Shown: positions 1-55,300 of the stretch, in pieces | Layout: the number at the start of each line of letters is the position of its first letter | How positions within the stretch are numbered: the first letter of the stretch is position 1 | NCBI GenBank assembly: GCA_017557345.1 | Contig: JAFYZR010000119.1 | Location: 1 to 55,300 of the forward strand | Origin: Paludibacteraceae bacterium | GTDB lineage: Bacteria; Bacteroidota; Bacteroidia; Bacteroidales; Paludibacteraceae | DNA: 55,300 nt | Direction of reading: 5' to 3' | Notes under the pieces: generated by a model | What the model saw: only the letters and a program-made list of their open reading frames with translations | Told to the model about the DNA's origin: nothing | The model's database searches: none | Program-made: the position numbers and the translations under genes

Positions 1-1482
1 CCGCTTGTGGAGTCTTTTGCAAAAGATTTTGGACTTATTCTTTTTGTTTATTCAATAGGTCTGCAAGTAGGACCTGGTTTCTTCTCTTCTTTCGGGAAAG
101 GCGGACTTAGTCTGAATATGCTAGCTATAGGTGTTGTGTTATTGGGGTGTCTTACAGCGTTGGCTATCCATTGGATTAGTGGTGAAGATATAGCAACGAT
201 GACCGGTGTGCTTTTTGGTGCTGTAACGAATACACCCGGTCTTGGTGCTGCCCAACAGACATTCCAAGATTTAACCGGCAGTTCAAATCCTGACATTGCA
301 AGCGGTTATGCTCTGGCGTATCCTCTTGGTGTAGTAGGTATTATTTTTTCTTTACTACTCATTCGGTGGATTTTCCGCATCAAATTGGAAAAAGAAGAAG
401 AGCGTGTGCAAACAGAGAAGGGGGAAGAAAAACAAGTGGAGCATTTTGATCTGCGCTTGACAAATCCGCAGGTGGAAGGTATTCGCGTGCGTGACCTCTC
501 GCTTTTAACGCATATCACTATTCTTGTCAGCCGTTTGATTGATAGAGAAGGCAATGAGTTTATGCCGGATGCGAATACTATTCTGCATGTGGGAGACCGG
601 GCGCGTTTTGTGACGGATTCTATCAACGAGAAAACAGTTATGCTGTTAGGAGAGACGGAAGACATAAAATGGGAGGAACAGGAGAAAAATATCCATCTTG
701 TGAATCGACATATCGTTATCACTAAACCTAAGATGAATGGGAAGAAGATTAGTGATTTGAAGGTACGTGAGGCTTTTAAGATTACTATTACTCGTGTTCG
801 TCGTGCAGGTATTGAACTACTGGCGACACCGGATCTCATCCTTCAGTTAGGTGACCGTTTAACCGTGGTGGGAGAGAAAGAAGCTGTGGATAAAATAGCA
901 AATGCTTTCGGTAACAACACCAAGAAACTGGATGCTCCGAACTTGGCGTCATTATTCTTTGGGATTGTGCTGGGTGTTACGCTGGGTTCGCTGCCTATTG
1001 CCTTGCCCGGACTTGGCCAACCGTTCAAACTCGGTTTGGCGGGAGGTTCGCTTATCGTCGCTATCCTGATAGGCGCATTTGGCACCAGATATCATGTAGT
1101 AACTTATACTACGACTTCGGCCAACTTAATGATTCGTGAAATAGGAATAGCACTCTTCCTTGCCGCTGTAGGATTTGGGGCAGGTAAAAGTTTTGTACCT
1201 ACACTAGTAGGTGGCGGTTACGTATGGATAGGTTATGGTGTGCTGATAACTCTGTTACCCTTACTTATTATAGGTTTTGTGGGACGCAAGTGGATGAAAT
1301 TAGATTATTTCACACTAATGGGATTGATGGCTGGTTCAACAACAGATCCACCTGCTTTGGCTTATGCTACTTCGCTCAGTTCGGTCAATGATCGAGCTGC
1401 CGTAGCCTATTCTACGGTTTATCCGTTGACGATGTTCCTGCGTGTGCTAACGGGACAATTGATGATTTTGCTGTTCCTGTGA
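1..1482 (+). CDS. AspT/YidE-family membrane transporter, 5' end outside the window
   Basis: Inner-membrane permease of the aspartate:alanine exchanger (AspT/YidE/YbjL) family; the substrate is unknown. The frame is already open at the first base, and the family normally starts about 60 residues earlier, so the N-terminus is off the edge; the GTG at base 7 is only the first possible start codon inside the window. Seen: a hydrophobic half, then a soluble stretch of about 170 residues resembling two TrkA-C (RCK_C) domains, then a second hydrophobic half. The duplicated family signature is present once per half (GAVTNTPGLG in the first, GSTTDPPALA in the second). The stop overlaps the next start as GTGA, so the MATE gene is probably translationally coupled. 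Family assignment is firm, substrate is not. Confidence 0.9.
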   Translation, partial: PLVESFAKDFGLILFVYSIGLQVGPGFFSSFGKGGLSLNMLAIGVVLLGCLTALAIHWISGEDIATMTGVLFGAVTNTPGLGAAQQTFQDLTGSSNPDIASGYALAYPLGVVGIIFSLLLIRWIFRIKLEKEEERVQTEKGEEKQVEHFDLRLTNPQVEGIRVRDLSLLTHITILVSRLIDREGNEFMPDANTILHVGDRARFVTDSINEKTVMLLGETEDIKWEEQEKNIHLVNRHIVITKPKMNGKKISDLKVREAFKITITRVRRAGIELLATPDLILQLGDRLTVVGEKEAVDKIANAFGNNTKKLDAPNLASLFFGIVLGVTLGSLPIALPGLGQPFKLGLAGGSLIVAILIGAFGTRYHVVTYTTTSANLMIREIGIALFLAAVGFGAGKSFVPTLVGGGYVWIGYGVLITLLPLLIIGFVGRKWMKLDYFTLMGLMAGSTTDPPALAYATSLSSVNDRAAVAYSTVYPLTMFLRVLTGQLMILLFL

Positions 1483-2792
1483 CGACAACGAATAGGGACA
1501 TACTACGTCTCGCTATCCCAAGTATCCTGGCGAATATAACTATTCCGCTGGTAGGCATTGTGGATACGGCGATAGTGGGGCATTTGAGTAACGCTGCGGC
1601 TATCGGAGGTATAGCTATCGGCACGATGCTCTTTGATTTATTGTACTGGAACTTCGGTTTTCTGCGTGTTGGGACTTCCGGTCTCACGGCACAAGCTTAT
1701 GGAGCAGGAAGAAAAGACCAATGCCATAAAATTCTGGCGCAGAGTACGAGTATTGCACTTATCGCTACTGCGGTTATATGGGCTATACAATGGTTCTTTG
1801 TAACAGCTGTTTTGGCGATTGTGCCTTGTTCGGCAGAAGTGGCAGAAGTGGCACGAAAGTATTTCTTCGTCCGTATCTGGGCAGCCCCCGCTACATTGAT
1901 GCTCATGGCCATGAAAGGCTGGTTCATCGGGATGCAAGATACGAAGAGTCCAATGGCGGTGGATATACTTGTGAACGTGGTGAATATGTTAGCCAGTTAT
2001 TGTCTTGCCGTTTATACGCCTCTTAGTGTGGTCGGCGTGGCATGGGGTACGCTTATCGCGCAATTTACAGGACTAATCCTGGCCATGATGATAATGGTCT
2101 TCAAGTACGGCATCATACATATCCATCTGCGTGAACTGCGTGATGCTATGCGCTGGCAAGAGATACGACGAATGATGGCGCTTAACGGAAATCTCTTTAT
2201 CCGCTCGTTATGCTTCATGGTCGTTTATGTGGGCTTTACGTCTCTGGCTGGCAAATACGGAGATACGGAGCTTGCGGTTAGTAGCATTTTGATGAAATTA
2301 TTTATGTTCTTCTCCTTCTTCGTGGACGGTTTTGCCTATGCAGGAGAAGCATTGGTGGGAAAAGCATTTGGAGAGTTGAACGTGGCAGGACAAAAGTCGA
2401 CAGATATTCATGCTATTGTTCGTTCGCTTTTTAACTGGGCAATAGGAGTTGGATTGCTTTTTACGGCTGTATATGCAGTTTTTGGAAAGGGCTGTATTGA
2501 ACTCATGACCAATGATACTGAGGTTCTGGTAGCATCAACGAAATACATTGGTTGGCTTATTGCTATGCCGCTTATCAGTACGCTGGCGTTTATGTGGGAT
2601 GGTGTGTACGTCGGTGCCACGGCAGGCATACAGATTCGCAACTCGATGATCTGGGCGGCAGTGGCATTTGTAATAGGATATCTGGCCATGTACCGATTAG
2701 TAGGAGTACAAGCTTTATACATAGCATATTTTGCACATTTGATAGCAAGGGCTATCTATTTGACAGTAGAATGGAAAAATATTGGTTTATAG
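1479..2792 (+). CDS. MATE-family multidrug efflux pump
   Basis: Cation-coupled drug/metabolite antiporter of the MATE (DinF/NorM-like) family in the inner membrane. The 437 residues match the usual 430-460 and are almost wholly hydrophobic, with about 12 membrane segments. The N-terminal segment carries the family pattern PxILANITIPLVGIVDTAIVG followed by an inter-helix GHLS loop, and PxTLMLMAMKGWFIG-like and DILVNVVNM elements are typical of DinF-type members. The GTG start is chosen because it gives the canonical N-terminus and overlaps the upstream stop by four bases. The next gene starts inside its last 22 bases. The substrate cannot be read from sequence; the neighbouring RND pump suggests an export theme. 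Confidence 0.92.
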   Translation: MTTTNRDILRLAIPSILANITIPLVGIVDTAIVGHLSNAAAIGGIAIGTMLFDLLYWNFGFLRVGTSGLTAQAYGAGRKDQCHKILAQSTSIALIATAVIWAIQWFFVTAVLAIVPCSAEVAEVARKYFFVRIWAAPATLMLMAMKGWFIGMQDTKSPMAVDILVNVVNMLASYCLAVYTPLSVVGVAWGTLIAQFTGLILAMMIMVFKYGIIHIHLRELRDAMRWQEIRRMMALNGNLFIRSLCFMVVYVGFTSLAGKYGDTELAVSSILMKLFMFFSFFVDGFAYAGEALVGKAFGELNVAGQKSTDIHAIVRSLFNWAIGVGLLFTAVYAVFGKGCIELMTNDTEVLVASTKYIGWLIAMPLISTLAFMWDGVYVGATAGIQIRNSMIWAAVAFVIGYLAMYRLVGVQALYIAYFAHLIARAIYLTVEWKNIGL

Positions 2793-3799
2793 GATTTGTC
2801 GCACTTTGTTTGGCGGCTTGCGGAGAAAATGATAAAACCCCGAAAGAACAAGCACCGATTAAAGTGAAGACAATGGTTGTGGCGCCTCAGGCAGGAAGTG
2901 CTACATCTCGTTATGTGGGAACGGTGGAACCGGCCCATGAGACGCCGCTTAGTATGCAGGCGTCGGGTAGAGTAGTGACTCTTCGCGTGAAGAATGGAGA
3001 CCGAGTAAAGCAAGGACAGGTGTTGTTAGAGGTCGAAAAAACGCAAGCCCTCAATGCGTTGAAAGGAGCTGAGGCTACGCTCAAACATGCTCAGGACGGC
3101 TATACGCGCGCCAAACAAGTGCACGACAAAGGTGTGATTGCAGATCAGAAAATGGTAGAGATAGAAAGCCAATTAGCTCAAGCTAAATCGCTGCACGCCG
3201 CCGCCAAACAGCGTTTGGAAGAGTGTACTTTAGTGGCTCCGTGTGACGGTGTGGTGGACGGAATAAATATAGAGAAAGGCCAAACCATTATTCCCGGAAC
3301 CAAAGTATGCTCTATTCTCGATATATCCGGCTTTAGCGTACGATTCACCGTTCCTGAGTCAGAGATTAATACATTTAGGGGCGAGAAACTGAATCTGAAA
3401 GGAGAAGTGGAGTGTGCTGCTGTTGGCAAGACATTCCCGATAGTGGTGAAAGAGAAAAGCGTGACGGCAAATCCTCTTACTCACACCTATGATGTCGTGG
3501 CGCAGATCCAAGGCGGCACAGATATACTGATGGCAGGTATGGTAGGCGTGGTTCAACTGAAAATTGAAAATGAGACACCGGAAGAGGAAATAATCATTCC
3601 GGCTCGTTGTGTATTGCTCCAGCCTAAGGGACATACCGCTTGGGTGATTGAAAACGATTCTGCCGTACGCAAAGAGATTATCATTGGAGGCTATGAGGCG
3701 GATGGCGTGCGAATAGAAACCGGCTTGCAGGCAGGAGACACATTGATTATTGACGGTTATCAAAAACTGTATAACGGCTGTAAGGTGATAGTGGATTAG
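2771..3799 (+). CDS. RND efflux periplasmic adaptor (membrane fusion) lipoprotein
   Basis: Adaptor of a tripartite efflux pump, linking the RND protein encoded next to an outer-membrane channel. The ATG start gives a lipoprotein signal peptide with lipobox L14-A-A-C17, so the mature protein is anchored by Cys17; longer in-frame starts lie within the MATE gene and would lose this signal. Seen: a split biotinyl-lipoyl-like domain (GRVVTLRVKNGDRVKQG, and later VAPCDGVVDGINIEKGQ), a short helical hairpin between the halves, then a beta-barrel and a membrane-proximal domain. Length (342 aa) is normal for HlyD/AcrA-type adaptors. It overlaps the MATE gene by 22 bases and touches the RND gene. No TolC-like gene is in the window, so the channel must be elsewhere or just upstream. 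Confidence 0.92.
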   Translation: MEKYWFIGFVALCLAACGENDKTPKEQAPIKVKTMVVAPQAGSATSRYVGTVEPAHETPLSMQASGRVVTLRVKNGDRVKQGQVLLEVEKTQALNALKGAEATLKHAQDGYTRAKQVHDKGVIADQKMVEIESQLAQAKSLHAAAKQRLEECTLVAPCDGVVDGINIEKGQTIIPGTKVCSILDISGFSVRFTVPESEINTFRGEKLNLKGEVECAAVGKTFPIVVKEKSVTANPLTHTYDVVAQIQGGTDILMAGMVGVVQLKIENETPEEEIIIPARCVLLQPKGHTAWVIENDSAVRKEIIIGGYEADGVRIETGLQAGDTLIIDGYQKLYNGCKVIVD

Positions 3800-6700
3800 T
3801 GAGAACGAGCAGGCACATAGAAGGCGCGATGCGTCGTCACGGATTAGTGATGACGCTATTCCTTGCATTAATGGCTTTCGGCATATGGTCGTTGCCTCGC
3901 ATGAACAAGGATGAATTCCCGCAGTTCACGATGCGTCAAGCCTTATTGGTAGCTGTCTATCCCGGTGCGACGGCCGGCGAAGTGGAGCAACAAGTGACTA
4001 TTCCTTTGGAGGATTATATCAATTCCTTCGAGGCAGTAGATAAATCACTCACCTATAGCCAGAGTCAAGACGGTATCGCATATGTCTATATTATGCTTCG
4101 CATGAGTGACATCGATAATGAAGTGGCTTGGAATAAGATTCGTGCGGGTTTGCCTGTTCTCCAGAAGACACAAATGCCGGCAGGTGTGCTGCAAACTGTG
4201 CTTATAGATGATTTCGGTAATACTTCGTCTTTGCTGATAGCTGTTGAGAGTGCGGAACGCAGTCCTCGCGAATTGGAGCAGTATGCCAAACAAGTATGTT
4301 CGACTTTGCGCACTATCCCCGAAATGGGTAAACTGCGTATAATGGGGCAGCAGACGGAAGAGATAGCGATTACCATTGATATGGAGCAGCTATCCCGTTA
4401 TGGCATTAATCCATCGGCCCTGCAAGCGCAAATGGCGATGCAGGGACTGCGGACAATAGGCGGAGAGAGTGACGTGAACGGTTCGCTGCAAGTGGTCATT
4501 CCTTATATGTCCGAATATGAACTGCAGCAACAGATTGTTTGGTCGGATCCGGTGACCGGCGCTACTGTGCGACTGAAGGATATTGCTGCTATTGAACGGC
4601 GTTACCAGACACCGAAACAGTATGTTGAGTTCGATGGAGCATCGTGTCTTATCCTGAATATGGAAATGGTGCCGGGTAATAACATTGTGGCTTTCGGCAA
4701 AGAAGTGGACAAACATCTGGCAGAAGCGGCAGCGCTCTTACCACCGGATATACATTTCCATCGAATAACTGACCAGCCTAAAGTAGTAGACGATTCGGTT
4801 CTCTCTTTCTTGCGGGATATACTCATTTCCATTTTGGTTGTCATTGCTGTCATGTTAATGCTTTTCCCTCTTCGTACGGCATTGGTGGCAGCCACCGGTT
4901 TGCCTGTCTGTACGGCCATTTGCGTTGGATTAATGTATCTCACGGGCATTGAATTGAATACCGTTACGCTGGCAGCACTGATTTTTGTGCTTGGAATGAT
5001 AGTGGATGACTCCGTTATCGTTATTGACGGTTATACAAATCAGTTGGAAAAACGTCACTCTCGCTGGTATTCGGCAGTAGTAAGCACCAGTATGCTATTC
5101 GTTCCTATGTCATTGGCCACCATGGCTATTTGTGGAATGTTTTTCCCGATGACACGAATTATCACCGGTCCGTTAGGCGAGTTTGTGCAACTCTTCCCAT
5201 GGGCGGTTCTCTTTGCTTTGGTGGCAAGTATTTTCTATGCATCATGGGTAACTCCGTTCCTGGCTTTTCGTTATGTGCGCGAACGACGCCCGGAAGAACT
5301 GAATCTCGTGGAACGAATTCAGAATCGCTTCTTTGCATGGCTGCAAAATGCATATAAAAAAGCATTACAGACTTGTTTCAAACATCCGGTTATTGTATGG
5401 TTACTATTGGGTGGAACAACGATTATAGGATTGCTACTTTTGGCAAATCTGAATCTGCAGTTGTTGCCGAAAGCGGAGCGTGAGTTCTTTGCCGTGGAGA
5501 TCCATCTTCGTGATGGTGCCCCGTTGCAGGAGACAGCTGTTGTAGCGGACTCTCTGGCTTCTATATTACGTGCAGACCCGCGAGTTACGTGCGTCACGGC
5601 CTTTATCGGTCAATCTTCGCCGCGTTTCCATGCCACCTATACGCCTCAGACTCCGGCGACCAATTATGCACAACTTATCGTCAATACAAAGTCCGGAAAG
5701 GCTACTTCTCAGGTGCTCAAGCAATATACCAATAAGTATGAGAATTATTTCCCTAACGCTTATGCACGCTTCAAGCAACTAGACTATCAGGCTGTGAAAA
5801 ATCCGTTGGAGGTGCGTGTACAAGGCGAAGACTGGGAACAGATGGCACCTTATGCGGATAGTATCTTCCATTTTATGGTTCAACAACCGGAACTGCAGTG
5901 GGTTCATTGCGATTATAATAACATCGCAGCCTCAACGCGCATAGTGCTCAAAGCGGATGAGGCAACGCGTTTGGGCATAACGGAAACGATGCTTTCCGTT
6001 TATCTGCGTCAGGCTACGCAAGGAGCAATGGTTACGACGCTATACGAAGGCAGTTATGCTGTGCCGGTAATGCTTTATACAGCAGGCGTCAACACGCTCA
6101 ATGCAGATGAGTTAGGTGCTATCCAAGTGCCGACAGCTATTCCGAGTGTGTGGGTTCCTTTGCGCCAAGTGGCTACCATTGAACCGGACTGGCATCATAC
6201 GAATCTTGAACGCAGAAATGCCATTCGTACCATGACCGTTGGAGCAGACTTACGCGGCACGACCAGCCAAGTGTCTGCAGAAAGAAAAGTGAAGAACTGG
6301 ATCAAGACGCATATTACGGAATTGCCTGAAGGTGTCAGTCTCAAATATGGCGGTTTGACGGAAGTGAACGGACTGATTTTGCCACAGATCCTATGGTCAA
6401 TTGTGGCCGCTTTGGCTGTGATGCTGGTTCTGCTACTCTACCATTTCGGAAAGATAGGTCTGGCGATGCTCACGCTTTCCAGTGCCGTTTTATGCGTCTT
6501 TGGCGCGATGTTGGGTTTGACTATCTTTGATCTTGACATCTCTATCACCGCTGTGTTAGGAATCGTCAGTTTGATAGGAATTATTGTGCGAAATGCCATT
6601 ATGATGTATGAGTATGCCGAGGATGCGCGGAAATATAAACAGCTGACCTATCGTGAGGCGGCTTTTCAGGCCGGATTGCGACGAATGCGACCGGTTTTCC

Positions 6701-6882
6701 TGACCAGCGCAACTACCGCCCTTGGCGTGCTACCGATGATTTTAGCGCACACCAGCCTTTGGATGCCAATGGGAGTAGTTATCTGTTTCGGTACGATCTT
6801 TACGCTACCACTTACGGTAACTATCCTGCCGGTTGTCTATTGGAAGATATATGCGAGAAAAGATGCAAATCGAGATATTTGA
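3799..6882 (+). CDS. RND efflux transporter, inner-membrane pump
   Basis: Proton-driven RND pump (AcrB/MexB superfamily, heavy-metal/drug branch), 1027 residues, the usual length. Seen: N-terminal membrane helix, large periplasmic domain, membrane helices 2-6 with the proton-relay pair in GMIVDDSVIV, a second periplasmic domain, and the C-terminal helices. In the segment equivalent to helix 10 the residue usually lysine (as in AcrB Lys940) is arginine (VRNAIMMYEYA), a common alternative in this branch. The GTG start touches the adaptor's stop; an ATG ten codons later (3829) is a second possible start. Substrate not predictable. The phosphopantetheinyl transferase gene begins inside its last 20 bases. 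Confidence 0.93.
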   Translation: MRTSRHIEGAMRRHGLVMTLFLALMAFGIWSLPRMNKDEFPQFTMRQALLVAVYPGATAGEVEQQVTIPLEDYINSFEAVDKSLTYSQSQDGIAYVYIMLRMSDIDNEVAWNKIRAGLPVLQKTQMPAGVLQTVLIDDFGNTSSLLIAVESAERSPRELEQYAKQVCSTLRTIPEMGKLRIMGQQTEEIAITIDMEQLSRYGINPSALQAQMAMQGLRTIGGESDVNGSLQVVIPYMSEYELQQQIVWSDPVTGATVRLKDIAAIERRYQTPKQYVEFDGASCLILNMEMVPGNNIVAFGKEVDKHLAEAAALLPPDIHFHRITDQPKVVDDSVLSFLRDILISILVVIAVMLMLFPLRTALVAATGLPVCTAICVGLMYLTGIELNTVTLAALIFVLGMIVDDSVIVIDGYTNQLEKRHSRWYSAVVSTSMLFVPMSLATMAICGMFFPMTRIITGPLGEFVQLFPWAVLFALVASIFYASWVTPFLAFRYVRERRPEELNLVERIQNRFFAWLQNAYKKALQTCFKHPVIVWLLLGGTTIIGLLLLANLNLQLLPKAEREFFAVEIHLRDGAPLQETAVVADSLASILRADPRVTCVTAFIGQSSPRFHATYTPQTPATNYAQLIVNTKSGKATSQVLKQYTNKYENYFPNAYARFKQLDYQAVKNPLEVRVQGEDWEQMAPYADSIFHFMVQQPELQWVHCDYNNIAASTRIVLKADEATRLGITETMLSVYLRQATQGAMVTTLYEGSYAVPVMLYTAGVNTLNADELGAIQVPTAIPSVWVPLRQVATIEPDWHHTNLERRNAIRTMTVGADLRGTTSQVSAERKVKNWIKTHITELPEGVSLKYGGLTEVNGLILPQILWSIVAALAVMLVLLLYHFGKIGLAMLTLSSAVLCVFGAMLGLTIFDLDISITAVLGIVSLIGIIVRNAIMMYEYAEDARKYKQLTYREAAFQAGLRRMRPVFLTSATTALGVLPMILAHTSLWMPMGVVICFGTIFTLPLTVTILPVVYWKIYARKDANRDI

Positions 6883-7468
6883 CAATATGGCGCAATGTAC
6901 CGAAGCGGAAGTGCAACGGATGTTACCGCTTGTCTCCGCGCAGCGGCGTGAGCAGGCTTTGCGTTATAAACATACGTTTGGGCAGTTTTGTTGCTTGAAG
7001 AGCTGGTTGATGTTAGATGGACTGCTTAAAACCTCGATGAAATACCGACAAAACCCCGATGAAATACCGATCAACAAGCATAAATTTATCTACAACGAAC
7101 ACGGCAAACCGCTGTTGCCAAACGGACCGTATTTTAGTATCAGTCATTGCAAGTCAGGCATCGCTGTCGCAGTAGATGAGCAACCGATAGGGATTGATAT
7201 AGAAACTATTCGCCATGCGGACCGGGAACTGATTGAGCGGACGATGAATGCAAAGGAACAGAAACGGATACAGACCGATCGGGATTTCACGCGTCTGTGG
7301 ACGCAGAAAGAGGCCGTAGGAAAGGCTATTGGAACGGGTTTGCAGTCATTCGAACAGATCCAAACCATCTTGCAAAATGATGAATGGAATGTGCAAACCG
7401 TTGAAAATGAGAATTATATATACAGCATAGCATATGGAAAATTACATTGTTTCGGCGCGGAAGTATAG
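6863..7468 (+). CDS. 4'-phosphopantetheinyl transferase (Sfp/AcpT superfamily)
   Basis: Moves the phosphopantetheine arm of CoA to the conserved serine of acyl/peptidyl carrier proteins. Signature motifs are present: ISH near residue 92, GIDIE with Asp112 and Glu114 (Mg2+ binding), and W-T-Q-K149-E150-AVGK154 (the second catalytic block). ATG 6863 is chosen: it gives a 201-residue protein of normal length, while upstream starts only extend into the RND gene. A 22-base unit occurs twice in tandem in the coding sequence (7031-7074) and adds a short loop before the conserved EHGKP motif. It overlaps dnaX by 35 bases. It is the only such enzyme in the window, so it is the likely activator of the three carrier proteins encoded at 44-54 kb (inference). 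Confidence 0.9.
   Translation: MQIEIFDNMAQCTEAEVQRMLPLVSAQRREQALRYKHTFGQFCCLKSWLMLDGLLKTSMKYRQNPDEIPINKHKFIYNEHGKPLLPNGPYFSISHCKSGIAVAVDEQPIGIDIETIRHADRELIERTMNAKEQKRIQTDRDFTRLWTQKEAVGKAIGTGLQSFEQIQTILQNDEWNVQTVENENYIYSIAYGKLHCFGAEV
7031..7074 (+). repeat. 22-nt tandem duplication inside the phosphopantetheinyl transferase gene
   Basis: Two adjacent 22-base units that agree at 19 of 22 positions, each containing CGATGAAATACCGA. Because 22 is not a multiple of three, the copies are read in different frames (TSMKYRQ and NPDEIPIN). A diverged relative lies in the crp-gcvP spacer at 12804-12834. Confidence 0.8.
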
Positions 7469-9164
7469 ACCGCAGACCTTTGAGTCGGTTGTCGGTCAGC
7501 AAGCGCTCACACAGACTTTACAAAACGCCATTCGCCAAAATCACTTGGCGCATGCCTATCTGTTTTGCGGACCGCGAGGAGTAGGTAAAACCACCTGCGC
7601 ACGTATCTTTGCGAAGACGATCAACTGTCTCAACCCGCAGAACGGCTTTGACGCATGCAACGAATGCGAATCGTGCAAAGCTTTTAACGAGCAAAGGTCG
7701 TTTAATATTCATGAGCTCGATGCAGCATCGAATAACTCTGTAGAGGATATCCGCTCGCTCATCGACCAGGTGCGTATCCCGCCGCAGATAGGCAAATACT
7801 CTGTGTATATCATCGATGAGGTACACATGCTCTCTGCCGGAGCTTTCAATGCGCTCCTCAAGACACTCGAGGAACCGCCTTCATATGCCATTTTTATTCT
7901 TGCCACGACAGAGAAACATAAAGTGTTGCCGACTATCCTTAGCCGTTGCCAGGTGTACGATTTCAATCGTATAACGGTGCCCGATACAATCGCATATCTG
8001 CAGTCTGTGGCTGCGAAAGAAGGTATCACAGCGGATGAAGAAGCGCTGAATGTGGTTGCACAGAAAGCCGATGGAGGTATGCGTGACGCGCTGTCGATTT
8101 TCGACCAGCTTGTCGCTTTCTGTGGGAATACCATTACCTATGAGCGAACGATTGAGGTGCTCAATGTGCTGAATGTGGACTATTATTTCAGTTTGGTCGA
8201 TGCAGCCCTCAAACATGATGTGTCAAGTGCTTTGCTGCTCTTTAATGATGTACTTAATCATGGCTTTAACGCTGCGAATTTTGTGACCGGCTTTGCGCAA
8301 CATCTCCGCGATGTGCTGGTTAGTAAAGATCCGCAGACATTACCTCTGCTGGAAACAAGCGAAGCAATACAAAAGCGTTATGCCGAACAGGCAAAGCAAT
8401 GCTCGCCAGTCTGGCTCTTCCAGGCGCTCGACGTACTCAATACTTGCGATATTAACTATCGTACGGCGCGCAATAAACGCCTAACGGTGGAACTGTCGCT
8501 CGTCAAACTATGCCAACTCGGTGTGGCACAAAATGTGCCGGTGCAAGCAGTTCAGGCGGCGAAACCTGCTAAACCCGATGTTCCGCAACCAAAGGCCGCA
8601 GTAAACGCGGAGCAACCATCACCAGCCGCTGATGCTCCAAAGGAGCAGGCTTCTGCACCCAAATCTATGCCGTCCATTCCTAAAATGCCGAAAATCAGTC
8701 TGGGTATCGGTTTGAAGAAAGAAGTGTCTGCTGAAGAAGAGACACCAACAAATACCAATCCCCAGCCACCAATCACCCATACTCCTTCACAGGAGGAGAA
8801 CAATCGCCCTTTTACGGCTGACCAACTCAAAGACGCGTGGGTTGGTCTGGCTACAACCCATCAGGAGGAATTGCGTCTTAAACAGCTGATAGAGAGCTAT
8901 ATGCCGCATTTAGTGGACAATACAACGGCGGAGATTCAAATGCCCAATCCGTGGCAGATGGACCAGATGAAGAAAGCGCTACCGCTACTGGTGAATCAAC
9001 TGCGAAAGAAATTACATAATACGGACTTGAATATCCGCCTTGTGCAAGCGGAGTTTACGCAGGAACAAATGGCTTTTACGGCCGAAGAGAAATATGCGCT
9101 TATGGTGGAGCAAAATCCCGAACTGGCAGAATTGAAAGACCAATTGGACCTTCGTATAGATTGA
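7434..9164 (+). CDS. dnaX: DNA polymerase III subunit gamma/tau
   Basis: Clamp-loader ATPase of the replicative polymerase. Seen: N-terminal ARKYRP, Walker A at residues 46-53 (GPRGVGKT), the zinc module Cys65/75/78/81, Walker B region IIDEVHML, and the SRC sensor (ILSRCQVY). Residues about 370-460 are a Pro/Ala/Lys-rich linker, followed by a C-terminal domain as in other Bacteroidales proteins. No A-rich slippery site with a following stem was seen, so a shorter gamma form by frameshifting is not supported here. It is the last gene of the overlapping chain and is followed by an 8-nt repeat spacer. Confidence 0.96.
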   Translation: MENYIVSARKYRPQTFESVVGQQALTQTLQNAIRQNHLAHAYLFCGPRGVGKTTCARIFAKTINCLNPQNGFDACNECESCKAFNEQRSFNIHELDAASNNSVEDIRSLIDQVRIPPQIGKYSVYIIDEVHMLSAGAFNALLKTLEEPPSYAIFILATTEKHKVLPTILSRCQVYDFNRITVPDTIAYLQSVAAKEGITADEEALNVVAQKADGGMRDALSIFDQLVAFCGNTITYERTIEVLNVLNVDYYFSLVDAALKHDVSSALLLFNDVLNHGFNAANFVTGFAQHLRDVLVSKDPQTLPLLETSEAIQKRYAEQAKQCSPVWLFQALDVLNTCDINYRTARNKRLTVELSLVKLCQLGVAQNVPVQAVQAAKPAKPDVPQPKAAVNAEQPSPAADAPKEQASAPKSMPSIPKMPKISLGIGLKKEVSAEEETPTNTNPQPPITHTPSQEENNRPFTADQLKDAWVGLATTHQEELRLKQLIESYMPHLVDNTTAEIQMPNPWQMDQMKKALPLLVNQLRKKLHNTDLNIRLVQAEFTQEQMAFTAEEKYALMVEQNPELAELKDQLDLRID

Positions 9165-9165
9165 T

Positions 9166-9202
9166 TAGCGAATTAGTGAATTAGCGAATTAGTGAATTAG
9201 TG
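9166..9202. repeat. 8-nt imperfect tandem repeat spacer (dnaX-ygiQ)
   Basis: Four and a half copies of TAGCGAAT/TAGTGAAT fill the entire gap between the dnaX stop and the ygiQ start. Its complement is the TAATTCGC/TAACTCG word that recurs at 15776, 23944, 27320 and 27828. Confidence 0.85.
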
Positions 9203-9204
9203 TA

Positions 9205-10905
9205 GTGCCCTATGACTTAAAGAAATATTTGCCGACCACTCGCAAAGAGACGGATTTACGCGGCTGGGATGAAGTGGACATCGTCTTCTTCACCGGCGAT
9301 GCGTATATAGATCATCCTTCTTTCGGAGCGGCTGTTTTAGGTCGTGTGCTTGAAGCGGCTGGTTATCGCATAGCGATAGTTCCTCAGCCGGATTGGCACG
9401 GGGATTACCGAGACTTTAAGAAGTTCGGTCGTCCGAGACTCTATTTCGCTGTTTCTGCGGGTTCAATGGATTCGATGGTTAATCATTATACGGCGGCGAA
9501 ACGGAAGCGCTCGGATGATGCTTATACGCCCGAAGGGCGAGCCGGAGCAAGACCCGATTATTGCACCATCACTTATTGCCGGATCTTGAAGCAACTTTAT
9601 CCTGATGTGCCGATTATTATCGGTGGCATTGAGGCATCCATGCGGCGTTTGACGCACTATGACTATTGGCAGGACAAATTGATGCCATCCATTCTCGTTG
9701 ATTCGGGAGCAGACATGCTTGTCTATGGCATGGGTGAACAGGCTATGACCGAAATCGCCCGCCAGATAGAAAGCCACCATAATACCATACACCATATACC
9801 GCAGACGGCATTTCTAACGCAGGATGAGAGCGAAATTCCTGCGGATGCCATCAGACTCTTTTCGCACGAAGAGGCACTTCATGACAAGCGCAAACATGCG
9901 GAGAACTTCCGTCTCATCGAAATAGAGTCGAATAAGATACATCAGAAAACGCTGGTGCAAAAGGTTGGCAAGCAGTTTGTGGTGGTCAATCCGTCCTATC
10001 CGCCTATCACAACCGAGCAATTGGACGCTATCTATGATTTGCCATACCAATACACACCGCATCCCAAATACAAAGACAAACATATTCCGGCGTACGAGAT
10101 GATTAAATGGTCGGTATGCATGCATCGCGGCTGTTTCGGTGGCTGTTCGTTCTGCACAATCTCTGCGCACCAGGGTAAGCAGATTGTCTCACGATCCAAG
10201 CAATCGATCCTCCGTCAGATCGAGCGATTAAGCCAATTGCCGGACTGGCATGGCATTATTTCCGATTTAGGCGGTCCTTCTGCGAATATGTATGGCATGC
10301 AAGGCAAGGATAAATCGCTCTGCGAGCAATGTGCAAGGCCATCCTGTTTGCAGCCTGCTATATGCAAAAATCTCAACCAGAATTTTGCGCCCTTATTGGA
10401 TATTTACCGCACGGTGGATAAACTGCCGTACGTCAAGCATGCTTTTGTAGGTTCAGGAATTCGTTACGACCTGATGAGCGAAGAATATGCCCGCCAACTC
10501 ATCACGCGCCATGTGTCGGGACGGTTGAAAGTGGCGCCTGAACATAGTTCAGATGCCGTTCTTAAGATTATGCGCAAACCTAATTGGGCGAATTATCTGC
10601 GGTTCCGCGAACTCTTCCTTCGAATCAATAAAGAGGCGGGACTCAATCAGCAACTTATACCATATTTTATCTCCTCGCATCCCGGTTGTACCAAGCGGGA
10701 TATGCAACATTTAGCGGAGGAAACAAAGAAAATGCATTACCGTCCGGAACAGGTACAGGATTTCACTCCAACACCCATGACGCTCTCCACTACCATGTTC
10801 TACACCGGTATTAATCCGTACACGCGCGAACCTATATATGTTGCGCGTACATTAGAGGAAAAGAAACAGCAAAACCAGTACTTTTTCTGGTACAAAAAAG
10901 CATAA
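9205..10905 (+). CDS. ygiQ: YgiQ family radical SAM protein
   Basis: Member of the YgiQ (UPF0313) family, predicted radical S-adenosylmethionine enzyme of unknown reaction. The N-terminus is family-typical (PYDLKKYLPTT, then FTGDAYIDHPSFGAAVLGR). The 4Fe-4S/SAM motif is C310-x3-C314-x2-C317. 566 residues is somewhat shorter than the enterobacterial form, which has a longer C-terminal tail. The GTG start is used because it yields the conserved N-terminus and no ATG lies nearby. The whole upstream gap is an 8-nt repeat. Function inferred from family only. Confidence 0.92.
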   Translation: MPYDLKKYLPTTRKETDLRGWDEVDIVFFTGDAYIDHPSFGAAVLGRVLEAAGYRIAIVPQPDWHGDYRDFKKFGRPRLYFAVSAGSMDSMVNHYTAAKRKRSDDAYTPEGRAGARPDYCTITYCRILKQLYPDVPIIIGGIEASMRRLTHYDYWQDKLMPSILVDSGADMLVYGMGEQAMTEIARQIESHHNTIHHIPQTAFLTQDESEIPADAIRLFSHEEALHDKRKHAENFRLIEIESNKIHQKTLVQKVGKQFVVVNPSYPPITTEQLDAIYDLPYQYTPHPKYKDKHIPAYEMIKWSVCMHRGCFGGCSFCTISAHQGKQIVSRSKQSILRQIERLSQLPDWHGIISDLGGPSANMYGMQGKDKSLCEQCARPSCLQPAICKNLNQNFAPLLDIYRTVDKLPYVKHAFVGSGIRYDLMSEEYARQLITRHVSGRLKVAPEHSSDAVLKIMRKPNWANYLRFRELFLRINKEAGLNQQLIPYFISSHPGCTKRDMQHLAEETKKMHYRPEQVQDFTPTPMTLSTTMFYTGINPYTREPIYVARTLEEKKQQNQYFFWYKKA

Positions 10906-10938
10906 AGCATAAATTTGAAATCATAAATATCTAAATAC
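10900..10938. repeat. CATAAA-type word repeat (ygiQ-M23 junction)
   Basis: A+T-rich stretch built from CATAAAG/CATAAAT words directly before the M23 peptidase start. A second junction at 22181-22208 uses the same word. No promoter motif is seen, so read-through from ygiQ is likely. Confidence 0.5.
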
Positions 10939-10940
10939 AA

Positions 10941-11906
10941 ATGTCTAAAAAATATCGCATAAACCCTGAAACGCTGCAACTTGAGCGTGTTGAGCATGGT
11001 TTCCGTTATTGGCTTCGCCGTTCAGGCGGATATATCATCGGTGGTATTTGCCTCGGTGTGATTTTCTTCTATATCTTCCTGTATTTCTTCCCTTCGCCCC
11101 GCGAGGCTTCGCTTATGCAGTATAACCGTAACTTGACGGCGGAAATGGAGGTCCTGGAGAAAAAGGTGGACCAGATGCAACTCATTGTTTCCGATCTCTC
11201 GCAGCGCGATGATAATCTCTATCGGGCGATGTTAGGCGCAGAACCTATTCCGCTTAGCGCGCGTATGGGCGCCACGCAGCAGATCTCTTATTACGACTCG
11301 CTTGCACGCATGACTAATACGCAAATCGCGGCAGATCTGCAGCGTAAAGTGGATATCCTTGAGAAGGAATTGTATGTCCAGGCACGCTCGTATGATGAAA
11401 TAGTGGAACTCGCTAAGAATCAGGAAGTTAGGATGGAAAATATCCCAGCTATTCAGCCTATTCTCAATAAGGATCTCAAGCACATGGCGTCCGGTTTCGG
11501 ATGGCGTGTGGATCCGGTCTATCATATCCGCCGATTCCACGAAGGAATGGATTTCTCGGCGCCTGTCGGAACCGATATCTACGCTACGGGTAATGGTCTG
11601 GTTACTTATGCCGGCTGGCGGCAAGGATACGGTGAGACGCTGGAGATTGACCATGGATTTAATTATAAAACGCGCTATGCGCATTGTTCGCGACTCATCG
11701 CCAGAGTAGGGCAGAAAGTGAAACGAGGGGATGTCGTTGCGCTAGTCGGTAATACCGGCAAATCGACCGGCCCGCACCTTCATTACGAAGTGCATTACAA
11801 CGGACAGCCGATTGACCCGCGCAACTATTATTTCTACGATCTTAGTCCGGAGGACTACGACCGTATGGTTCAACTCTCTTCAAATATGGGAAATATGATG
11901 GATTAA
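10941..11906 (+). CDS. M23-family peptidoglycan endopeptidase, membrane-anchored
   Basis: LytM/M23 zinc metallopeptidase predicted to cut peptide cross-links of peptidoglycan in the periplasm. Architecture: short basic cytoplasmic N-terminus, one membrane helix (about 30-52), a coiled-coil segment (about 65-95 and 130-155), then the M23 domain. Zinc ligands and active site are present: H200-x3-D204 and H279-L-H281. 321 residues fits the Bacteroidales MepM/NlpD-like set. The start ATG lies directly after an A+T-rich repeat. It is followed by a strong terminator shared with the convergent crp-like gene. Confidence 0.93.
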   Translation: MSKKYRINPETLQLERVEHGFRYWLRRSGGYIIGGICLGVIFFYIFLYFFPSPREASLMQYNRNLTAEMEVLEKKVDQMQLIVSDLSQRDDNLYRAMLGAEPIPLSARMGATQQISYYDSLARMTNTQIAADLQRKVDILEKELYVQARSYDEIVELAKNQEVRMENIPAIQPILNKDLKHMASGFGWRVDPVYHIRRFHEGMDFSAPVGTDIYATGNGLVTYAGWRQGYGETLEIDHGFNYKTRYAHCSRLIARVGQKVKRGDVVALVGNTGKSTGPHLHYEVHYNGQPIDPRNYYFYDLSPEDYDRMVQLSSNMGNMMD

Positions 11907-11925
11907 TCCCTAATCGCAAACCGTA

Positions 11926-11961
11926 AAAAAATATCGCGTCAACCAAGGCGCGATATTTTTT
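11926..11961. terminator. Bidirectional intrinsic terminator between the M23 gene and the Crp/Fnr gene
   Basis: Perfect 13-bp inverted repeat (AAAAAATATCGCG / CGCGATATTTTTT) with a 10-base loop. The A/T tails serve as U-runs on both strands. The stop codon of the minus-strand regulator sits at the edge of the loop, so one element ends both convergent transcripts. Confidence 0.92.
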
Positions 11962-12637
11962 CTAATGCTTTCTCGTTGAGTATTCGGATATGCCTTCCAT
12001 CAATCTCTAACAGTCCTTCTTGTGCAAACTGGCTGAGCGTACGAATAGCATTGCTCGTTGTCATGTTACTCATATTCGCCAAGTCTTCGCGGGGCAGTAG
12101 CATCGCTATCGTTTTGCCGTCCGGCTCATAACCATAGTTGTTCAGCAAAAGCAGCAGACTTTCCGCCAAACGTCCGCGGATATGCTTCTGCGTCAAGTTG
12201 ACCGTCTGAATTTCTGAGAACGCCAGGTCTTTCGCCATCATCAGCATCACTTGGTAGCACAACGCTCCGTTGGACCGAATCAACGCATTAAACTCCTCGC
12301 GGCTCAGCCGATAGACGATACTATCTTCAAACGCACTTGCGCTGGAGTTATAGGGCTCATTTACCGTGCAAGCACGGTAACCGAAGATATCATACGGCTT
12401 GAGCAAACGAATAATCTGTGGGCGCTGACCGATGCCTTCTTTGTAGATACGTACCTTTCCGCGAAGTAACATCCATACATAGCGGGACTCGTCTCCATCG
12501 TAGTGGATTACTTCATTCTTCTCGTAATGAACGATTTCTATTTTCGTCGCCAGACGACTCTTTTCTTCGTCCGTCAGCGTGTTCCAAAGGGGATTTAAAT
12601 CCCACATCGGGGCAAAATGCTCTTCTTTACGTTTCAT
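11939..12637 (-). CDS. Crp/Fnr-family transcriptional regulator
   Basis: 232-residue regulator. The N-terminal half is a cyclic-nucleotide-binding-type beta barrel (VIHYDGDESRYVWMLLRGKV, ending near YRLSREEF), followed by a long dimer helix and a C-terminal Crp-type winged helix (MLLPREDLANMSNMTTSNAI as recognition region). There is no FNR-type cysteine cluster. The barrel lacks the canonical cAMP-binding RxS motif, so a nucleotide ligand is not assured. It has its own promoter, divergent from gcvP, with nearly the same 32-base promoter core. Targets unknown. Confidence 0.88.
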   Translation of the reverse strand: MKRKEEHFAPMWDLNPLWNTLTDEEKSRLATKIEIVHYEKNEVIHYDGDESRYVWMLLRGKVRIYKEGIGQRPQIIRLLKPYDIFGYRACTVNEPYNSSASAFEDSIVYRLSREEFNALIRSNGALCYQVMLMMAKDLAFSEIQTVNLTQKHIRGRLAESLLLLLNNYGYEPDGKTIAMLLPREDLANMSNMTTSNAIRTLSQFAQEGLLEIDGRHIRILNEKALEKISRLG

Positions 12638-12667
12638 TCCTTAAAGACTAAAACCAAAATTTGTGTG

Positions 12668-12699
12668 CAAAGTTACTAAAAAAAAATGACATATGCAAG
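12668..12699 (-). promoter_or_regulatory. Promoter of the Crp/Fnr gene
   Basis: Minus strand: CTTG at -33, 20 bases, then TAACTTTG at -7. The spacer starts with CATATGTC and contains a T-run. This Bacteroidota-type core is nearly the mirror of the gcvP promoter. Confidence 0.8.
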
Positions 12700-12717
12700 A
12701 AAATTTTACAAATTTTC

Positions 12718-12746
12718 AGTTAAAAGTTTAAAGTTTATAGTTTAGA
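12718..12746. repeat. AAAGTTTAAAG-type word repeat (crp-gcvP spacer)
   Basis: About three imperfect copies of an AGTTTAAA/AGTTTATA word. The same word fills the yceD-rpmF junction at 17455-17483. Confidence 0.55.
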
Positions 12747-12803
12747 GGCTTGGAAGTACGTTGGAAAAATAGAACATTTTAGGCAGGTGTTGCATAGGTA
12801 AAA

Positions 12804-12834
12804 ACCTCGACATAATACCGATGAGACACCGATG
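12804..12834. repeat. Diverged copy of the 22-nt unit from the PPTase gene
   Basis: ACCTCGACATAATACCGA agrees at 15 of 18 positions with the first unit inside the phosphopantetheinyl transferase gene (7031-7048). It is followed by a degenerate half copy (GAGACACCGATGG). Confidence 0.55.
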
Positions 12835-12892
12835 GGAAAAATTGAACATTTTTTGAAAAGGCGGACAGAAAATTCAGATTTATGCAATTTTA

Positions 12893-12924
12893 TTTGCATA
12901 TGTCAAAAAAAAGTAGTAACTTTG
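12893..12924 (+). promoter_or_regulatory. Promoter of gcvP
   Basis: TTTG, 20 bases, TAACTTTG. The spacer begins CATATGTC and contains eight A and then AGTAG. The expected start of transcription is a few bases after 12924, leaving a leader of about 20 bases before the ATG. Confidence 0.85.
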
Positions 12925-12949
12925 TCCCAAATTTGTGAATTAACGAAAA

Positions 12950-15772
12950 ATGAAAGTAAATTTCCTTGAATCTCGTCATATCGGTTTGACTCCGGAAGAC
13001 GAAAAGCACATGTTAAGCGCCATAGGCGCAGGGTCTATTGACGAACTGATTCGTGAGACGATGCCGGCCGATATTTTGCTGCCGGAACCCATCGAGTTGG
13101 AAGAACCGTACACGGAGCAGCAACAATTGGAAGTGGCACAAACGTTGCTTAATAGCAACGAGCCAGCACGCTCTTATATCGGTCGCGGATGGTACGGCAC
13201 TATCACACCAGCCGTCATCCGGCGTAATATCCTCGAGAATCCTGTTTGGTACACTTCTTATACCCCGTACCAAGCTGAAGTGAGTCAAGGTCGATTGGAG
13301 GCGCTCTTTGTGTTCCAGACCATGGTAAGCGATCTTACCGGGCTGCCGTTGGCTAACTGCTCTTTGCTTGATGAGGCTACTTCTGCTGCTGAATCGGTAA
13401 CGATGATGCGTAATCTGCGGAGCCGTGAGCAGGTGAAGAATAACGTGCGTAAAGTGTTTGTGGATCGTAAGATTTGGCCGAACACACTCTCCGTTCTCCG
13501 TACCCGCGCTGCCGGACAGGACATAGAGATCGTAGTGGGTAACTATGCGGATTTTGTGCCGTCAGAGGAATTCTTCGGTGCGCTTGTGCAATTGCCAAAC
13601 AGCGACGGCGCGATTGAGGATTACGAGACTTTCATTGACGATTGCCATGCCGCAGGACTCAAAGTGACGGTGGTGGCAGACCTGATGGCTCTGGCTATTC
13701 TTAAACCACTGGACGCAGATATCATGTGCGGTACGGCGCAGCGTTTCGGCCTGCCGATGGGATTTGGCGGACCAACTGCAGGATACATGGCTACGCGTGA
13801 TGAGTTCAAGCGTGACATGCCCGGACGAATCATCGGTCTCTCGAAAGATAAATACGAGCATCCGGCATATCGTCTTGCGCTACAGACACGCGAGCAACAT
13901 ATCAAGCGTGAACGTGCTACGTCGAATATCTGTACTGCCGAGGCGCTCTCAGCCATGATGGCAGGCATGTACGGCGTATATCATGGTGCAGAAGGAATCC
14001 GTGAGATAGCAGAAGGTATTCACGGCAAAGCCGTGTATCTGAGCGAGATGTTGCAGGCATATGGCTATGAGCAAGAGAACGTAGAGTTCTTTGATACGCT
14101 GAAGATAGTCGTAAGCGAAAAGTCGAAAGTTGAAAGCATTTGCGAACTGGCGGAAGAAAAGGGCATCAACCTTTACTATGATCCGGAAGGATGGATAGGG
14201 CTTTCCATTGACGAGACAGTGGATCTGTATGATATGAATGACTTGATTGAACTCTTCGCAGAGGCATCGGATAACATGCCGCAACTGGAGGACTCGGACG
14301 AGGCATTCAAGGGACTATGGGCTATCGACGAGAGCCGCGTGCGTGAAGTCGATTATATGCAGGCGGAAGTGTTCAAAAACTATCATACTGAAACTGAGTT
14401 AATGCGCTATCTCAAGCGCCTGGACCGCAAGGATATCAGTCTTGCCACTTCGATGATTCCGCTTGGCTCGTGTACGATGAAACTGAATCCTGCGGCTGCT
14501 ATGATTCCGGTTACCTATAGTTCGGCGTTGGCCGTTCATCCGTTGGCTCCGGCAGAGCAAGTAGCCGGTTATATGGAGATCATGGAGCAACTCAAAGAAC
14601 AGCTATTGGCCATCACGGGCTTTGACGCTTGCACGCTGCAGCCTACATCCGGTGCAGCAGGTGAATACACGGGACTCGTGGTTATTCGTGAGTTCCTTCA
14701 TCGCCAGCATCAAGAGCAACGCAAAGTGCTACTTATTCCAGCATCTGCGCATGGTACGAACCCTGCGTCATGCGTGCAGGCCGGTTTTACGCCTTGCGTG
14801 GTTAAATGCGATGAACTGGGTAATACCGATTTGGCGGACTGGAAGGCCAAATGTGAGGAGAACAAAGAAGTGCTGGCGGGTTGTATGATTACGTATCCAT
14901 CTACGCACGGAATCTTCGAGCAAGCTATTCGCGAGATGATTGAAGCCGTGCATACCAACGGTGGACTCGTGTATATGGACGGTGCGAACATGAATGCGCA
15001 AATAGGTTGGACCAATCCTGCTTTTATCGGGGCGGATGTATGTCACCTCAATCTGCATAAATCGTTTGCCTCGCCTCACGGCGGCGGCGGACCCGGTGCG
15101 GGTGCTGTTTGCTGCACAAAAGCTTTAGCGGACTGCCTGCCTACCGATGATGCCAATCGTGTTTCCTCGGCGCTCTTCGGTAATGCGAACATGGCGCTTA
15201 TCTCATGGGGTTATATCGCAATGATGGGTGCGCAAGCTCTTCGTCATGCTACGGCTGCGGCTATACTTTCGGCAAATTATATGGCCAAACGGCTCAAAGA
15301 TGCCTATGGCATTGTTTATACCGGTGCAACGGGCAGAGTAGGGCATGAGCTTATTCTCGACTGCCGTCAGTTCCATACTATCGGAATCACCGAAGCCGAC
15401 ATAGCTAAGCGTCTGATGGATTACGGTTATCATGCGCCCACGCTCTCTTTCCCGGTACACGGCACACTGATGGTAGAGCCTACGGAGAGTGAGTCGCTGC
15501 AAGAGATTGACCGTTTCTGCGATGTGCTGCTGCAGATTCGTCAGGAGATAGCGGATGTCGAGTCCGGCAAAGCCGACAAGACGGATAATGTGCTGCTTAA
15601 TGCGCCGCACCCCGAATATGAAGTGGTGGCAGATGAATGGACGCATCCGTACAGCCGCAAGCAAGCCGCATATCCGACAGACTGGGTGGCTCAGACAAAA
15701 TTCTGGTGCCCCGTAGGACGCGTGGATAACGGCTTCGGTGACCGTAACTTAGTGGCACGTTTCGAGAAATAA
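12950..15772 (+). CDS. gcvP: Glycine dehydrogenase (decarboxylating), P-protein of the glycine cleavage system
   Basis: PLP enzyme that decarboxylates glycine and passes the aminomethyl group to the lipoylated H-protein. Single-chain form of 940 residues, the usual length, with both halves present. PLP lysine is K704 in HLNLHKSF, followed by the glycine-rich PHGGGGPGAG loop. The catalytic-half signature LGSCTMKLNP is also seen. Monocistronic by position: its own promoter upstream, a repeat spacer and a YitT gene downstream; gcvT and gcvH are not in the window. A short run AAAAGTCGAAAGTTGAAAGC (about 14118-14138) resembles the junction word repeats. Confidence 0.97.
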   Translation: MKVNFLESRHIGLTPEDEKHMLSAIGAGSIDELIRETMPADILLPEPIELEEPYTEQQQLEVAQTLLNSNEPARSYIGRGWYGTITPAVIRRNILENPVWYTSYTPYQAEVSQGRLEALFVFQTMVSDLTGLPLANCSLLDEATSAAESVTMMRNLRSREQVKNNVRKVFVDRKIWPNTLSVLRTRAAGQDIEIVVGNYADFVPSEEFFGALVQLPNSDGAIEDYETFIDDCHAAGLKVTVVADLMALAILKPLDADIMCGTAQRFGLPMGFGGPTAGYMATRDEFKRDMPGRIIGLSKDKYEHPAYRLALQTREQHIKRERATSNICTAEALSAMMAGMYGVYHGAEGIREIAEGIHGKAVYLSEMLQAYGYEQENVEFFDTLKIVVSEKSKVESICELAEEKGINLYYDPEGWIGLSIDETVDLYDMNDLIELFAEASDNMPQLEDSDEAFKGLWAIDESRVREVDYMQAEVFKNYHTETELMRYLKRLDRKDISLATSMIPLGSCTMKLNPAAAMIPVTYSSALAVHPLAPAEQVAGYMEIMEQLKEQLLAITGFDACTLQPTSGAAGEYTGLVVIREFLHRQHQEQRKVLLIPASAHGTNPASCVQAGFTPCVVKCDELGNTDLADWKAKCEENKEVLAGCMITYPSTHGIFEQAIREMIEAVHTNGGLVYMDGANMNAQIGWTNPAFIGADVCHLNLHKSFASPHGGGGPGAGAVCCTKALADCLPTDDANRVSSALFGNANMALISWGYIAMMGAQALRHATAAAILSANYMAKRLKDAYGIVYTGATGRVGHELILDCRQFHTIGITEADIAKRLMDYGYHAPTLSFPVHGTLMVEPTESESLQEIDRFCDVLLQIRQEIADVESGKADKTDNVLLNAPHPEYEVVADEWTHPYSRKQAAYPTDWVAQTKFWCPVGRVDNGFGDRNLVARFEK

Positions 15773-15775
15773 TAA

Positions 15776-15808
15776 ATCGCTAATTCGCTAATCGTTAATC
15801 GCTAATCG
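15776..15808. repeat. TCGCTAAT-type word repeat (gcvP-yitT spacer)
   Basis: Units of 8, 8, 7 and 7 bases of TCGCTAAT/CGTTAAT/CGCTAAT fill the 42-base gap before the YitT start. Confidence 0.8.
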
Positions 15809-15814
15809 AAACCA

Positions 15815-16792
15815 ATGCTTCGTTATAGTTCTTTTGTCAACCCGCATAGCACACCGCACGAATCAAGAATGCGGAGGATATTCGAATATCTGGTTATCAT
15901 CTTCGGTATAGCTCCTATGGCTCTGATGGTGAACTGGGTATTACTGCCGCATGCTTTTGTGGGAGGCGGCCTGACCGGTATCTGTTCGGTAATTTATTAT
16001 GTTACCGACGGCCTCTTTCCTTCGCTCTTCCCTGAATACGGAGGCGCTATACCGGTGTGGCTGACCACTTTTGTGTTTAATGCTATACTGCTTTTGATTG
16101 CCGGTCTAACGGTTGGATGGAGTTTCTGTATCCGAACAATGGTAGGCGTAGCGGCAATAACGTTCTGGTATCGCGTCATTCCTATCCTGCCGCAACCGAT
16201 TATCTCTGACCCATGGCTGGGTGCCATCATCGGCGGTTTTGTCTTCGGACTCAGTCTGGGTTGTGTGCTCGCCGCAAACGGTTCATCCGGAGGAACGGAT
16301 ATCGTGGCGATGATAGTGAACCATTATCGGAATATATCGCTGGGAAATATCATGCTGGCATGCGATGTGGTCATTATTGCCTCTGCTTTCTTCCTACCAT
16401 TGCCTGAATCGATGCTTGCCGAAGGAGGCAATTCCACTTATCTCCATATCAAGCGAGTCCTTTACGGTGTGGCGATGACCATTTCTTATACCGTTGCAGT
16501 AGATTGGCTCATGGCGCGTTTGCATCGCTCTGTCCATTTCCTTATCTATTCATCCAAATACGAGGAGATAGCAACGGCTATTAACACAACGGTAAATCGC
16601 GGTGTAACGGTGCTGGACGGAACAGGCTGGTACTCCAAGAAACCGGTCAAGGTTATCTCTGTCTTGGTGCGTAAACCGGAGAGTTCGCTTGTATTCAGTA
16701 TCATTAAACAGATTGACCCTTCTGCGCTTGTCTCTATAGCCGATGTAGGCGGTGTTTTCGGCTCGGGATTCGACAAAATTAAGGCAAAATGA
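15815..16792 (+). CDS. YitT family membrane protein (DUF161 + DUF2179)
   Basis: Integral membrane protein of the YitT family, function unknown. Seen: five or six hydrophobic segments (about residues 25-210, with GGGLTGICSVIYY and NGSSGGTDIVAMIV as family patterns), then a soluble C-terminal DUF2179 domain (about 230-315) with the GVTVLDGTGWYSKKP motif. 325 residues is somewhat longer than the common 280-300. The extra N-terminal 20 residues are polar, so the ATG at 15871 (MRRIFEYLV) is an alternative start. Confidence 0.88.
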   Translation: MLRYSSFVNPHSTPHESRMRRIFEYLVIIFGIAPMALMVNWVLLPHAFVGGGLTGICSVIYYVTDGLFPSLFPEYGGAIPVWLTTFVFNAILLLIAGLTVGWSFCIRTMVGVAAITFWYRVIPILPQPIISDPWLGAIIGGFVFGLSLGCVLAANGSSGGTDIVAMIVNHYRNISLGNIMLACDVVIIASAFFLPLPESMLAEGGNSTYLHIKRVLYGVAMTISYTVAVDWLMARLHRSVHFLIYSSKYEEIATAINTTVNRGVTVLDGTGWYSKKPVKVISVLVRKPESSLVFSIIKQIDPSALVSIADVGGVFGSGFDKIKAK

Positions 16793-16810
16793 CAAAAAAA
16801 TGCAAAAATT

Positions 16811-16842
16811 TTTGGTCATGTCAAAAAAAAGCAGTAATTTTG
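16811..16842 (+). promoter_or_regulatory. Promoter of tRNA-Ser / yceD
   Basis: TTTG, 20 bases, TAATTTTG, with TCATGTC and eight A in the spacer and AGTA before the -7 box. It lies 24 bases before the mature tRNA 5' end. Confidence 0.8.
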
Positions 16843-16866
16843 CACGCTTTTTCGGTATGAAGCGAA

Positions 16867-16955
16867 GGAGAGTTGTCTGAGTGGTCGAAAGAGCCGCACT
16901 CGAAATGCGGTGTACGCATTACGTCGTACCGGGGGTTCGAATCCCTCACTCTCCG
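16867..16955 (+). tRNA. tRNA-Ser (anticodon CGA)
   Basis: 89-base type II tRNA. Acceptor arm GGAGAGT pairs with ACTCTCC; anticodon stem CCGCA/TGCGG surrounds loop CTCGAAA, with anticodon CGA at 16901-16903. A long variable arm follows. The T arm GGGGG-TTCGAAT-CCCTC has one G-T pair. The discriminator base is G and no CCA is encoded. It reads UCG serine codons. Confidence 0.97.
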
Positions 16956-16964
16956 CAGCTTGTT

Positions 16965-16986
16965 GGGATTACGAAGAAATCCCTTT
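16965..16986 (+). terminator. Weak hairpin between tRNA-Ser and yceD
   Basis: Six-base stem GGGATT/AATCCC with a 7-base loop, followed by only three T. It may be a processing or partial termination site; yceD follows at once, so full termination is unlikely. Confidence 0.3.
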
Positions 16987-17000
16987 AAAAAGTATAAGTT

Positions 17001-17444
17001 ATGAGCGAGCAGCAACACGGAATCATCGACTTGTCACGTTTGCCGATTGGCACGCATGAGTTCGATATTCAGCTGGACGACGCCTTCTTTGGTTCGCTGG
17101 AGAAAACGGAAATCCTAAGCGGAAATGTGGCTGCAAAAGTTATACTTATACTCCGGGAGGAGGACTATCAGCTCAAGATAGCAGTTCGCGGAACTGTCTT
17201 TGTTGTGTGTGATAGATGCCTCGATCCCATGCCCCTTGACATTAACGATGAGCAAGAGATTTGGTCGGAAGACGAAGAAAATCCAACCACCAAACTCTCA
17301 ACAATAGACTTAAGTTGGCTCGTCTATGAAATAGTAAGCATCAATATTCCGCTCGTACACAGTCACCAAACGGGTGAGTGCAACACGCAAATGGAACTTC
17401 TCCTCCATCATCACCTATGTGACGAGCCGGAACCCGAAGAATAG
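17001..17444 (+). CDS. yceD: YceD family protein (DUF177)
   Basis: Small conserved protein encoded beside ribosomal protein L32 in most bacteria; linked to 23S rRNA handling, with no defined activity. 147 residues with the family's central CDRCLDPM (two cysteines) and a C-terminal acidic stretch that includes a second cysteine pair separated by a HHHLC run. No promoter of its own is evident, so transcription probably comes from the tRNA-Ser promoter. A word repeat of 42 bases separates it from rpmF. Confidence 0.88.
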   Translation: MSEQQHGIIDLSRLPIGTHEFDIQLDDAFFGSLEKTEILSGNVAAKVILILREEDYQLKIAVRGTVFVVCDRCLDPMPLDINDEQEIWSEDEENPTTKLSTIDLSWLVYEIVSINIPLVHSHQTGECNTQMELLLHHHLCDEPEPEE

Positions 17445-17454
17445 ATAATAGAAC

Positions 17455-17483
17455 GTTTAAAGTAAAAAGTAAAAAGTTTAAAG
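17455..17483. repeat. AAAGTAAAAAGT-type word repeat (yceD-rpmF junction)
   Basis: GTTTAAAG, two AGTAAAA units and GTTTAAAG again, ending directly before the rpmF start. The purine-rich run may help ribosome access in place of a Shine-Dalgarno site (inference). Confidence 0.6.
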
Positions 17484-17486
17484 AAT

Positions 17487-17669
17487 ATGGCACATCCTAA
17501 AAGAAGACAATCGCACACCAGACAAGCGAAACGTCGTACACATGACGTTGTGAAGGCACCTACATTGGCTACTTGCCCGAATTGTGGCGCGCTTCATATC
17601 TACCACACCGTTTGCCCGTCTTGCGGCTATTATCGTGGTAAACTGGCTATTGAGCAAGCTGAAGCTTAA
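17487..17669 (+). CDS. rpmF: Ribosomal protein L32
   Basis: 60-residue basic protein of the large ribosomal subunit. The N-terminus MAHPKRRQSHTRQAKRRTHD is family-typical, and the zinc-ribbon cysteines are intact (CPNCG ... CPSCG). It follows yceD in the standard yceD-rpmF order. A hairpin with T-run lies downstream. Confidence 0.97.
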   Translation: MAHPKRRQSHTRQAKRRTHDVVKAPTLATCPNCGALHIYHTVCPSCGYYRGKLAIEQAEA

Positions 17670-17689
17670 GAAAAATGAAAGAGTATAGG

Positions 17690-17729
17690 AAAAAGGTTAA
17701 AGGTTAATCAGTTAGCCCTTAGCCTTTTT
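17690..17729 (+). terminator. Probable terminator after rpmF
   Basis: Stem AAAAAGGTTAA / TTAGCCTTTTT (11 bp, one G-T pair) around a loop of 18 bases, ending in five T. The flanking GAGTATAGG and CCTTGTATTC extend the stem partly. Confidence 0.65.
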
Positions 17730-17834
17730 ACCTTGTATTCTTTATACGCGTGCGCGAGGCACGTACGTGACCCGTGAGGGCCACTTGGTACAAACAAATC
17801 GTAAATGGTAAATCAATAAATCATTAATTGAATC

Positions 17835-18806
17835 ATGTACAACAATTCTAACAATGATGGTGAACGTCGTCCAAGACCACGTTTTCACCGTGAAAGCGAA
17901 CCTGTTTCGTCTCGTCCTCGCTTTCATCGTGATGGAGAATCACGTCCTCAACGTCCGTTCAATGCAGAACGCTCTGAGCGCCCTTTTAATGGCGAACATG
18001 CATCACGCCCTTTCGGCGCTAAACCTAAACGTAATGCCGGTGTTTATTCCGGACGTAAACAACAAGTCTATCGTGAGCAACACGAAGATCCTACCAAGCC
18101 TATCCGTCTTAATAAATATCTTGCCAATGCAGGTATATGCTCCCGTCGTGAGGCCGATGATTTCATTCAGGCAGGAGTAATCACTGTCAATGGCGAAACA
18201 GTGGATAATTTGGGTGCAAAGGTCCTTCCGACCGATGATGTGCGCTTTCATAATCAACCTGTTCGCCGTGAGCGTAAAGTGTATATTCTGCTTAATAAAC
18301 CGAAGAATACGGTTACCACTACCGATGATCCGCAAGAACGCCATACTGTGATTGATATCGTACGCAATGCATGTGCTGAGCGTATCTATCCGGTCGGACG
18401 CCTCGACAGAAATACTACCGGTGTGCTGCTACTTACCAATGATGGCGATTTGGCAGCCAAACTGACACACCCGAAATTCAATAAGAAAAAGATTTATGCC
18501 GTCACGCTGGATCGTGAACTCGAAGAAGTGGACGAGGCTATTATTCGTGCCGGAGTCGTGCTTGATGATGAACGAATCATCCCGGATGCCTTGGAGTTCC
18601 CGAAAGCGGATCGTAAGCATATCGGACTGGAGATTCACTCCGGTCAGAACCGCGTAGTGCGCCGTATGTTTGAGAAAGTAGGGTACAAAGTGGTGAATCT
18701 TGACCGTGTATCTTTTGCCGGCTTGACCAAGAAAAATGTGGGTCGTGGCAAATGGCGTTTCCTTACACCCAAAGAGGTTGCTTATCTCCAAATGGGCAAT
18801 TTCTAA
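17835..18806 (+). CDS. rluB: Pseudouridine synthase, RluB/RsuA family
   Basis: rRNA pseudouridine synthase. Architecture: a disordered, Arg/Pro-rich tail of about 75 residues with repeated RPRFHR, RPFN and RPFG units, then an S4 RNA-binding domain (about 90-150, RLNKYLANAGICSRREAD), then the catalytic domain with D191 in GRLDRNTTG. The tail is typical of Bacteroidota RluB and is absent from the E. coli enzyme. The ATG gives the complete tail. 323 residues. The closest function is 23S rRNA modification (RluB-type), but RsuA-type specificity cannot be excluded. Confidence 0.9.
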   Translation: MYNNSNNDGERRPRPRFHRESEPVSSRPRFHRDGESRPQRPFNAERSERPFNGEHASRPFGAKPKRNAGVYSGRKQQVYREQHEDPTKPIRLNKYLANAGICSRREADDFIQAGVITVNGETVDNLGAKVLPTDDVRFHNQPVRRERKVYILLNKPKNTVTTTDDPQERHTVIDIVRNACAERIYPVGRLDRNTTGVLLLTNDGDLAAKLTHPKFNKKKIYAVTLDRELEEVDEAIIRAGVVLDDERIIPDALEFPKADRKHIGLEIHSGQNRVVRRMFEKVGYKVVNLDRVSFAGLTKKNVGRGKWRFLTPKEVAYLQMGNF

Positions 18807-18810
18807 TAAT

Positions 18811-18838
18811 CTGAATTCTGAAAACTGAATACTGAATC
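18811..18838. repeat. CTGAAT-type word repeat (rluB-MMPL junction)
   Basis: CTGAATT, CTGAAAA, CTGAATA, CTGAATC in tandem, ending two bases before the next start. The same word recurs at 23060-23088. Confidence 0.7.
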
Positions 18839-18840
18839 TT

Positions 18841-21800
18841 TTGAAACGCAGTTTCCACTACATATTATTCTTCATCACGCTCGCTCTGGCGGTAATCAGC
18901 GGTATTATGATGTTCCATGTGAACGTCAATTCGGATATGACCAAATATCTGCCGGATGATTCGCAGATGAAGAGCGGACTGGAGATTATCAATTCGGAGT
19001 TCGGTTCGGTGGCTCAGATGTCCGGAACGGATGTTCACGTCATGTTCGAAGGCCTGCGGCCGAATGAAGTGCCGGGTATCCGTACGCTGATGGAGGGATA
19101 TCCGGATGTGCAGGCCGTTTCATACCGCTATTCGGCAGATAGCACACACACGGTCTTTGACCTGGATGTGCCGAAATCAGTGGATCAGAAAGCTCTCGGT
19201 AAGCAGATCAGTGCCCGATTCGGAGGAAACTGCGTAGTAGAGACCAGTCAGGATGGTGCTACACCACCTTTGTCCGTCATCATCATCTCGGCGGTGATGA
19301 TCATGCTGGTGCTCTTTTTGATGGCGCAGTCGTGGTTCGAACCCATAGTGATATTACTTACGGCCGGACTGGCGATTGTGCTGAATATGGGAACAAACGC
19401 ACTGCTGCCTTCCGTTTCAATTACTACGAATTTCATCGGTTCTATCCTTCAGGCCGTTCTATCGCTGGATTATTGTATCGTTTTGCTTAATCGCTATAGG
19501 CAGGAACAAGACGAGCATACCGATCGTCGTACGGCGGTTTTGGCAGCGAATAAGGCGATTAAGAAAGCCGCGCCTTCTATCCTCTCATCAGCTCTGACAA
19601 CGGTCGTAGGTCTGCTTATGCTCTGTTTTATGCGCCTGAAGATAGGTACAGACATGGGGGTGGTATTGGCCAAAGGTGTTGTTTGTTCGCTAATCTGCAC
19701 GTTCACCGCTATGCCGGCATTGATGCTTCTCTTCCGCCGTGTTATCAATCATACAGCGAAAAAAGCGTACGTACCGCCTACCGATAAACTGGCGCAATTC
19801 ATTTCGCGGCATAAGCTTCCGATGGCCGTCGGTGCTGTCATCCTTTTCTTTGGATCATGGTATCTTTCCCGGAAAACGACCATCTTCTTCTCTGCTGAAG
19901 CGGAGTCTCAGATAGAAAAGGTATTCCCGTCCCCCAATCCCTTTGTATTGGTTTACGATACGCACGATGAGGATTCTATCTATTCGCTGGTTGATAATCT
20001 CATGGAGCAGCCGGGTATCATGTCTGTCATTTCTTATCCTACGTTGATGAGCCGGCCTCTTACGCCGTCTGAGATGGCGCACCATGTGTATTCTCTTCTC
20101 ACGGACTTTAAGGATTTCATGCCGGAAGGGACAACGGTGCCACCGGAGGCCTTGGATATGCTGAATCCGGAGATGATGCAATTGCTCTATTACATGCGTT
20201 CAAAAGACTCGATAGAGCAAGAGTTGTCCTTCCCGGATATGGCACGATTCCTTCAATCGCACGTGGTGGAAAATCCGCTCTTTGCTTCGTATTTGGACGA
20301 GGATATGAAAAAACAGATAGGGGATTTGCAATCGATGCTGGATATCCCGGGGAATGAAGAGGAACCGGAGCAGAAAGTAGAAAAGATTGAGGCAAAGAAA
20401 CCCGTAACGCATCAGGCACCATCCATTCCTCAGGAGGACACAGTTCCTGCGCTTCCTCGTGAGACGATAGCTCCTTTAACCGTTAACCCTTCGCCGTTAA
20501 CCATCACGGAAGATACGATAGATATTCCAGAGATGGATTTCAATCGAATAGCCCTCGTACCGTTCATTGAGCGTCTGAATGCTACGCAGACTTCTGCAGT
20601 GACGGTGGAGATGCGTAAACTGACAGACACGGCCGCAATTCGTCTGCCGATGTCGGTGAAGGAGATGTCTATCTTTATTGGCTCCACGCCTACACAGACA
20701 CAATTGGTTTATGGCTATGCGCCGGGAAAAGCAAAGAAACTCTCTCCGCTGCAATATGTTCATCTGTTAGTGGACGATCTCTTTAAGCGTCCGGGATTGG
20801 CAGGTATGGTTTCCGAAGAACAGCGTACATTGCTCTCGCAGCGCTGCTATCTGATGGATCTGGCGGATAAGAACGCTGTGCTTACTCCGTCTGATCTGAA
20901 TATACTTATTCATGCTTTTGGCGTAGAGGATCTCACGGATGATGACGTGATAGCGATTGCCAAACCGCCTAAGAAAAACGAACCGCAGATAGCGAAAAGT
21001 CCTGCGGAACTGGATACGAAAGCGATTGTCAATTCCATTGTGGAAATGCAACGTTCGTTGCATAGCACCGATACGGCGCGCGCTACCATAGTTGAACAAA
21101 AACCGGTCAAACCTGCCACAACTAAGCGAAAAGGGCCAAGTAAAGCCGACTTGCAGGCAGAGTTGTTTACCGAACTGGTCTTTGGCGGTAAGACGTACAC
21201 ACCCGAAGAGATGGCGGCTAAACTTGAGCGGTTGATGAAATTATCCGATGTCAAGTCAGAACCCGTCACACCTTCGCAGATGTCTCTGTTATATGATTAT
21301 TACGGTTCTGTTCATAGCAATTGCGATTCGCTTCGTCTGGGCTTTGAGCCGCTGTTGATGTATCTATGTGATACATTGGTCTATGATCCGCGTCTGGCGG
21401 ATATATTGCCTGATTCCATCAGTAGTCAGACTACTACTATCAAGGCGCAAATGAAAGATGGTTTAGGACAGTTGCGCAAGGAGGATCACTCTATACTGGT
21501 TGTGCTTTCCTCTTTGTCGAAAGAGTCAACGGAGACTTACGCTTTTGTGGATACACTAACGGCTCTCGCAGATGCACGTATCCCGCATGAGCACTTCTAT
21601 ATCGGCGAATCGGTTATGTACGCTGAGATGCGCGGAGGATTTAATCATGAGATGAATATCGTCTCCTTACTTACCATCCTTGCCATCTTCCTGATTGTTG
21701 CCATCACTTTCCGCTCCGTTATCGTGCCTACCATCCTTGTCGTTACGGTCATGACAGCTGTGTACGTTAACGTAGTCGTAGCCGGTTGGGTAACAGGACA

Positions 21801-22200
21801 GATGTTATACTTGGCTTATCTCATCGTGCAGGCCATTCTCATGGGTGCTACCATCGATTATGGTATTCTCTTCGCCAATTATTACAGGGAAGGACGTAAA
21901 ACGATGCTACCCGTAGATGCCGTTTGTGCCGCATATAGAGGTTCTATACGTACTATCCTTACCTCCGGACTGATCATGGTTATCGGCCCCGGTGCGATGG
22001 CGCTTTTTGTTGATGATCTGATGATTTCCAATATCGTCGGTTGTCTGGCAGTGGGTGCTTTCATGGCCATCATTCTGACGCTCGCTGTCGTTCCTGCTGT
22101 ATTGGTAGCGCTCGATAAATGGGTTGTTTACGGCAAGAAAAACCGCTTCACAGGCGAAAAGAGCGAAGAAAAGGAAGCGATCATAAATCAGAAACCATAA
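18841..22200 (+). CDS. MMPL/RND-superfamily membrane protein with long soluble insertion
   Basis: Large inner-membrane protein of the MMPL/patched-like RND branch, probable lipid or hydrophobic-substrate exporter. Two RND halves are seen: helix 1 at residues 5-25, a periplasmic domain, membrane helices from about 143 to 305, then a second periplasmic domain and C-terminal helices from about 940 to 1095. The second soluble region is unusually long (about 345-935), with a Pro/Thr/Glu-rich, low-complexity stretch (about 510-560) and a Lys-rich one (about 700-790). One stretch of that region (20470-20512) is built from a GTTAACC word like the junction repeats. TTG is the only suitable start, giving a clean signal anchor. 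No adaptor is encoded nearby; the next genes export polysaccharide. Confidence 0.82.
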   Translation: MKRSFHYILFFITLALAVISGIMMFHVNVNSDMTKYLPDDSQMKSGLEIINSEFGSVAQMSGTDVHVMFEGLRPNEVPGIRTLMEGYPDVQAVSYRYSADSTHTVFDLDVPKSVDQKALGKQISARFGGNCVVETSQDGATPPLSVIIISAVMIMLVLFLMAQSWFEPIVILLTAGLAIVLNMGTNALLPSVSITTNFIGSILQAVLSLDYCIVLLNRYRQEQDEHTDRRTAVLAANKAIKKAAPSILSSALTTVVGLLMLCFMRLKIGTDMGVVLAKGVVCSLICTFTAMPALMLLFRRVINHTAKKAYVPPTDKLAQFISRHKLPMAVGAVILFFGSWYLSRKTTIFFSAEAESQIEKVFPSPNPFVLVYDTHDEDSIYSLVDNLMEQPGIMSVISYPTLMSRPLTPSEMAHHVYSLLTDFKDFMPEGTTVPPEALDMLNPEMMQLLYYMRSKDSIEQELSFPDMARFLQSHVVENPLFASYLDEDMKKQIGDLQSMLDIPGNEEEPEQKVEKIEAKKPVTHQAPSIPQEDTVPALPRETIAPLTVNPSPLTITEDTIDIPEMDFNRIALVPFIERLNATQTSAVTVEMRKLTDTAAIRLPMSVKEMSIFIGSTPTQTQLVYGYAPGKAKKLSPLQYVHLLVDDLFKRPGLAGMVSEEQRTLLSQRCYLMDLADKNAVLTPSDLNILIHAFGVEDLTDDDVIAIAKPPKKNEPQIAKSPAELDTKAIVNSIVEMQRSLHSTDTARATIVEQKPVKPATTKRKGPSKADLQAELFTELVFGGKTYTPEEMAAKLERLMKLSDVKSEPVTPSQMSLLYDYYGSVHSNCDSLRLGFEPLLMYLCDTLVYDPRLADILPDSISSQTTTIKAQMKDGLGQLRKEDHSILVVLSSLSKESTETYAFVDTLTALADARIPHEHFYIGESVMYAEMRGGFNHEMNIVSLLTILAIFLIVAITFRSVIVPTILVVTVMTAVYVNVVVAGWVTGQMLYLAYLIVQAILMGATIDYGILFANYYREGRKTMLPVDAVCAAYRGSIRTILTSGLIMVIGPGAMALFVDDLMISNIVGCLAVGAFMAIILTLAVVPAVLVALDKWVVYGKKNRFTGEKSEEKEAIINQKP

Positions 22201-22208
22201 ATCACAAA
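22181..22208. repeat. CATAAATCA-type word repeat across the MMPL stop
   Basis: TCATAAATCA, CCATAAATCA, CAAA in tandem, overlapping the last codons of the MMPL gene and ending at the TTG start of the permease. It shows that the repeat supplies both the stop and the spacer. Confidence 0.55.
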
Positions 22209-23063
22209 TTGAGTTCGAAGAACGAACACTGGGATTTATCCATCACGCCGAAGGATCGTCTCTTGGCGCTCGATTGGAAGGAAATATGGCGTTATCGCGA
22301 TATGTTCCTGCTTTTTGTGGCGCGTAATTTCCGTACTGCCTATAAGCAGACTGTTCTGGGACCGCTGTGGTTTATCATTACGCCGGTTCTGTCTGTTATC
22401 GTCTATGTGGCTGTTTTCGGAGGCATTGCTAATATCCCTACCGATGGTGTGCCGCCGATACTCTTCTATCTGCTTGGCATTTCCGTTTGGGGTTATTTTG
22501 CCAGTTGTCTCAGTGCAACATCCAATTCCTTTGTGACCAATGCGGATATATTCGGAAAGGTCTATTTCCCGCGAATTATCATGCCGCTGGTTGCGGTGAC
22601 TACCAATCTGCTGTCATTCGCTATCCAATTGGCTATCTTCGTGGCGTTTTATATCTATTATATTGCTACAGGAACGGAACTGATCATCCATTGGCAACTG
22701 GTGTTATTCCCATTTCTGATCTTGCTTTTGGCCTTTATGGCGGTTGGATTCGGAATGATCTTCTCGTCCATGACTACCAAATATCGTGACCTGCAGATTA
22801 TGCTCAATAAGATTATCTCACTTTGGGTTTATGTCACGCCGGTGATCTATCCGCTGAGTATGGTGACCAATGAGAAACTGCATCTCGCTATGTCGCTCAA
22901 TCCTGTCACGCCGGTCATGGAAGCCATCAAATATTCACTACTCGGTCAAGGTCAGTTCTCCTGGCTCTGGCTCGGTTATAGCGCAGCTTTTACACTGATA
23001 CTGCTCGTCTTCGGACTTATGCTCTTTAATAAAGTCCAGAAGTCATTCATGGATACTGTCTGA
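22209..23063 (+). CDS. ABC-2 type polysaccharide export permease, copy 1 (Wzm-like)
   Basis: Inner-membrane permease of the Wzm/RfbD/TagG family, which exports lipid-linked polysaccharide with a Wzt ATPase. 284 residues with six hydrophobic segments. Family patterns are present: LFVARNFRTAYKQTVLGPLW at the start, VYFPRIIMP in the middle, TTKYRDLQ and YVTPVIYPLS near the C-terminus. The TTG start is preferred: it begins right after the MMPL stop and gives the usual N-terminal length, while longer frames only extend into the MMPL gene. A close paralogue follows after 14 bases. The only Wzt in the window is 6 kb downstream. Confidence 0.88.
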   Translation: MSSKNEHWDLSITPKDRLLALDWKEIWRYRDMFLLFVARNFRTAYKQTVLGPLWFIITPVLSVIVYVAVFGGIANIPTDGVPPILFYLLGISVWGYFASCLSATSNSFVTNADIFGKVYFPRIIMPLVAVTTNLLSFAIQLAIFVAFYIYYIATGTELIIHWQLVLFPFLILLLAFMAVGFGMIFSSMTTKYRDLQIMLNKIISLWVYVTPVIYPLSMVTNEKLHLAMSLNPVTPVMEAIKYSLLGQGQFSWLWLGYSAAFTLILLVFGLMLFNKVQKSFMDTV

Positions 23064-23088
23064 ATCCTGAATACTGAATGCTGAATAC
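23060..23088. repeat. CTGAATAC-type word repeat at the permease junction
   Basis: CTGAATC, CTGAATA, CTGAATG, CTGAATAC. It provides the stop of permease 1 (TGA) and the ATG start of permease 2, so it is partly coding. Confidence 0.7.
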
Positions 23089-23938
23089 CGACAACTCAAC
23101 ATATTGGACCACAGAGATATCGCCTAAGTCTTTTGCAAAAGGCTTGGGACTGAAGGAGTTATGGCAGAAGAAATATCTCATCTGGCTGTTTATCAAGCGC
23201 GATATAACAGTCCAGTTCAAGCAAACCATCTTCGGCATGGGCTGGTATTTCATCTCGCCGCTCTTCTCGATGTTCATGTATATCGTCGTGTTTGGACGCA
23301 TCGCCGGTATTCCTACGGATGATATTCCGCAACCGGTCTTCTATCTCTCCGGTATATGCTTATGGGAGTATTTCGCAGAATGCTTGACGTCGGTATCCAA
23401 TACCTTCCAATCGAATGCCGGTCTGTATGGCAAAGTCTATTTCCCGCGACTCGTATCGCCGGTATCGGTGGTGATATCGAAAATGTTCCGTTTTTCCTTG
23501 CAGTTGGCTACTTTCGTTATGGTCTATCTGCTCTTTGTTTTCAAAGGTGTCAACCTTCATCCTACATGGTATTTGCTGCTCTTCCCGCTGTTGGTTCTTA
23601 TCATGCAAGGCATGGCTTTGGGACTCGGATTGATTGTCTCGTCGCTCACTACCAAATATCGGGACTTGACGAATTTCTTCGGTGTCTTTGTCTCCCTATG
23701 GATGTATGCCACACCGATAGTCTATCCGCTCAGTTATGTGTCTAATCCTACGTTGCATACCATCATGTTAGCCAACCCGATGACGGCTGTCATCGAGACA
23801 TTTAAATATGGTGCATATGGCGCCGGAGAATTTTCCTGGTTAGCGCTGGCCTATAGCTTCGGCTGCATGCTTGTTCTTCTGCTCGTCGGCATTGCTATGT
23901 TCAATCGCAAGCAGAAATTCTTTATCGATACAATCTAA
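23078..23938 (+). CDS. ABC-2 type polysaccharide export permease, copy 2 (Wzm-like)
   Basis: Second Wzm-family permease of 286 residues, clearly paralogous to the one before it (shared FIKRDITVQFKQTIFGMGWY / FRTAYKQTVLGPLW, VYFPR, TTKYRDL, YATPIVYPLS). The N-terminus starts inside a word repeat (MLNTDNSTY), so the first few residues are probably not conserved. Two different permeases in tandem may form a heterodimer, or may be two separate exporters. Convergent with comM; no hairpin terminator between them. Confidence 0.88.
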   Translation: MLNTDNSTYWTTEISPKSFAKGLGLKELWQKKYLIWLFIKRDITVQFKQTIFGMGWYFISPLFSMFMYIVVFGRIAGIPTDDIPQPVFYLSGICLWEYFAECLTSVSNTFQSNAGLYGKVYFPRLVSPVSVVISKMFRFSLQLATFVMVYLLFVFKGVNLHPTWYLLLFPLLVLIMQGMALGLGLIVSSLTTKYRDLTNFFGVFVSLWMYATPIVYPLSYVSNPTLHTIMLANPMTAVIETFKYGAYGAGEFSWLALAYSFGCMLVLLLVGIAMFNRKQKFFIDTI

Positions 23939-23943
23939 TCACC

Positions 23944-23993
23944 TACACCCTAATCCCTAACTCACTAACTCACTAACTCGTTAATCCTACACC
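23944..23993. repeat. TAACTCAC-type word repeat between convergent permease 2 and comM
   Basis: CTAATC, CTAACTCA (twice), CTAACTCG, TTAATC, flanked by CTACACC words. It fills the convergent gap up to the comM stop and contains no stem-loop. Confidence 0.7.
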
Positions 23994-25571
23994 TTACCCC
24001 CAGTTGTTTCTGTCTAATGAACGGTAAGAAATAGCTTCGAGCAAGTGTTTCTTTTGAATGTTCTCCGACCCTTCTATATCCGCTATCGTACGCGCTACTT
24101 TTAATATTCGGTCGTACGCACGGGCAGAGAGTCCGAGTTTGTTCATCGTTAGCTCAAATAGTTTGTCGCATTCGGCATCCAAGGCGCAATACTGACGTAC
24201 CATCTTCGAATTCATCATCGCGTTGCAATGTACCAAACGGCTATGCTTAAACCGCTCATTCTGAATGGCTCTGGCTTTGAGAACCCGTTCACGCATTACT
24301 GCAGAAGATTCACCCGGTTGCGTGTCGCGTAGCTGTTCATAGGGTACATTTTCAATTTCGCATTGGATATCAATTCGGTCCATTAGAGGTCCGCTGATCT
24401 TACTCATATAGCGATGCACTTGAGCCGGAGTGCAGGTGCACGGATGCGCAGGGTTGTTCTCTCCGTAATGGCCGCATGGACAAGGGTTCATGGCTGCAAC
24501 AAGCATGAACGAAGCCGGATAATCCACTGTCTCTTTGGTTCGTGCTACGGTGATATGCCGGTCTTCCAGCGGTTGACGCATCACCTCCAATGCTGAACGT
24601 TTGTATTCCGGGAGTTCATCTAGAAAAAGGACTCCGTTGTGGGCGAGAGATATCTCTCCGGGATGCGGATTACTGCCGCCTCCGACAAGCGCCACATCGG
24701 TTATCGTATGATGCGGACTGCGGAAAGGACGCTCTACGATAAGGGCACTGCTGGCCCCCTTGCGTTTGTTTGTCAGACCGGCGATGGAATGAATCTTCGT
24801 GGTCTCTAATGCTTCTTCCAGCGTCAGCGGAGGCAGAATAGACGGGATACGCTTGGCTATCATCGATTTGCCTGCGCCCGGAGGACCAACCATAATCATG
24901 TTATGCCCGCCTGCAGCCGCAATCTCTACGGCGCGACGCACTTTGAATTGTCCGCGCACATCCGAGAAATCAAGGTCTGACGGAAAAGCCAACTCGTCAA
25001 ACAAGGCCTGTATGTTAATCTTTGTCGGTTCGAACTTGTCTTCCGGATTCAACTCATCTTTCGGGTCTCCGTTGAGAAAGGCAAATACCTCTTTCAAGCT
25101 GTTCAATCCATATACTTCCAGCCCGTCCACCACCGCTGCTTCTTCGGCATTTGCGGCGGGAAGAATCAATCCCTTAAAACCTTCTTTTCGTGCGCAGAGA
25201 GCGATGGGTAAAGCGCCGCGAATAGGTTGTAGAGAGCCATCCAAAGATAATTCCCCCATGATCATATAGTGTGCTAACTCCCGGGTCCGCAGTTTCTCTC
25301 CACCGGCCAGCATACCGATAGCCAAAGGCAGGTCATATGCCGCACCTTCTTTCTTGATATCTGCCGGAGCCATGTTAATAGTGTAGGAACGGCGAAGCGC
25401 CTCCATCCCGTTGACGGTCAGCGCTGCCATGATGCGTTCATGCGATTCTTTGACGGATGTGTCTGGCAGGCCGACCAGCGTAAAATCGAAGCCCGGAGTA
25501 GAGTGTACCTCTATCGTTACAGGAACAGCGTCAATACCTACCGGAGCTGCACTAAAGATCTTAACAAGCAT
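23994..25571 (-). CDS. comM: YifB/ComM-type Mg-chelatase-like AAA+ ATPase
   Basis: Hexameric AAA+ helicase-like protein of the ComM family; in naturally transformable bacteria it promotes branch migration of incoming DNA. 525 residues, slightly above the usual 505-515. Order: N-terminal Lon-like ChlI domain (1-170), ATPase with Walker A near residue 220 (GPPGAGKS) and Walker [21 protein letters not shown], zinc-type cysteine set (CPCGHYG ... CTCT), C-terminal Mg-chelatase domain. It has its own minus-strand promoter. Competence as such is not proven by this gene, which is widespread. Confidence 0.94.
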
Positions 25572-25594
25572 AGTATTTGGATTTTAATCTGGCG

Positions 25595-25626
25595 CAAAGG
25601 TACAAAAAATAACTCATATACACAAA
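25595..25626 (-). promoter_or_regulatory. Promoter of comM
   Basis: Minus strand: TTTG, 20 bases, TACCTTTG, with a T-run before the -7 box. It lies about 25 bases upstream of the ATG. Confidence 0.75.
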
Positions 25627-25661
25627 TAAATTCAATCTTTTCGTAAAAATTTAGCAGAAAA

Positions 25662-25693
25662 CTTGCGCATGTGCAAAAAATGTAGTACCTTTG
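25662..25693 (+). promoter_or_regulatory. Promoter of the GNAT/FemAB-like gene
   Basis: CTTG, 20 bases, TACCTTTG. The spacer holds GCATGTGC, an A-run and GTAG. It is divergent from the comM promoter, with about 36 bases between the cores. Confidence 0.78.
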
Positions 25694-25708
25694 TAGCGGG
25701 TTATAAGC

Positions 25709-26728
25709 ATGATACGTACGCTGACATATGAGCAGATAGACCGAACGGCATGGACGGAACGGATTCGGTCAAGCAAAACAGGCACATGGTTTCAGTCTCC
25801 GGAGGCCTATGATTTCTTTGCCTCCATGCCCGAGCAATTCGAACCGTTTGTGGTGGCGATAGAAAGGATTAGCGGGTTAGCGGATGAGAGGATGAGTGGA
25901 TTGCGAGAAATCTGCGTCGGTTATATCACCAAGGAACGTAATCCCCTCAGGCAATTCTTCACCCGCCGTGCAATCATCTTAGGTGGCCCGTGTTTGGCAG
26001 ATGATGCTACGGACGACGAAGTAGAAACGCTCATGCGAGCCATTGTGTATAGTGTAAGGTGTAAGGTGTACAGTCCTATATACGTTGAAACGCGCAATTT
26101 TAACGACTATAGCCCATGGCGCACAGCATTTGAGAAAGCGGGATTTGCATACAAACAGCACCTCAATTTTCATGTCGATACGCAGGACTTTGAAGCACGA
26201 TTGAGTGATAACCGGAGACGACAAATAGGCAAAGCTAAAAACTTGGTAATCTGCGAGTTAGCAAATGATGAATCCGATATTCGGGAGTGGTATGCGGTAT
26301 TGTCGGAACTTTATCGTACCAAGGTGAGAACGCCGCTCTTGCCGATGCACTTTTTCTTGGAGGCATATCGGCAAAAAATAGCTCAATTCCTACTAGTCAA
26401 ATACGATGGACACGTCATCGGCGGTAGCATGCTGGTCTCTCTCTGCGGGGTGGTTTACGAATGGTTCGAATGTGGTTTGAATGCCCGATATAAAGACCAG
26501 TATCCGTCTGTTATGGCAACCTATTCCGGTATCCGCTATGCGCAAGAGCATGGCTGTGAACGCTATGATATGATGGGAGCAGGAGAACCGAATAAGCCTT
26601 ACGGCGTACGCGATTTTAAAGCGGAGTTTGGTGGCACTTTAGTCGAACACGGACGATTCTTATGTGTCTGTCATCCGATGCTGTACCGCTTCGGAGTCTT
26701 CATCGTCCGAATCCTCAAGCACCTCTAA
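25709..26728 (+). CDS. GNAT/FemAB-like acyltransferase (Acetyltransf_6 type)
   Basis: 339-residue protein related to FemAB/BioF2-like GNAT enzymes, which transfer amino acids or acyl groups to cell-wall or glycan precursors. The second half fits best: RRQIGKAKN, then LLVKYDGHVIGGSML, YEWFECGLNARYKDQYPS, and GAGEPNKPYGVRDFKAEFGG near the end. The first half looks like a diverged copy of the same fold. Two stretches of the N-terminal half are built from short word repeats (around 25868-25905 and 26046-26072), the latter coding for IVYSVRCKVYS. It heads a run with rubrerythrin, bcp and sodB, but the functional link is unclear. The substrate is not predictable. Confidence 0.75.
   Translation: MIRTLTYEQIDRTAWTERIRSSKTGTWFQSPEAYDFFASMPEQFEPFVVAIERISGLADERMSGLREICVGYITKERNPLRQFFTRRAIILGGPCLADDATDDEVETLMRAIVYSVRCKVYSPIYVETRNFNDYSPWRTAFEKAGFAYKQHLNFHVDTQDFEARLSDNRRRQIGKAKNLVICELANDESDIREWYAVLSELYRTKVRTPLLPMHFFLEAYRQKIAQFLLVKYDGHVIGGSMLVSLCGVVYEWFECGLNARYKDQYPSVMATYSGIRYAQEHGCERYDMMGAGEPNKPYGVRDFKAEFGGTLVEHGRFLCVCHPMLYRFGVFIVRILKHL
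26046..26072. repeat. Coding copy of the TACACC word repeat
   Basis: GTATAGTGTAAGGTGTAAGG and following bases are the complement of the TACACCTTACACC words that fill the spacer after this same gene (26730-26763). Confidence 0.55.
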
Positions 26729-26729
26729 C

Positions 26730-26763
26730 CATACACCGTACACTTTACACCATACACTATAAC
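26730..26763. repeat. TACACCATACACT-type word repeat before rubrerythrin
   Basis: CATACACCG, TACACTT, TACACCA, TACACTATA in tandem fill most of the 51-base gap. The complementary form is inside the upstream coding sequence. Confidence 0.7.
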
Positions 26764-26779
26764 CAAAACATAAAACAAC

Positions 26780-27322
26780 ATGAAATCATTAAAAGGAACA
26801 AAGACCGAGAAGAACCTCCAGGAGGCTTTTGCCGGTGAGTCAATGGCACGTAACAAGTACACCTATTTCGCATCGAAAGCAAAGAAAGACGGCTTCGTGC
26901 AGATAAGTAAGATCTTTGAAGAAACGGCTGATAACGAGAAAGAGCATGCCAAGATGTGGTACAAGTACCTTAATGGCGGTTCCGTTAGTTCAACGCCGGA
27001 GAACCTCTTGGCTGCTGCAGAAGGAGAGAACGCGGAATGGACCGACATGTATGCTCGCATGGCTGCTGAAGCGCGTGCAGAAGGTTTTGATGAGATTGCC
27101 GAGAAATTCGAGCAAGTAGGCGCAATTGAGAGACACCATGAGGAGCGTTATCGCAAACTGCTGAAGAATATCGAGGATAAGGTGGTCTTCTCGCGCGAAG
27201 GTGATTGTATCTGGCAATGCTCTAACTGCGGACATATCGTGGTCGGCAAGGCTGCACCCGAAGAGTGCCCTGTCTGCAACCATCCCCAGGCTTACTTCCA
27301 ACTTTTAGCGCAAAACTACTAA
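26780..27322 (+). CDS. rbr: Rubrerythrin
   Basis: Non-haem di-iron peroxidase that reduces hydrogen peroxide in anaerobes, with electrons from NADH via rubredoxin-type partners. 180 residues. N-terminal ferritin-like four-helix domain with the family start [20 protein letters not shown] and the E-x2-H ligand pairs ([16 protein letters not shown]), then a C-terminal rubredoxin domain with two metal-binding CxxC pairs (CSNCG, CPVCN). It is followed by bcp and sodB, a coherent oxidative-stress set. Confidence 0.96.
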
Positions 27323-27378
27323 TCCCTAATCACTAACTCGCTAATTCCCTAATCGCTAATTCCCTAATTCCCTAATCA
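27320..27378. repeat. TAATTCCC/TAACTCGC word repeat (rubrerythrin-bcp spacer)
   Basis: About seven imperfect copies of CTAATCC/CTAACTCG/CTAATTCC fill the whole 58-base gap. The 14-mer CCCTAATTCCCTAA at 27362-27375 recurs exactly inside sodB. Confidence 0.8.
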
Positions 27379-27380
27379 TT

Positions 27381-27830
27381 ATGCTAAATATCGGAGATAA
27401 GATGCCCGCTTTCACTGTGGCAGATGAGCAAGGACGAGTGGTCACCGACAAAGACCTGCTCGGACGCAAAACCGTCATTTATTTCTACCCGAAGGACTCG
27501 ACCCCGGGTTGCACGGCCGAGGCATGTAACCTCCGCGACAACTACCGGTCGTTCATGGCGCGTGGTTATCAGGTGTTCGGCGTGAGCAAGGACTCGGAAG
27601 CCTCGCACGTCAAGTTCAAAGAGAAATACGACTTACCCTTCTTGCTGTTGAGCGACCCGACAACAGAGATGCTGCAAGCGTTCGGCGCGTGGGGCGAGAA
27701 GAAACTCTACGGCAAATCATCGATGGGTACGCTACGCAAGACGTTCATCTTTGATGAGAACGGCATTCTCGAACGTATCATTGATAAGGTGGATACCAAG
27801 AACCACACGGAGCAGATTTTGAACCCCTAA
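27381..27830 (+). CDS. bcp: Bcp/PrxQ-type peroxiredoxin
   Basis: Thiol peroxidase of the AhpC/TSA (Bcp) family, reducing hydroperoxides with thioredoxin. 149 residues, the usual length. Peroxidatic Cys44 lies in DSTPGCTAEAC and the resolving Cys49 five residues later, the C-x4-C arrangement of two-cysteine Bcp. Base composition is visibly more G+C-rich than in the neighbouring genes. It starts at ATG directly after the repeat spacer. Confidence 0.95.
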   Translation: MLNIGDKMPAFTVADEQGRVVTDKDLLGRKTVIYFYPKDSTPGCTAEACNLRDNYRSFMARGYQVFGVSKDSEASHVKFKEKYDLPFLLLSDPTTEMLQAFGAWGEKKLYGKSSMGTLRKTFIFDENGILERIIDKVDTKNHTEQILNP

Positions 27831-27878
27831 TCCCTAATTCGCTAACTCATTAATTCGCTAACTCGTTAATTCGTTAAA
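27828..27878. repeat. TAATTCGC/TAACTCGT word repeat (bcp-sodB spacer)
   Basis: About six units (CTAATCC, CTAATTCG, CTAACTCA, TTAATTCG, CTAACTCG, TTAATTCG) fill the 52-base gap. It includes the bcp stop. Confidence 0.8.
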
Positions 27879-27882
27879 AACC

Positions 27883-28473
27883 ATGTTTACCCTCATCTCA
27901 CTTCCGTACGCACCCGATGCGTTGGAACCGGTGATAAGCCGGGAAACCATTGATTTTCACCATGGTAAGCACTTGCAGACCTACGTAGATAACCTCAATA
28001 AACTCGTGGCAGGAACAGAGTTCGAAACCATGCCGTTAGAGGAGATCGTATGCAAGTCGCAAGGAGGCGTATTCAACAATGCCGGACAGATTCTTAACCA
28101 TAATCTGTACTTCGCGCAATTCGCCCCTAATTCCCTAAACGCTAACTCGCTCATCCCTGAGCCTTTGGCTCATGCCCTCAATCGTGATTTTGGTTCGTTT
28201 GATGCATTCAAAGCGGAGTTTGAGCAGAAAGGAGTCTCCCTCTTTGGTTCAGGATGGGTCTGGCTGAGTGCAGACAATGATGGAAAGCTGGTTATCACCC
28301 AAGAGACCAATGCCAATAATCCTATCACGAAAGGTCTCAAACCCCTATTGACGATGGATGTATGGGAGCATGCCTATTACATCGATTATCGCAATCGCCG
28401 TGCTGCACATCTGCAAGCCTTGTGGCAGATTATCAATTGGGAGGAGATCAATCGCAGATACACGAATGGATGA
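27883..28473 (+). CDS. sodB: Superoxide dismutase, Fe/Mn type
   Basis: Converts superoxide to peroxide and oxygen in the cytoplasm. 196 residues. Metal ligands His26, His73, Asp159 and His163 (in HHGKH, NHNLYF, DVWEHAYYID) are all present. The Fe-type assignment is by similarity to Bacteroidales SodB; Mn or cambialistic use is possible. The loop after NHNLYFAQF (APNSLNANSLIPE, coded by 28123-28161) is made of the same word repeat as the spacers before it, an odd case of repeat-derived coding sequence. Two hairpins follow the stop. Confidence 0.95.
   Translation: MFTLISLPYAPDALEPVISRETIDFHHGKHLQTYVDNLNKLVAGTEFETMPLEEIVCKSQGGVFNNAGQILNHNLYFAQFAPNSLNANSLIPEPLAHALNRDFGSFDAFKAEFEQKGVSLFGSGWVWLSADNDGKLVITQETNANNPITKGLKPLLTMDVWEHAYYIDYRNRRAAHLQALWQIINWEEINRRYTNG
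28119..28160. repeat. Coding copy of the TAATTCCC/TAACTCGC word repeat inside sodB
   Basis: Contains CCCTAATTCCCTAA, identical to 27362-27375, followed by GCTAACTCGCT as in the bcp-sodB spacer. It is in frame and falls in a variable surface loop of the SOD fold. Confidence 0.75.
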
Positions 28474-28500
28474 TTTAGAATACCCAAAAATGGGCTAAAT
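28473..28500 (+). terminator. Hairpin after sodB
   Basis: ATTTAG/CTAAAT outer stem and CCCA/TGGG inner stem with an A-loop. It has no strong U-run directly after it; the stronger terminator lies 33 bases further on. Confidence 0.45.
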
Positions 28501-28532
28501 CTCTTACAAAATGCACTTTTTTTGCACTTTTT

Positions 28533-28565
28533 CCCGCATATGCTTGCATATGTGGGATTTTTTTT
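28533..28565 (+). terminator. Intrinsic terminator overlapping the next promoter
   Basis: Stem CCCGCATATG / CATATGTGGG (10 bp, one G-T pair) with the four-base loop CTTG, then A and eight T. The loop is itself the -33 box of the promoter of the following gene. Confidence 0.8.
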
Positions 28566-28574
28566 GTACCTTTG
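28543..28574 (+). promoter_or_regulatory. Promoter of the winged-helix gene and glycan operon
   Basis: CTTG, 20 bases, TACCTTTG; spacer with CATATGTGGG and eight T. The -33 box is the loop, and the start of the spacer is the 3' arm, of the terminator hairpin. Transcription should start around 28580, so start codons before this are excluded. Confidence 0.8.
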
Positions 28575-28641
28575 CCACCCAAATCATTGTGTGTGCATAT
28601 ATATACGCATACGTGCACCCGAATGCTCGAAATTTTTTTTG

Positions 28642-28914
28642 ATGGTAACTACTGAACATATTAACCCTCGTCTCATCCGCCTCATCAAGGCGATAGGAAC
28701 TGAAACACTGACAAGACGCGGTATCTGTGGGAACATGGAACTGCGTGCTCGGAAGAACCTATGGGATAAGTACATGATTCCTGCAATGGCATTGGGATAT
28801 GTTAGAATGCTCTATCCTGAATCTCCAAATACCCCGGATCAGGCATATCTTTTGACACAAAAAGGGTTGGAAATATTCAATACGTTGAAGGAAAACAATA
28901 TGATTAATCTCTAA
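28642..28914 (+). CDS. Small stand-alone winged-helix protein (Fic/RecG C-terminal-like)
   Basis: 90-residue protein with the winged-helix pattern usually found at the C-terminus of Fic-domain and AlbA_2/RecG-like ATP-binding proteins: GICGNMELRARKNLWDKYMI, LGYVRMLYPESPNTPDQAYL, LTQKGLEIF. It is small and has no second domain. ATG 28642 is used because the promoter puts the transcript start near 28580. It is the first gene of the glycan operon, followed by an 11-bp tandem repeat, so a role as a local DNA-binding regulator is plausible (inference). It may instead be the remaining tail of a longer gene. Confidence 0.6.
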   Translation: MVTTEHINPRLIRLIKAIGTETLTRRGICGNMELRARKNLWDKYMIPAMALGYVRMLYPESPNTPDQAYLLTQKGLEIFNTLKENNMINL

Positions 28915-28921
28915 GTGCGGA

Positions 28922-28998
28922 GGATACAAGCGCAATACAAGTAGGATACAAGTAGGATACAAGCGCAATACAAGTAGGACACAAGTACAATACAAGCT
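28922..28998. repeat. 11-bp tandem repeat, seven copies, before wzt
   Basis: Seven consecutive 11-base units, alternating GGATACAAGTA, GGATACAAGCG and CAATACAAGTA. ACAAG is invariant. The period is close to one helical turn. No spacers of unrelated sequence, so it is not a CRISPR array. Confidence 0.92.
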
Positions 28999-29018
28999 TG
29001 GAAGGATAATAGAATAGT

Positions 29019-30302
29019 ATGGCAACAGCGATAGAATTTGAACACGTTAGTAAACAATACCGATTAGGTCTGGTCAGTACAAAAACGTTAAGTCATGACA
29101 TAAGGCGTTTTTGGATAACGAACATCCTCGGCAAGGAGGATCCATATCTTAAAATAGGGGAAATTAATGATCGTTCTTCTAAGGGCACATCCGAATATGT
29201 CTGGGCATTGCGGGATATCGATTTCAAGGTGGAGCAAGGCGACGTGGTGGGCATCATCGGCAAGAATGGTGCCGGCAAATCGACATTGCTCAAACTGTTG
29301 AGTCGAGTAACCGGTCCTACCACAGGAACCATCCGCGCGCATGGACGTATCGGGAGCTTGCTTGAAGTCGGCACGGGTTTTCATGGTGAGATGACGGGTA
29401 GGGAGAATATCTTCATGAACGGTGCTATCCTTGGCATGACGCGCAGTGAGATTCAGAGCAAGTTGGATGAGATCATCGATTTCAGCGGTTGTGAACGCTA
29501 TATCGACACGCCTGTGAAGAGATATAGTAGTGGTATGACGGTAAGACTGGGTTTTGCTGTCGCAGCATTCCTGGAACCGGAGATACTGGTGGTGGACGAA
29601 GTGCTTGCCGTAGGCGATGCCGAATTCCAGAAAAAAGCCATCGGCAAGATGAAAGATGTCTCCCAAGGCCAAGGCCGCACCGTCCTCTTTGTTAGTCATA
29701 ATATGACTTCTGTAAAATCGCTTTGCAAGACCGGTATTTTGTTGGAAAATGGAATGATGAAAGAAATGGGGCATGTAGACCAGATTGTTAGTCATTATCT
29801 TCGTGGAAGTAGTGAGATTGATAATTATAAGTACTGGGACATTCCACAATATAAGAATGGAGGTTTCGAACTGTTGAAGATTGGCATTCGTCCGAAAGGC
29901 GGCAATTATACGGATATCATGAGTGTGACGGATGAACTAGAGTTAGTCACTCAATACCGTCTTACTGAACCAAAAGAACGCTTTTGGCTAACATTCCATA
30001 TGAAGAATGAGCAAGGCGAGAAGATTTTCTCGTTTGGGGCATCTGAAAACGATGTTAAACAATCCAAGAAAGCCGGAGAATACGAGCAGATAGTTCGCAT
30101 TCCTGCAGACTTCCTCAACTGGGGCAATTATGCCATTGATTTCCATGCCATTGAGCAGACAACTAGTATCAGTTGCTTGGTTTATGAAACGGACATGATT
30201 TCCTTTACTATGGCGGGCAAGGGAACGGAGATTGGTGGTTGGATGGGTAAAGAGCCCGGGGATGTAACGCCACATTTTAGATGTGAAGAAATAAAGCTAT
30301 AA
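29019..30302 (+). CDS. wzt: Polysaccharide ABC exporter ATP-binding protein with Wzt C-terminal domain
   Basis: ATPase of an O-antigen/teichoic-acid type exporter. ABC domain in residues 1-250: Walker A G81-KNGAGK87-S88, signature YSSGM, Walker B LVVDEV. After about residue 270 comes a Wzt_C-like beta-sandwich (NYKYWDI ... IVRIPADFLNWGNYAIDFHA), which in known systems binds the finished glycan's terminal residue and gates export. 427 residues is normal for the two-domain type. The Wzm partners are the permeases 5-6 kb upstream. Its stop TAATG overlaps the next ATG, so it is coupled to the sugar genes. Confidence 0.93.
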   Translation: MATAIEFEHVSKQYRLGLVSTKTLSHDIRRFWITNILGKEDPYLKIGEINDRSSKGTSEYVWALRDIDFKVEQGDVVGIIGKNGAGKSTLLKLLSRVTGPTTGTIRAHGRIGSLLEVGTGFHGEMTGRENIFMNGAILGMTRSEIQSKLDEIIDFSGCERYIDTPVKRYSSGMTVRLGFAVAAFLEPEILVVDEVLAVGDAEFQKKAIGKMKDVSQGQGRTVLFVSHNMTSVKSLCKTGILLENGMMKEMGHVDQIVSHYLRGSSEIDNYKYWDIPQYKNGGFELLKIGIRPKGGNYTDIMSVTDELELVTQYRLTEPKERFWLTFHMKNEQGEKIFSFGASENDVKQSKKAGEYEQIVRIPADFLNWGNYAIDFHAIEQTTSISCLVYETDMISFTMAGKGTEIGGWMGKEPGDVTPHFRCEEIKL

Positions 30303-31684
30303 TGATACAATCGCTTATACATAGTAAAACAGACGCTTTGCACTCCATGCAAGAGTTGTTAGATTGGATTCAGCGGCGTAATCAAGAAGTTGAAGTGTTG
30401 GTGGAGCAGATACCTTTTGCGGAGATGAAGGGGTGGTATGCTGATGCGGAAGGGTGTCTCCGTCATGAGTCGGGGAGGTTCTTCTCAATTGAAGGAATCC
30501 ATGTGCGGGCGGATGTGGGTGTGATACAAGAATGGGAACAGCCAATTATCAATCAACCGGAGATAGGATATCTAGGTATTCTAACAAAAGAATTTGACGG
30601 AGTGCTGTATTTCTTGATGCAAGCGAAGATTGAACCAGGCAATGTTAACTGCGTGCAGATTAGTCCGACGCTACAAGCGACCAAGAGTAATTATACCCAG
30701 CAGCACAAAGGACGCAAACCGTTGTATTTGGAGTATTTCCTGAATGTGGAGCCGCATCAAGTATTGCTTGATCAGTTGCAGAGTGAGCAAGGTGCACGAT
30801 TCTTGCGTAAACGCAACCGTAATATCATCATCAAGGTGGATAAAGATGTGCCGGTATATGAAGATTTTGTGTGGATGACGTTGGCGCAAATCAAGGAACT
30901 GATGCACCATGATAATATGGTAAACATGGATACGCGTACGGTACTTGCCGGCTTGGATTTCGGACAATATGAGGCCGAATTAAGTTCCTATAAACAGATG
31001 TCGTCTTTTGGACAAGCGATGGTGGTTTCGGCGCGTTGTCGCAATGGACGATGGACGATGAACGAACATCTATCTTGGTTGACGCAACTGAAGGCGAGTG
31101 CAGAACTGAATGTGCAGTATGTGCCAATCAAGGACATCCAAGGCGAATGGCAAGTGAACGAGTATGAAATCAGCCGCACGGATAAGAAGTTCTTCCGTGT
31201 GATTGGTACACGAGTAAAAATCTCTAATCGCGAGGTGACATCATGGTGTCAACCATTGGTGCAACCTATGCAGCAGGGAATATGTGCGTTTATCATTAAG
31301 AAGATAGAAAGTGTATATCACTTCCTTGTTCATGCTAAGATGGAGTGTGGTAACTTAGATGTGTATGAGTTAGCTCCGACAGTGCAGTGCTTAACAGGAA
31401 ACGTGTTGGATGTGCCGAAAGAGCAATGGCCAGCATATGTGGAGTATGTGATGAATGCAAAGCAGGAACAGATATTGTATGATGCACTCCAGAGCGAAGA
31501 AGGTGGACGATTCTATCATGAGCAGAACCGCAATATGATAGTGGAAGTAGGTGATGAGTTCCCAATTAACATCCCAACTGACTACCATTGGATGACGCTG
31601 GGACAGATACACGAGTTTATGCGGTTTAATAATTACATTAACATACAAGCGAGAAGTCTCATAGCGGCGATTAAATATGTATGA
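30302..31684 (+). CDS. NDP-hexose 2,3-dehydratase family protein
   Basis: First enzyme of 2-deoxygenation of TDP-4-keto-6-deoxyhexoses (EvaA/TylX family). 460 residues made of two internal repeats of about 215 residues, as in the family: each has a WY/W-x-N-start, SISxxxVR-like IEGIHVRAD or IGTRVKISN, a W-x-QP element (EWEQPIINQ, WCQPLVQP), AKxExGNxxxxxLxPTxQ, and YxxWMTLxQIxEFMxxxN at the end. The product needs the next gene's 3-keto reduction. No rmlA/rmlB is in the window, so TDP-4-keto-6-deoxyglucose must be supplied elsewhere. Confidence 0.9.
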   Translation: MIQSLIHSKTDALHSMQELLDWIQRRNQEVEVLVEQIPFAEMKGWYADAEGCLRHESGRFFSIEGIHVRADVGVIQEWEQPIINQPEIGYLGILTKEFDGVLYFLMQAKIEPGNVNCVQISPTLQATKSNYTQQHKGRKPLYLEYFLNVEPHQVLLDQLQSEQGARFLRKRNRNIIIKVDKDVPVYEDFVWMTLAQIKELMHHDNMVNMDTRTVLAGLDFGQYEAELSSYKQMSSFGQAMVVSARCRNGRWTMNEHLSWLTQLKASAELNVQYVPIKDIQGEWQVNEYEISRTDKKFFRVIGTRVKISNREVTSWCQPLVQPMQQGICAFIIKKIESVYHFLVHAKMECGNLDVYELAPTVQCLTGNVLDVPKEQWPAYVEYVMNAKQEQILYDALQSEEGGRFYHEQNRNMIVEVGDEFPINIPTDYHWMTLGQIHEFMRFNNYINIQARSLIAAIKYV

Positions 31685-32649
31685 GTAAAATGAAATTTAT
31701 AGTAATCGGTTACGGAAACATCGCGCAAAGGTGCTCAATTCCAGCATTGATGAACTCCGGTGTCACGGAAGTGGTATGCGTAGTGGATACGGATGAGCGC
31801 AAACGAGAGATTGTAGAGACACGCTTTGGTTTACCGTATGAGACTGACTTGAAGCACGTGTTGGAAACCTATGAGTTCGAATCTGTATATATCTCTACAC
31901 CCAATGCTATCCATGTACAGATCGTAGAGCAAGTGGCTCCGTATAGCAAGAAAATCCTTTGCGAAAAACCCCTTGCCGGTTCGATGGCCGATGCGGAACA
32001 TATTGCGGCGTTGGGAGAATTGTACAATATCCCAATCTTCGAAGGATTTATGTACCAGTTCCATGCTCAGCATGCAATCAAGAATCAGCTGATTGCTGAC
32101 GGAGCGATAGGCGAGCCACAACTATTCCAAGGTTGGTTTGGTTTCCCACCGATTGCTGATACGAACTTCCGATATAAGAAATCATTGGGAGGAGGTTGCG
32201 TGCTCGACTCCTGTACGTACCTCGTTCATTCGGCGCGTCATTTCTATGGTTGCGAACCGGAACATGTGTATGCGGTGCTGAGCAAAGAAGAGGGACGCGA
32301 AGTAGAAACGCATGCTACCATCTTGTTGGATTTCGGAAAGGGTAGAGTGGCGAACTTGGTTTCAGGATTCAACAATAACTATAAGAGTCAACAGGTTATT
32401 TGGGGAAACAAAGGATTGTTGTCGTTAGAACGTGCATACGCGTTACCACCAGATTTTCAATCCACACTGACGATTGAGACTCAAGATGGCATTACACAAC
32501 ATCAGATGCCGGCATGCAATCATTTTGAGGAAGAAATGCGGTATTTTGTGGCTAATTGTGCAACGAGTGCTGCGGCTTGGAGAAATGAATTTCTCCGCCA
32601 AGCTAAAGTATTGATGCAAATTAAGGAAAACATAGTAACAACTAAATGA
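31681..32649 (+). CDS. Gfo/Idh/MocA family oxidoreductase (probable sugar-nucleotide 3-ketoreductase)
   Basis: NAD(P)-dependent oxidoreductase. N-terminal Rossmann fold with GYGNIAQRCSIPAL, the EKP motif with Lys96 (CEKPLAG), and the substrate side YMYQFHAQH / GGGCVLDSCTYLVH. 322 residues is normal. Directly after a 2,3-dehydratase, such an enzyme (TylC/OleW/KijD10 type) reduces the 3-keto-sugar to the 2,6-dideoxy-4-ketohexose. Start overlaps the dehydratase stop (ATGA), its own stop overlaps the next start the same way. Pathway role is inferred from context. Confidence 0.87.
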   Translation: MSKMKFIVIGYGNIAQRCSIPALMNSGVTEVVCVVDTDERKREIVETRFGLPYETDLKHVLETYEFESVYISTPNAIHVQIVEQVAPYSKKILCEKPLAGSMADAEHIAALGELYNIPIFEGFMYQFHAQHAIKNQLIADGAIGEPQLFQGWFGFPPIADTNFRYKKSLGGGCVLDSCTYLVHSARHFYGCEPEHVYAVLSKEEGREVETHATILLDFGKGRVANLVSGFNNNYKSQQVIWGNKGLLSLERAYALPPDFQSTLTIETQDGITQHQMPACNHFEEEMRYFVANCATSAAAWRNEFLRQAKVLMQIKENIVTTK

Positions 32650-33743
32650 ATATGAGCCAAAATATATACGTTACCATGCCTACGCTTGCTCCGCTTGAGG
32701 ATGTGAATGAGTACTTGAAGCAAGTATGGGAGTCGGGATTGATGACGCATAATGGTCCAATTTTGCGGAAGTTCGAGCATGATGTGGCTGAATGGCACGG
32801 CATGCAGCACCATACGGTGGTAGTGAACGGTACGATTGCTTTACAATTGGCGATTCGTGCGTTGGGACTTAAAGGTGAAATTATCACCTCTCCGTTCTCG
32901 TTCATCGCGACAACGAGTGCCATCATGTACGAAGGTTGCACACCAGTCTATGCGGACATTGATCTGGAGACGCTGGATATCAATCCGGCTAAGATTGAAG
33001 CCGCTATCACGGATAAGACGGTAGCCATCATACCAGTGCATGTGTTTGGCAATACATGCGATATCGAAGCCATAGAGGAGATTGCCAAGAAGCATAATCT
33101 GAAGGTTATTTACGATGCCTGTCACTCGGTAGGTGTACAATATAAAGGTAAGAGCGTGTTTGCATATGGCGATGTGTCATGTACTAGTTATCATGCAACG
33201 AAGATGCTCAATTCAGGAGAAGGGGGAGGTTGCTATACCAACGATGCCGATTTGGATGCCAAGATGAAACGTATTCGTTTCTTTGGCTTCTCGGAGGATA
33301 AGACGAATATTGTGGAGGAAGGCTCGAACCTCAAGATGACGGAGGTGCATGCATCAGTAGGTTTGGCGAACCTAAAATACCTGCAAGCTGCACTTGATGA
33401 CCGGAAAGAGAAATATATGCTCTATAAGCAATTGCTTTCGGATAATCCGTCCTTGCGTTTCCAGCGCATCAATGGCAATAGCTGCAACTATAGTTACTTC
33501 CCAGTGATCTTTGATTTGGAGGAGACTCTGCTGAAAGTGGATGCTGCATTGCAAGCGGAACATGTGTTTGCACGTAGATATTTCTATCCGTCACTGAATA
33601 CCTTCCGTGATATCGTGCCGTATATAGAGATGCCTGTTTCGGAAGACATTGCAAGCCGTATCCTCTGCTTGCCGTTGTATTATACTTTGCCAAAAGAGGA
33701 TGTGGAGAGAATCACTAATATAATATTGAAGATATTGAGATGA
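32646..33743 (+). CDS. DegT/DnrJ/EryC1 family sugar aminotransferase
   Basis: PLP-dependent aminotransferase acting on a keto sugar nucleotide. 365 residues. PLP lysine K186 in HATKMLNSGEGG; other family patterns are NGTIALQLAIRALG, PFSFIATTSAIMYEG, YDACHSVGVQYKG and SEDKTN...EVHASVGLANL. By order it should aminate C-4 of the 2,6-dideoxy-4-keto sugar, giving a 4-amino-2,4,6-trideoxyhexose (VioA/DesI-like step); C-3 amination is the alternative. Coupled by ATGA to its neighbours on both sides. Confidence 0.9.
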   Translation: MNMSQNIYVTMPTLAPLEDVNEYLKQVWESGLMTHNGPILRKFEHDVAEWHGMQHHTVVVNGTIALQLAIRALGLKGEIITSPFSFIATTSAIMYEGCTPVYADIDLETLDINPAKIEAAITDKTVAIIPVHVFGNTCDIEAIEEIAKKHNLKVIYDACHSVGVQYKGKSVFAYGDVSCTSYHATKMLNSGEGGGCYTNDADLDAKMKRIRFFGFSEDKTNIVEEGSNLKMTEVHASVGLANLKYLQAALDDRKEKYMLYKQLLSDNPSLRFQRINGNSCNYSYFPVIFDLEETLLKVDAALQAEHVFARRYFYPSLNTFRDIVPYIEMPVSEDIASRILCLPLYYTLPKEDVERITNIILKILR

Positions 33744-34384
33744 AAAATATCATCATCATAGGAACTGGAGCTGTTTCTTCAGAATTAACAATGTATTTAA
33801 AAGATATACCGGGAGTTTCTCTTAAGGGGTATCTTGAGTATGAATATAATATTGAAAAGTATTACAATGTCTATCATTACGAAATGCCGGTTTTGGGTGA
33901 TTTAGACACATACCAGCCATGTAAGAATGATTATTTCCTTGTTGGCGTATCGAATATTGAATTTCGCAAGAAAGTAATCGCCACGATGAAAGCAAAAGGT
34001 GCTCAATTCTACACTTTGATTCATCCGACAGCAATTGTAGCAAATGACGTACAGATAGGAGAGGGTTGCTCCATTGCTCCTTTTTGCGTGATAGGAGCTA
34101 ATGTGATAATGGGTGATTTTAACCAGTTGACATCTTATTCCGCTATAAGTCATGATTGTCGGGTGGGTAATAACAATGTATTCTCCACTGCAATAGTGTG
34201 CGGTTGGGTACACATAGGAAATAACAATACGTTCTATATCCGCTCAATGGTTCAGCCTAGTCTAACTATTGGAGATAATAACGTCATTGCTGCGGGAATG
34301 ATAGTAGATACCAATTTGGAGAATGACTCGACAGTCTTCTACAAGTACAAAGAACGTATAATTGCGGTTCCTAAACAATTTTAA
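33740..34384 (+). CDS. NeuD/PglD-type sugar O/N-acyltransferase
   Basis: 214-residue acyltransferase with an N-terminal Rossmann-like part (IIIGTGAVSSELTMYL) and a C-terminal left-handed beta-helix of hexapeptide repeats (VQIGEGCSIAPFCVIGANVI, VGNNNVFSTAIVCG, IGNNNTFYI). The likely catalytic base is His138 in SHDC, equivalent to the PglD/VioB histidine. Members acylate the amino group of UDP- or dTDP-4-amino sugars from acetyl-CoA. Position directly after the aminotransferase supports acylation of the 4-amino group. Whether the donor is CoA or one of the carrier proteins encoded downstream is open. Confidence 0.87.
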   Translation: MKNIIIIGTGAVSSELTMYLKDIPGVSLKGYLEYEYNIEKYYNVYHYEMPVLGDLDTYQPCKNDYFLVGVSNIEFRKKVIATMKAKGAQFYTLIHPTAIVANDVQIGEGCSIAPFCVIGANVIMGDFNQLTSYSAISHDCRVGNNNVFSTAIVCGWVHIGNNNTFYIRSMVQPSLTIGDNNVIAAGMIVDTNLENDSTVFYKYKERIIAVPKQF

Positions 34385-34387
34385 TGT

Positions 34388-35893
34388 ATGCAAAAATCAG
34401 TCATAGAATATTTGGAGCAGACGGTTCGGAAGTGTCCGAACAAAGTTGCAGTGCATGATGAGGTGGAGGAGATAACCTTTGCACAATTATGGGAGAATGC
34501 TGCCTGTTTGGCGAATGCGATACAGCAGCATGTGGGCATGCGGCAACCAATCGGTGTGTACATCCCGAAAGGATGCAAGATGGTGACATCATTTGCAGCT
34601 ATCAACATGAGTGGAGATTTCTACGTGCCATTGGATACTAAGTCTCCGGCAGCTCGTGTGGAGTCCATCCTGAATACGCTTGAAGCAGAAGTTGTGATTA
34701 CGGACGCTGCCCATAAAGAAGCGTTACAGGCTTTCTATAGTAAAACGATACTTGTGGTAGAAGATGTGTTAGCGGAGAGTCAAGAGCAAGTCTTGCGCTA
34801 TGAGACGGAGCAGATTGACACCGATCCTGTGTATTCCATCTTCACATCCGGCAGCACCGGCACACCGAAAGGAGTAGTGGTTTCGCACAGAGGTGTGATT
34901 GATTACATAGATTGGGCAATTGGTCGGTTTGGTTTCACAGGTGATATGGTGATTGGCAACCAAGCACCGTTCTATTTCGATAACTCAACGCTGGATATCT
35001 ACTTGATGTACGCAACCGGTGCTACGCTGTGCATCATACCGGAAGATCGGTTCATCTTCCCTGCTAAGTTGGTGGACTATATGAACGAGCAGAAGATCTC
35101 GTTCGTGTTCTGGGTGCCGTTTGTGCTGATCAACGTAGCGAACATGGATATCTTCTCCTCGAAGAAGCCGGAATATATCAAGGATGTGTTCTTTGCCGGA
35201 GAGGTGATGCCGAACAAGCACCTGAACTATTGGCGCAAGCATCTGCCGGAGTGCCGCTATGCGAACTTGTATGGTCCGACTGAGATAACGGTGGACTGCA
35301 CCTATTATGAGGTGGATAGAGAGTTTACGGACGACGAACCACTGCCGATTGGAGTGCCATGCCGCAACAGCGATGTGCTGATATTGGTGGATAGACAACG
35401 TCTGGCTAAACAAGGCGAACAAGGTGAGTTGTGTGTACGTGGCAGTTCGTTAGCATTGGGATATTATAACAATCCGGAAAAAACAGCTGCGGCTTTCATT
35501 CAGAACCCTTTGCAGAAGCATTATCCTGAGACGATTTATTGCACAGGTGACATCGTGTATGAGAATGAGTGTGGTGAAATCATGTATGTGGGACGTGTGG
35601 ACTCGCAGATTAAACACAATGGATATCGTATCGAGTTGGGTGAGATAGAAACAGCTATCTTGGCAACGGATTTGGTGAAGAATTGCTGCGTAATCTATGA
35701 TTTCAAGAATAAGAAAATAGTGCTTTACTATCAGTCGGATACGGATTTGAATTTAGGTGAGTTCCGTCGTTCGGTATCGGTACATATCCCGCGGTATATG
35801 TTGCCAACGGAATATCATCGTGAAGAGATGCTGCGTCAGAATGGTAGCGGCAAGATTGATAGAGCCTATTATAACAAGCAAGTGAATGAATAG
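34388..35893 (+). CDS. Stand-alone adenylation enzyme, DltA-like (amino acid:carrier protein ligase), copy 1
   Basis: Activates a carboxylic acid as AMP ester and loads it on a carrier protein. 501 residues, the size of DltA. Motifs: A3 FTSGSTGTPKG, A5 NLYGPTEITV, A7 YCTGD, A8 GRVDSQIKHNGYRIELGE, A10 NGSGKIDR. Asp198 (FYFDNSTL) matches the aspartate that binds the alpha-amino group in amino-acid-specific domains (DltA Asp197), so an amino acid is more likely than a fatty acid. The DltA substrate cysteine (FCGE) is replaced by alanine (FAGE), arguing against D-alanine. No carrier protein follows now, because a 7.8-kb block interrupts the operon; the C-terminal codons (NKQVNE) are repeated at the far side of that block. 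Confidence 0.88.
   Translation: MQKSVIEYLEQTVRKCPNKVAVHDEVEEITFAQLWENAACLANAIQQHVGMRQPIGVYIPKGCKMVTSFAAINMSGDFYVPLDTKSPAARVESILNTLEAEVVITDAAHKEALQAFYSKTILVVEDVLAESQEQVLRYETEQIDTDPVYSIFTSGSTGTPKGVVVSHRGVIDYIDWAIGRFGFTGDMVIGNQAPFYFDNSTLDIYLMYATGATLCIIPEDRFIFPAKLVDYMNEQKISFVFWVPFVLINVANMDIFSSKKPEYIKDVFFAGEVMPNKHLNYWRKHLPECRYANLYGPTEITVDCTYYEVDREFTDDEPLPIGVPCRNSDVLILVDRQRLAKQGEQGELCVRGSSLALGYYNNPEKTAAAFIQNPLQKHYPETIYCTGDIVYENECGEIMYVGRVDSQIKHNGYRIELGEIETAILATDLVKNCCVIYDFKNKKIVLYYQSDTDLNLGEFRRSVSVHIPRYMLPTEYHREEMLRQNGSGKIDRAYYNKQVNE
35863..35892 (+). repeat. Left copy of the imperfect direct repeat flanking the inserted block
   Basis: Last codons of the adenylation gene. AGCCTA, then after a short gap TAACAAGCAAGT, then GAATGAATA. 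Compare 43656-43686: 18 of 20 bases agree in the core, and the match extends leftwards with one gap. Confidence 0.8.
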
Positions 35894-35949
35894 AAATATA
35901 CGGAATATCTATAAAAAACGAATATAAATCTAAAAAAATACTCAAAATA

Positions 35950-35981
35950 TTTGCACAATTGGACAAAAAGCAGTAATTTTG
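35950..35981 (+). promoter_or_regulatory. Promoter of the DUF4143 ATPase gene
   Basis: TTTG, 20 bases, TAATTTTG, with A-run and CAGTA before the -7 box. The start codon follows 32 bases later. Confidence 0.78.
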
Positions 35982-36012
35982 TCCACCCAAATAAAAATAA
36001 TGAACAAAAACG

Positions 36013-37269
36013 ATGAAAGCAATCATCCTACAACATCGTCACGAACGTGACTATCTGGCTGCAAAAGAATATCAGAAACGGTGTGTCAATATATCCGTGG
36101 CAGAGTATCTACACTCGCCACTCATCAAAGTGGTGAGCGGTGCGCGACGTGCTGGTAAATCTGTTTTCTGCCTCCAGATGCTGCAAGGTACGAACTATGC
36201 CTACCTGAATTTTGATGATAGTAAATTGTTGCAAGGATTTGATGAGGATATCGTGACCAAATTGTTGCAAGAAGTATATCCGGGTTATGAGTATCTGTTG
36301 TTGGATGAGATACAGAACTTGGATGGCTGGGAACTTTGGATAGAGAAATTATACAGGCGTGGGACGAACTTGATACTGACGGGTTCGAATGCAAAATTAT
36401 TATCATCCGAGTTATCCACAGTATTAAGTGGCCGGTATCTAAAGATAGAGATTCTGCCGTTTTCGTTAGAAGAAGATCTGAGTTACTTATCTATCCCGCG
36501 CGAATGCGAGACGCCGGAGCAACGTGGAGTATTCATGCATGAGGTAGATGATTATATGCAGTATGGAGGATATGCGGAGGTGGTAAAGAGTCGTTCGTTG
36601 ACGCAGACATACTTGCAAGGGGTGTATGACACGGTTTTGCTGAAGGATATAATCCAGCGATATAAGATCCATAACACGGATGACTTATATAACGTAGCCG
36701 AGTGGTTGGTAAGCAATGTGACGGGACTATTTACAGTATCGTCATTGGCAGAAGAATTAGGGATGTCAAGTAAGACCACGCTAAAGAAATATTGCGACTA
36801 TTTGAGTAGTTCGTATCTGTATTACTATCTGCCGCGGTTTAACAATAAATTGCAGTTGATGAAGAAAGCCGCTCGTAAAACCTATATGGTAGATACGGGA
36901 TTTGTGAAAGCAAAAGCATTTGGCGTGTCACAGGACTTAGGTAAGTTGTTAGAGAATATGGTATTTGTTGAGTTGCTACGAAGAGGTTACGAGATAGGTA
37001 AAACGCTGTTCTACTACCGATCACGGAATGACAAAGAGGTGGATTTTGTGCTTCGGAGAGGAAACAAGGTGGTAGAGATGCTGCAGGTATGCTATGATAT
37101 GTCTTCGCTGAAGACCGAACGTCGGGAGGTGACATCGCTGTTGGAATGTGCAGAAGAGTTGCGTTGCAGTAATTACAGGATTATCACATGGGATGAAGAA
37201 CGAGTGGTAAAGGAACCAACGGACATAAAGGCCGTGCCATTTCATAAATGGGCGTTGGCAAGTGAATAG
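36013..37269 (+). CDS. AAA_14/DUF4143 ATPase
   Basis: Cytoplasmic P-loop ATPase of unknown function, very common in Bacteroidota and archaea. Seen: Walker A G43-ARRAGK49-S50, Walker B LLLDE (Asp98-Glu99), the LTGSNAKLLS sensor segment, then a winged-helix-like part (LAEELGMSSKTTLKKYCDYL) and the DUF4143 nuclease-like C-terminal region (NKLQLMKKAARKTYMVDTGF, YYRSRNDKEVDFVLR). The last part keeps the D...ExK-like pattern (EVDFVLRRGNK) seen in restriction-type folds. 418 residues is normal. It has its own promoter and is the first gene of the inserted block. Proposed roles (toxin-like or defence ATPase) are unproven. Confidence 0.88.
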   Translation: MKAIILQHRHERDYLAAKEYQKRCVNISVAEYLHSPLIKVVSGARRAGKSVFCLQMLQGTNYAYLNFDDSKLLQGFDEDIVTKLLQEVYPGYEYLLLDEIQNLDGWELWIEKLYRRGTNLILTGSNAKLLSSELSTVLSGRYLKIEILPFSLEEDLSYLSIPRECETPEQRGVFMHEVDDYMQYGGYAEVVKSRSLTQTYLQGVYDTVLLKDIIQRYKIHNTDDLYNVAEWLVSNVTGLFTVSSLAEELGMSSKTTLKKYCDYLSSSYLYYYLPRFNNKLQLMKKAARKTYMVDTGFVKAKAFGVSQDLGKLLENMVFVELLRRGYEIGKTLFYYRSRNDKEVDFVLRRGNKVVEMLQVCYDMSSLKTERREVTSLLECAEELRCSNYRIITWDEERVVKEPTDIKAVPFHKWALASE

Positions 37270-37279
37270 CTATCAATCC

Positions 37280-37313
37280 CGACAGTGAGCCGACGGTGAA
37301 CCGACAGTCAAAG
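37280..37313. repeat. 11-bp imperfect tandem repeat after the DUF4143 gene
   Basis: CGACAGTGAGC, CGACGGTGAAC, CGACAGTCAAAG. Three units in the 122-base gap before the next gene, with no stem-loop. Confidence 0.75.
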
Positions 37314-37391
37314 CCAACGTCACAATGAGATAACGCTAAAGGAATACAAAAATTTGAGTAATTGGTAAATGATTAAATCGTAACTGGTTGT

Positions 37392-37751
37392 ATGGCAGTA
37401 ATAGAAACATCAGATCCGATTAATCACATCAGTGGCAAACTGGGTGGTAATAGTTCCGGCTATTTCTATACACGGAATGGCAAGCAGTTCTATCGAGTGC
37501 GTGAGGAGGGCTATCAGGCAAACCAATCGCCACGCCAGAAATGGAACTCAGCTGCGTTTTCTTATGCTCATAAACAACTTCATGCCATTGAAGCCGATGC
37601 GGAACTAACAGCACAGATACAAAAAGAGTACGAAACGGCTCATCACAAAGCACCTAATGGTAAGTCCTATTCAACTGCACATGCATGGAAATTTAACTTG
37701 CTTCTTTATGAATGGAAAAATGCCAATCCGTTTGAGGGAAATAAACGATAA
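37392..37751 (+). CDS. Small conserved Bacteroidales protein, function unknown
   Basis: 119 residues. The N-terminus MAVIETSDPINHISGKLGGN and the segment YFYTRNGKQFYRVREEG resemble small proteins annotated as hypothetical in many Bacteroidales; I do not recognise a function. The rest is rich in charged and aromatic residues (SPRQKWNSAAFSYAHKQL), with no signal peptide or membrane segment. The frame continues in register after its stop into a gene remnant. It could be a small nucleic-acid-associated protein, but that is a guess. Confidence 0.55.
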   Translation: MAVIETSDPINHISGKLGGNSSGYFYTRNGKQFYRVREEGYQANQSPRQKWNSAAFSYAHKQLHAIEADAELTAQIQKEYETAHHKAPNGKSYSTAHAWKFNLLLYEWKNANPFEGNKR

Positions 37752-37904
37752 GATAGAACAAAAATCTGGGAGTTCCTTTCCGAATCTATGACTGATAAAC
37801 AGAAGAAAGACAAGATATCAAATTTTTTAAAGAAAATGAAAAAAGCTCAAATAATTGATACAACAGGTAAAGGACCTTATGCTAAATGGTATTTGGTAAA
37901 GTAA
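37752..37904 (+). pseudogene. C-terminal gene remnant (winged-helix tail)
   Basis: In frame directly after the preceding TAA, the sequence codes for RTKIWEFLSESMTDKQKKDK, then ISNFLKKMKKAQIID and GPYAKWYLVK before a stop. This is the pattern of the C-terminal winged helix of AlbA_2/Fic-like ATP-binding proteins. No start codon gives a sensible full domain (the first ATG, 37788, leaves 38 residues). Best read as the tail of a gene lost by deletion. A translated small protein is possible but less likely. Confidence 0.5.
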
Positions 37905-38206
37905 TTTGCCGTTAATTTTACTTTATTATTTAATTGTATAATAATGATATTGTTTTGTAAATGATTGAATTGTAGATAATTATAATAAAGTAAATATTTG
38001 AGAAATAGGTAATGAAAGTATATGAAAACTATACCGAATAGAGTTAATGGATTATATATAAATGAATCACGACTCGCACAAAGGAGATATTAAAAAAGAT
38101 TGAGAAAAAATACAAAGTAAAAAATGGTAGAAAATAGTTCAAATGTGATATGCAAAAAAATATATTGAATTGGCGGACGAGGAATAGTGAGATTGCTAAC
38201 TAAAGA
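37905..38206. other. A+T-rich gene-free stretch (302 bp) before the nucleosidase-STAND gene
   Basis: No gene and no clear Bacteroidota promoter. Mostly A/T runs; GGCGGACGAGGA (38171-38182) recurs at 48793-48804 before a glycosyltransferase gene, the only recognisable shared word. Confidence 0.5.
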
Positions 38207-39832
38207 ATGATAATGAAAAACTATCAAGACATACAAAAGACTGACATTGATGTACAAAACTTCAATTTCCTAATTGTAACTGCTACAAAGATAGAAACGG
38301 AGTCCCTGCATAATGTGATGTCTGGAACCATACTGCGAATAGTTGTTGGTGACAACACATATTATTTAGGGCATATTGGTCTGTATAATATTATAAATGT
38401 CCAATGTAGCCAAATGGGAAGCCTTGCCCCTGGAGGATCTTCGCAAACTGTGAATGCGGCTTTGAAAGAGTGGAGTGGAATAAAAGCAGTTATCATGGTT
38501 GGAATTTGTTTCGGTTTTGATGAGGATAAACAACAAATAGGCGATGTTATTGTTTCCAAATCCATCCGAAACTATGAAACCCGTCGTGTCGGGAAAGATT
38601 GTGAAATCCCTCGTGGAAACACCTATCAAGCAGATTCGTGTTTGATGAATGCATTTAGTAACCTTATGCTATCATGGGAGAATATTGGTATAGATGATAA
38701 GAAGAAGAATCTGATAATAGGTGATTATATTTCGGGTGAACAGTTAGTCGATAACATAGAGGTGCGCGAAAAATTGCACACAGAGAGTCCAGAAGCCAAA
38801 GCAGGCGAGATGGAGGGTAACGGTTTAGTCGCATCTTGTGAGTCTGCACGCAAACCATGGATTTTAGTAAAAGCTATTTGTGATTTTGCAGACGGCAATA
38901 AAAGCAAAGAAAAAGAAAAAAAACAATTGATAGCTGCTACATCTGCAGTTCGTTGTTGTGAAGCTGCGCTCGGGCTAGTAGCCGCCTATGAGTCAATAGG
39001 CATTTCTATAGCGACGGATATAAAGCAATATGATGGTAACTTTTCGCAACATGATAAGGTCGAAAATTATGACGTACTCTTTGAATTATATAGAAAAGAT
39101 TATGCGCCATATTTCCTGAATAGAGAGATTGATAGGACTGTGGAGTCCTATCTTACAAGTCATAGCATATGGATATATGGTGAGTCTGGTGTAGGTAAGA
39201 GTACATCCATATCCCATGCACTACTATCTAAAAATCGAGAAATAGTCCTTATCAACATGGCAGGAATACCAGAGAATAGTTCACTTGAAGAAATATTCGA
39301 ATGGATATACAACGAGGTGGCTGGGGTAGTAGGTGAAACATCAATAGTTCCTGAATCATATCAGTTATGTATTAAGAAAATCATAGAACTATTAGACACT
39401 CATTATTCTGGACAATCCGTGTATGTACTTGTTGAGGAAATTCCATTTTCTGGTGAAAGTTTCTGCAATTTCGTAAATTCGTTTTCTTCACTCGTGGTTT
39501 CAAATAAATTAACAGGTAAATCCGCTGATGTTCATTTTGTGCTTTCATCGATAGATAATCCGATCCCGTATATTATTAAGTCGATGCAAAAGATAAAGAG
39601 CATGGTGAAGTTTTTGCATTTCGATATATGGACAGAGGATGAATGTAACTCCTTAATAGATCTTATCGGACAGAATATCACAGTTCCGCATGTGAGCGAC
39701 CGTGCTGATATGATAACAAGATGCGGTAATCTGCCACGTCCCATTAAATCAGTATTTCGAGAAGTTTATCAAACTGGTTTTGCAAACGAACTGGATGCGC
39801 ATACTATTAATAAAATACTAACCCGTTTATAA
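38207..39832 (+). CDS. Nucleoside phosphorylase/nucleosidase domain fused to a STAND-type NTPase
   Basis: 541-residue fusion. Residues about 18-265 are a PNP/UDP-phosphorylase (MTAN-like) fold: LIVTATKIETESL start, GSLAPGGSS, GICFGFDE, the ribose-binding M202-E203-G204, and the catalytic-type Asp226 in CDFAD. Active-site residues look intact, so it may cleave a nucleoside or nucleotide. Residues about 300-541 are a P-loop NTPase with Walker A G325-ESGVGK331-S332 and a hydrophobic LVEEIPFSG Walker B-like strand. Fusions of this domain to STAND NTPases are known from conflict/defence proteins. The stop abuts the next ATG (TAAATG), so the two genes are co-translated. No promoter recognised. Function as defence effector is inferred. 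Confidence 0.75.
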   Translation: MIMKNYQDIQKTDIDVQNFNFLIVTATKIETESLHNVMSGTILRIVVGDNTYYLGHIGLYNIINVQCSQMGSLAPGGSSQTVNAALKEWSGIKAVIMVGICFGFDEDKQQIGDVIVSKSIRNYETRRVGKDCEIPRGNTYQADSCLMNAFSNLMLSWENIGIDDKKKNLIIGDYISGEQLVDNIEVREKLHTESPEAKAGEMEGNGLVASCESARKPWILVKAICDFADGNKSKEKEKKQLIAATSAVRCCEAALGLVAAYESIGISIATDIKQYDGNFSQHDKVENYDVLFELYRKDYAPYFLNREIDRTVESYLTSHSIWIYGESGVGKSTSISHALLSKNREIVLINMAGIPENSSLEEIFEWIYNEVAGVVGETSIVPESYQLCIKKIIELLDTHYSGQSVYVLVEEIPFSGESFCNFVNSFSSLVVSNKLTGKSADVHFVLSSIDNPIPYIIKSMQKIKSMVKFLHFDIWTEDECNSLIDLIGQNITVPHVSDRADMITRCGNLPRPIKSVFREVYQTGFANELDAHTINKILTRL

Positions 39833-42400
39833 ATGGCAACAGAACTAAAGTCTTATACAATAGTACCAGACAGCCTTTACGTTGAACGAAAGGCCGATAT
39901 ACAACTGCATAATATTGTAGAAGCTATGCAGCGCCCTGGATATGTGCTTGTGTCTAGGCAAATGGGAAAAACAAATCTTCTTCTTAAAACCAAACGAAAA
40001 TGGGAAAATGACAAGGATTTGTATGTGTACATTGATATGTCAAATGTTAATGAGACCGAAAAAGAATGTTTTCAGTCTTTAATAGATACTGCTATTGACA
40101 CACATGAAGATATTTTGGGTCATGCAAGAGAACGTATACAAGACTTAAGGAGAATAAATATTACGAAGAGTCCAGTACAAGCTCACAATGAAGAATTACG
40201 AGAACTACTTAAAATAACTCCAAGAAAATTGGTGTTTATTTTGGATGAGATAGATTCACTGACCCGGACATCCTTTTCGGATAATGTATTCTCTCAAATA
40301 CGGAGTATCTATTTCAGTCGAGTTAATTATCCTGTTTTGGAAAAGTTAACATATGTGTTGTCAGGTGTTGTTGAGCCTACTGAGATTATTAAAAATCCAA
40401 AGATATCGCCATTCAATATTGGCGAAAAAATACTTCTGGATGACTTTAGTTATGAAGAATACATGTCTTTTATTAAAAAGGCTAGTTTGGAAAACTTTGA
40501 GAAAGACGTTATAGAAAGGATATACTATTGGACAGGCGGTAATCCTCGTATGACATGGGATGTTTGCTATGAATTGCAGAACAAGGATACACATACTTCG
40601 GAAACAGTTGACGAGGTTGTAACAAGGTTATATTTTACTGCCTTCGACAAAGCACCTATTGATACGATTCGTAATGTCGTCAAAGAAGACCGTGATCTTA
40701 GAGATGCAATAATACAATTAGCTTATAATAAAGGGAATACATTGTCTGACAAAATAAAAAGTAAACTATATCTTTCAGGTATAGTGAACTATAGTGACAA
40801 CAATGTAAAAATTAAAAATCGTATTATTAATGAGTCTTTATCATTAAGTTGGTTGCAAAAAGTAGAAGAAGAAGAGAAAGGCCTTTTGACATATGCTATT
40901 GAACTTTATAAAAAGGGATTCTATGAAGAGAGTGCGCTAAAGTTTGAAACATATATCAAAAACAATGATATTCCTGAAGACGATGCTTCATATTATTATT
41001 TTTATATGGGGTCATGCTATTATCATCTCAAAGAATTTGAGAAGTCTCTTCGTTATCTAACATTACGACCGACTGACGTTAAGGTGTCAAGTGTGAATTA
41101 TCGCAACGAGAACTTCCTATCCGGAGTTGATTGTCTTAAATTAGGACGCTATCGGGAGGCATTGGTATATTTTGAAAATGTCATGGATGGTGATGCCCGT
41201 GATTGGTATTATTATTCTTCCAAATTAAATTCATTAGCTGCACGAGCTCGTTTAGCCATTGACGACAATGCAGATCTCAAAGAGATAGAGATTGAGTACA
41301 AATCATTGCTTGATTTGCCTGATGGACCGAGAATAGATGATGTAAAGTTGTATGCTGCATATCAACTTGCAGAAATGTATAGTGAAGATGAAAATAATAA
41401 GGATGCTGCCATTAGTTATTATGATTTAGCCCTTTCTTTAGCCCATCCTTCAGACAGGCCGCGCATAGTTTCGGAGAAATTTTATATTGTTGACCAAGAA
41501 AACCGTCAACCATTGATTGACATTTTAGTTGAAGCTATAGAAAACATAGAATCATTATCGGAAACCACAGAGCCCGATAAAGCTCTCGGCATAGATGAGG
41601 ATGTTCTTGCTCAAGTACTCCATATTATATACTCATATGCATACGAAAGATGGGATAAGGTGAAAGGAAAATTGTCTCTCCTTTCACAAACTTACGGAGA
41701 TGCCTTGTTCCTTATATTCTTGAAATCTTCCAACCGAACCGTTGAATTCTTTAGCGAAGGCTCATCCAGACTAATCCTTGAACTTTATGAGCATCATAAT
41801 AGCGCCGAATATCAATTGTCAGAAGATAATGTTCTTTCGGTTTATAAATATAATGCCTTTCTAAATTATACTGATGAATATGCAAGAAAATATCTGACAA
41901 AACTAAAGGGAAGTGATGAGTATATAGACTCTTATGGTTTACTTGTGCTAAAATCATATGCCTTGAATCTATTGGGACGCAAAGATTTTATGATGATAAT
42001 CAGTGAGTTGGAATGGGTAACTGACCGTTATCCTAAAAGTGTAAGTTATCAAGATATTGTTCCTCTTTCCTTGTTCGAGTATGCTCTCATGATATCCTAT
42101 CATAATATACACAATCCCAAGGCATCAGTAGAAACAGCTCAACTCATACTTTCTCATGTAGTTGATGATATTAAGCAGACAAGTGGGCAAAACCAAGACA
42201 CGTTAAAGCAAGTAAAGAATATAGCAGAGAAAGTGCTTTCAATAAATAGGTCTCACGAACCATACCGATCCCCAAAAGTATATGGTCGCAATGACCGAAT
42301 AACGGTACGTTACCATCAAACAGGAGCAATTGTAAAGAAAAAGTATAAGCAATTGGAGGGCGATATAAAGAAAGGAGTTTGTGTAGTAATTGAAGACTAA
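39833..42400 (+). CDS. AAA_35-type ATPase with TPR repeats
   Basis: 855 residues. The N-terminal 300 are an AAA-like (AAA_35, STAND-related) domain: YVERKADIQLHNIV, Walker A variant RQMGK46-T47, Walker B FILDE (Asp138-Glu139), WTGGNPRM near 245. Residues about 360-560 carry TPR-like repeats (ALKFETYIKN, YYFYMGSCYYHLKEFEKSL, SGVDCLKLGRYREALVYFEN). The last 40 residues form a small charged beta-rich tail (NDRITVRYHQTGAIVKK). TPR regions in such proteins often sense a partner or phage protein. It directly follows the nucleosidase-STAND gene, with which it probably acts. I know of no described system with this exact pair. Confidence 0.75.
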   Translation: MATELKSYTIVPDSLYVERKADIQLHNIVEAMQRPGYVLVSRQMGKTNLLLKTKRKWENDKDLYVYIDMSNVNETEKECFQSLIDTAIDTHEDILGHARERIQDLRRINITKSPVQAHNEELRELLKITPRKLVFILDEIDSLTRTSFSDNVFSQIRSIYFSRVNYPVLEKLTYVLSGVVEPTEIIKNPKISPFNIGEKILLDDFSYEEYMSFIKKASLENFEKDVIERIYYWTGGNPRMTWDVCYELQNKDTHTSETVDEVVTRLYFTAFDKAPIDTIRNVVKEDRDLRDAIIQLAYNKGNTLSDKIKSKLYLSGIVNYSDNNVKIKNRIINESLSLSWLQKVEEEEKGLLTYAIELYKKGFYEESALKFETYIKNNDIPEDDASYYYFYMGSCYYHLKEFEKSLRYLTLRPTDVKVSSVNYRNENFLSGVDCLKLGRYREALVYFENVMDGDARDWYYYSSKLNSLAARARLAIDDNADLKEIEIEYKSLLDLPDGPRIDDVKLYAAYQLAEMYSEDENNKDAAISYYDLALSLAHPSDRPRIVSEKFYIVDQENRQPLIDILVEAIENIESLSETTEPDKALGIDEDVLAQVLHIIYSYAYERWDKVKGKLSLLSQTYGDALFLIFLKSSNRTVEFFSEGSSRLILELYEHHNSAEYQLSEDNVLSVYKYNAFLNYTDEYARKYLTKLKGSDEYIDSYGLLVLKSYALNLLGRKDFMMIISELEWVTDRYPKSVSYQDIVPLSLFEYALMISYHNIHNPKASVETAQLILSHVVDDIKQTSGQNQDTLKQVKNIAEKVLSINRSHEPYRSPKVYGRNDRITVRYHQTGAIVKKKYKQLEGDIKKGVCVVIED

Positions 42401-42554
42401 ATCTTATTGTTTCGAAAAGATTGAAGTTCAAATTAATTGTGAAATACTATAGGAAAATAGTTTCGTAAATGAATATAAGCAAGAGATTCTGCACTATACA
42501 AATTGGTTGGGAAGATACATAAACATAATATTAAAAAACAAAATAGATACTTTT

Positions 42555-43448
42555 ATGGCATCATTCGAATTTAATCCAATAGCCGATTGTGTGACATTGC
42601 GTATTAAATGCCCCAAATGTGGGGAAGAATTCCTAACAGATGGCATGGGCGTTCCATCTCCAGATTGGACGGCGGAAACACATCATGATAGTGTACAAGA
42701 TGAAGAATATGAGCAGCAATGTGATAATTGTGGTGAACTTTTTGACGTTACGTTGTATAATGGCTTTTATGGTGGTGACGGAGAAATTGAAGTGGTAGAT
42801 AGTGAGGTGGATATTGACAATAGTAATATACTTGAGGTAATCGAAGATTTTTCTGAAAATGAAAGTTACGATTATGATAAAGAGTTGTTTGATGCAAGTC
42901 ATCAGGAAATAAAACAATTAGTGGATGCTATTGAGCCTTTATCGAACGATGTAAAAGATAAGTTATACAAAATGTTATACGCCAAAGCGATTACTAATCT
43001 CGAAACATATTTAGGAGATACGTTAAAGAAATATGTATTGGAGGAAGAACAATATTTGCGTTTGTTTGTGGAACAATATAAGCCTTATAAAGATGAAACT
43101 TTCCCTTTGTGTGAGATTTATCATAGACTTGACACAATCAAAGATAGAGTAAGACAAACTCTAAATGAGTTGATGTATCATAATCTAGGCAAATTAAAAG
43201 GAATATATTTAGAAGTACTTAATGTGGATTTCGGGGATATAAAACAGTTAGCAAGTGCAGTTAATATTCGTCATGATATAGTTCATAGGAATGGGAAAGA
43301 CAAAGATGGTAATGAACGCCATATAACTAAAAGTGAAGTAATCGAAGTGGCTGATATGGTGAATGAATTTATATATTCAGTTGATTCTTCTCTCCCGATA
43401 TTACCATCAAGTATTGATCAATATGTAAGTGAAGATGAAATATTTTAA
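42555..43448 (+). CDS. Zinc-ribbon HEPN-domain protein (putative ribonuclease)
   Basis: 297 residues from ATG 42555 (an in-frame TTG 16 codons earlier is possible). An N-terminal zinc ribbon with Cys19-x2-Cys22 and Cys56-x2-Cys59, then an acidic linker (about 70-110), then an all-helical HEPN-like domain ending with R239-x4-H244 in IRHDIVHRNG, the catalytic R-x4-6-H pattern of HEPN ribonucleases of the RiboL-PSP/DUF4145 kind. Such domains are frequent toxin effectors in defence and toxin-antitoxin systems. It lies 154 bases after the AAA_35-TPR gene on the same strand and closes the cassette. Nuclease activity and linkage to the upstream pair are inferred. Confidence 0.72.
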   Translation: MASFEFNPIADCVTLRIKCPKCGEEFLTDGMGVPSPDWTAETHHDSVQDEEYEQQCDNCGELFDVTLYNGFYGGDGEIEVVDSEVDIDNSNILEVIEDFSENESYDYDKELFDASHQEIKQLVDAIEPLSNDVKDKLYKMLYAKAITNLETYLGDTLKKYVLEEEQYLRLFVEQYKPYKDETFPLCEIYHRLDTIKDRVRQTLNELMYHNLGKLKGIYLEVLNVDFGDIKQLASAVNIRHDIVHRNGKDKDGNERHITKSEVIEVADMVNEFIYSVDSSLPILPSSIDQYVSEDEIF

Positions 43449-43679
43449 ATGGAATATTCTATTTGCTCTGCATAATATTTGCTTGGAAGGCGATGAAATG
43501 AGACTATAAATAAATCAATACAAAGAGGATAACAGGTTTTATACTAATTAAGGCAAACTCTAAATAGAGTCATGTGAAAATTTTTATACGCAAAGCAATA
43601 AATGGTGATATGTTAAAAAATCATAACGGGGAATAGAAACAAAAATAGAAATAATAGCCTAATTCTAACAAGCAAGTAA
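43449..43679. other. Gap of 231 bp at the right end of the inserted block
   Basis: A+T-rich, without a gene or clear promoter. Its last 30 bases hold the right copy of the direct repeat, which runs into the formyltransferase start codon. Confidence 0.5.
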
Positions 43680-43686
43680 ATGGATA
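43656..43686 (+). repeat. Right copy of the imperfect direct repeat flanking the inserted block
   Basis: AGCCTA, TAACAAGCAAGT, AAATGGATA. Read in the frame of the adenylation gene it codes for NKQVNG and then TAA, against NKQVNE-stop in the left copy. The formyltransferase ATG lies within it, so the ancestral genes probably overlapped here. Confidence 0.8.
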
Positions 43687-44489
43687 ACAAGCGATTAGAC
43701 ATAGTTTTTTTAGGAGAGGATGCATTTAGCAATGTCATTCTTCAATCCCTAATTACCAGCGGACATCACGTTAAATTAGTGATAACTCCTTGGTATGATA
43801 ATTTGGTGTATAAGAAATTAGAGCATACTTGCGCACAAAATAATATACCATTTAGTCGCAATAAGAAGATCAATTCTGATGAGACCATTCAACAAATAAG
43901 GGATGTAAAACCTGATTTAGGAGTAATTGCGCATTTTGAGCGCCTTATCAAGCAACCTATTATTGAGATACCGAGATTAGGTTTTATCAATTTGCATCCG
44001 TCTTTATTACCAGACTATAGAGGAATGGCTCCACAGCATTGGCCGATTATCAATCGGGAAAAGGAAACCGGAATAACAATTCATTATGTGGATGAAACAG
44101 CCGACACGGGAGATATCATCTTGCAGCGACATATTCCTCTGACGGAAGAGATGTATGTGAGTGATTTGCAGCGTATTTGGCAAAAAGAGTATCAAACCGT
44201 AATGGTTGAAGCGATTGACAAGATTTTGCGCGACGAGCCTACCATCGCACAGAAGCATCTTTGCGGTAGATATTATGGAAAGTTTAAATTAGAGCAATGT
44301 ACACTAACACCGGATATGCATGTGGTAGATGCGTATAGTTTGGTGAGAGGTGTTTCGATGCCGTACTTTGGTGCAAGATATAACGATATGATAATCTATC
44401 GTGCCCACATTAGACAAGAAAACGAAGAAACAAGTAATCCCGTTATCCATTTTATGGATGGGGATCTTGTGATAGATATGTATAAATGA
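43680..44489 (+). CDS. Formyltransferase family protein (sugar N-formyltransferase or Fmt-like)
   Basis: 269 residues. N-terminal N10-formyltetrahydrofolate-dependent formyltransferase domain with the catalytic triad Asn104, His106 (INLHPSLLPDYRG) and Asp142 (ADTGD), then a C-terminal part (about 190-269) of the Fmt_C/OB kind. Relatives formylate the amino group of dTDP-4-amino sugars (VioF, QdtF type), and in nonribosomal synthesis also aminoacyl-carrier proteins. Both are possible here, since a 4-amino sugar pathway and amino-acid ligases are in the same operon. First gene after the inserted block; its stop overlaps the carrier protein gene (ATGA). Confidence 0.85.
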   Translation: MDNKRLDIVFLGEDAFSNVILQSLITSGHHVKLVITPWYDNLVYKKLEHTCAQNNIPFSRNKKINSDETIQQIRDVKPDLGVIAHFERLIKQPIIEIPRLGFINLHPSLLPDYRGMAPQHWPIINREKETGITIHYVDETADTGDIILQRHIPLTEEMYVSDLQRIWQKEYQTVMVEAIDKILRDEPTIAQKHLCGRYYGKFKLEQCTLTPDMHVVDAYSLVRGVSMPYFGARYNDMIIYRAHIRQENEETSNPVIHFMDGDLVIDMYK

Positions 44490-44731
44490 AAATAAGAGAT
44501 ATGAGAGACCAATTATTACAAATCCTGACGGACTTGCGTCCGGAATTTGATTTCACAGAGGATGTGAATTTTATCGAAGAAGGAATGTTGGATTCCTTTG
44601 ACATGGTTGCTCTTGTAGCTGACCTTGAGAATGGTTTTGGAGTGAAGATTGACGGTGTGGACATCGTGCCGGAGAACTTCTGCTCGTTAGAGGCATTGGA
44701 GAACTTAATCAATAATAGCAAAAAAGCCTGA
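44486..44731 (+). CDS. Acyl carrier protein, copy 1
   Basis: 81-residue acidic four-helix carrier protein. The phosphopantetheine serine is Ser37 in GMLDSFDMVALV; helix 3 region GVKIDGVDIVPENFCSLEAL. It needs activation by a phosphopantetheinyl transferase such as the one at 6863. Start overlaps the formyltransferase stop; its stop TGATG overlaps the ketoacyl synthase start. Cargo could be the acyl chain built by that synthase or an amino acid from the ligases. Confidence 0.9.
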   Translation: MKIRDMRDQLLQILTDLRPEFDFTEDVNFIEEGMLDSFDMVALVADLENGFGVKIDGVDIVPENFCSLEALENLINNSKKA

Positions 44732-45794
44732 TGGATTTCTATTTTGAACATAAGCGAATAAGCGGTATTCTGACGGTTCTGCCGAAACGCGTCGTGACAT
44801 TTGAGGAGGAAATTGCCAATTATAATTTCTCTCCTGCTCGTACGATGAAGCTGAAAGTGGCAATGGGTTATAAGGAGCACCGCGTAGCAGCAGAAGGACA
44901 GTGCTCTTCCGACTTTTGCGTATATGGATTGCAGTATCTGTTTGACAACAATCTGTTGCGGAAAGAAGATATTGATGCACTTATCTTCGTGTCGCAGACG
45001 CCGGATTATTTCATGCCTCCTACCTGCAACTTGATTCAGGGACGTTTGGAGTTGAAGCAGGATATGGTATGCTTGGATATCAACCAAGGATGTGCAGGAT
45101 TTGAGATTGGTTTGTTGCAAGCGCTGATGCTGCTTGACCAACCTTCTATAAATAAGGTGGTGCTACTGAATGCCGATGTACTCAGTCCGAAAGTAAGTGA
45201 CCAAGACCGGAACTCCAAACCGCTTGAGGTGACGCTGCTGCTGTTACTATCATTGAGAAAACGGAGGAAAAGTCACCGATTTGGCTGAATGTGATGATGG
45301 ACGGTACAGGAGCTATGGTGCTGAATATCCCTGCCGGAGGATTCCGCATGCCTTCGACTCCGGAAACAGCTATCATGCATGAAGATGAAGCAGGAAACTT
45401 ACGTTCGTTGGACAATCTGGTGATGCAAGGAGATAAGGTGTTTAATTTCGTGCAACGCGAGGTGCCACCGATGATTGAGCATCTGAAAGAACAAGCCGGA
45501 ATAACGGATGAGGATATTGATTGGTACATGTTCCATCAGCCGAACAAATTCATGCTGCAAAAGTTAGCGGAGAAACTCGGTGTGGACTTTGCTAAAATGC
45601 CGGCAAATATCGTCGAGAACTTCGGTAATGCAAGTGGTGTAACGGTGCCGACTTGTATCAGTTATAACCTTGGCGAACAGGTAGTGAATGGCACAGCCAA
45701 AGTGTGCATGGCCGGATTTGGCGTAGGACTGACTTGGTCCTCCGCATATATGGAATTAGGGAATTTGAAGTATAACAATATAATTGAAATGTAA
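44731..45794 (+). pseudogene. 3-oxoacyl-ACP synthase III family gene with a one-base frameshift
   Basis: Two frames together give a full KAS III of about 354 residues. Frame 1 runs to about 45225 (Cys121 in INQGCAGFE, ending RNSKPL); the frame lacking one base continues from about 45228 (GDAAAVTIIEKTEEKSPIWL, then FHQPNKFMLQKL with the catalytic His, and ENFGNASG with the Asn). The C-H-N triad is therefore preserved, and both parts align smoothly, with one base missing near 45226. There is no homopolymer or slippery site. Either a real recent loss-of-function, a phase-like variant, or a sequencing error. Family: ketoacyl synthases found in Bacteroidota O-antigen loci. Next gene is a second carrier protein. 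Confidence 0.8.
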
Positions 45795-45795
45795 G

Positions 45796-46005
45796 ATGGA
45801 AGAATTAATTGAGAAATTGAAAGACATCTTGGAATTGGACGAATTGGATGTAACGAAGCGTTTGGCAGACTATGAGCAATGGGATTCGTTGTCCACACTT
45901 CTGGTGATATCTATGCTCAATTCAGATTATGGTATTACTATGACCAAAGAGGAATTGAACCAGTTTGCTTCTATAGAAGAATTTTGTAAGAAAGTTATTG
46001 CATAA
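45796..46005 (+). CDS. Acyl carrier protein, copy 2
   Basis: 69-residue carrier protein. Phosphopantetheine serine Ser31 in QWDSLSTLLVISML; C-terminal helix ASIEEFCKKVIA. ATG 45796 begins one base after the synthase stop and is preferred over an earlier in-frame TTG. It is immediately followed by a FabG-like reductase, which suggests that beta-ketoacyl or beta-hydroxyacyl groups are carried here. Confidence 0.87.
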   Translation: MEELIEKLKDILELDELDVTKRLADYEQWDSLSTLLVISMLNSDYGITMTKEELNQFASIEEFCKKVIA

Positions 46006-46011
46006 TTGCAT

Positions 46012-46728
46012 ATGTACACACTTGTAACCGGAGCAACTTCCGACATAGGACGAGTTATTTGCCAAACATTGACTGAGGCGGGGCATACCTTGCTGCTCAC
46101 AGATTTATCTGAGGACGCACTGAAAGATGTGTGCCAATCCTTGAGTGGTGCCAATCATCGTTATCTTGCGCTTGATTTCACGGATGTAGAGAAAGCACAA
46201 AACGATTTTAAAGAGTATATTGTGTGCGAACAATTGCCTGTATCCAACGCTGTTTTTGCGGCTGGAATATTTGCCACCAAACCAATCAAAATGGTGGATT
46301 ATGCCTTTATTAAGAAGAATTTTGATGTGGCATTGTTCTCTATAATCGAATTAACACAAGTGCTTGCCAATAAGCGCATCAATGGCACGAATTTGCAAGG
46401 TGTTGTGATGGTTTCAAGTGTGTCAGCAAAGTTCGGCACAAAAGGGTATGCAATTTATTCGGCAGTTAAGTCGGCTATGCTCGGATTGGTACATTCATTA
46501 GCAGCAGAATTGGCTCCGGTACGAGTGAATGCTGTTTTGCCTGGAGGTATTCATACAAAAACGACAGATTTTATCTATCAGGCCAATCCTGAGATAGATA
46601 GACGATATGTGCTTGGCGAAGGCAAACCGGAAGATGTAGCAAATGCTGTCGCATTCTTGCTGTCCGACAAGTCTCGTTGGATTACTGGACAGGAAATGGT
46701 TGTTGACGGAGGGTGGAGTAGAAATTGA
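46012..46728 (+). CDS. Short-chain dehydrogenase/reductase, FabG-like
   Basis: 238 residues. Rossmann motif TGATSDIGR, NAVFAAG-like NAG motif, Ser in VSSVS, and the catalytic Y149-SAV-K153. Overall close to 3-oxoacyl-ACP reductase, with PGGIHTKTTDF and WITGQEMVVDGGW at the end. With the ketoacyl synthase III and carrier proteins it could make a 3-hydroxyacyl-ACP for amide-linking to the amino sugar, as described for the viosamine island of Pseudomonas syringae. ATG 46012 chosen; a TTG two codons earlier is less likely. Confidence 0.88.
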   Translation: MYTLVTGATSDIGRVICQTLTEAGHTLLLTDLSEDALKDVCQSLSGANHRYLALDFTDVEKAQNDFKEYIVCEQLPVSNAVFAAGIFATKPIKMVDYAFIKKNFDVALFSIIELTQVLANKRINGTNLQGVVMVSSVSAKFGTKGYAIYSAVKSAMLGLVHSLAAELAPVRVNAVLPGGIHTKTTDFIYQANPEIDRRYVLGEGKPEDVANAVAFLLSDKSRWITGQEMVVDGGWSRN

Positions 46729-46729
46729 T

Positions 46730-47647
46730 ATGAAAGAGGAACAACCAATATTAGTAGCAGTCTGGTGCCTCGTGTATAATCACGAACCATATCTGCGTGA
46801 TTGCTTTGAGGGATTTGTGAAACAAAAGACAAACTTCCGCTATGTAGCTGTTGTGCATGACGATGTATCAACAGACAATAGTGCTGCGATTATCAGAGAA
46901 TATGCAGAAAAGTATCCTGATATTTTCCGTCCGATATATGAGACGGAAAATCAGTGGAGCAAATTGGATGGCTCAATAGAGAAAATAATGTGCAACGCAA
47001 TAGAAGAACTTGGCGCTAAATATGTGGCTTTGTGTGAAGGAGATGACTATTGGACAGATCCATATAAACTCCAAAAACAAGTAGATTTTTTGGAGAATCA
47101 TCTGGATTACACGATTTGTTTCCATCGTCTCCAATGCTTGAAGCAAGCGACAGGAGAAGTGGTGGATGAGTATATGGTGCGTGATATGCAGGGAAAGTCA
47201 TCTGTTGAGGATCTTGCAACAGAAAATTATATCCATACTCCTTCTGTAGTCTATCGATTGATTCCTGAAGTAATGCTGCTGCTCAAAAACTTAGGCCATT
47301 GTCTCCCTGGAGACTATGTGATGTGGATGTTACTTGCAGACAAAGGTATGATATGGAAAATGGAAGATTCGATGGCTATTTATCGTGTCGGATCAGGTAT
47401 TTGGAGCACATCGCAGTCGTATCGTAAAGAACTGATGATAATCAAAACGCTGAGCAAATTATATGTGGTTATCACCAATCCGCAAGCCAAACAACATCTT
47501 GCAGAAGCCATCTCAAGGATGTCCGAATCTAATATCACATATGTGGGCTATTTAGAACGACAACTCAATCAAATACAACATTCAAAAGCTTATAGATTAA
47601 GCAAAGCAATATTAAAACCATTTAAGTGGATGAAAAGAAAATTTTAA
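46730..47647 (+). CDS. Glycosyltransferase family 2, copy 1
   Basis: 305-residue GT-A glycosyltransferase, cytoplasmic face, adding a sugar to the lipid-linked glycan. Motifs: VAVWCLVYNHEPYLRDCFEG, HDDVSTDNS (first DxD-like site), CEGDDYWTDPYKLQKQ (second). The EGDDYW element is typical of this Bacteroidota subgroup and is shared with the GT2 at 48819 (LEGDDYWID). ATG 46730 is two bases after the SDR stop; longer frames only run back into the SDR gene. Donor and acceptor cannot be told. Confidence 0.88.
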   Translation: MKEEQPILVAVWCLVYNHEPYLRDCFEGFVKQKTNFRYVAVVHDDVSTDNSAAIIREYAEKYPDIFRPIYETENQWSKLDGSIEKIMCNAIEELGAKYVALCEGDDYWTDPYKLQKQVDFLENHLDYTICFHRLQCLKQATGEVVDEYMVRDMQGKSSVEDLATENYIHTPSVVYRLIPEVMLLLKNLGHCLPGDYVMWMLLADKGMIWKMEDSMAIYRVGSGIWSTSQSYRKELMIIKTLSKLYVVITNPQAKQHLAEAISRMSESNITYVGYLERQLNQIQHSKAYRLSKAILKPFKWMKRKF

Positions 47648-47684
47648 CACCCCCCAGAGTCAAAAGAATAATATAATAAAATTT

Positions 47685-48626
47685 ATGTGTGATTTAGTCA
47701 TAGAAGGGAAACCGATTGAAAAACTTATAGAGGTAGTGAGTAAGGCTATTGGCGTGGTATATGAGCCTCGTCAAATGGTGCGTATGGCAAAGGCAGAAGC
47801 TGAAGCAGAACGTATCAAGGCTATCGAACATGCAAAAACAGAGGCATTAATTGCGGGAGATGAAGCAAAAGTCAATGAGTTGTCACTAATAGAGAAACGC
47901 ATAGTCGCTAAGGAAGAAAAACGCAAAAAAAATATAGAGAAGGTTATAGGGGTTGCAACTCAGACGATTAAGGATGAAGCTTATGTGTCGACCGAACCCG
48001 TGAACCTGGATTGGGCTACGCGCTTCTTTGATATCGTTCAGGATATCTCTGATGAACAGATGCAAGATTTGTGGGGAAGAATTTTAGCAGGAGAGGTAAA
48101 GCGACCACATTCCTATTCGTTGCGGACATTGGAAGTATTAAGAAACATTACGAGTGAAGAAGCACAACTATTTGAGAGAATAGCACAGTATGTGATGTTT
48201 GATAGAAATCATTTTATTTATTATGACTCGTCGCTGAAAGATTATAATATCGAAATGACATATGAAGATATTGCAAAGTTAATAGAAATCGGATTTTTGC
48301 AGGCAGGTAGTTCGGTACAAGCAAACTTACACAATAATCAAGGAGAAGTGGTAAAAAATGCTATAGCTTATGGAAACTATATTGTTTTGATTGACCAACC
48401 TCCTGTACATCCTATAGTATCTTTTTCGGTTTTTCCTTTAACAAAAACAGGAAGTGAGTTGTTCCGGTTGTTAACCATAACATCCAATGAAAATTATCTC
48501 AAGTGCTTTGCGAATAGTTTAAAGAAAAGGTATGGAAAATTGGTGATACAATATGCTGATCTTAAGTATGTAGATTATGAAAAGAATGAATATGTTTACG
48601 ATGAGGAAACAATAAAGAATCTATAA
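47685..48626 (+). CDS. DUF2806 / TIGR03899-like protein
   Basis: 313 residues. N-terminal third is a charged coiled-coil-prone segment (RMAKAEAEAERIKAIEHAKT); then the conserved core around EPVNLDWATRFFDIVQDISD and MQDLWGRILAGEVKRPHSYS, then a variable C-terminal domain. The core fits the DUF2806 (TIGR03899) family, which I know only as a protein of unknown function. No glycan role is evident, and it sits alone among glycosyltransferases, beside a truncated gene, so it is a candidate cargo gene inserted in the locus. The assignment is by pattern recall, so moderate. Confidence 0.62.
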   Translation: MCDLVIEGKPIEKLIEVVSKAIGVVYEPRQMVRMAKAEAEAERIKAIEHAKTEALIAGDEAKVNELSLIEKRIVAKEEKRKKNIEKVIGVATQTIKDEAYVSTEPVNLDWATRFFDIVQDISDEQMQDLWGRILAGEVKRPHSYSLRTLEVLRNITSEEAQLFERIAQYVMFDRNHFIYYDSSLKDYNIEMTYEDIAKLIEIGFLQAGSSVQANLHNNQGEVVKNAIAYGNYIVLIDQPPVHPIVSFSVFPLTKTGSELFRLLTITSNENYLKCFANSLKKRYGKLVIQYADLKYVDYEKNEYVYDEETIKNL

Positions 48627-48667
48627 GAGAGGGATATAAAGTTTTACAGAGAAGGAGTAATGATTTG

Positions 48668-48751
48668 ATGAAACTAAATGTTATCATATTATCCTATGCG
48701 ATAGACGAGGAAGTCTATCTGATGAATTGTCGCGTAAAGCGATTTAAATAG
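48668..48751 (+). pseudogene. 5' remnant of a glycosyltransferase-like gene
   Basis: ATG followed by MKLNVIILSYAIDEEVYLMN and a short unrelated tail (CRVKRFK), then a stop. The N-terminus is typical of a GT2 (LNVIILSYA-x-DE). The rest of the domain is missing, so it is a truncated leftover or internally deleted gene. Confidence 0.6.
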
Positions 48752-48818
48752 CAAAACGAAACTATGATATCCATAATAATATGTAGCCGGAAGGCGGACG
48801 AGGAAAATCGGAGATAAT

Positions 48819-49772
48819 ATGAAAAAACAAATCGATATATTATTGGTTGCGTATAACCAAGAGAAATACATCCGGCAAGCGCTGGATGGAATATTCATAC
48901 AGCGATTGGAGAATGATATAAAAATGCGTATCATCGTGGCAGATGATTGCTCGACAGATGGTACGTTGGACATCATTAAGAAATATTCATTCAAGCACAG
49001 CGCTGATTGGTTGTTCTTGCCAAGTAGCCAAAATCTTGGAATAGCCAAGAATTATAAACGTGCCATTGCTGCGACCACAGCAGATTATGTGGCAATTTTG
49101 GAAGGAGATGATTATTGGATAGATGCTAATCGCTTACAGAAGCATATAGACTATCTATCTGCGCACACCGATTGTGTGATGACAGTGAACGATTATATGG
49201 AGTATAGTCAAGAATATGCAGAATGGAAGTGGAGTCCTGTAAATAGGAGATATCTGTTGCTTCGAGAAATGATTGCGAATTATTGTTTGGCAAATCTTTC
49301 TGCTCGTGTATATCGAGGTGACGTTTTACGCAAGGTAGGGGAAAAAACATTTGAATATGGAGAGCGCCAACGCAATGAGGCAACGGATTATTATATGACA
49401 ATGGATGTGCTGCGTTATGGATACGGCTATGTGCTGGATGAAGTGATGTCTGTGTATCGCGTAGATACTGGAGCAAATCTCTCTAAACGCGAGATGTCAT
49501 ATGATGAGGAATTGGCTCGTGCTCGTCTTTGCAAATCGCAGATGTTGGAGATGATGGGCGAAACGTACAAAAATGAATGTAACGAAATATACCATGAGGC
49601 AGTACGATGGACAAATAAAGTGAGAATGGCAGATAGAGAGAACCGATGGGCAAATTATATCCCACCGTTTATATCAAAATTAATATGGCAGCATTGTCCA
49701 TTATTGTGGTATGCCATTAAACACTCCATACGACAATGTATTCCTCATAAATTACATATCAAGCGCCATTGA
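48819..49772 (+). CDS. Glycosyltransferase family 2, copy 2
   Basis: 317 residues. GT2 motifs: DILLVAYNQEKYIRQALDGI, ADDCSTDGT, and LEGDDYWIDANRLQKHIDYL. Paralogous to the glycosyltransferase at 46730 (same EGDDYW subgroup). The C-terminal region has two long helices rich in Trp and Arg. Stop TGATG overlaps the next start. Confidence 0.88.
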   Translation: MKKQIDILLVAYNQEKYIRQALDGIFIQRLENDIKMRIIVADDCSTDGTLDIIKKYSFKHSADWLFLPSSQNLGIAKNYKRAIAATTADYVAILEGDDYWIDANRLQKHIDYLSAHTDCVMTVNDYMEYSQEYAEWKWSPVNRRYLLLREMIANYCLANLSARVYRGDVLRKVGEKTFEYGERQRNEATDYYMTMDVLRYGYGYVLDEVMSVYRVDTGANLSKREMSYDEELARARLCKSQMLEMMGETYKNECNEIYHEAVRWTNKVRMADRENRWANYIPPFISKLIWQHCPLLWYAIKHSIRQCIPHKLHIKRH

Positions 49773-50644
49773 TGGTTATGCATAAAGTTAAGATATTCAC
49801 TCGCTCTGCTAACATAGAACTCTATCGTTATTCGCAGAAACTTATTTCATTACCATATCCGCGAGTGCGGCTATATGGCACGACGGCAGATGGGTATCTT
49901 TATCAAATGCTAGACGATACAGATTGCGACATTGCAATTAATATTGACGAGGATGCATTTGTGGTTGATAATGAAGCGTTGCAATCCTTAGTAGATTACG
50001 TGTTGGAAAAAGATATAGTGTGTTGTGGTATGCCTGATGGTGGACAATTACCCATCCGATCCTTCAACCCGATTGTAATGAACCCGTTTTTCAATATTAT
50101 CAATCTGAAAGTTATCCGCGAGAAGTTCAATCGCGAGGAGATAGAGCAGTTTGATTATGCTCTCCATAGAGATGAATTATTGAAGATATTGCCAACCGAA
50201 TTGAGAGATTATGAGGGTTTGAAATATGACCATTATGAACCATACTACAATTTCTTTTTCTGGTTAGCACATAATTTCAAGATAATGTATTTGGTCGTCG
50301 CACAGCACAATGATGGATGCACAACTATTGTATATAATCAGGAGCATAAACCGATACTATTGCATACGTGGTGGAGCAGGGAATATGGAAAAGATGTAAT
50401 TCATACTTCTCGTATCAAAGCTATTATACAAGAGGCATATATCAAGCAAAATAAGAAAATGCCGTGTATGTTTTTCATAAAAATAAGGCGGTGGTTTGAG
50501 TCTCAAATGCAACAATTTGATGAATGGTGGGATGTATGGACAAAAGTAGGGAAAGGCAGATGGATTATTTCTCACCTAAAAAAATCTCCAACATATTATT
50601 GCAGGAGAATAAAAGGATTATTGAAGACAAACTTGGAATCATGA
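49772..50644 (+). CDS. Glycosyltransferase-like protein of unknown family
   Basis: 290 residues. Not recognised as a named GT family, but the pattern is GT-A-like: FTRSANIELYRYSQKLISLP, IAINIDEDAFVVDNEAL (an acidic D-x-D/E-D metal-site candidate), and a substrate side NFFFWLAHNFKIMYL. The tail is basic. Position inside a GT2 run, with ATGA-type overlaps at both ends, supports a role in the glycan. ATG 49772 is chosen over an in-frame TTG one codon earlier. Confidence 0.6.
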   Translation: MVMHKVKIFTRSANIELYRYSQKLISLPYPRVRLYGTTADGYLYQMLDDTDCDIAINIDEDAFVVDNEALQSLVDYVLEKDIVCCGMPDGGQLPIRSFNPIVMNPFFNIINLKVIREKFNREEIEQFDYALHRDELLKILPTELRDYEGLKYDHYEPYYNFFFWLAHNFKIMYLVVAQHNDGCTTIVYNQEHKPILLHTWWSREYGKDVIHTSRIKAIIQEAYIKQNKKMPCMFFIKIRRWFESQMQQFDEWWDVWTKVGKGRWIISHLKKSPTYYCRRIKGLLKTNLES

Positions 50645-51615
50645 CGCTATCAATCATCATACCGGTTTATAATGTCGAGCAATATTTGCAGAAATGTATT
50701 GACTCTATTCTTGTGGACAATCAGTTTGCAGGGCAGATGATTTGTGTCAATGACGGAAGTACTGATGGCAGTTTAGCAATATTAGAGCACTATGCTGCGA
50801 AATATCCGAATGTAGAAATAATTACGCAATTGAACAAAGGGTTAAGTGAAGCTCGAAATACAGGGTTAAAGGTAGCGAAAGGCGAATATGTGATGTTTGT
50901 TGACTCGGATGATTGGATATTCCCGGGTACATTGAAGAAAGTTGTCGGAAGAATCCAAAGAGAAGATGTGCTGTATTTTAATGCAAAGAAGTACTATGAG
51001 GATTCGCAAACATTTGATAAAGATTGTGATATTGAGGAGTTAAAAAATGTAGATGGGCAGCAATATCTTGCAGAAATTTATAGAAAGCCGAGGAATATAC
51101 CATATGTATGTGTAGTGTGTGGTATCTATAATAGAGCATTTTTGCTAAAAAACAACCTTTGGAATGAACCGGGTATCTATCATGAGGATAATTATTTCAC
51201 ACCTCAAGTATTATTAGCAGCAAAGAATATAAGCAGTGTCAACGAATATGTTTATGTATATCGCATTCGGAATGGGGGTATTACAGGAAATGTGACAGAA
51301 AAGCATATTGAGGATTTACTATTTGTAGCGCGTAATTTATATACAAAATATAAAGTCATAGGTGATGTAAAAGATGTATTTTATGAGGATATATGCAACC
51401 TATATATTAATCTCATCAATGCTGCATATAGTCATCATATTGCGGTTCATCGCCTATGGAACATTTTGGATAGTAGACATATGTCGCGGGGAGCATTTAG
51501 TAACCACAATCGTAGAATTTCTAAACTCACTTATATATCGCCACGAATCGCCTATCGATACATGCAAGAATCATTACCATCGCTTATGCGCAGATTTGTT
51601 AATCGATATTTGTAA
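50641..51615 (+). CDS. Glycosyltransferase family 2, copy 3
   Basis: 324 residues. Classical GT2: LSIIIPVYNVEQYLQKCIDS, VNDGSTDGS, NKGLSEARNTGLKVAKG, FVDSDDW. The ATG overlaps the previous stop (ATGA); longer in-frame starts reach back into the previous gene and lack conserved sequence. Donor unknown. Three bases separate it from the next GT2. Confidence 0.92.
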   Translation: MTLSIIIPVYNVEQYLQKCIDSILVDNQFAGQMICVNDGSTDGSLAILEHYAAKYPNVEIITQLNKGLSEARNTGLKVAKGEYVMFVDSDDWIFPGTLKKVVGRIQREDVLYFNAKKYYEDSQTFDKDCDIEELKNVDGQQYLAEIYRKPRNIPYVCVVCGIYNRAFLLKNNLWNEPGIYHEDNYFTPQVLLAAKNISSVNEYVYVYRIRNGGITGNVTEKHIEDLLFVARNLYTKYKVIGDVKDVFYEDICNLYINLINAAYSHHIAVHRLWNILDSRHMSRGAFSNHNRRISKLTYISPRIAYRYMQESLPSLMRRFVNRYL

Positions 51616-51617
51616 AC

Positions 51618-52562
51618 ATGATACGTCTTTCATTCATAGTACCATTTCATAATACAGAACCTTATATTGAGGAATGTATTCGTTCGCTATATAATCAGGA
51701 TATCCCGAAGGAGGAGTATGAGGTGATATGCGTGGATGATTGTTCTCCTGATAGTTCGCGTGCTATAGTAGAACGACTGCAAAAGGAATATCCCACATTA
51801 AAACTGCTGATTCATACGGAGAACAAACGTCAAGGTGGAGCTCGCAATACGGGATTAAAAGAAGCAAAAGGTGAATATGTGTGGTTCGTGGATGCGGATG
51901 ATTATATTAAACCGAATTATTTGAAGGACTTGCTAAAACTTGCGGAAAAGAATAATTTGGATGTGTTGAAATTTTATTTTGATAGTGAAAATAAAAAAGA
52001 AGATATGCTCGCTTCGAAAGGTGTGGTAAGTGGTTCGTCTCTGATTTTCGATGTGCAGACGAATATACCTCTTTTAAAGCGCTGTTGTAGTGCAGTTCAG
52101 CAAATAATAAAGCGTGAGTTTTTATTGGGTAATAATATTACTTTTGCGGAAAAAGTACAATATGAGGATGATGATTATGCCTATCAATTATACGCATATG
52201 CAGAACGCGCCCGTCTTGTCGCTGTCGTACCATATGTAGTTAGACATACTCCCAATTCAACTACACGAAGAAAGAATGATATTCACCGAGTAAAAGATAT
52301 TTATGCCCAAGCATTGAGGATGGTTCAGATAGAGCATGATTTGGTGCTTCATGATGCCAGATGGCAGATAATGATACATGGTTGTATCAAGGATTGTTTT
52401 GACAACAATATTTTTGTTATTCTTAAAGTATGTTCAATACGTGAGCAACTTTGCTTTTGGAATAGCATACGAACTGATATAACGCGTTTCAAACCCTATA
52501 TATCCCGTAAGTCGTATATAAAACTGTGTTCATATTTGATGTGGAAAATACTGCAAAAATGA
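51618..52562 (+). CDS. Glycosyltransferase family 2, copy 4
   Basis: 314 residues. GT2 motifs: LSFIVPFHNTEPYIEECIRS, VDDCSPDSS, NKRQGGARNTGLKEAKG, WFVDADDYI. The C-terminal third is helical and basic, probably for membrane contact. Stop overlaps the start of the second adenylation gene (ATGA), so glycan assembly and carrier loading are co-translated. Confidence 0.92.
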   Translation: MIRLSFIVPFHNTEPYIEECIRSLYNQDIPKEEYEVICVDDCSPDSSRAIVERLQKEYPTLKLLIHTENKRQGGARNTGLKEAKGEYVWFVDADDYIKPNYLKDLLKLAEKNNLDVLKFYFDSENKKEDMLASKGVVSGSSLIFDVQTNIPLLKRCCSAVQQIIKREFLLGNNITFAEKVQYEDDDYAYQLYAYAERARLVAVVPYVVRHTPNSTTRRKNDIHRVKDIYAQALRMVQIEHDLVLHDARWQIMIHGCIKDCFDNNIFVILKVCSIREQLCFWNSIRTDITRFKPYISRKSYIKLCSYLMWKILQK

Positions 52563-54007
52563 ATTTGTTTGACGCTAACATATTAATTCAAGTACGGCAG
52601 TCAATTGCCAAATATTCACAACGTAATGCATTCTATATTGACAGCGCGAATTATTCCTATCGTCAATTCGCTGAACGCATTTCTGCCATACGAACCATCA
52701 TACGCTCTGCCGACAAGGACGAGCAAATATGGTGCTTGGCTCTCCACGATGACTTGAACACGTACGCGTCTATCGTCGCCCTATGGATGGAAGGTAAAGC
52801 ATACGTGCCTCTGCATCCGTCATGGCCGGAAGACCGAATCGAGAGCATCAAACAACAAGTTGGATGCAGCAATGTGCTGGATGCGTGTGATGCTCCATTC
52901 ACTAAAATGGATTTGGATAATTGGGCAGAAATATCGGATGATGCGCTTGCATATATCCTATTCACCTCCGGCAGCACCGGAGTGCCCAAGGGAGTGCAGA
53001 TCTCGCGTAAAAATATCGCATCTTTCATAGACTCGTTCTGGCAGACCGGAATTAACATTACACCCAATGATCGGTGCATGCAGGTTTTTGATCTAACGTT
53101 TGATGTGTCGGTGCAAAGTTTTCTTGTCGCACTCACGCGTGGCGCATGCGTCTATACCGTTCCGTATGGACAAGTGAAGTATCTCTATGCTGCATCACTC
53201 ATCCAGGAGCAGCATATTACTTTTGGTGCTATGGCGCCAAGTATGCTGACCTACTTGCGTCCGTACTTCGATGAGTTTGATGCGAGTAGCATGAAAGCAT
53301 GCATTCTCACGGCAGAGGCATGTCCCGTCGATTTGATGGAAGCGTGGTACGGTTGCGCGAAGAATACAGAGATTTATGACTTCTACGGCCCGACGGAAGC
53401 AACCATCTACTGCACGTACTACAAATTGACACGCGGAGGTAATAATTTGTCGCTCAATGGCATCATTTCTATAGGCAAACCACTTGTAAACGTACAAGCT
53501 ATCATCATCCGCGAAGATGGTTCGCTCGTGGAAGGTCAGGAGAAAGGAGAGTTGTGTATAGCAGGAGATCAGGTTACACCAGGGTATTGGAAGAATGACG
53601 AGAAGAATGTATCTTCGTTCTTCATGCGCGAAGGGATGCGGTATTACCATACGGGGGATCTATGCTATTGGCATGAAAGCGGCAATATCATGTATTCCGG
53701 TCGTATAGACCAGCAAGCGAAGATTCAGGGATTTCGAGTAGAATTGGGAGAAATAGAGCATCATGCTCGTCAGTTCTATGGCAATGAGCACCGCATAATA
53801 GCAATTGCTTTCCAAAATGCACAGAATCTGACGGAGATTGCGCTTTTTGTGGAATCTCAAGCGAAGGACACGAAAGCGTTGGTGGAGTATCTGCGGAGCA
53901 AGATGCCACAGTATATGATACCGACGCGGATATTGTTTGAGCCTACTTTTCCGCTGAATAAGAGCGAAAAAATAGATCGTAACGAATTAAAAACTAAATT
54001 ATTATGA
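52559..54007 (+). CDS. Stand-alone adenylation enzyme (amino acid:carrier protein ligase), copy 2
   Basis: 482 residues. A3 FTSGSTGVPKG, A5 DFYGPTEATI, A7 YHTGD, A8 GRIDQQAKIQGFRVELGE, A10 LNKSEKIDR. Asp182 (FDVSV) fits the alpha-amino-binding aspartate of amino-acid adenylation domains, so an amino acid substrate is favoured. At the position of the DltA cysteine it has LTAE instead of FCGE. Distinct from copy 1 over most of its length. ATG 52559 chosen (ATGA with the upstream gene). It is directly followed, with overlap, by its own carrier protein, forming a complete loading module. Confidence 0.87.
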   Translation: MNLFDANILIQVRQSIAKYSQRNAFYIDSANYSYRQFAERISAIRTIIRSADKDEQIWCLALHDDLNTYASIVALWMEGKAYVPLHPSWPEDRIESIKQQVGCSNVLDACDAPFTKMDLDNWAEISDDALAYILFTSGSTGVPKGVQISRKNIASFIDSFWQTGINITPNDRCMQVFDLTFDVSVQSFLVALTRGACVYTVPYGQVKYLYAASLIQEQHITFGAMAPSMLTYLRPYFDEFDASSMKACILTAEACPVDLMEAWYGCAKNTEIYDFYGPTEATIYCTYYKLTRGGNNLSLNGIISIGKPLVNVQAIIIREDGSLVEGQEKGELCIAGDQVTPGYWKNDEKNVSSFFMREGMRYYHTGDLCYWHESGNIMYSGRIDQQAKIQGFRVELGEIEHHARQFYGNEHRIIAIAFQNAQNLTEIALFVESQAKDTKALVEYLRSKMPQYMIPTRILFEPTFPLNKSEKIDRNELKTKLL

Positions 54008-54252
54008 ATAGAGAAGTACTTCAAAATGAAATCCAAGCCATTGCACGGGATGCATTTCAAAAGCCAGAGTTAGTCATTACGGATATGATGTGTGCTGCAG
54101 ATGTGGATACATGGACAAGCTTATCGTTTATGCAGTTCCTTACAGCCATTGAGGATAAGTATTGTTTCAAGTTCAAAATGATGGAACTCCTTCAATTACG
54201 CAATATGGGAGCGGTAATTGACGCTACTATGCGTCACGTCAATAATGTTTAA
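54004..54252 (+). CDS. Carrier protein, copy 3 (partner of adenylation enzyme 2)
   Basis: 82-residue carrier protein. Phosphopantetheine serine Ser39 in WTSLSFMQFLTAI; the usual Asp before the serine is Thr, a tolerated but less common variant. Overlap with the ligase gene (ATGA) indicates that the two work together, like DltA-DltC. Its helix 1 (AIARDAFQKPELVITD) is longer than in copy 2. A word repeat separates it from the GNAT-like gene. Confidence 0.82.
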   Translation: MNREVLQNEIQAIARDAFQKPELVITDMMCAADVDTWTSLSFMQFLTAIEDKYCFKFKMMELLQLRNMGAVIDATMRHVNNV

Positions 54253-54270
54253 TGTTGAATGTTTAATATT
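54244..54270. repeat. AATGTTTAATGTTGAAT word repeat before the GNAT-like gene
   Basis: Three units, AATGTTT, AATGTTG, AATGTTT, spanning the carrier protein stop and the 24-base gap. A further member of the junction-repeat type. Confidence 0.6.
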
Positions 54271-54276
54271 TTGGGC

Positions 54277-55300
54277 ATGCCGGAATTAAAATTATATACC
54301 GTTGCTGAGTTGCGCGAATGGCTGATGCATAATCGTGCGGCGGAAGGATTGTCGGAACAAGTGATTGCTCCGACTCGCGCATGGGCGATTATTCATAATC
54401 CATATGTGAAGGATGAAGACCCGGTTATGGCTGCTATCTTTGAGGATGGCAAAAATGTAGCCTATACCATTGCATTCCCGGAATTAATTGAAGGGAAACG
54501 ATATTGGTGGTTCTCTTCGTTATGGTGCAATCCTACATATCAAGGGAATGGATTCGGATTGATAGTTATTGGCAGTTTGGCAGAAGTGTATGGAGTAGAG
54601 TATTGTTTGGATAAATGGGGTGCACCTGAAACGGTGGGAATATTTACAAATTTTCATCACAAAACCTTTTATACATTGCGTTACATTTTGGGTGTACAAA
54701 TTAACAAAACTACGATTAAGGGAAAAGTTGTCCATATGTTTCGCTATATACAGACAGGTTTGCATAGGCTTGGAAAACACTATTCTAATAAATCATATAC
54801 CATCCGTTACATCCCATATATAGATAATATTACCTACGATTTTATAAAATTACATAGTGGGAAATATTATTTTATCCATACACAAGACTATTTGAATTGG
54901 GTTTTGCATTATTCATTTTCTGTTTCAGCTCCGTTAATGGATTTTGTAAAGGTCAAAATGCCGTTTTTCGCTTCTGAAAAAATCAGGACGCAACTGTATG
55001 CAGTACAGATATTGGATGGCAAAGATATTATCGGCTTCTATATGATGAAACAAAATGATAATGGTTTGCATATATTGTACTTATATTACAATGAACTCAA
55101 AAAAGAAAAGGTATTTGCTTCGATTCGCGACCATGTAAAGTGTATGCATATACATATGTGCGAATTGGAGCATAGAGAACTGGCGGAATATTTATCTGCT
55201 CAAATTTATTTCCCGAAGAATAAGATAGAAAAGGTTTCATTATCCCTTCCGAGTTCTATGAAGCAACCTCATGATGGTGAGTTGCAATATGGTGATGGAG
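54277..55300 (+). CDS. GNAT-like acyltransferase, 3' end outside the window
   Basis: Open to the end of the window (341 codons seen). Residues about 45-140 look like a GNAT fold: VAYTIAFPELIEG, RYWWFSSLWCNPTYQGNGFG (Q-G-N-G-x-G as acyl-CoA/pantetheine loop), IVIGSLAEVYGVEYC. The rest, to residue 341, is probably a second GNAT-like half, as in FemAB-type proteins. Directly downstream of a carrier-protein module, it is a candidate for the enzyme that moves the carrier-bound group onto a sugar or glycan (inference). The ATG 54277 start follows the repeat; TTG 54271 is an alternative. Confidence 0.65.
   Translation, partial: MPELKLYTVAELREWLMHNRAAEGLSEQVIAPTRAWAIIHNPYVKDEDPVMAAIFEDGKNVAYTIAFPELIEGKRYWWFSSLWCNPTYQGNGFGLIVIGSLAEVYGVEYCLDKWGAPETVGIFTNFHHKTFYTLRYILGVQINKTTIKGKVVHMFRYIQTGLHRLGKHYSNKSYTIRYIPYIDNITYDFIKLHSGKYYFIHTQDYLNWVLHYSFSVSAPLMDFVKVKMPFFASEKIRTQLYAVQILDGKDIIGFYMMKQNDNGLHILYLYYNELKKEKVFASIRDHVKCMHIHMCELEHRELAEYLSAQIYFPKNKIEKVSLSLPSSMKQPHDGELQYGDG

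What the first reader, a model, noticed from the sequence alone, without database searches (positions are those of the whole stretch)
38207..43448. Candidate undescribed three-gene conflict/defence cassette: nucleosidase-STAND, AAA_35-TPR, zinc-ribbon HEPN
Seen: gene 1 keeps nucleosidase active-site patterns (M202-E203, D226) plus a P-loop (K331); gene 2 abuts it (TAAATG) and has Walker A/B and TPR repeats; gene 3 follows by 154 bases with an R239-x4-H244 HEPN motif and a zinc ribbon. Known: PNP-type domains fused to STAND NTPases, TPR-bearing AAA ATPases and HEPN RNases are typical parts of anti-phage systems. Inference: gene 2 senses or gates, gene 1 depletes a nucleoside or nucleotide, gene 3 cleaves RNA. 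I know of no described system with this trio.
Basis: partly seen in the sequence, partly recalled or inferred. Interest (0 to 1): 0.87.

Follow-up and report, generated by a model that had tools for sequence, protein, structure and literature searches.

The report
Two-gene immune switch, swappable killing domain
Two adjacent bacterial genes look like the two halves of an infection sensor that fires a self-destruct enzyme, and relatives in other bacteria keep the same two halves but swap the enzyme; the third gene first grouped with them is probably only a neighbour.

Summary
The three ORFs and their motifs are real, but the trio is not the unit. Genes 1 and 2 form a conserved pair: each of the 14 strong gene 2 relatives that I opened (Bacteroidota, Planctomycetota, alphaproteobacteria, two viral contigs) has a gene 1-type NTPase next upstream. 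The two NTPases are homologous and diverge together (r = 0.92, 15 loci). The N-terminus of gene 1 varies: nucleosidase in 8 of 15 pairs, alpha/beta hydrolase in 4, Mrr-like nuclease in 1, trypsin-like (by eye) beside an MBL gene in 1, nothing fused in 1. Gene 3 (zinc ribbon-HEPN) is missing from the 14 loci and, full length, from the 10 whole genomes tested. Two loci lie near restriction-modification genes, two near phage repressor-like genes. Best reading: a split NLR-like (STAND) anti-phage system. Gene 2 senses; gene 1 executes by cleaving a purine nucleotide. An ATP-like substrate is inferred from a lysine (8 of 8) at a hydrophobic position of the housekeeping enzyme. PADLOC 2023 has no model matching gene 2, and none of the papers listed by ten searches was recognisably about this pair. 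New variant of a known kind; no experiment.

The parts
38213..39832 (+). Gene 1: nucleosidase domain fused to a STAND-like P-loop NTPase (539 aa)
   Evidence: Pfam PF01048; aligned with 7 other nucleosidase-type gene 1 proteins
38264..38962 (+). Gene 1 nucleosidase (PNP/MTAN fold) effector domain, about residues 18-250; E28, E201, D224, K230, K234 and Q238 invariant in 8 of 8 pair-linked copies
39065..39772 (+). Gene 1 NTPase domain, about residues 285-520; Walker A K329, Walker B E408-E409, PR motif 508-509; the part kept in all 15 pairs
39833..42400 (+). Gene 2: AAA_35 STAND-like NTPase with TPR repeats (855 aa), probable sensor
39845..40822 (+). Gene 2 NTPase domain, about residues 5-330; RQMGKT Walker A (K46), ILDEID Walker B, GNPR motif
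40895..41452 (+). Gene 2 TPR region, about residues 355-540
42284..42397 (+). Gene 2 conserved C-terminal tail (consensus GRN..VTV.Y..G....KYKKLE.DI..G.C.II), residues 818-855; more conserved than the region before it
42555..43448 (+). Gene 3: zinc ribbon-HEPN protein (297 aa); a neighbour, probably not part of the system
43269..43286 (+). Gene 3 HEPN motif R239-x4-H244, the same in 7 of 7 aligned rows (gene 3 and 6 relatives)

Best explanation
Genes 1 and 2 are the two halves of a split NLR-like (STAND) anti-phage system. Gene 2 (NTPase plus TPR superhelix) detects an infection signal. It then co-assembles with the homologous NTPase of gene 1, and this brings the N-terminal effector domains of gene 1 together and switches them on. 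In this genome the effector is a nucleosidase that cuts the base from a purine nucleotide, most likely ATP or dATP, starving the cell and stopping the phage. In relatives the same chassis drives a hydrolase, a nuclease or, apparently, a protease with a pro-nuclease instead. Shown here: the constant pair, homology and joint divergence of the two NTPases, kept ATPase motifs, kept nucleosidase catalytic residues, swapped effectors, and defence or phage settings of some loci. Inferred: sensing by gene 2, hetero-assembly, the substrate, and the anti-phage outcome. Gene 3 is treated as a separate neighbouring RNase gene.
For: Constant pair: in 13 of 13 strong loci searched, a gene with the gene 1 NTPase lies next upstream of gene 2 on the same strand, plus a 14th (L039); gaps measured in 12 pairs, window included, are -4 to +2 bases (L028, L032 and L039 not in that list). 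Walker A and an acidic Walker B are kept in 15 of 15 gene 1 proteins. The gene 1 and gene 2 NTPases are homologous (hhalign probability 96.8, E 2.8e-10, 204 columns). Pairwise identities of the two correlate, r = 0.922, 0 of 10000 permutations, 15 loci, and both trees hold starred groups for the four hydrolase pairs, the two Hymenobacter pairs and L023/L026/L032. Effector swap: alpha/beta hydrolase in L014, L024, L027, L033 and Mrr-type in L026, all above Pfam cut-offs for DUF676 or Mrr_cat; L026, L032 and L033 also match LmuA effector models. L032 has an overlapping upstream gene matching LmuA, DRT-MBL and Avs1a models, like the MBL half of the nuclease-protease pair of PMC12799240. Defence setting: type I R-M upstream of L022, MTase_II and AbiEii upstream of L039, PDC-S31 next upstream of L021; L032 and L033 lie beside phage repressor- and integrase-like genes (read by eye). 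Patchy spread: 1 of 344 other genomes of the phylum. Substrate: K234 aligns with the MTAN phenylalanine and is K in 8 of 8, with K230 and Q238 also invariant.
Against: No experiment; no structure model could be made. Defence neighbours are traced for only 4 of 14 loci, without a background control; in the window the flanks are glycan-type and accessory genes, not recognised defence genes. The nucleosidase's significant solved relatives are all MTA/SAH, aminodeoxyfutalosine or similar housekeeping nucleosidases, so such a substrate is possible. K234 is not universal among conflict-type relatives: L016 has W there. No proven ATP nucleosidase sequence was at hand for comparison. L020 gene 1, counted as a nucleosidase by similarity to the window protein (4e-57), gave no PF01048 match at E 0.05. 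The L032 protease is read by eye: no Pfam protease match and no solved relative. The window has the second longest end branch in the gene 1 tree, where long branches are flagged as unsure.
Confidence: 0.66

Rival explanations
1. The trio is one system: gene 2 gates, gene 1 depletes nucleotides and gene 3 (HEPN) cleaves RNA as a second effector in this lineage.
For: Same strand, 154 bases apart, similar low GC (0.377, 0.353, 0.337 against 0.439 for the window); the HEPN motif is intact and the same in 7 of 7 aligned rows.
Against: No gene 3 in 14 of 14 other pair loci nor full length in 10 of 10 whole genomes with the pair; gene 3 relatives sit in unrelated settings.
Confidence: 0.12
2. A CARD-NLR system (LypABC/Lysobacter kind) that has lost its CARD: gene 1 corresponds to LypA (effector-ATPase), gene 2 to LypB (ATPase-TPR).
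For: Same two-protein layout; LypA is CARD-trypsin-ATPase and LypB is N-terminal domain-ATPase-TPR (PMC13236601, section read); L032 gene 1 looks like trypsin plus ATPase.
Against: Gene 1 begins with the effector domain and gene 2 with the NTPase at about residue 5, so there is no room for the CARD or the LypB N-terminal domain that bind each other; the LypA ATPase lacks Walker residues while 15 of 15 gene 1 NTPases keep them. No direct sequence comparison was possible.
Confidence: 0.12
3. A regulatory or metabolic pair (for example SAH/MTA salvage under signal control) with no role against phage.
For: Nearest named and solved relatives of the nucleosidase are MTA/SAH nucleosidases.
Against: The effector domain is replaced by hydrolase, nuclease and apparently protease in relatives; patchy spread; phage and R-M settings of some loci.
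Confidence: 0.1

Closest known systems
CARD-NLR systems (LypABC of Caulobacter; PMC13236601, one section and passages read)
   Same: Effector-ATPase protein plus ATPase-TPR protein encoded together; lysis or cell death outcome in the known cases
   Different: No CARD, no N-terminal adaptor domain on the TPR protein, intact Walker motifs in the effector protein
AVAST (Avs) and other STAND/NLR-like bacterial immune proteins
   Same: STAND-type NTPase, TPR-like sensor region, interchangeable N-terminal effectors
   Different: Here effector and sensor lie on two separate homologous NTPase proteins; no Avs model matches gene 1 or gene 2
PNP/ATP nucleosidase effectors (Cap17, Detocs; table in PMC10952713 and glossary in PMC11249213, passages only; the original paper recalled, not seen)
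   Same: PF01048 nucleosidase used as a conflict effector; a PADLOC CBASS PN-superfamily effector model matches gene 1
   Different: No two-component or cyclase genes beside it in the window; fused to an NTPase of a new pair
Nuclease-protease pairs of Avs, Lamassu, Hachiman and DRT (PMC12799240, abstract, outline and passages read)
   Same: L032 has an MBL-type gene overlapping a trypsin-like (by eye) fusion gene
   Different: The fusion partner is the gene 1 NTPase, a chassis not named in the passages I read
Lamassu LmuA effectors
   Same: Gene 1 proteins of L026, L032 and L033 match LmuA models in their N-terminal parts
   Different: The core is the NTPase pair; no LmuB-type gene was looked for beyond the PADLOC scans

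Membership tests
STAND/NLR-like immune systems | P-loop NTPase with intact Walker A and B | tested here: met
   15 of 15 gene 1; gene 2 RQMGKT invariant in 12 of 12 aligned
STAND/NLR-like immune systems | Superstructure-forming repeats as sensor platform | tested here: met
   TPR matches to gene 2, each below Pfam's cut-off, and gene 2 profile matches to TPR structures from about residue 350
STAND/NLR-like immune systems | Variable N-terminal effector | tested here: met
   Three fused effector types by profile and a fourth (protease) by a LmuA match and by eye, in 15 pairs
STAND/NLR-like immune systems | Ligand-induced oligomerisation and phage protection | not testable with these tools
   Needs protein and plaque assays
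CARD-NLR | CARD at the N-terminus of the effector/protease protein and a matching N-terminal domain on the NLR | tested here: not met
   Gene 1 starts with the nucleosidase, gene 2 with the NTPase
CARD-NLR | NTPase in the CARD-NLR clade | not tested
   No LypB sequence was at hand
Detocs | Two-component kinase and response-regulator genes with a PNP effector | tested here: not met
   Neighbours in the window are AAA_14-DUF4143, a small unknown protein, HEPN and formyltransferase genes
ATP nucleosidase (PNP) effectors | PF01048 domain with MTAN-type catalytic residues | tested here: met
   PF01048 6.9e-12; E28, E201 and D224 invariant in 8 of 8; residue roles recalled
ATP nucleosidase (PNP) effectors | Cleavage of ATP | not testable with these tools
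   K234/K230 only suggest a charged 5' group
AVAST | Single large Avs STAND protein joining effector or sensor parts | tested here: not met
   Two proteins; no Avs model matches gene 1 or gene 2
HEPN RNase (gene 3) | R-x4-6-H motif in a HEPN domain | tested here: met
   PF18735 5e-7; R239 and H244 in 7 of 7 aligned rows

The most novel reading that the evidence does not exclude
A general prokaryotic immune chassis made of two homologous STAND NTPases, one carrying the sensor and one carrying an interchangeable effector: a bacterial counterpart of sensor-helper NLR pairs, spread across phyla and prophages, onto which nucleosidase, lipase-like, nuclease and protease-pro-nuclease effectors have been loaded independently.
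Probability: 0.5. Interest if true: 0.83.

Novelty: new variant of a known kind. Interest (0 to 1): 0.72.

Why it matters
Bacterial NLR-like proteins, as far as I know them, mostly put effector, NTPase and sensor on one chain. A pair that splits these over two homologous NTPases, with the effector swapped between loci, would make sensor-executor pairing testable in a simple host and would offer a way to find further effectors by looking at what is fused to gene 1. If the L032 reading holds, it is also a further setting for the MBL-trypsin nuclease-protease pair, and the window adds another carrier of nucleosidase effectors.

Tried and rejected
Trio as unit: rejected. Searches with single proteins by back-translated patterns found nothing; an alignment of the window and Sphingobium gene 2 proteins was needed. 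Two weak loci (L030, L031; 22-24% identity) had no gene 1 match and were dropped, leaving 10 of 12. A wider viral scan only returned the same two contigs. Phage records: no match. Plasmids: 41 of 72,556 records matched gene 2, but I opened only the best one (1 of 41). Of 754 plasmid records matching gene 3 I opened 3. Of the gene 3 relatives in loci, L006, L007 and L008 (partial matches) were left out of the alignment. Empty-site comparison through the right-hand formyltransferase failed: 88 of 100 other genomes of the genus matched, at about 28-36% identity, apparently other formyltransferases. The downstream partners of the gene 3 relatives in L040 and L042 are unrelated to each other. Solved-structure search did not identify the L032 protease. 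The words AAA_35 and PF14516 had no occurrence in the papers listed. The shared NGNNNN motif in L023 is above shuffles (2 of 5000 reach it), but both pieces are asparagine-rich, so it stays an idea.

Full report
What is in the window. Three + strand ORFs lie between an AAA_14-DUF4143 ATPase gene with a small unknown gene on the left and a formyltransferase gene on the right. Gene 1 (38213-39832) is a PF01048 nucleosidase followed by a P-loop domain; gene 2 (39833-42400) is an AAA_35 NTPase with TPR repeats; gene 3 (42555-43448) is a zinc ribbon plus RiboL-PSP HEPN. PADLOC 2023 lists no model for gene 2 or gene 3 at E up to 1; gene 1 matches the candidate family PDC-M60C (3e-13) and a CBASS PN-superfamily effector (3.6e-12). 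Two other gene 2 proteins (L020, L027) also had no match at 0.001. The window is the whole of contig C114 of a 155-contig genome with 6.84% contamination.

Rarity. In samples of 300 genomes of the family (the own genome included), gene 3 matched 7, gene 2 matched 4, three of them only over short stretches within residues 309-443, and gene 1 matched 2 at E 1e-8, one of them only over the nucleosidase. With the gene 2 alignment, 2 of 345 genomes of the phylum matched, one of them the own genome; 1 of 249 in the family of L024, its own genome; 1 of 86 in the family of G504, itself. In the rows shown for two candidates per genome were scored, so weak relatives could be missed there.

The pair. tblastn on plasmids gave one strong gene 2 relative, on a Sphingobium plasmid, and its upstream gene carries the gene 1 NTPase. 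The annotated start of that gene (locus 6928) leaves out an N-terminal alpha/beta hydrolase in the same open frame (from 6433). In these 13 strong loci, Sphingobium included, the upstream gene matches the C-terminal NTPase of gene 1 (13 of 13); L039 of genome G504 adds a 14th. Distances in 12 pairs, with the starts I chose, are -4 to +2 bases. L024 gene 2 is shorter (703 aa) and may be broken.

Two related NTPases that diverge together. Profile comparison shows that the NTPases of gene 1 and gene 2 are homologous. Across 15 loci their pairwise identities correlate at r = 0.922, with 0 of 10000 permutations as high, and both trees hold three starred groups in common; other forks are weak or open, and the gene 1 tree carries long-branch warnings. 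Related hosts alone can also produce such a correlation, so it shows joint inheritance rather than contact.

Swapped effectors. Of 15 pairs, 8 carry the nucleosidase (window, L020, L021, L022, L025, L028, L029, L039). Pfam confirms this above cut-off for the window and L025; L020 gave no PF01048 match, and the rest were assigned by similarity to the window protein and by shared residues. Four carry an alpha/beta hydrolase (L014, L024, L027, L033) and one an Mrr-like nuclease (L026). L032 seems to carry a trypsin-like protease: a LmuA model match at 6.9e-7 and H and GVSGSG motifs read by eye, but no Pfam protease match and no solved relative. L023 has only a short N-terminus with a separate 137-aa ORF upstream. 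L023, L026 and L032 form one supported group in both trees yet have three different arrangements. L032 also has an overlapping upstream gene matching LmuA, DRT-MBL and Avs1a models. PMC12799240 (abstract, outline and passages read) describes such MBL nuclease-trypsin pairs in Avs, Lamassu, Hachiman and DRT systems.

Setting. Type I R-M genes lie upstream of L022, MTase_II and AbiEii genes upstream of L039, and a PDC-S31 gene is the next large ORF upstream of L021. With the MBL gene of L032 that makes 4 of 14 loci; L023 has a helicase-like neighbour with weaker matches. L032 lies between a repressor-like gene and a tyrosine integrase-like gene, and L033 beside a repressor-like gene with an integrase-like gene in the same contig; these roles were read from sequence by eye. 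I scanned 89 of 127 flanking ORFs of at least 130 aa in bulk and 20 one by one. The bulk scan also held strong matches, such as PDC-S02, whose locus I did not trace. There was no background control. Of the 20 scanned singly, 13 gave no PADLOC match at 1e-6.

Nucleosidase chemistry. E28, E201 and D224, which by recall correspond to MTAN E12, E174 and D197, are invariant in 8 of 8. The position of the MTAN phenylalanine that packs on the 5' alkylthio group (F207, recalled) aligns without gaps with K234, and K230, K234 and Q238 are invariant in 8 of 8. The Rhizobium relative L015 has the same three; L016, another conflict-type protein, has K, W and Q; L013, a housekeeping-like relative, has S, F and S. 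This suggests a charged 5' group such as a phosphate chain. Nucleosidase effectors that destroy ATP are known (PMC10952713 and PMC11249213, passages read). ATP as substrate here is an inference.

Gene 3. Its HEPN motif is intact (R239, D241 and H244 the same in 7 of 7 aligned rows, gene 3 included), but it is absent from 14 of 14 pair loci and, full length, from 10 of 10 whole genomes holding the pair; two of those have only short zinc-ribbon matches. Relatives occur in other settings, one beside an Eco57I-type methylase gene (L041). It is best seen as a separate neighbouring gene.

Comparison and novelty. The layout recalls CARD-NLR systems (PMC13236601, one section and passages read), but the defining CARD and partner domain are absent. 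Kaur 2020 and 2021 (PMC7159879, PMC8195603; passages only) describe many STAND-effector systems; I saw no such pair in the passages shown, and 'AAA_35' has no occurrence in the text of the 2020 paper. Ten paper searches were answered (one search found no paper) and one was rejected. I saw only the top of each listing; no listed title or abstract start was recognisably about this pair. Subscription papers and defence databases after PADLOC 2023 were not covered, so novelty is likely but not proven.

Verdict. A split, paired-NTPase STAND conflict system with interchangeable effectors is the best reading; here its effector is a nucleosidase. The trio is not supported.

Noticed in passing
L032:5592-7993: MBL-type gene overlapping a trypsin-like (by eye)-NTPase gene, on a viral contig with an integrase-like gene after gene 2: perhaps a further chassis for the nuclease-protease pair.
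   Followed up: partly
L023:6665-7983: The separate upstream 137-aa ORF ends, and the gene 1 protein begins, with a shared N-G-N-N-N-N motif, as in amyloid-signalling Bell-NLR neighbours (PMC8086366, passages); asparagine-rich, so uncertain.
   Followed up: partly
42284-42397: Gene 2 C-terminal tail is conserved from alphaproteobacteria to Bacteroidota though the region before it is much less so; no Pfam match there.
   Followed up: no
L014:6433-7983: Annotated start (6928) of the Sphingobium gene omits its alpha/beta hydrolase domain; the frame is open from 6433.
   Followed up: yes
44731-45794: A ketoacyl synthase III-type gene appears as two adjacent ORFs (44731-45288 and 45291-45794), perhaps a broken gene or a sequencing error; only the second was scanned.
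   Followed up: no
47685-48626: DUF2806 gene of unknown function among glycosyltransferase genes.
   Followed up: no
37752-38206: Very AT-rich stretch (GC 0.257) just upstream of gene 1.
   Followed up: no
L016:4617-10255: HNH-nucleosidase-EAD7 protein on an Agrobacterium plasmid, followed by an 1155-aa protein and a response regulator; another nucleosidase conflict system.
   Followed up: partly
L040:8744-11493 and L042:7201-9754: Gene 3 relatives in the same genus each overlap a downstream gene; the two downstream proteins are unrelated to each other and have no Pfam match at 0.01.
   Followed up: partly
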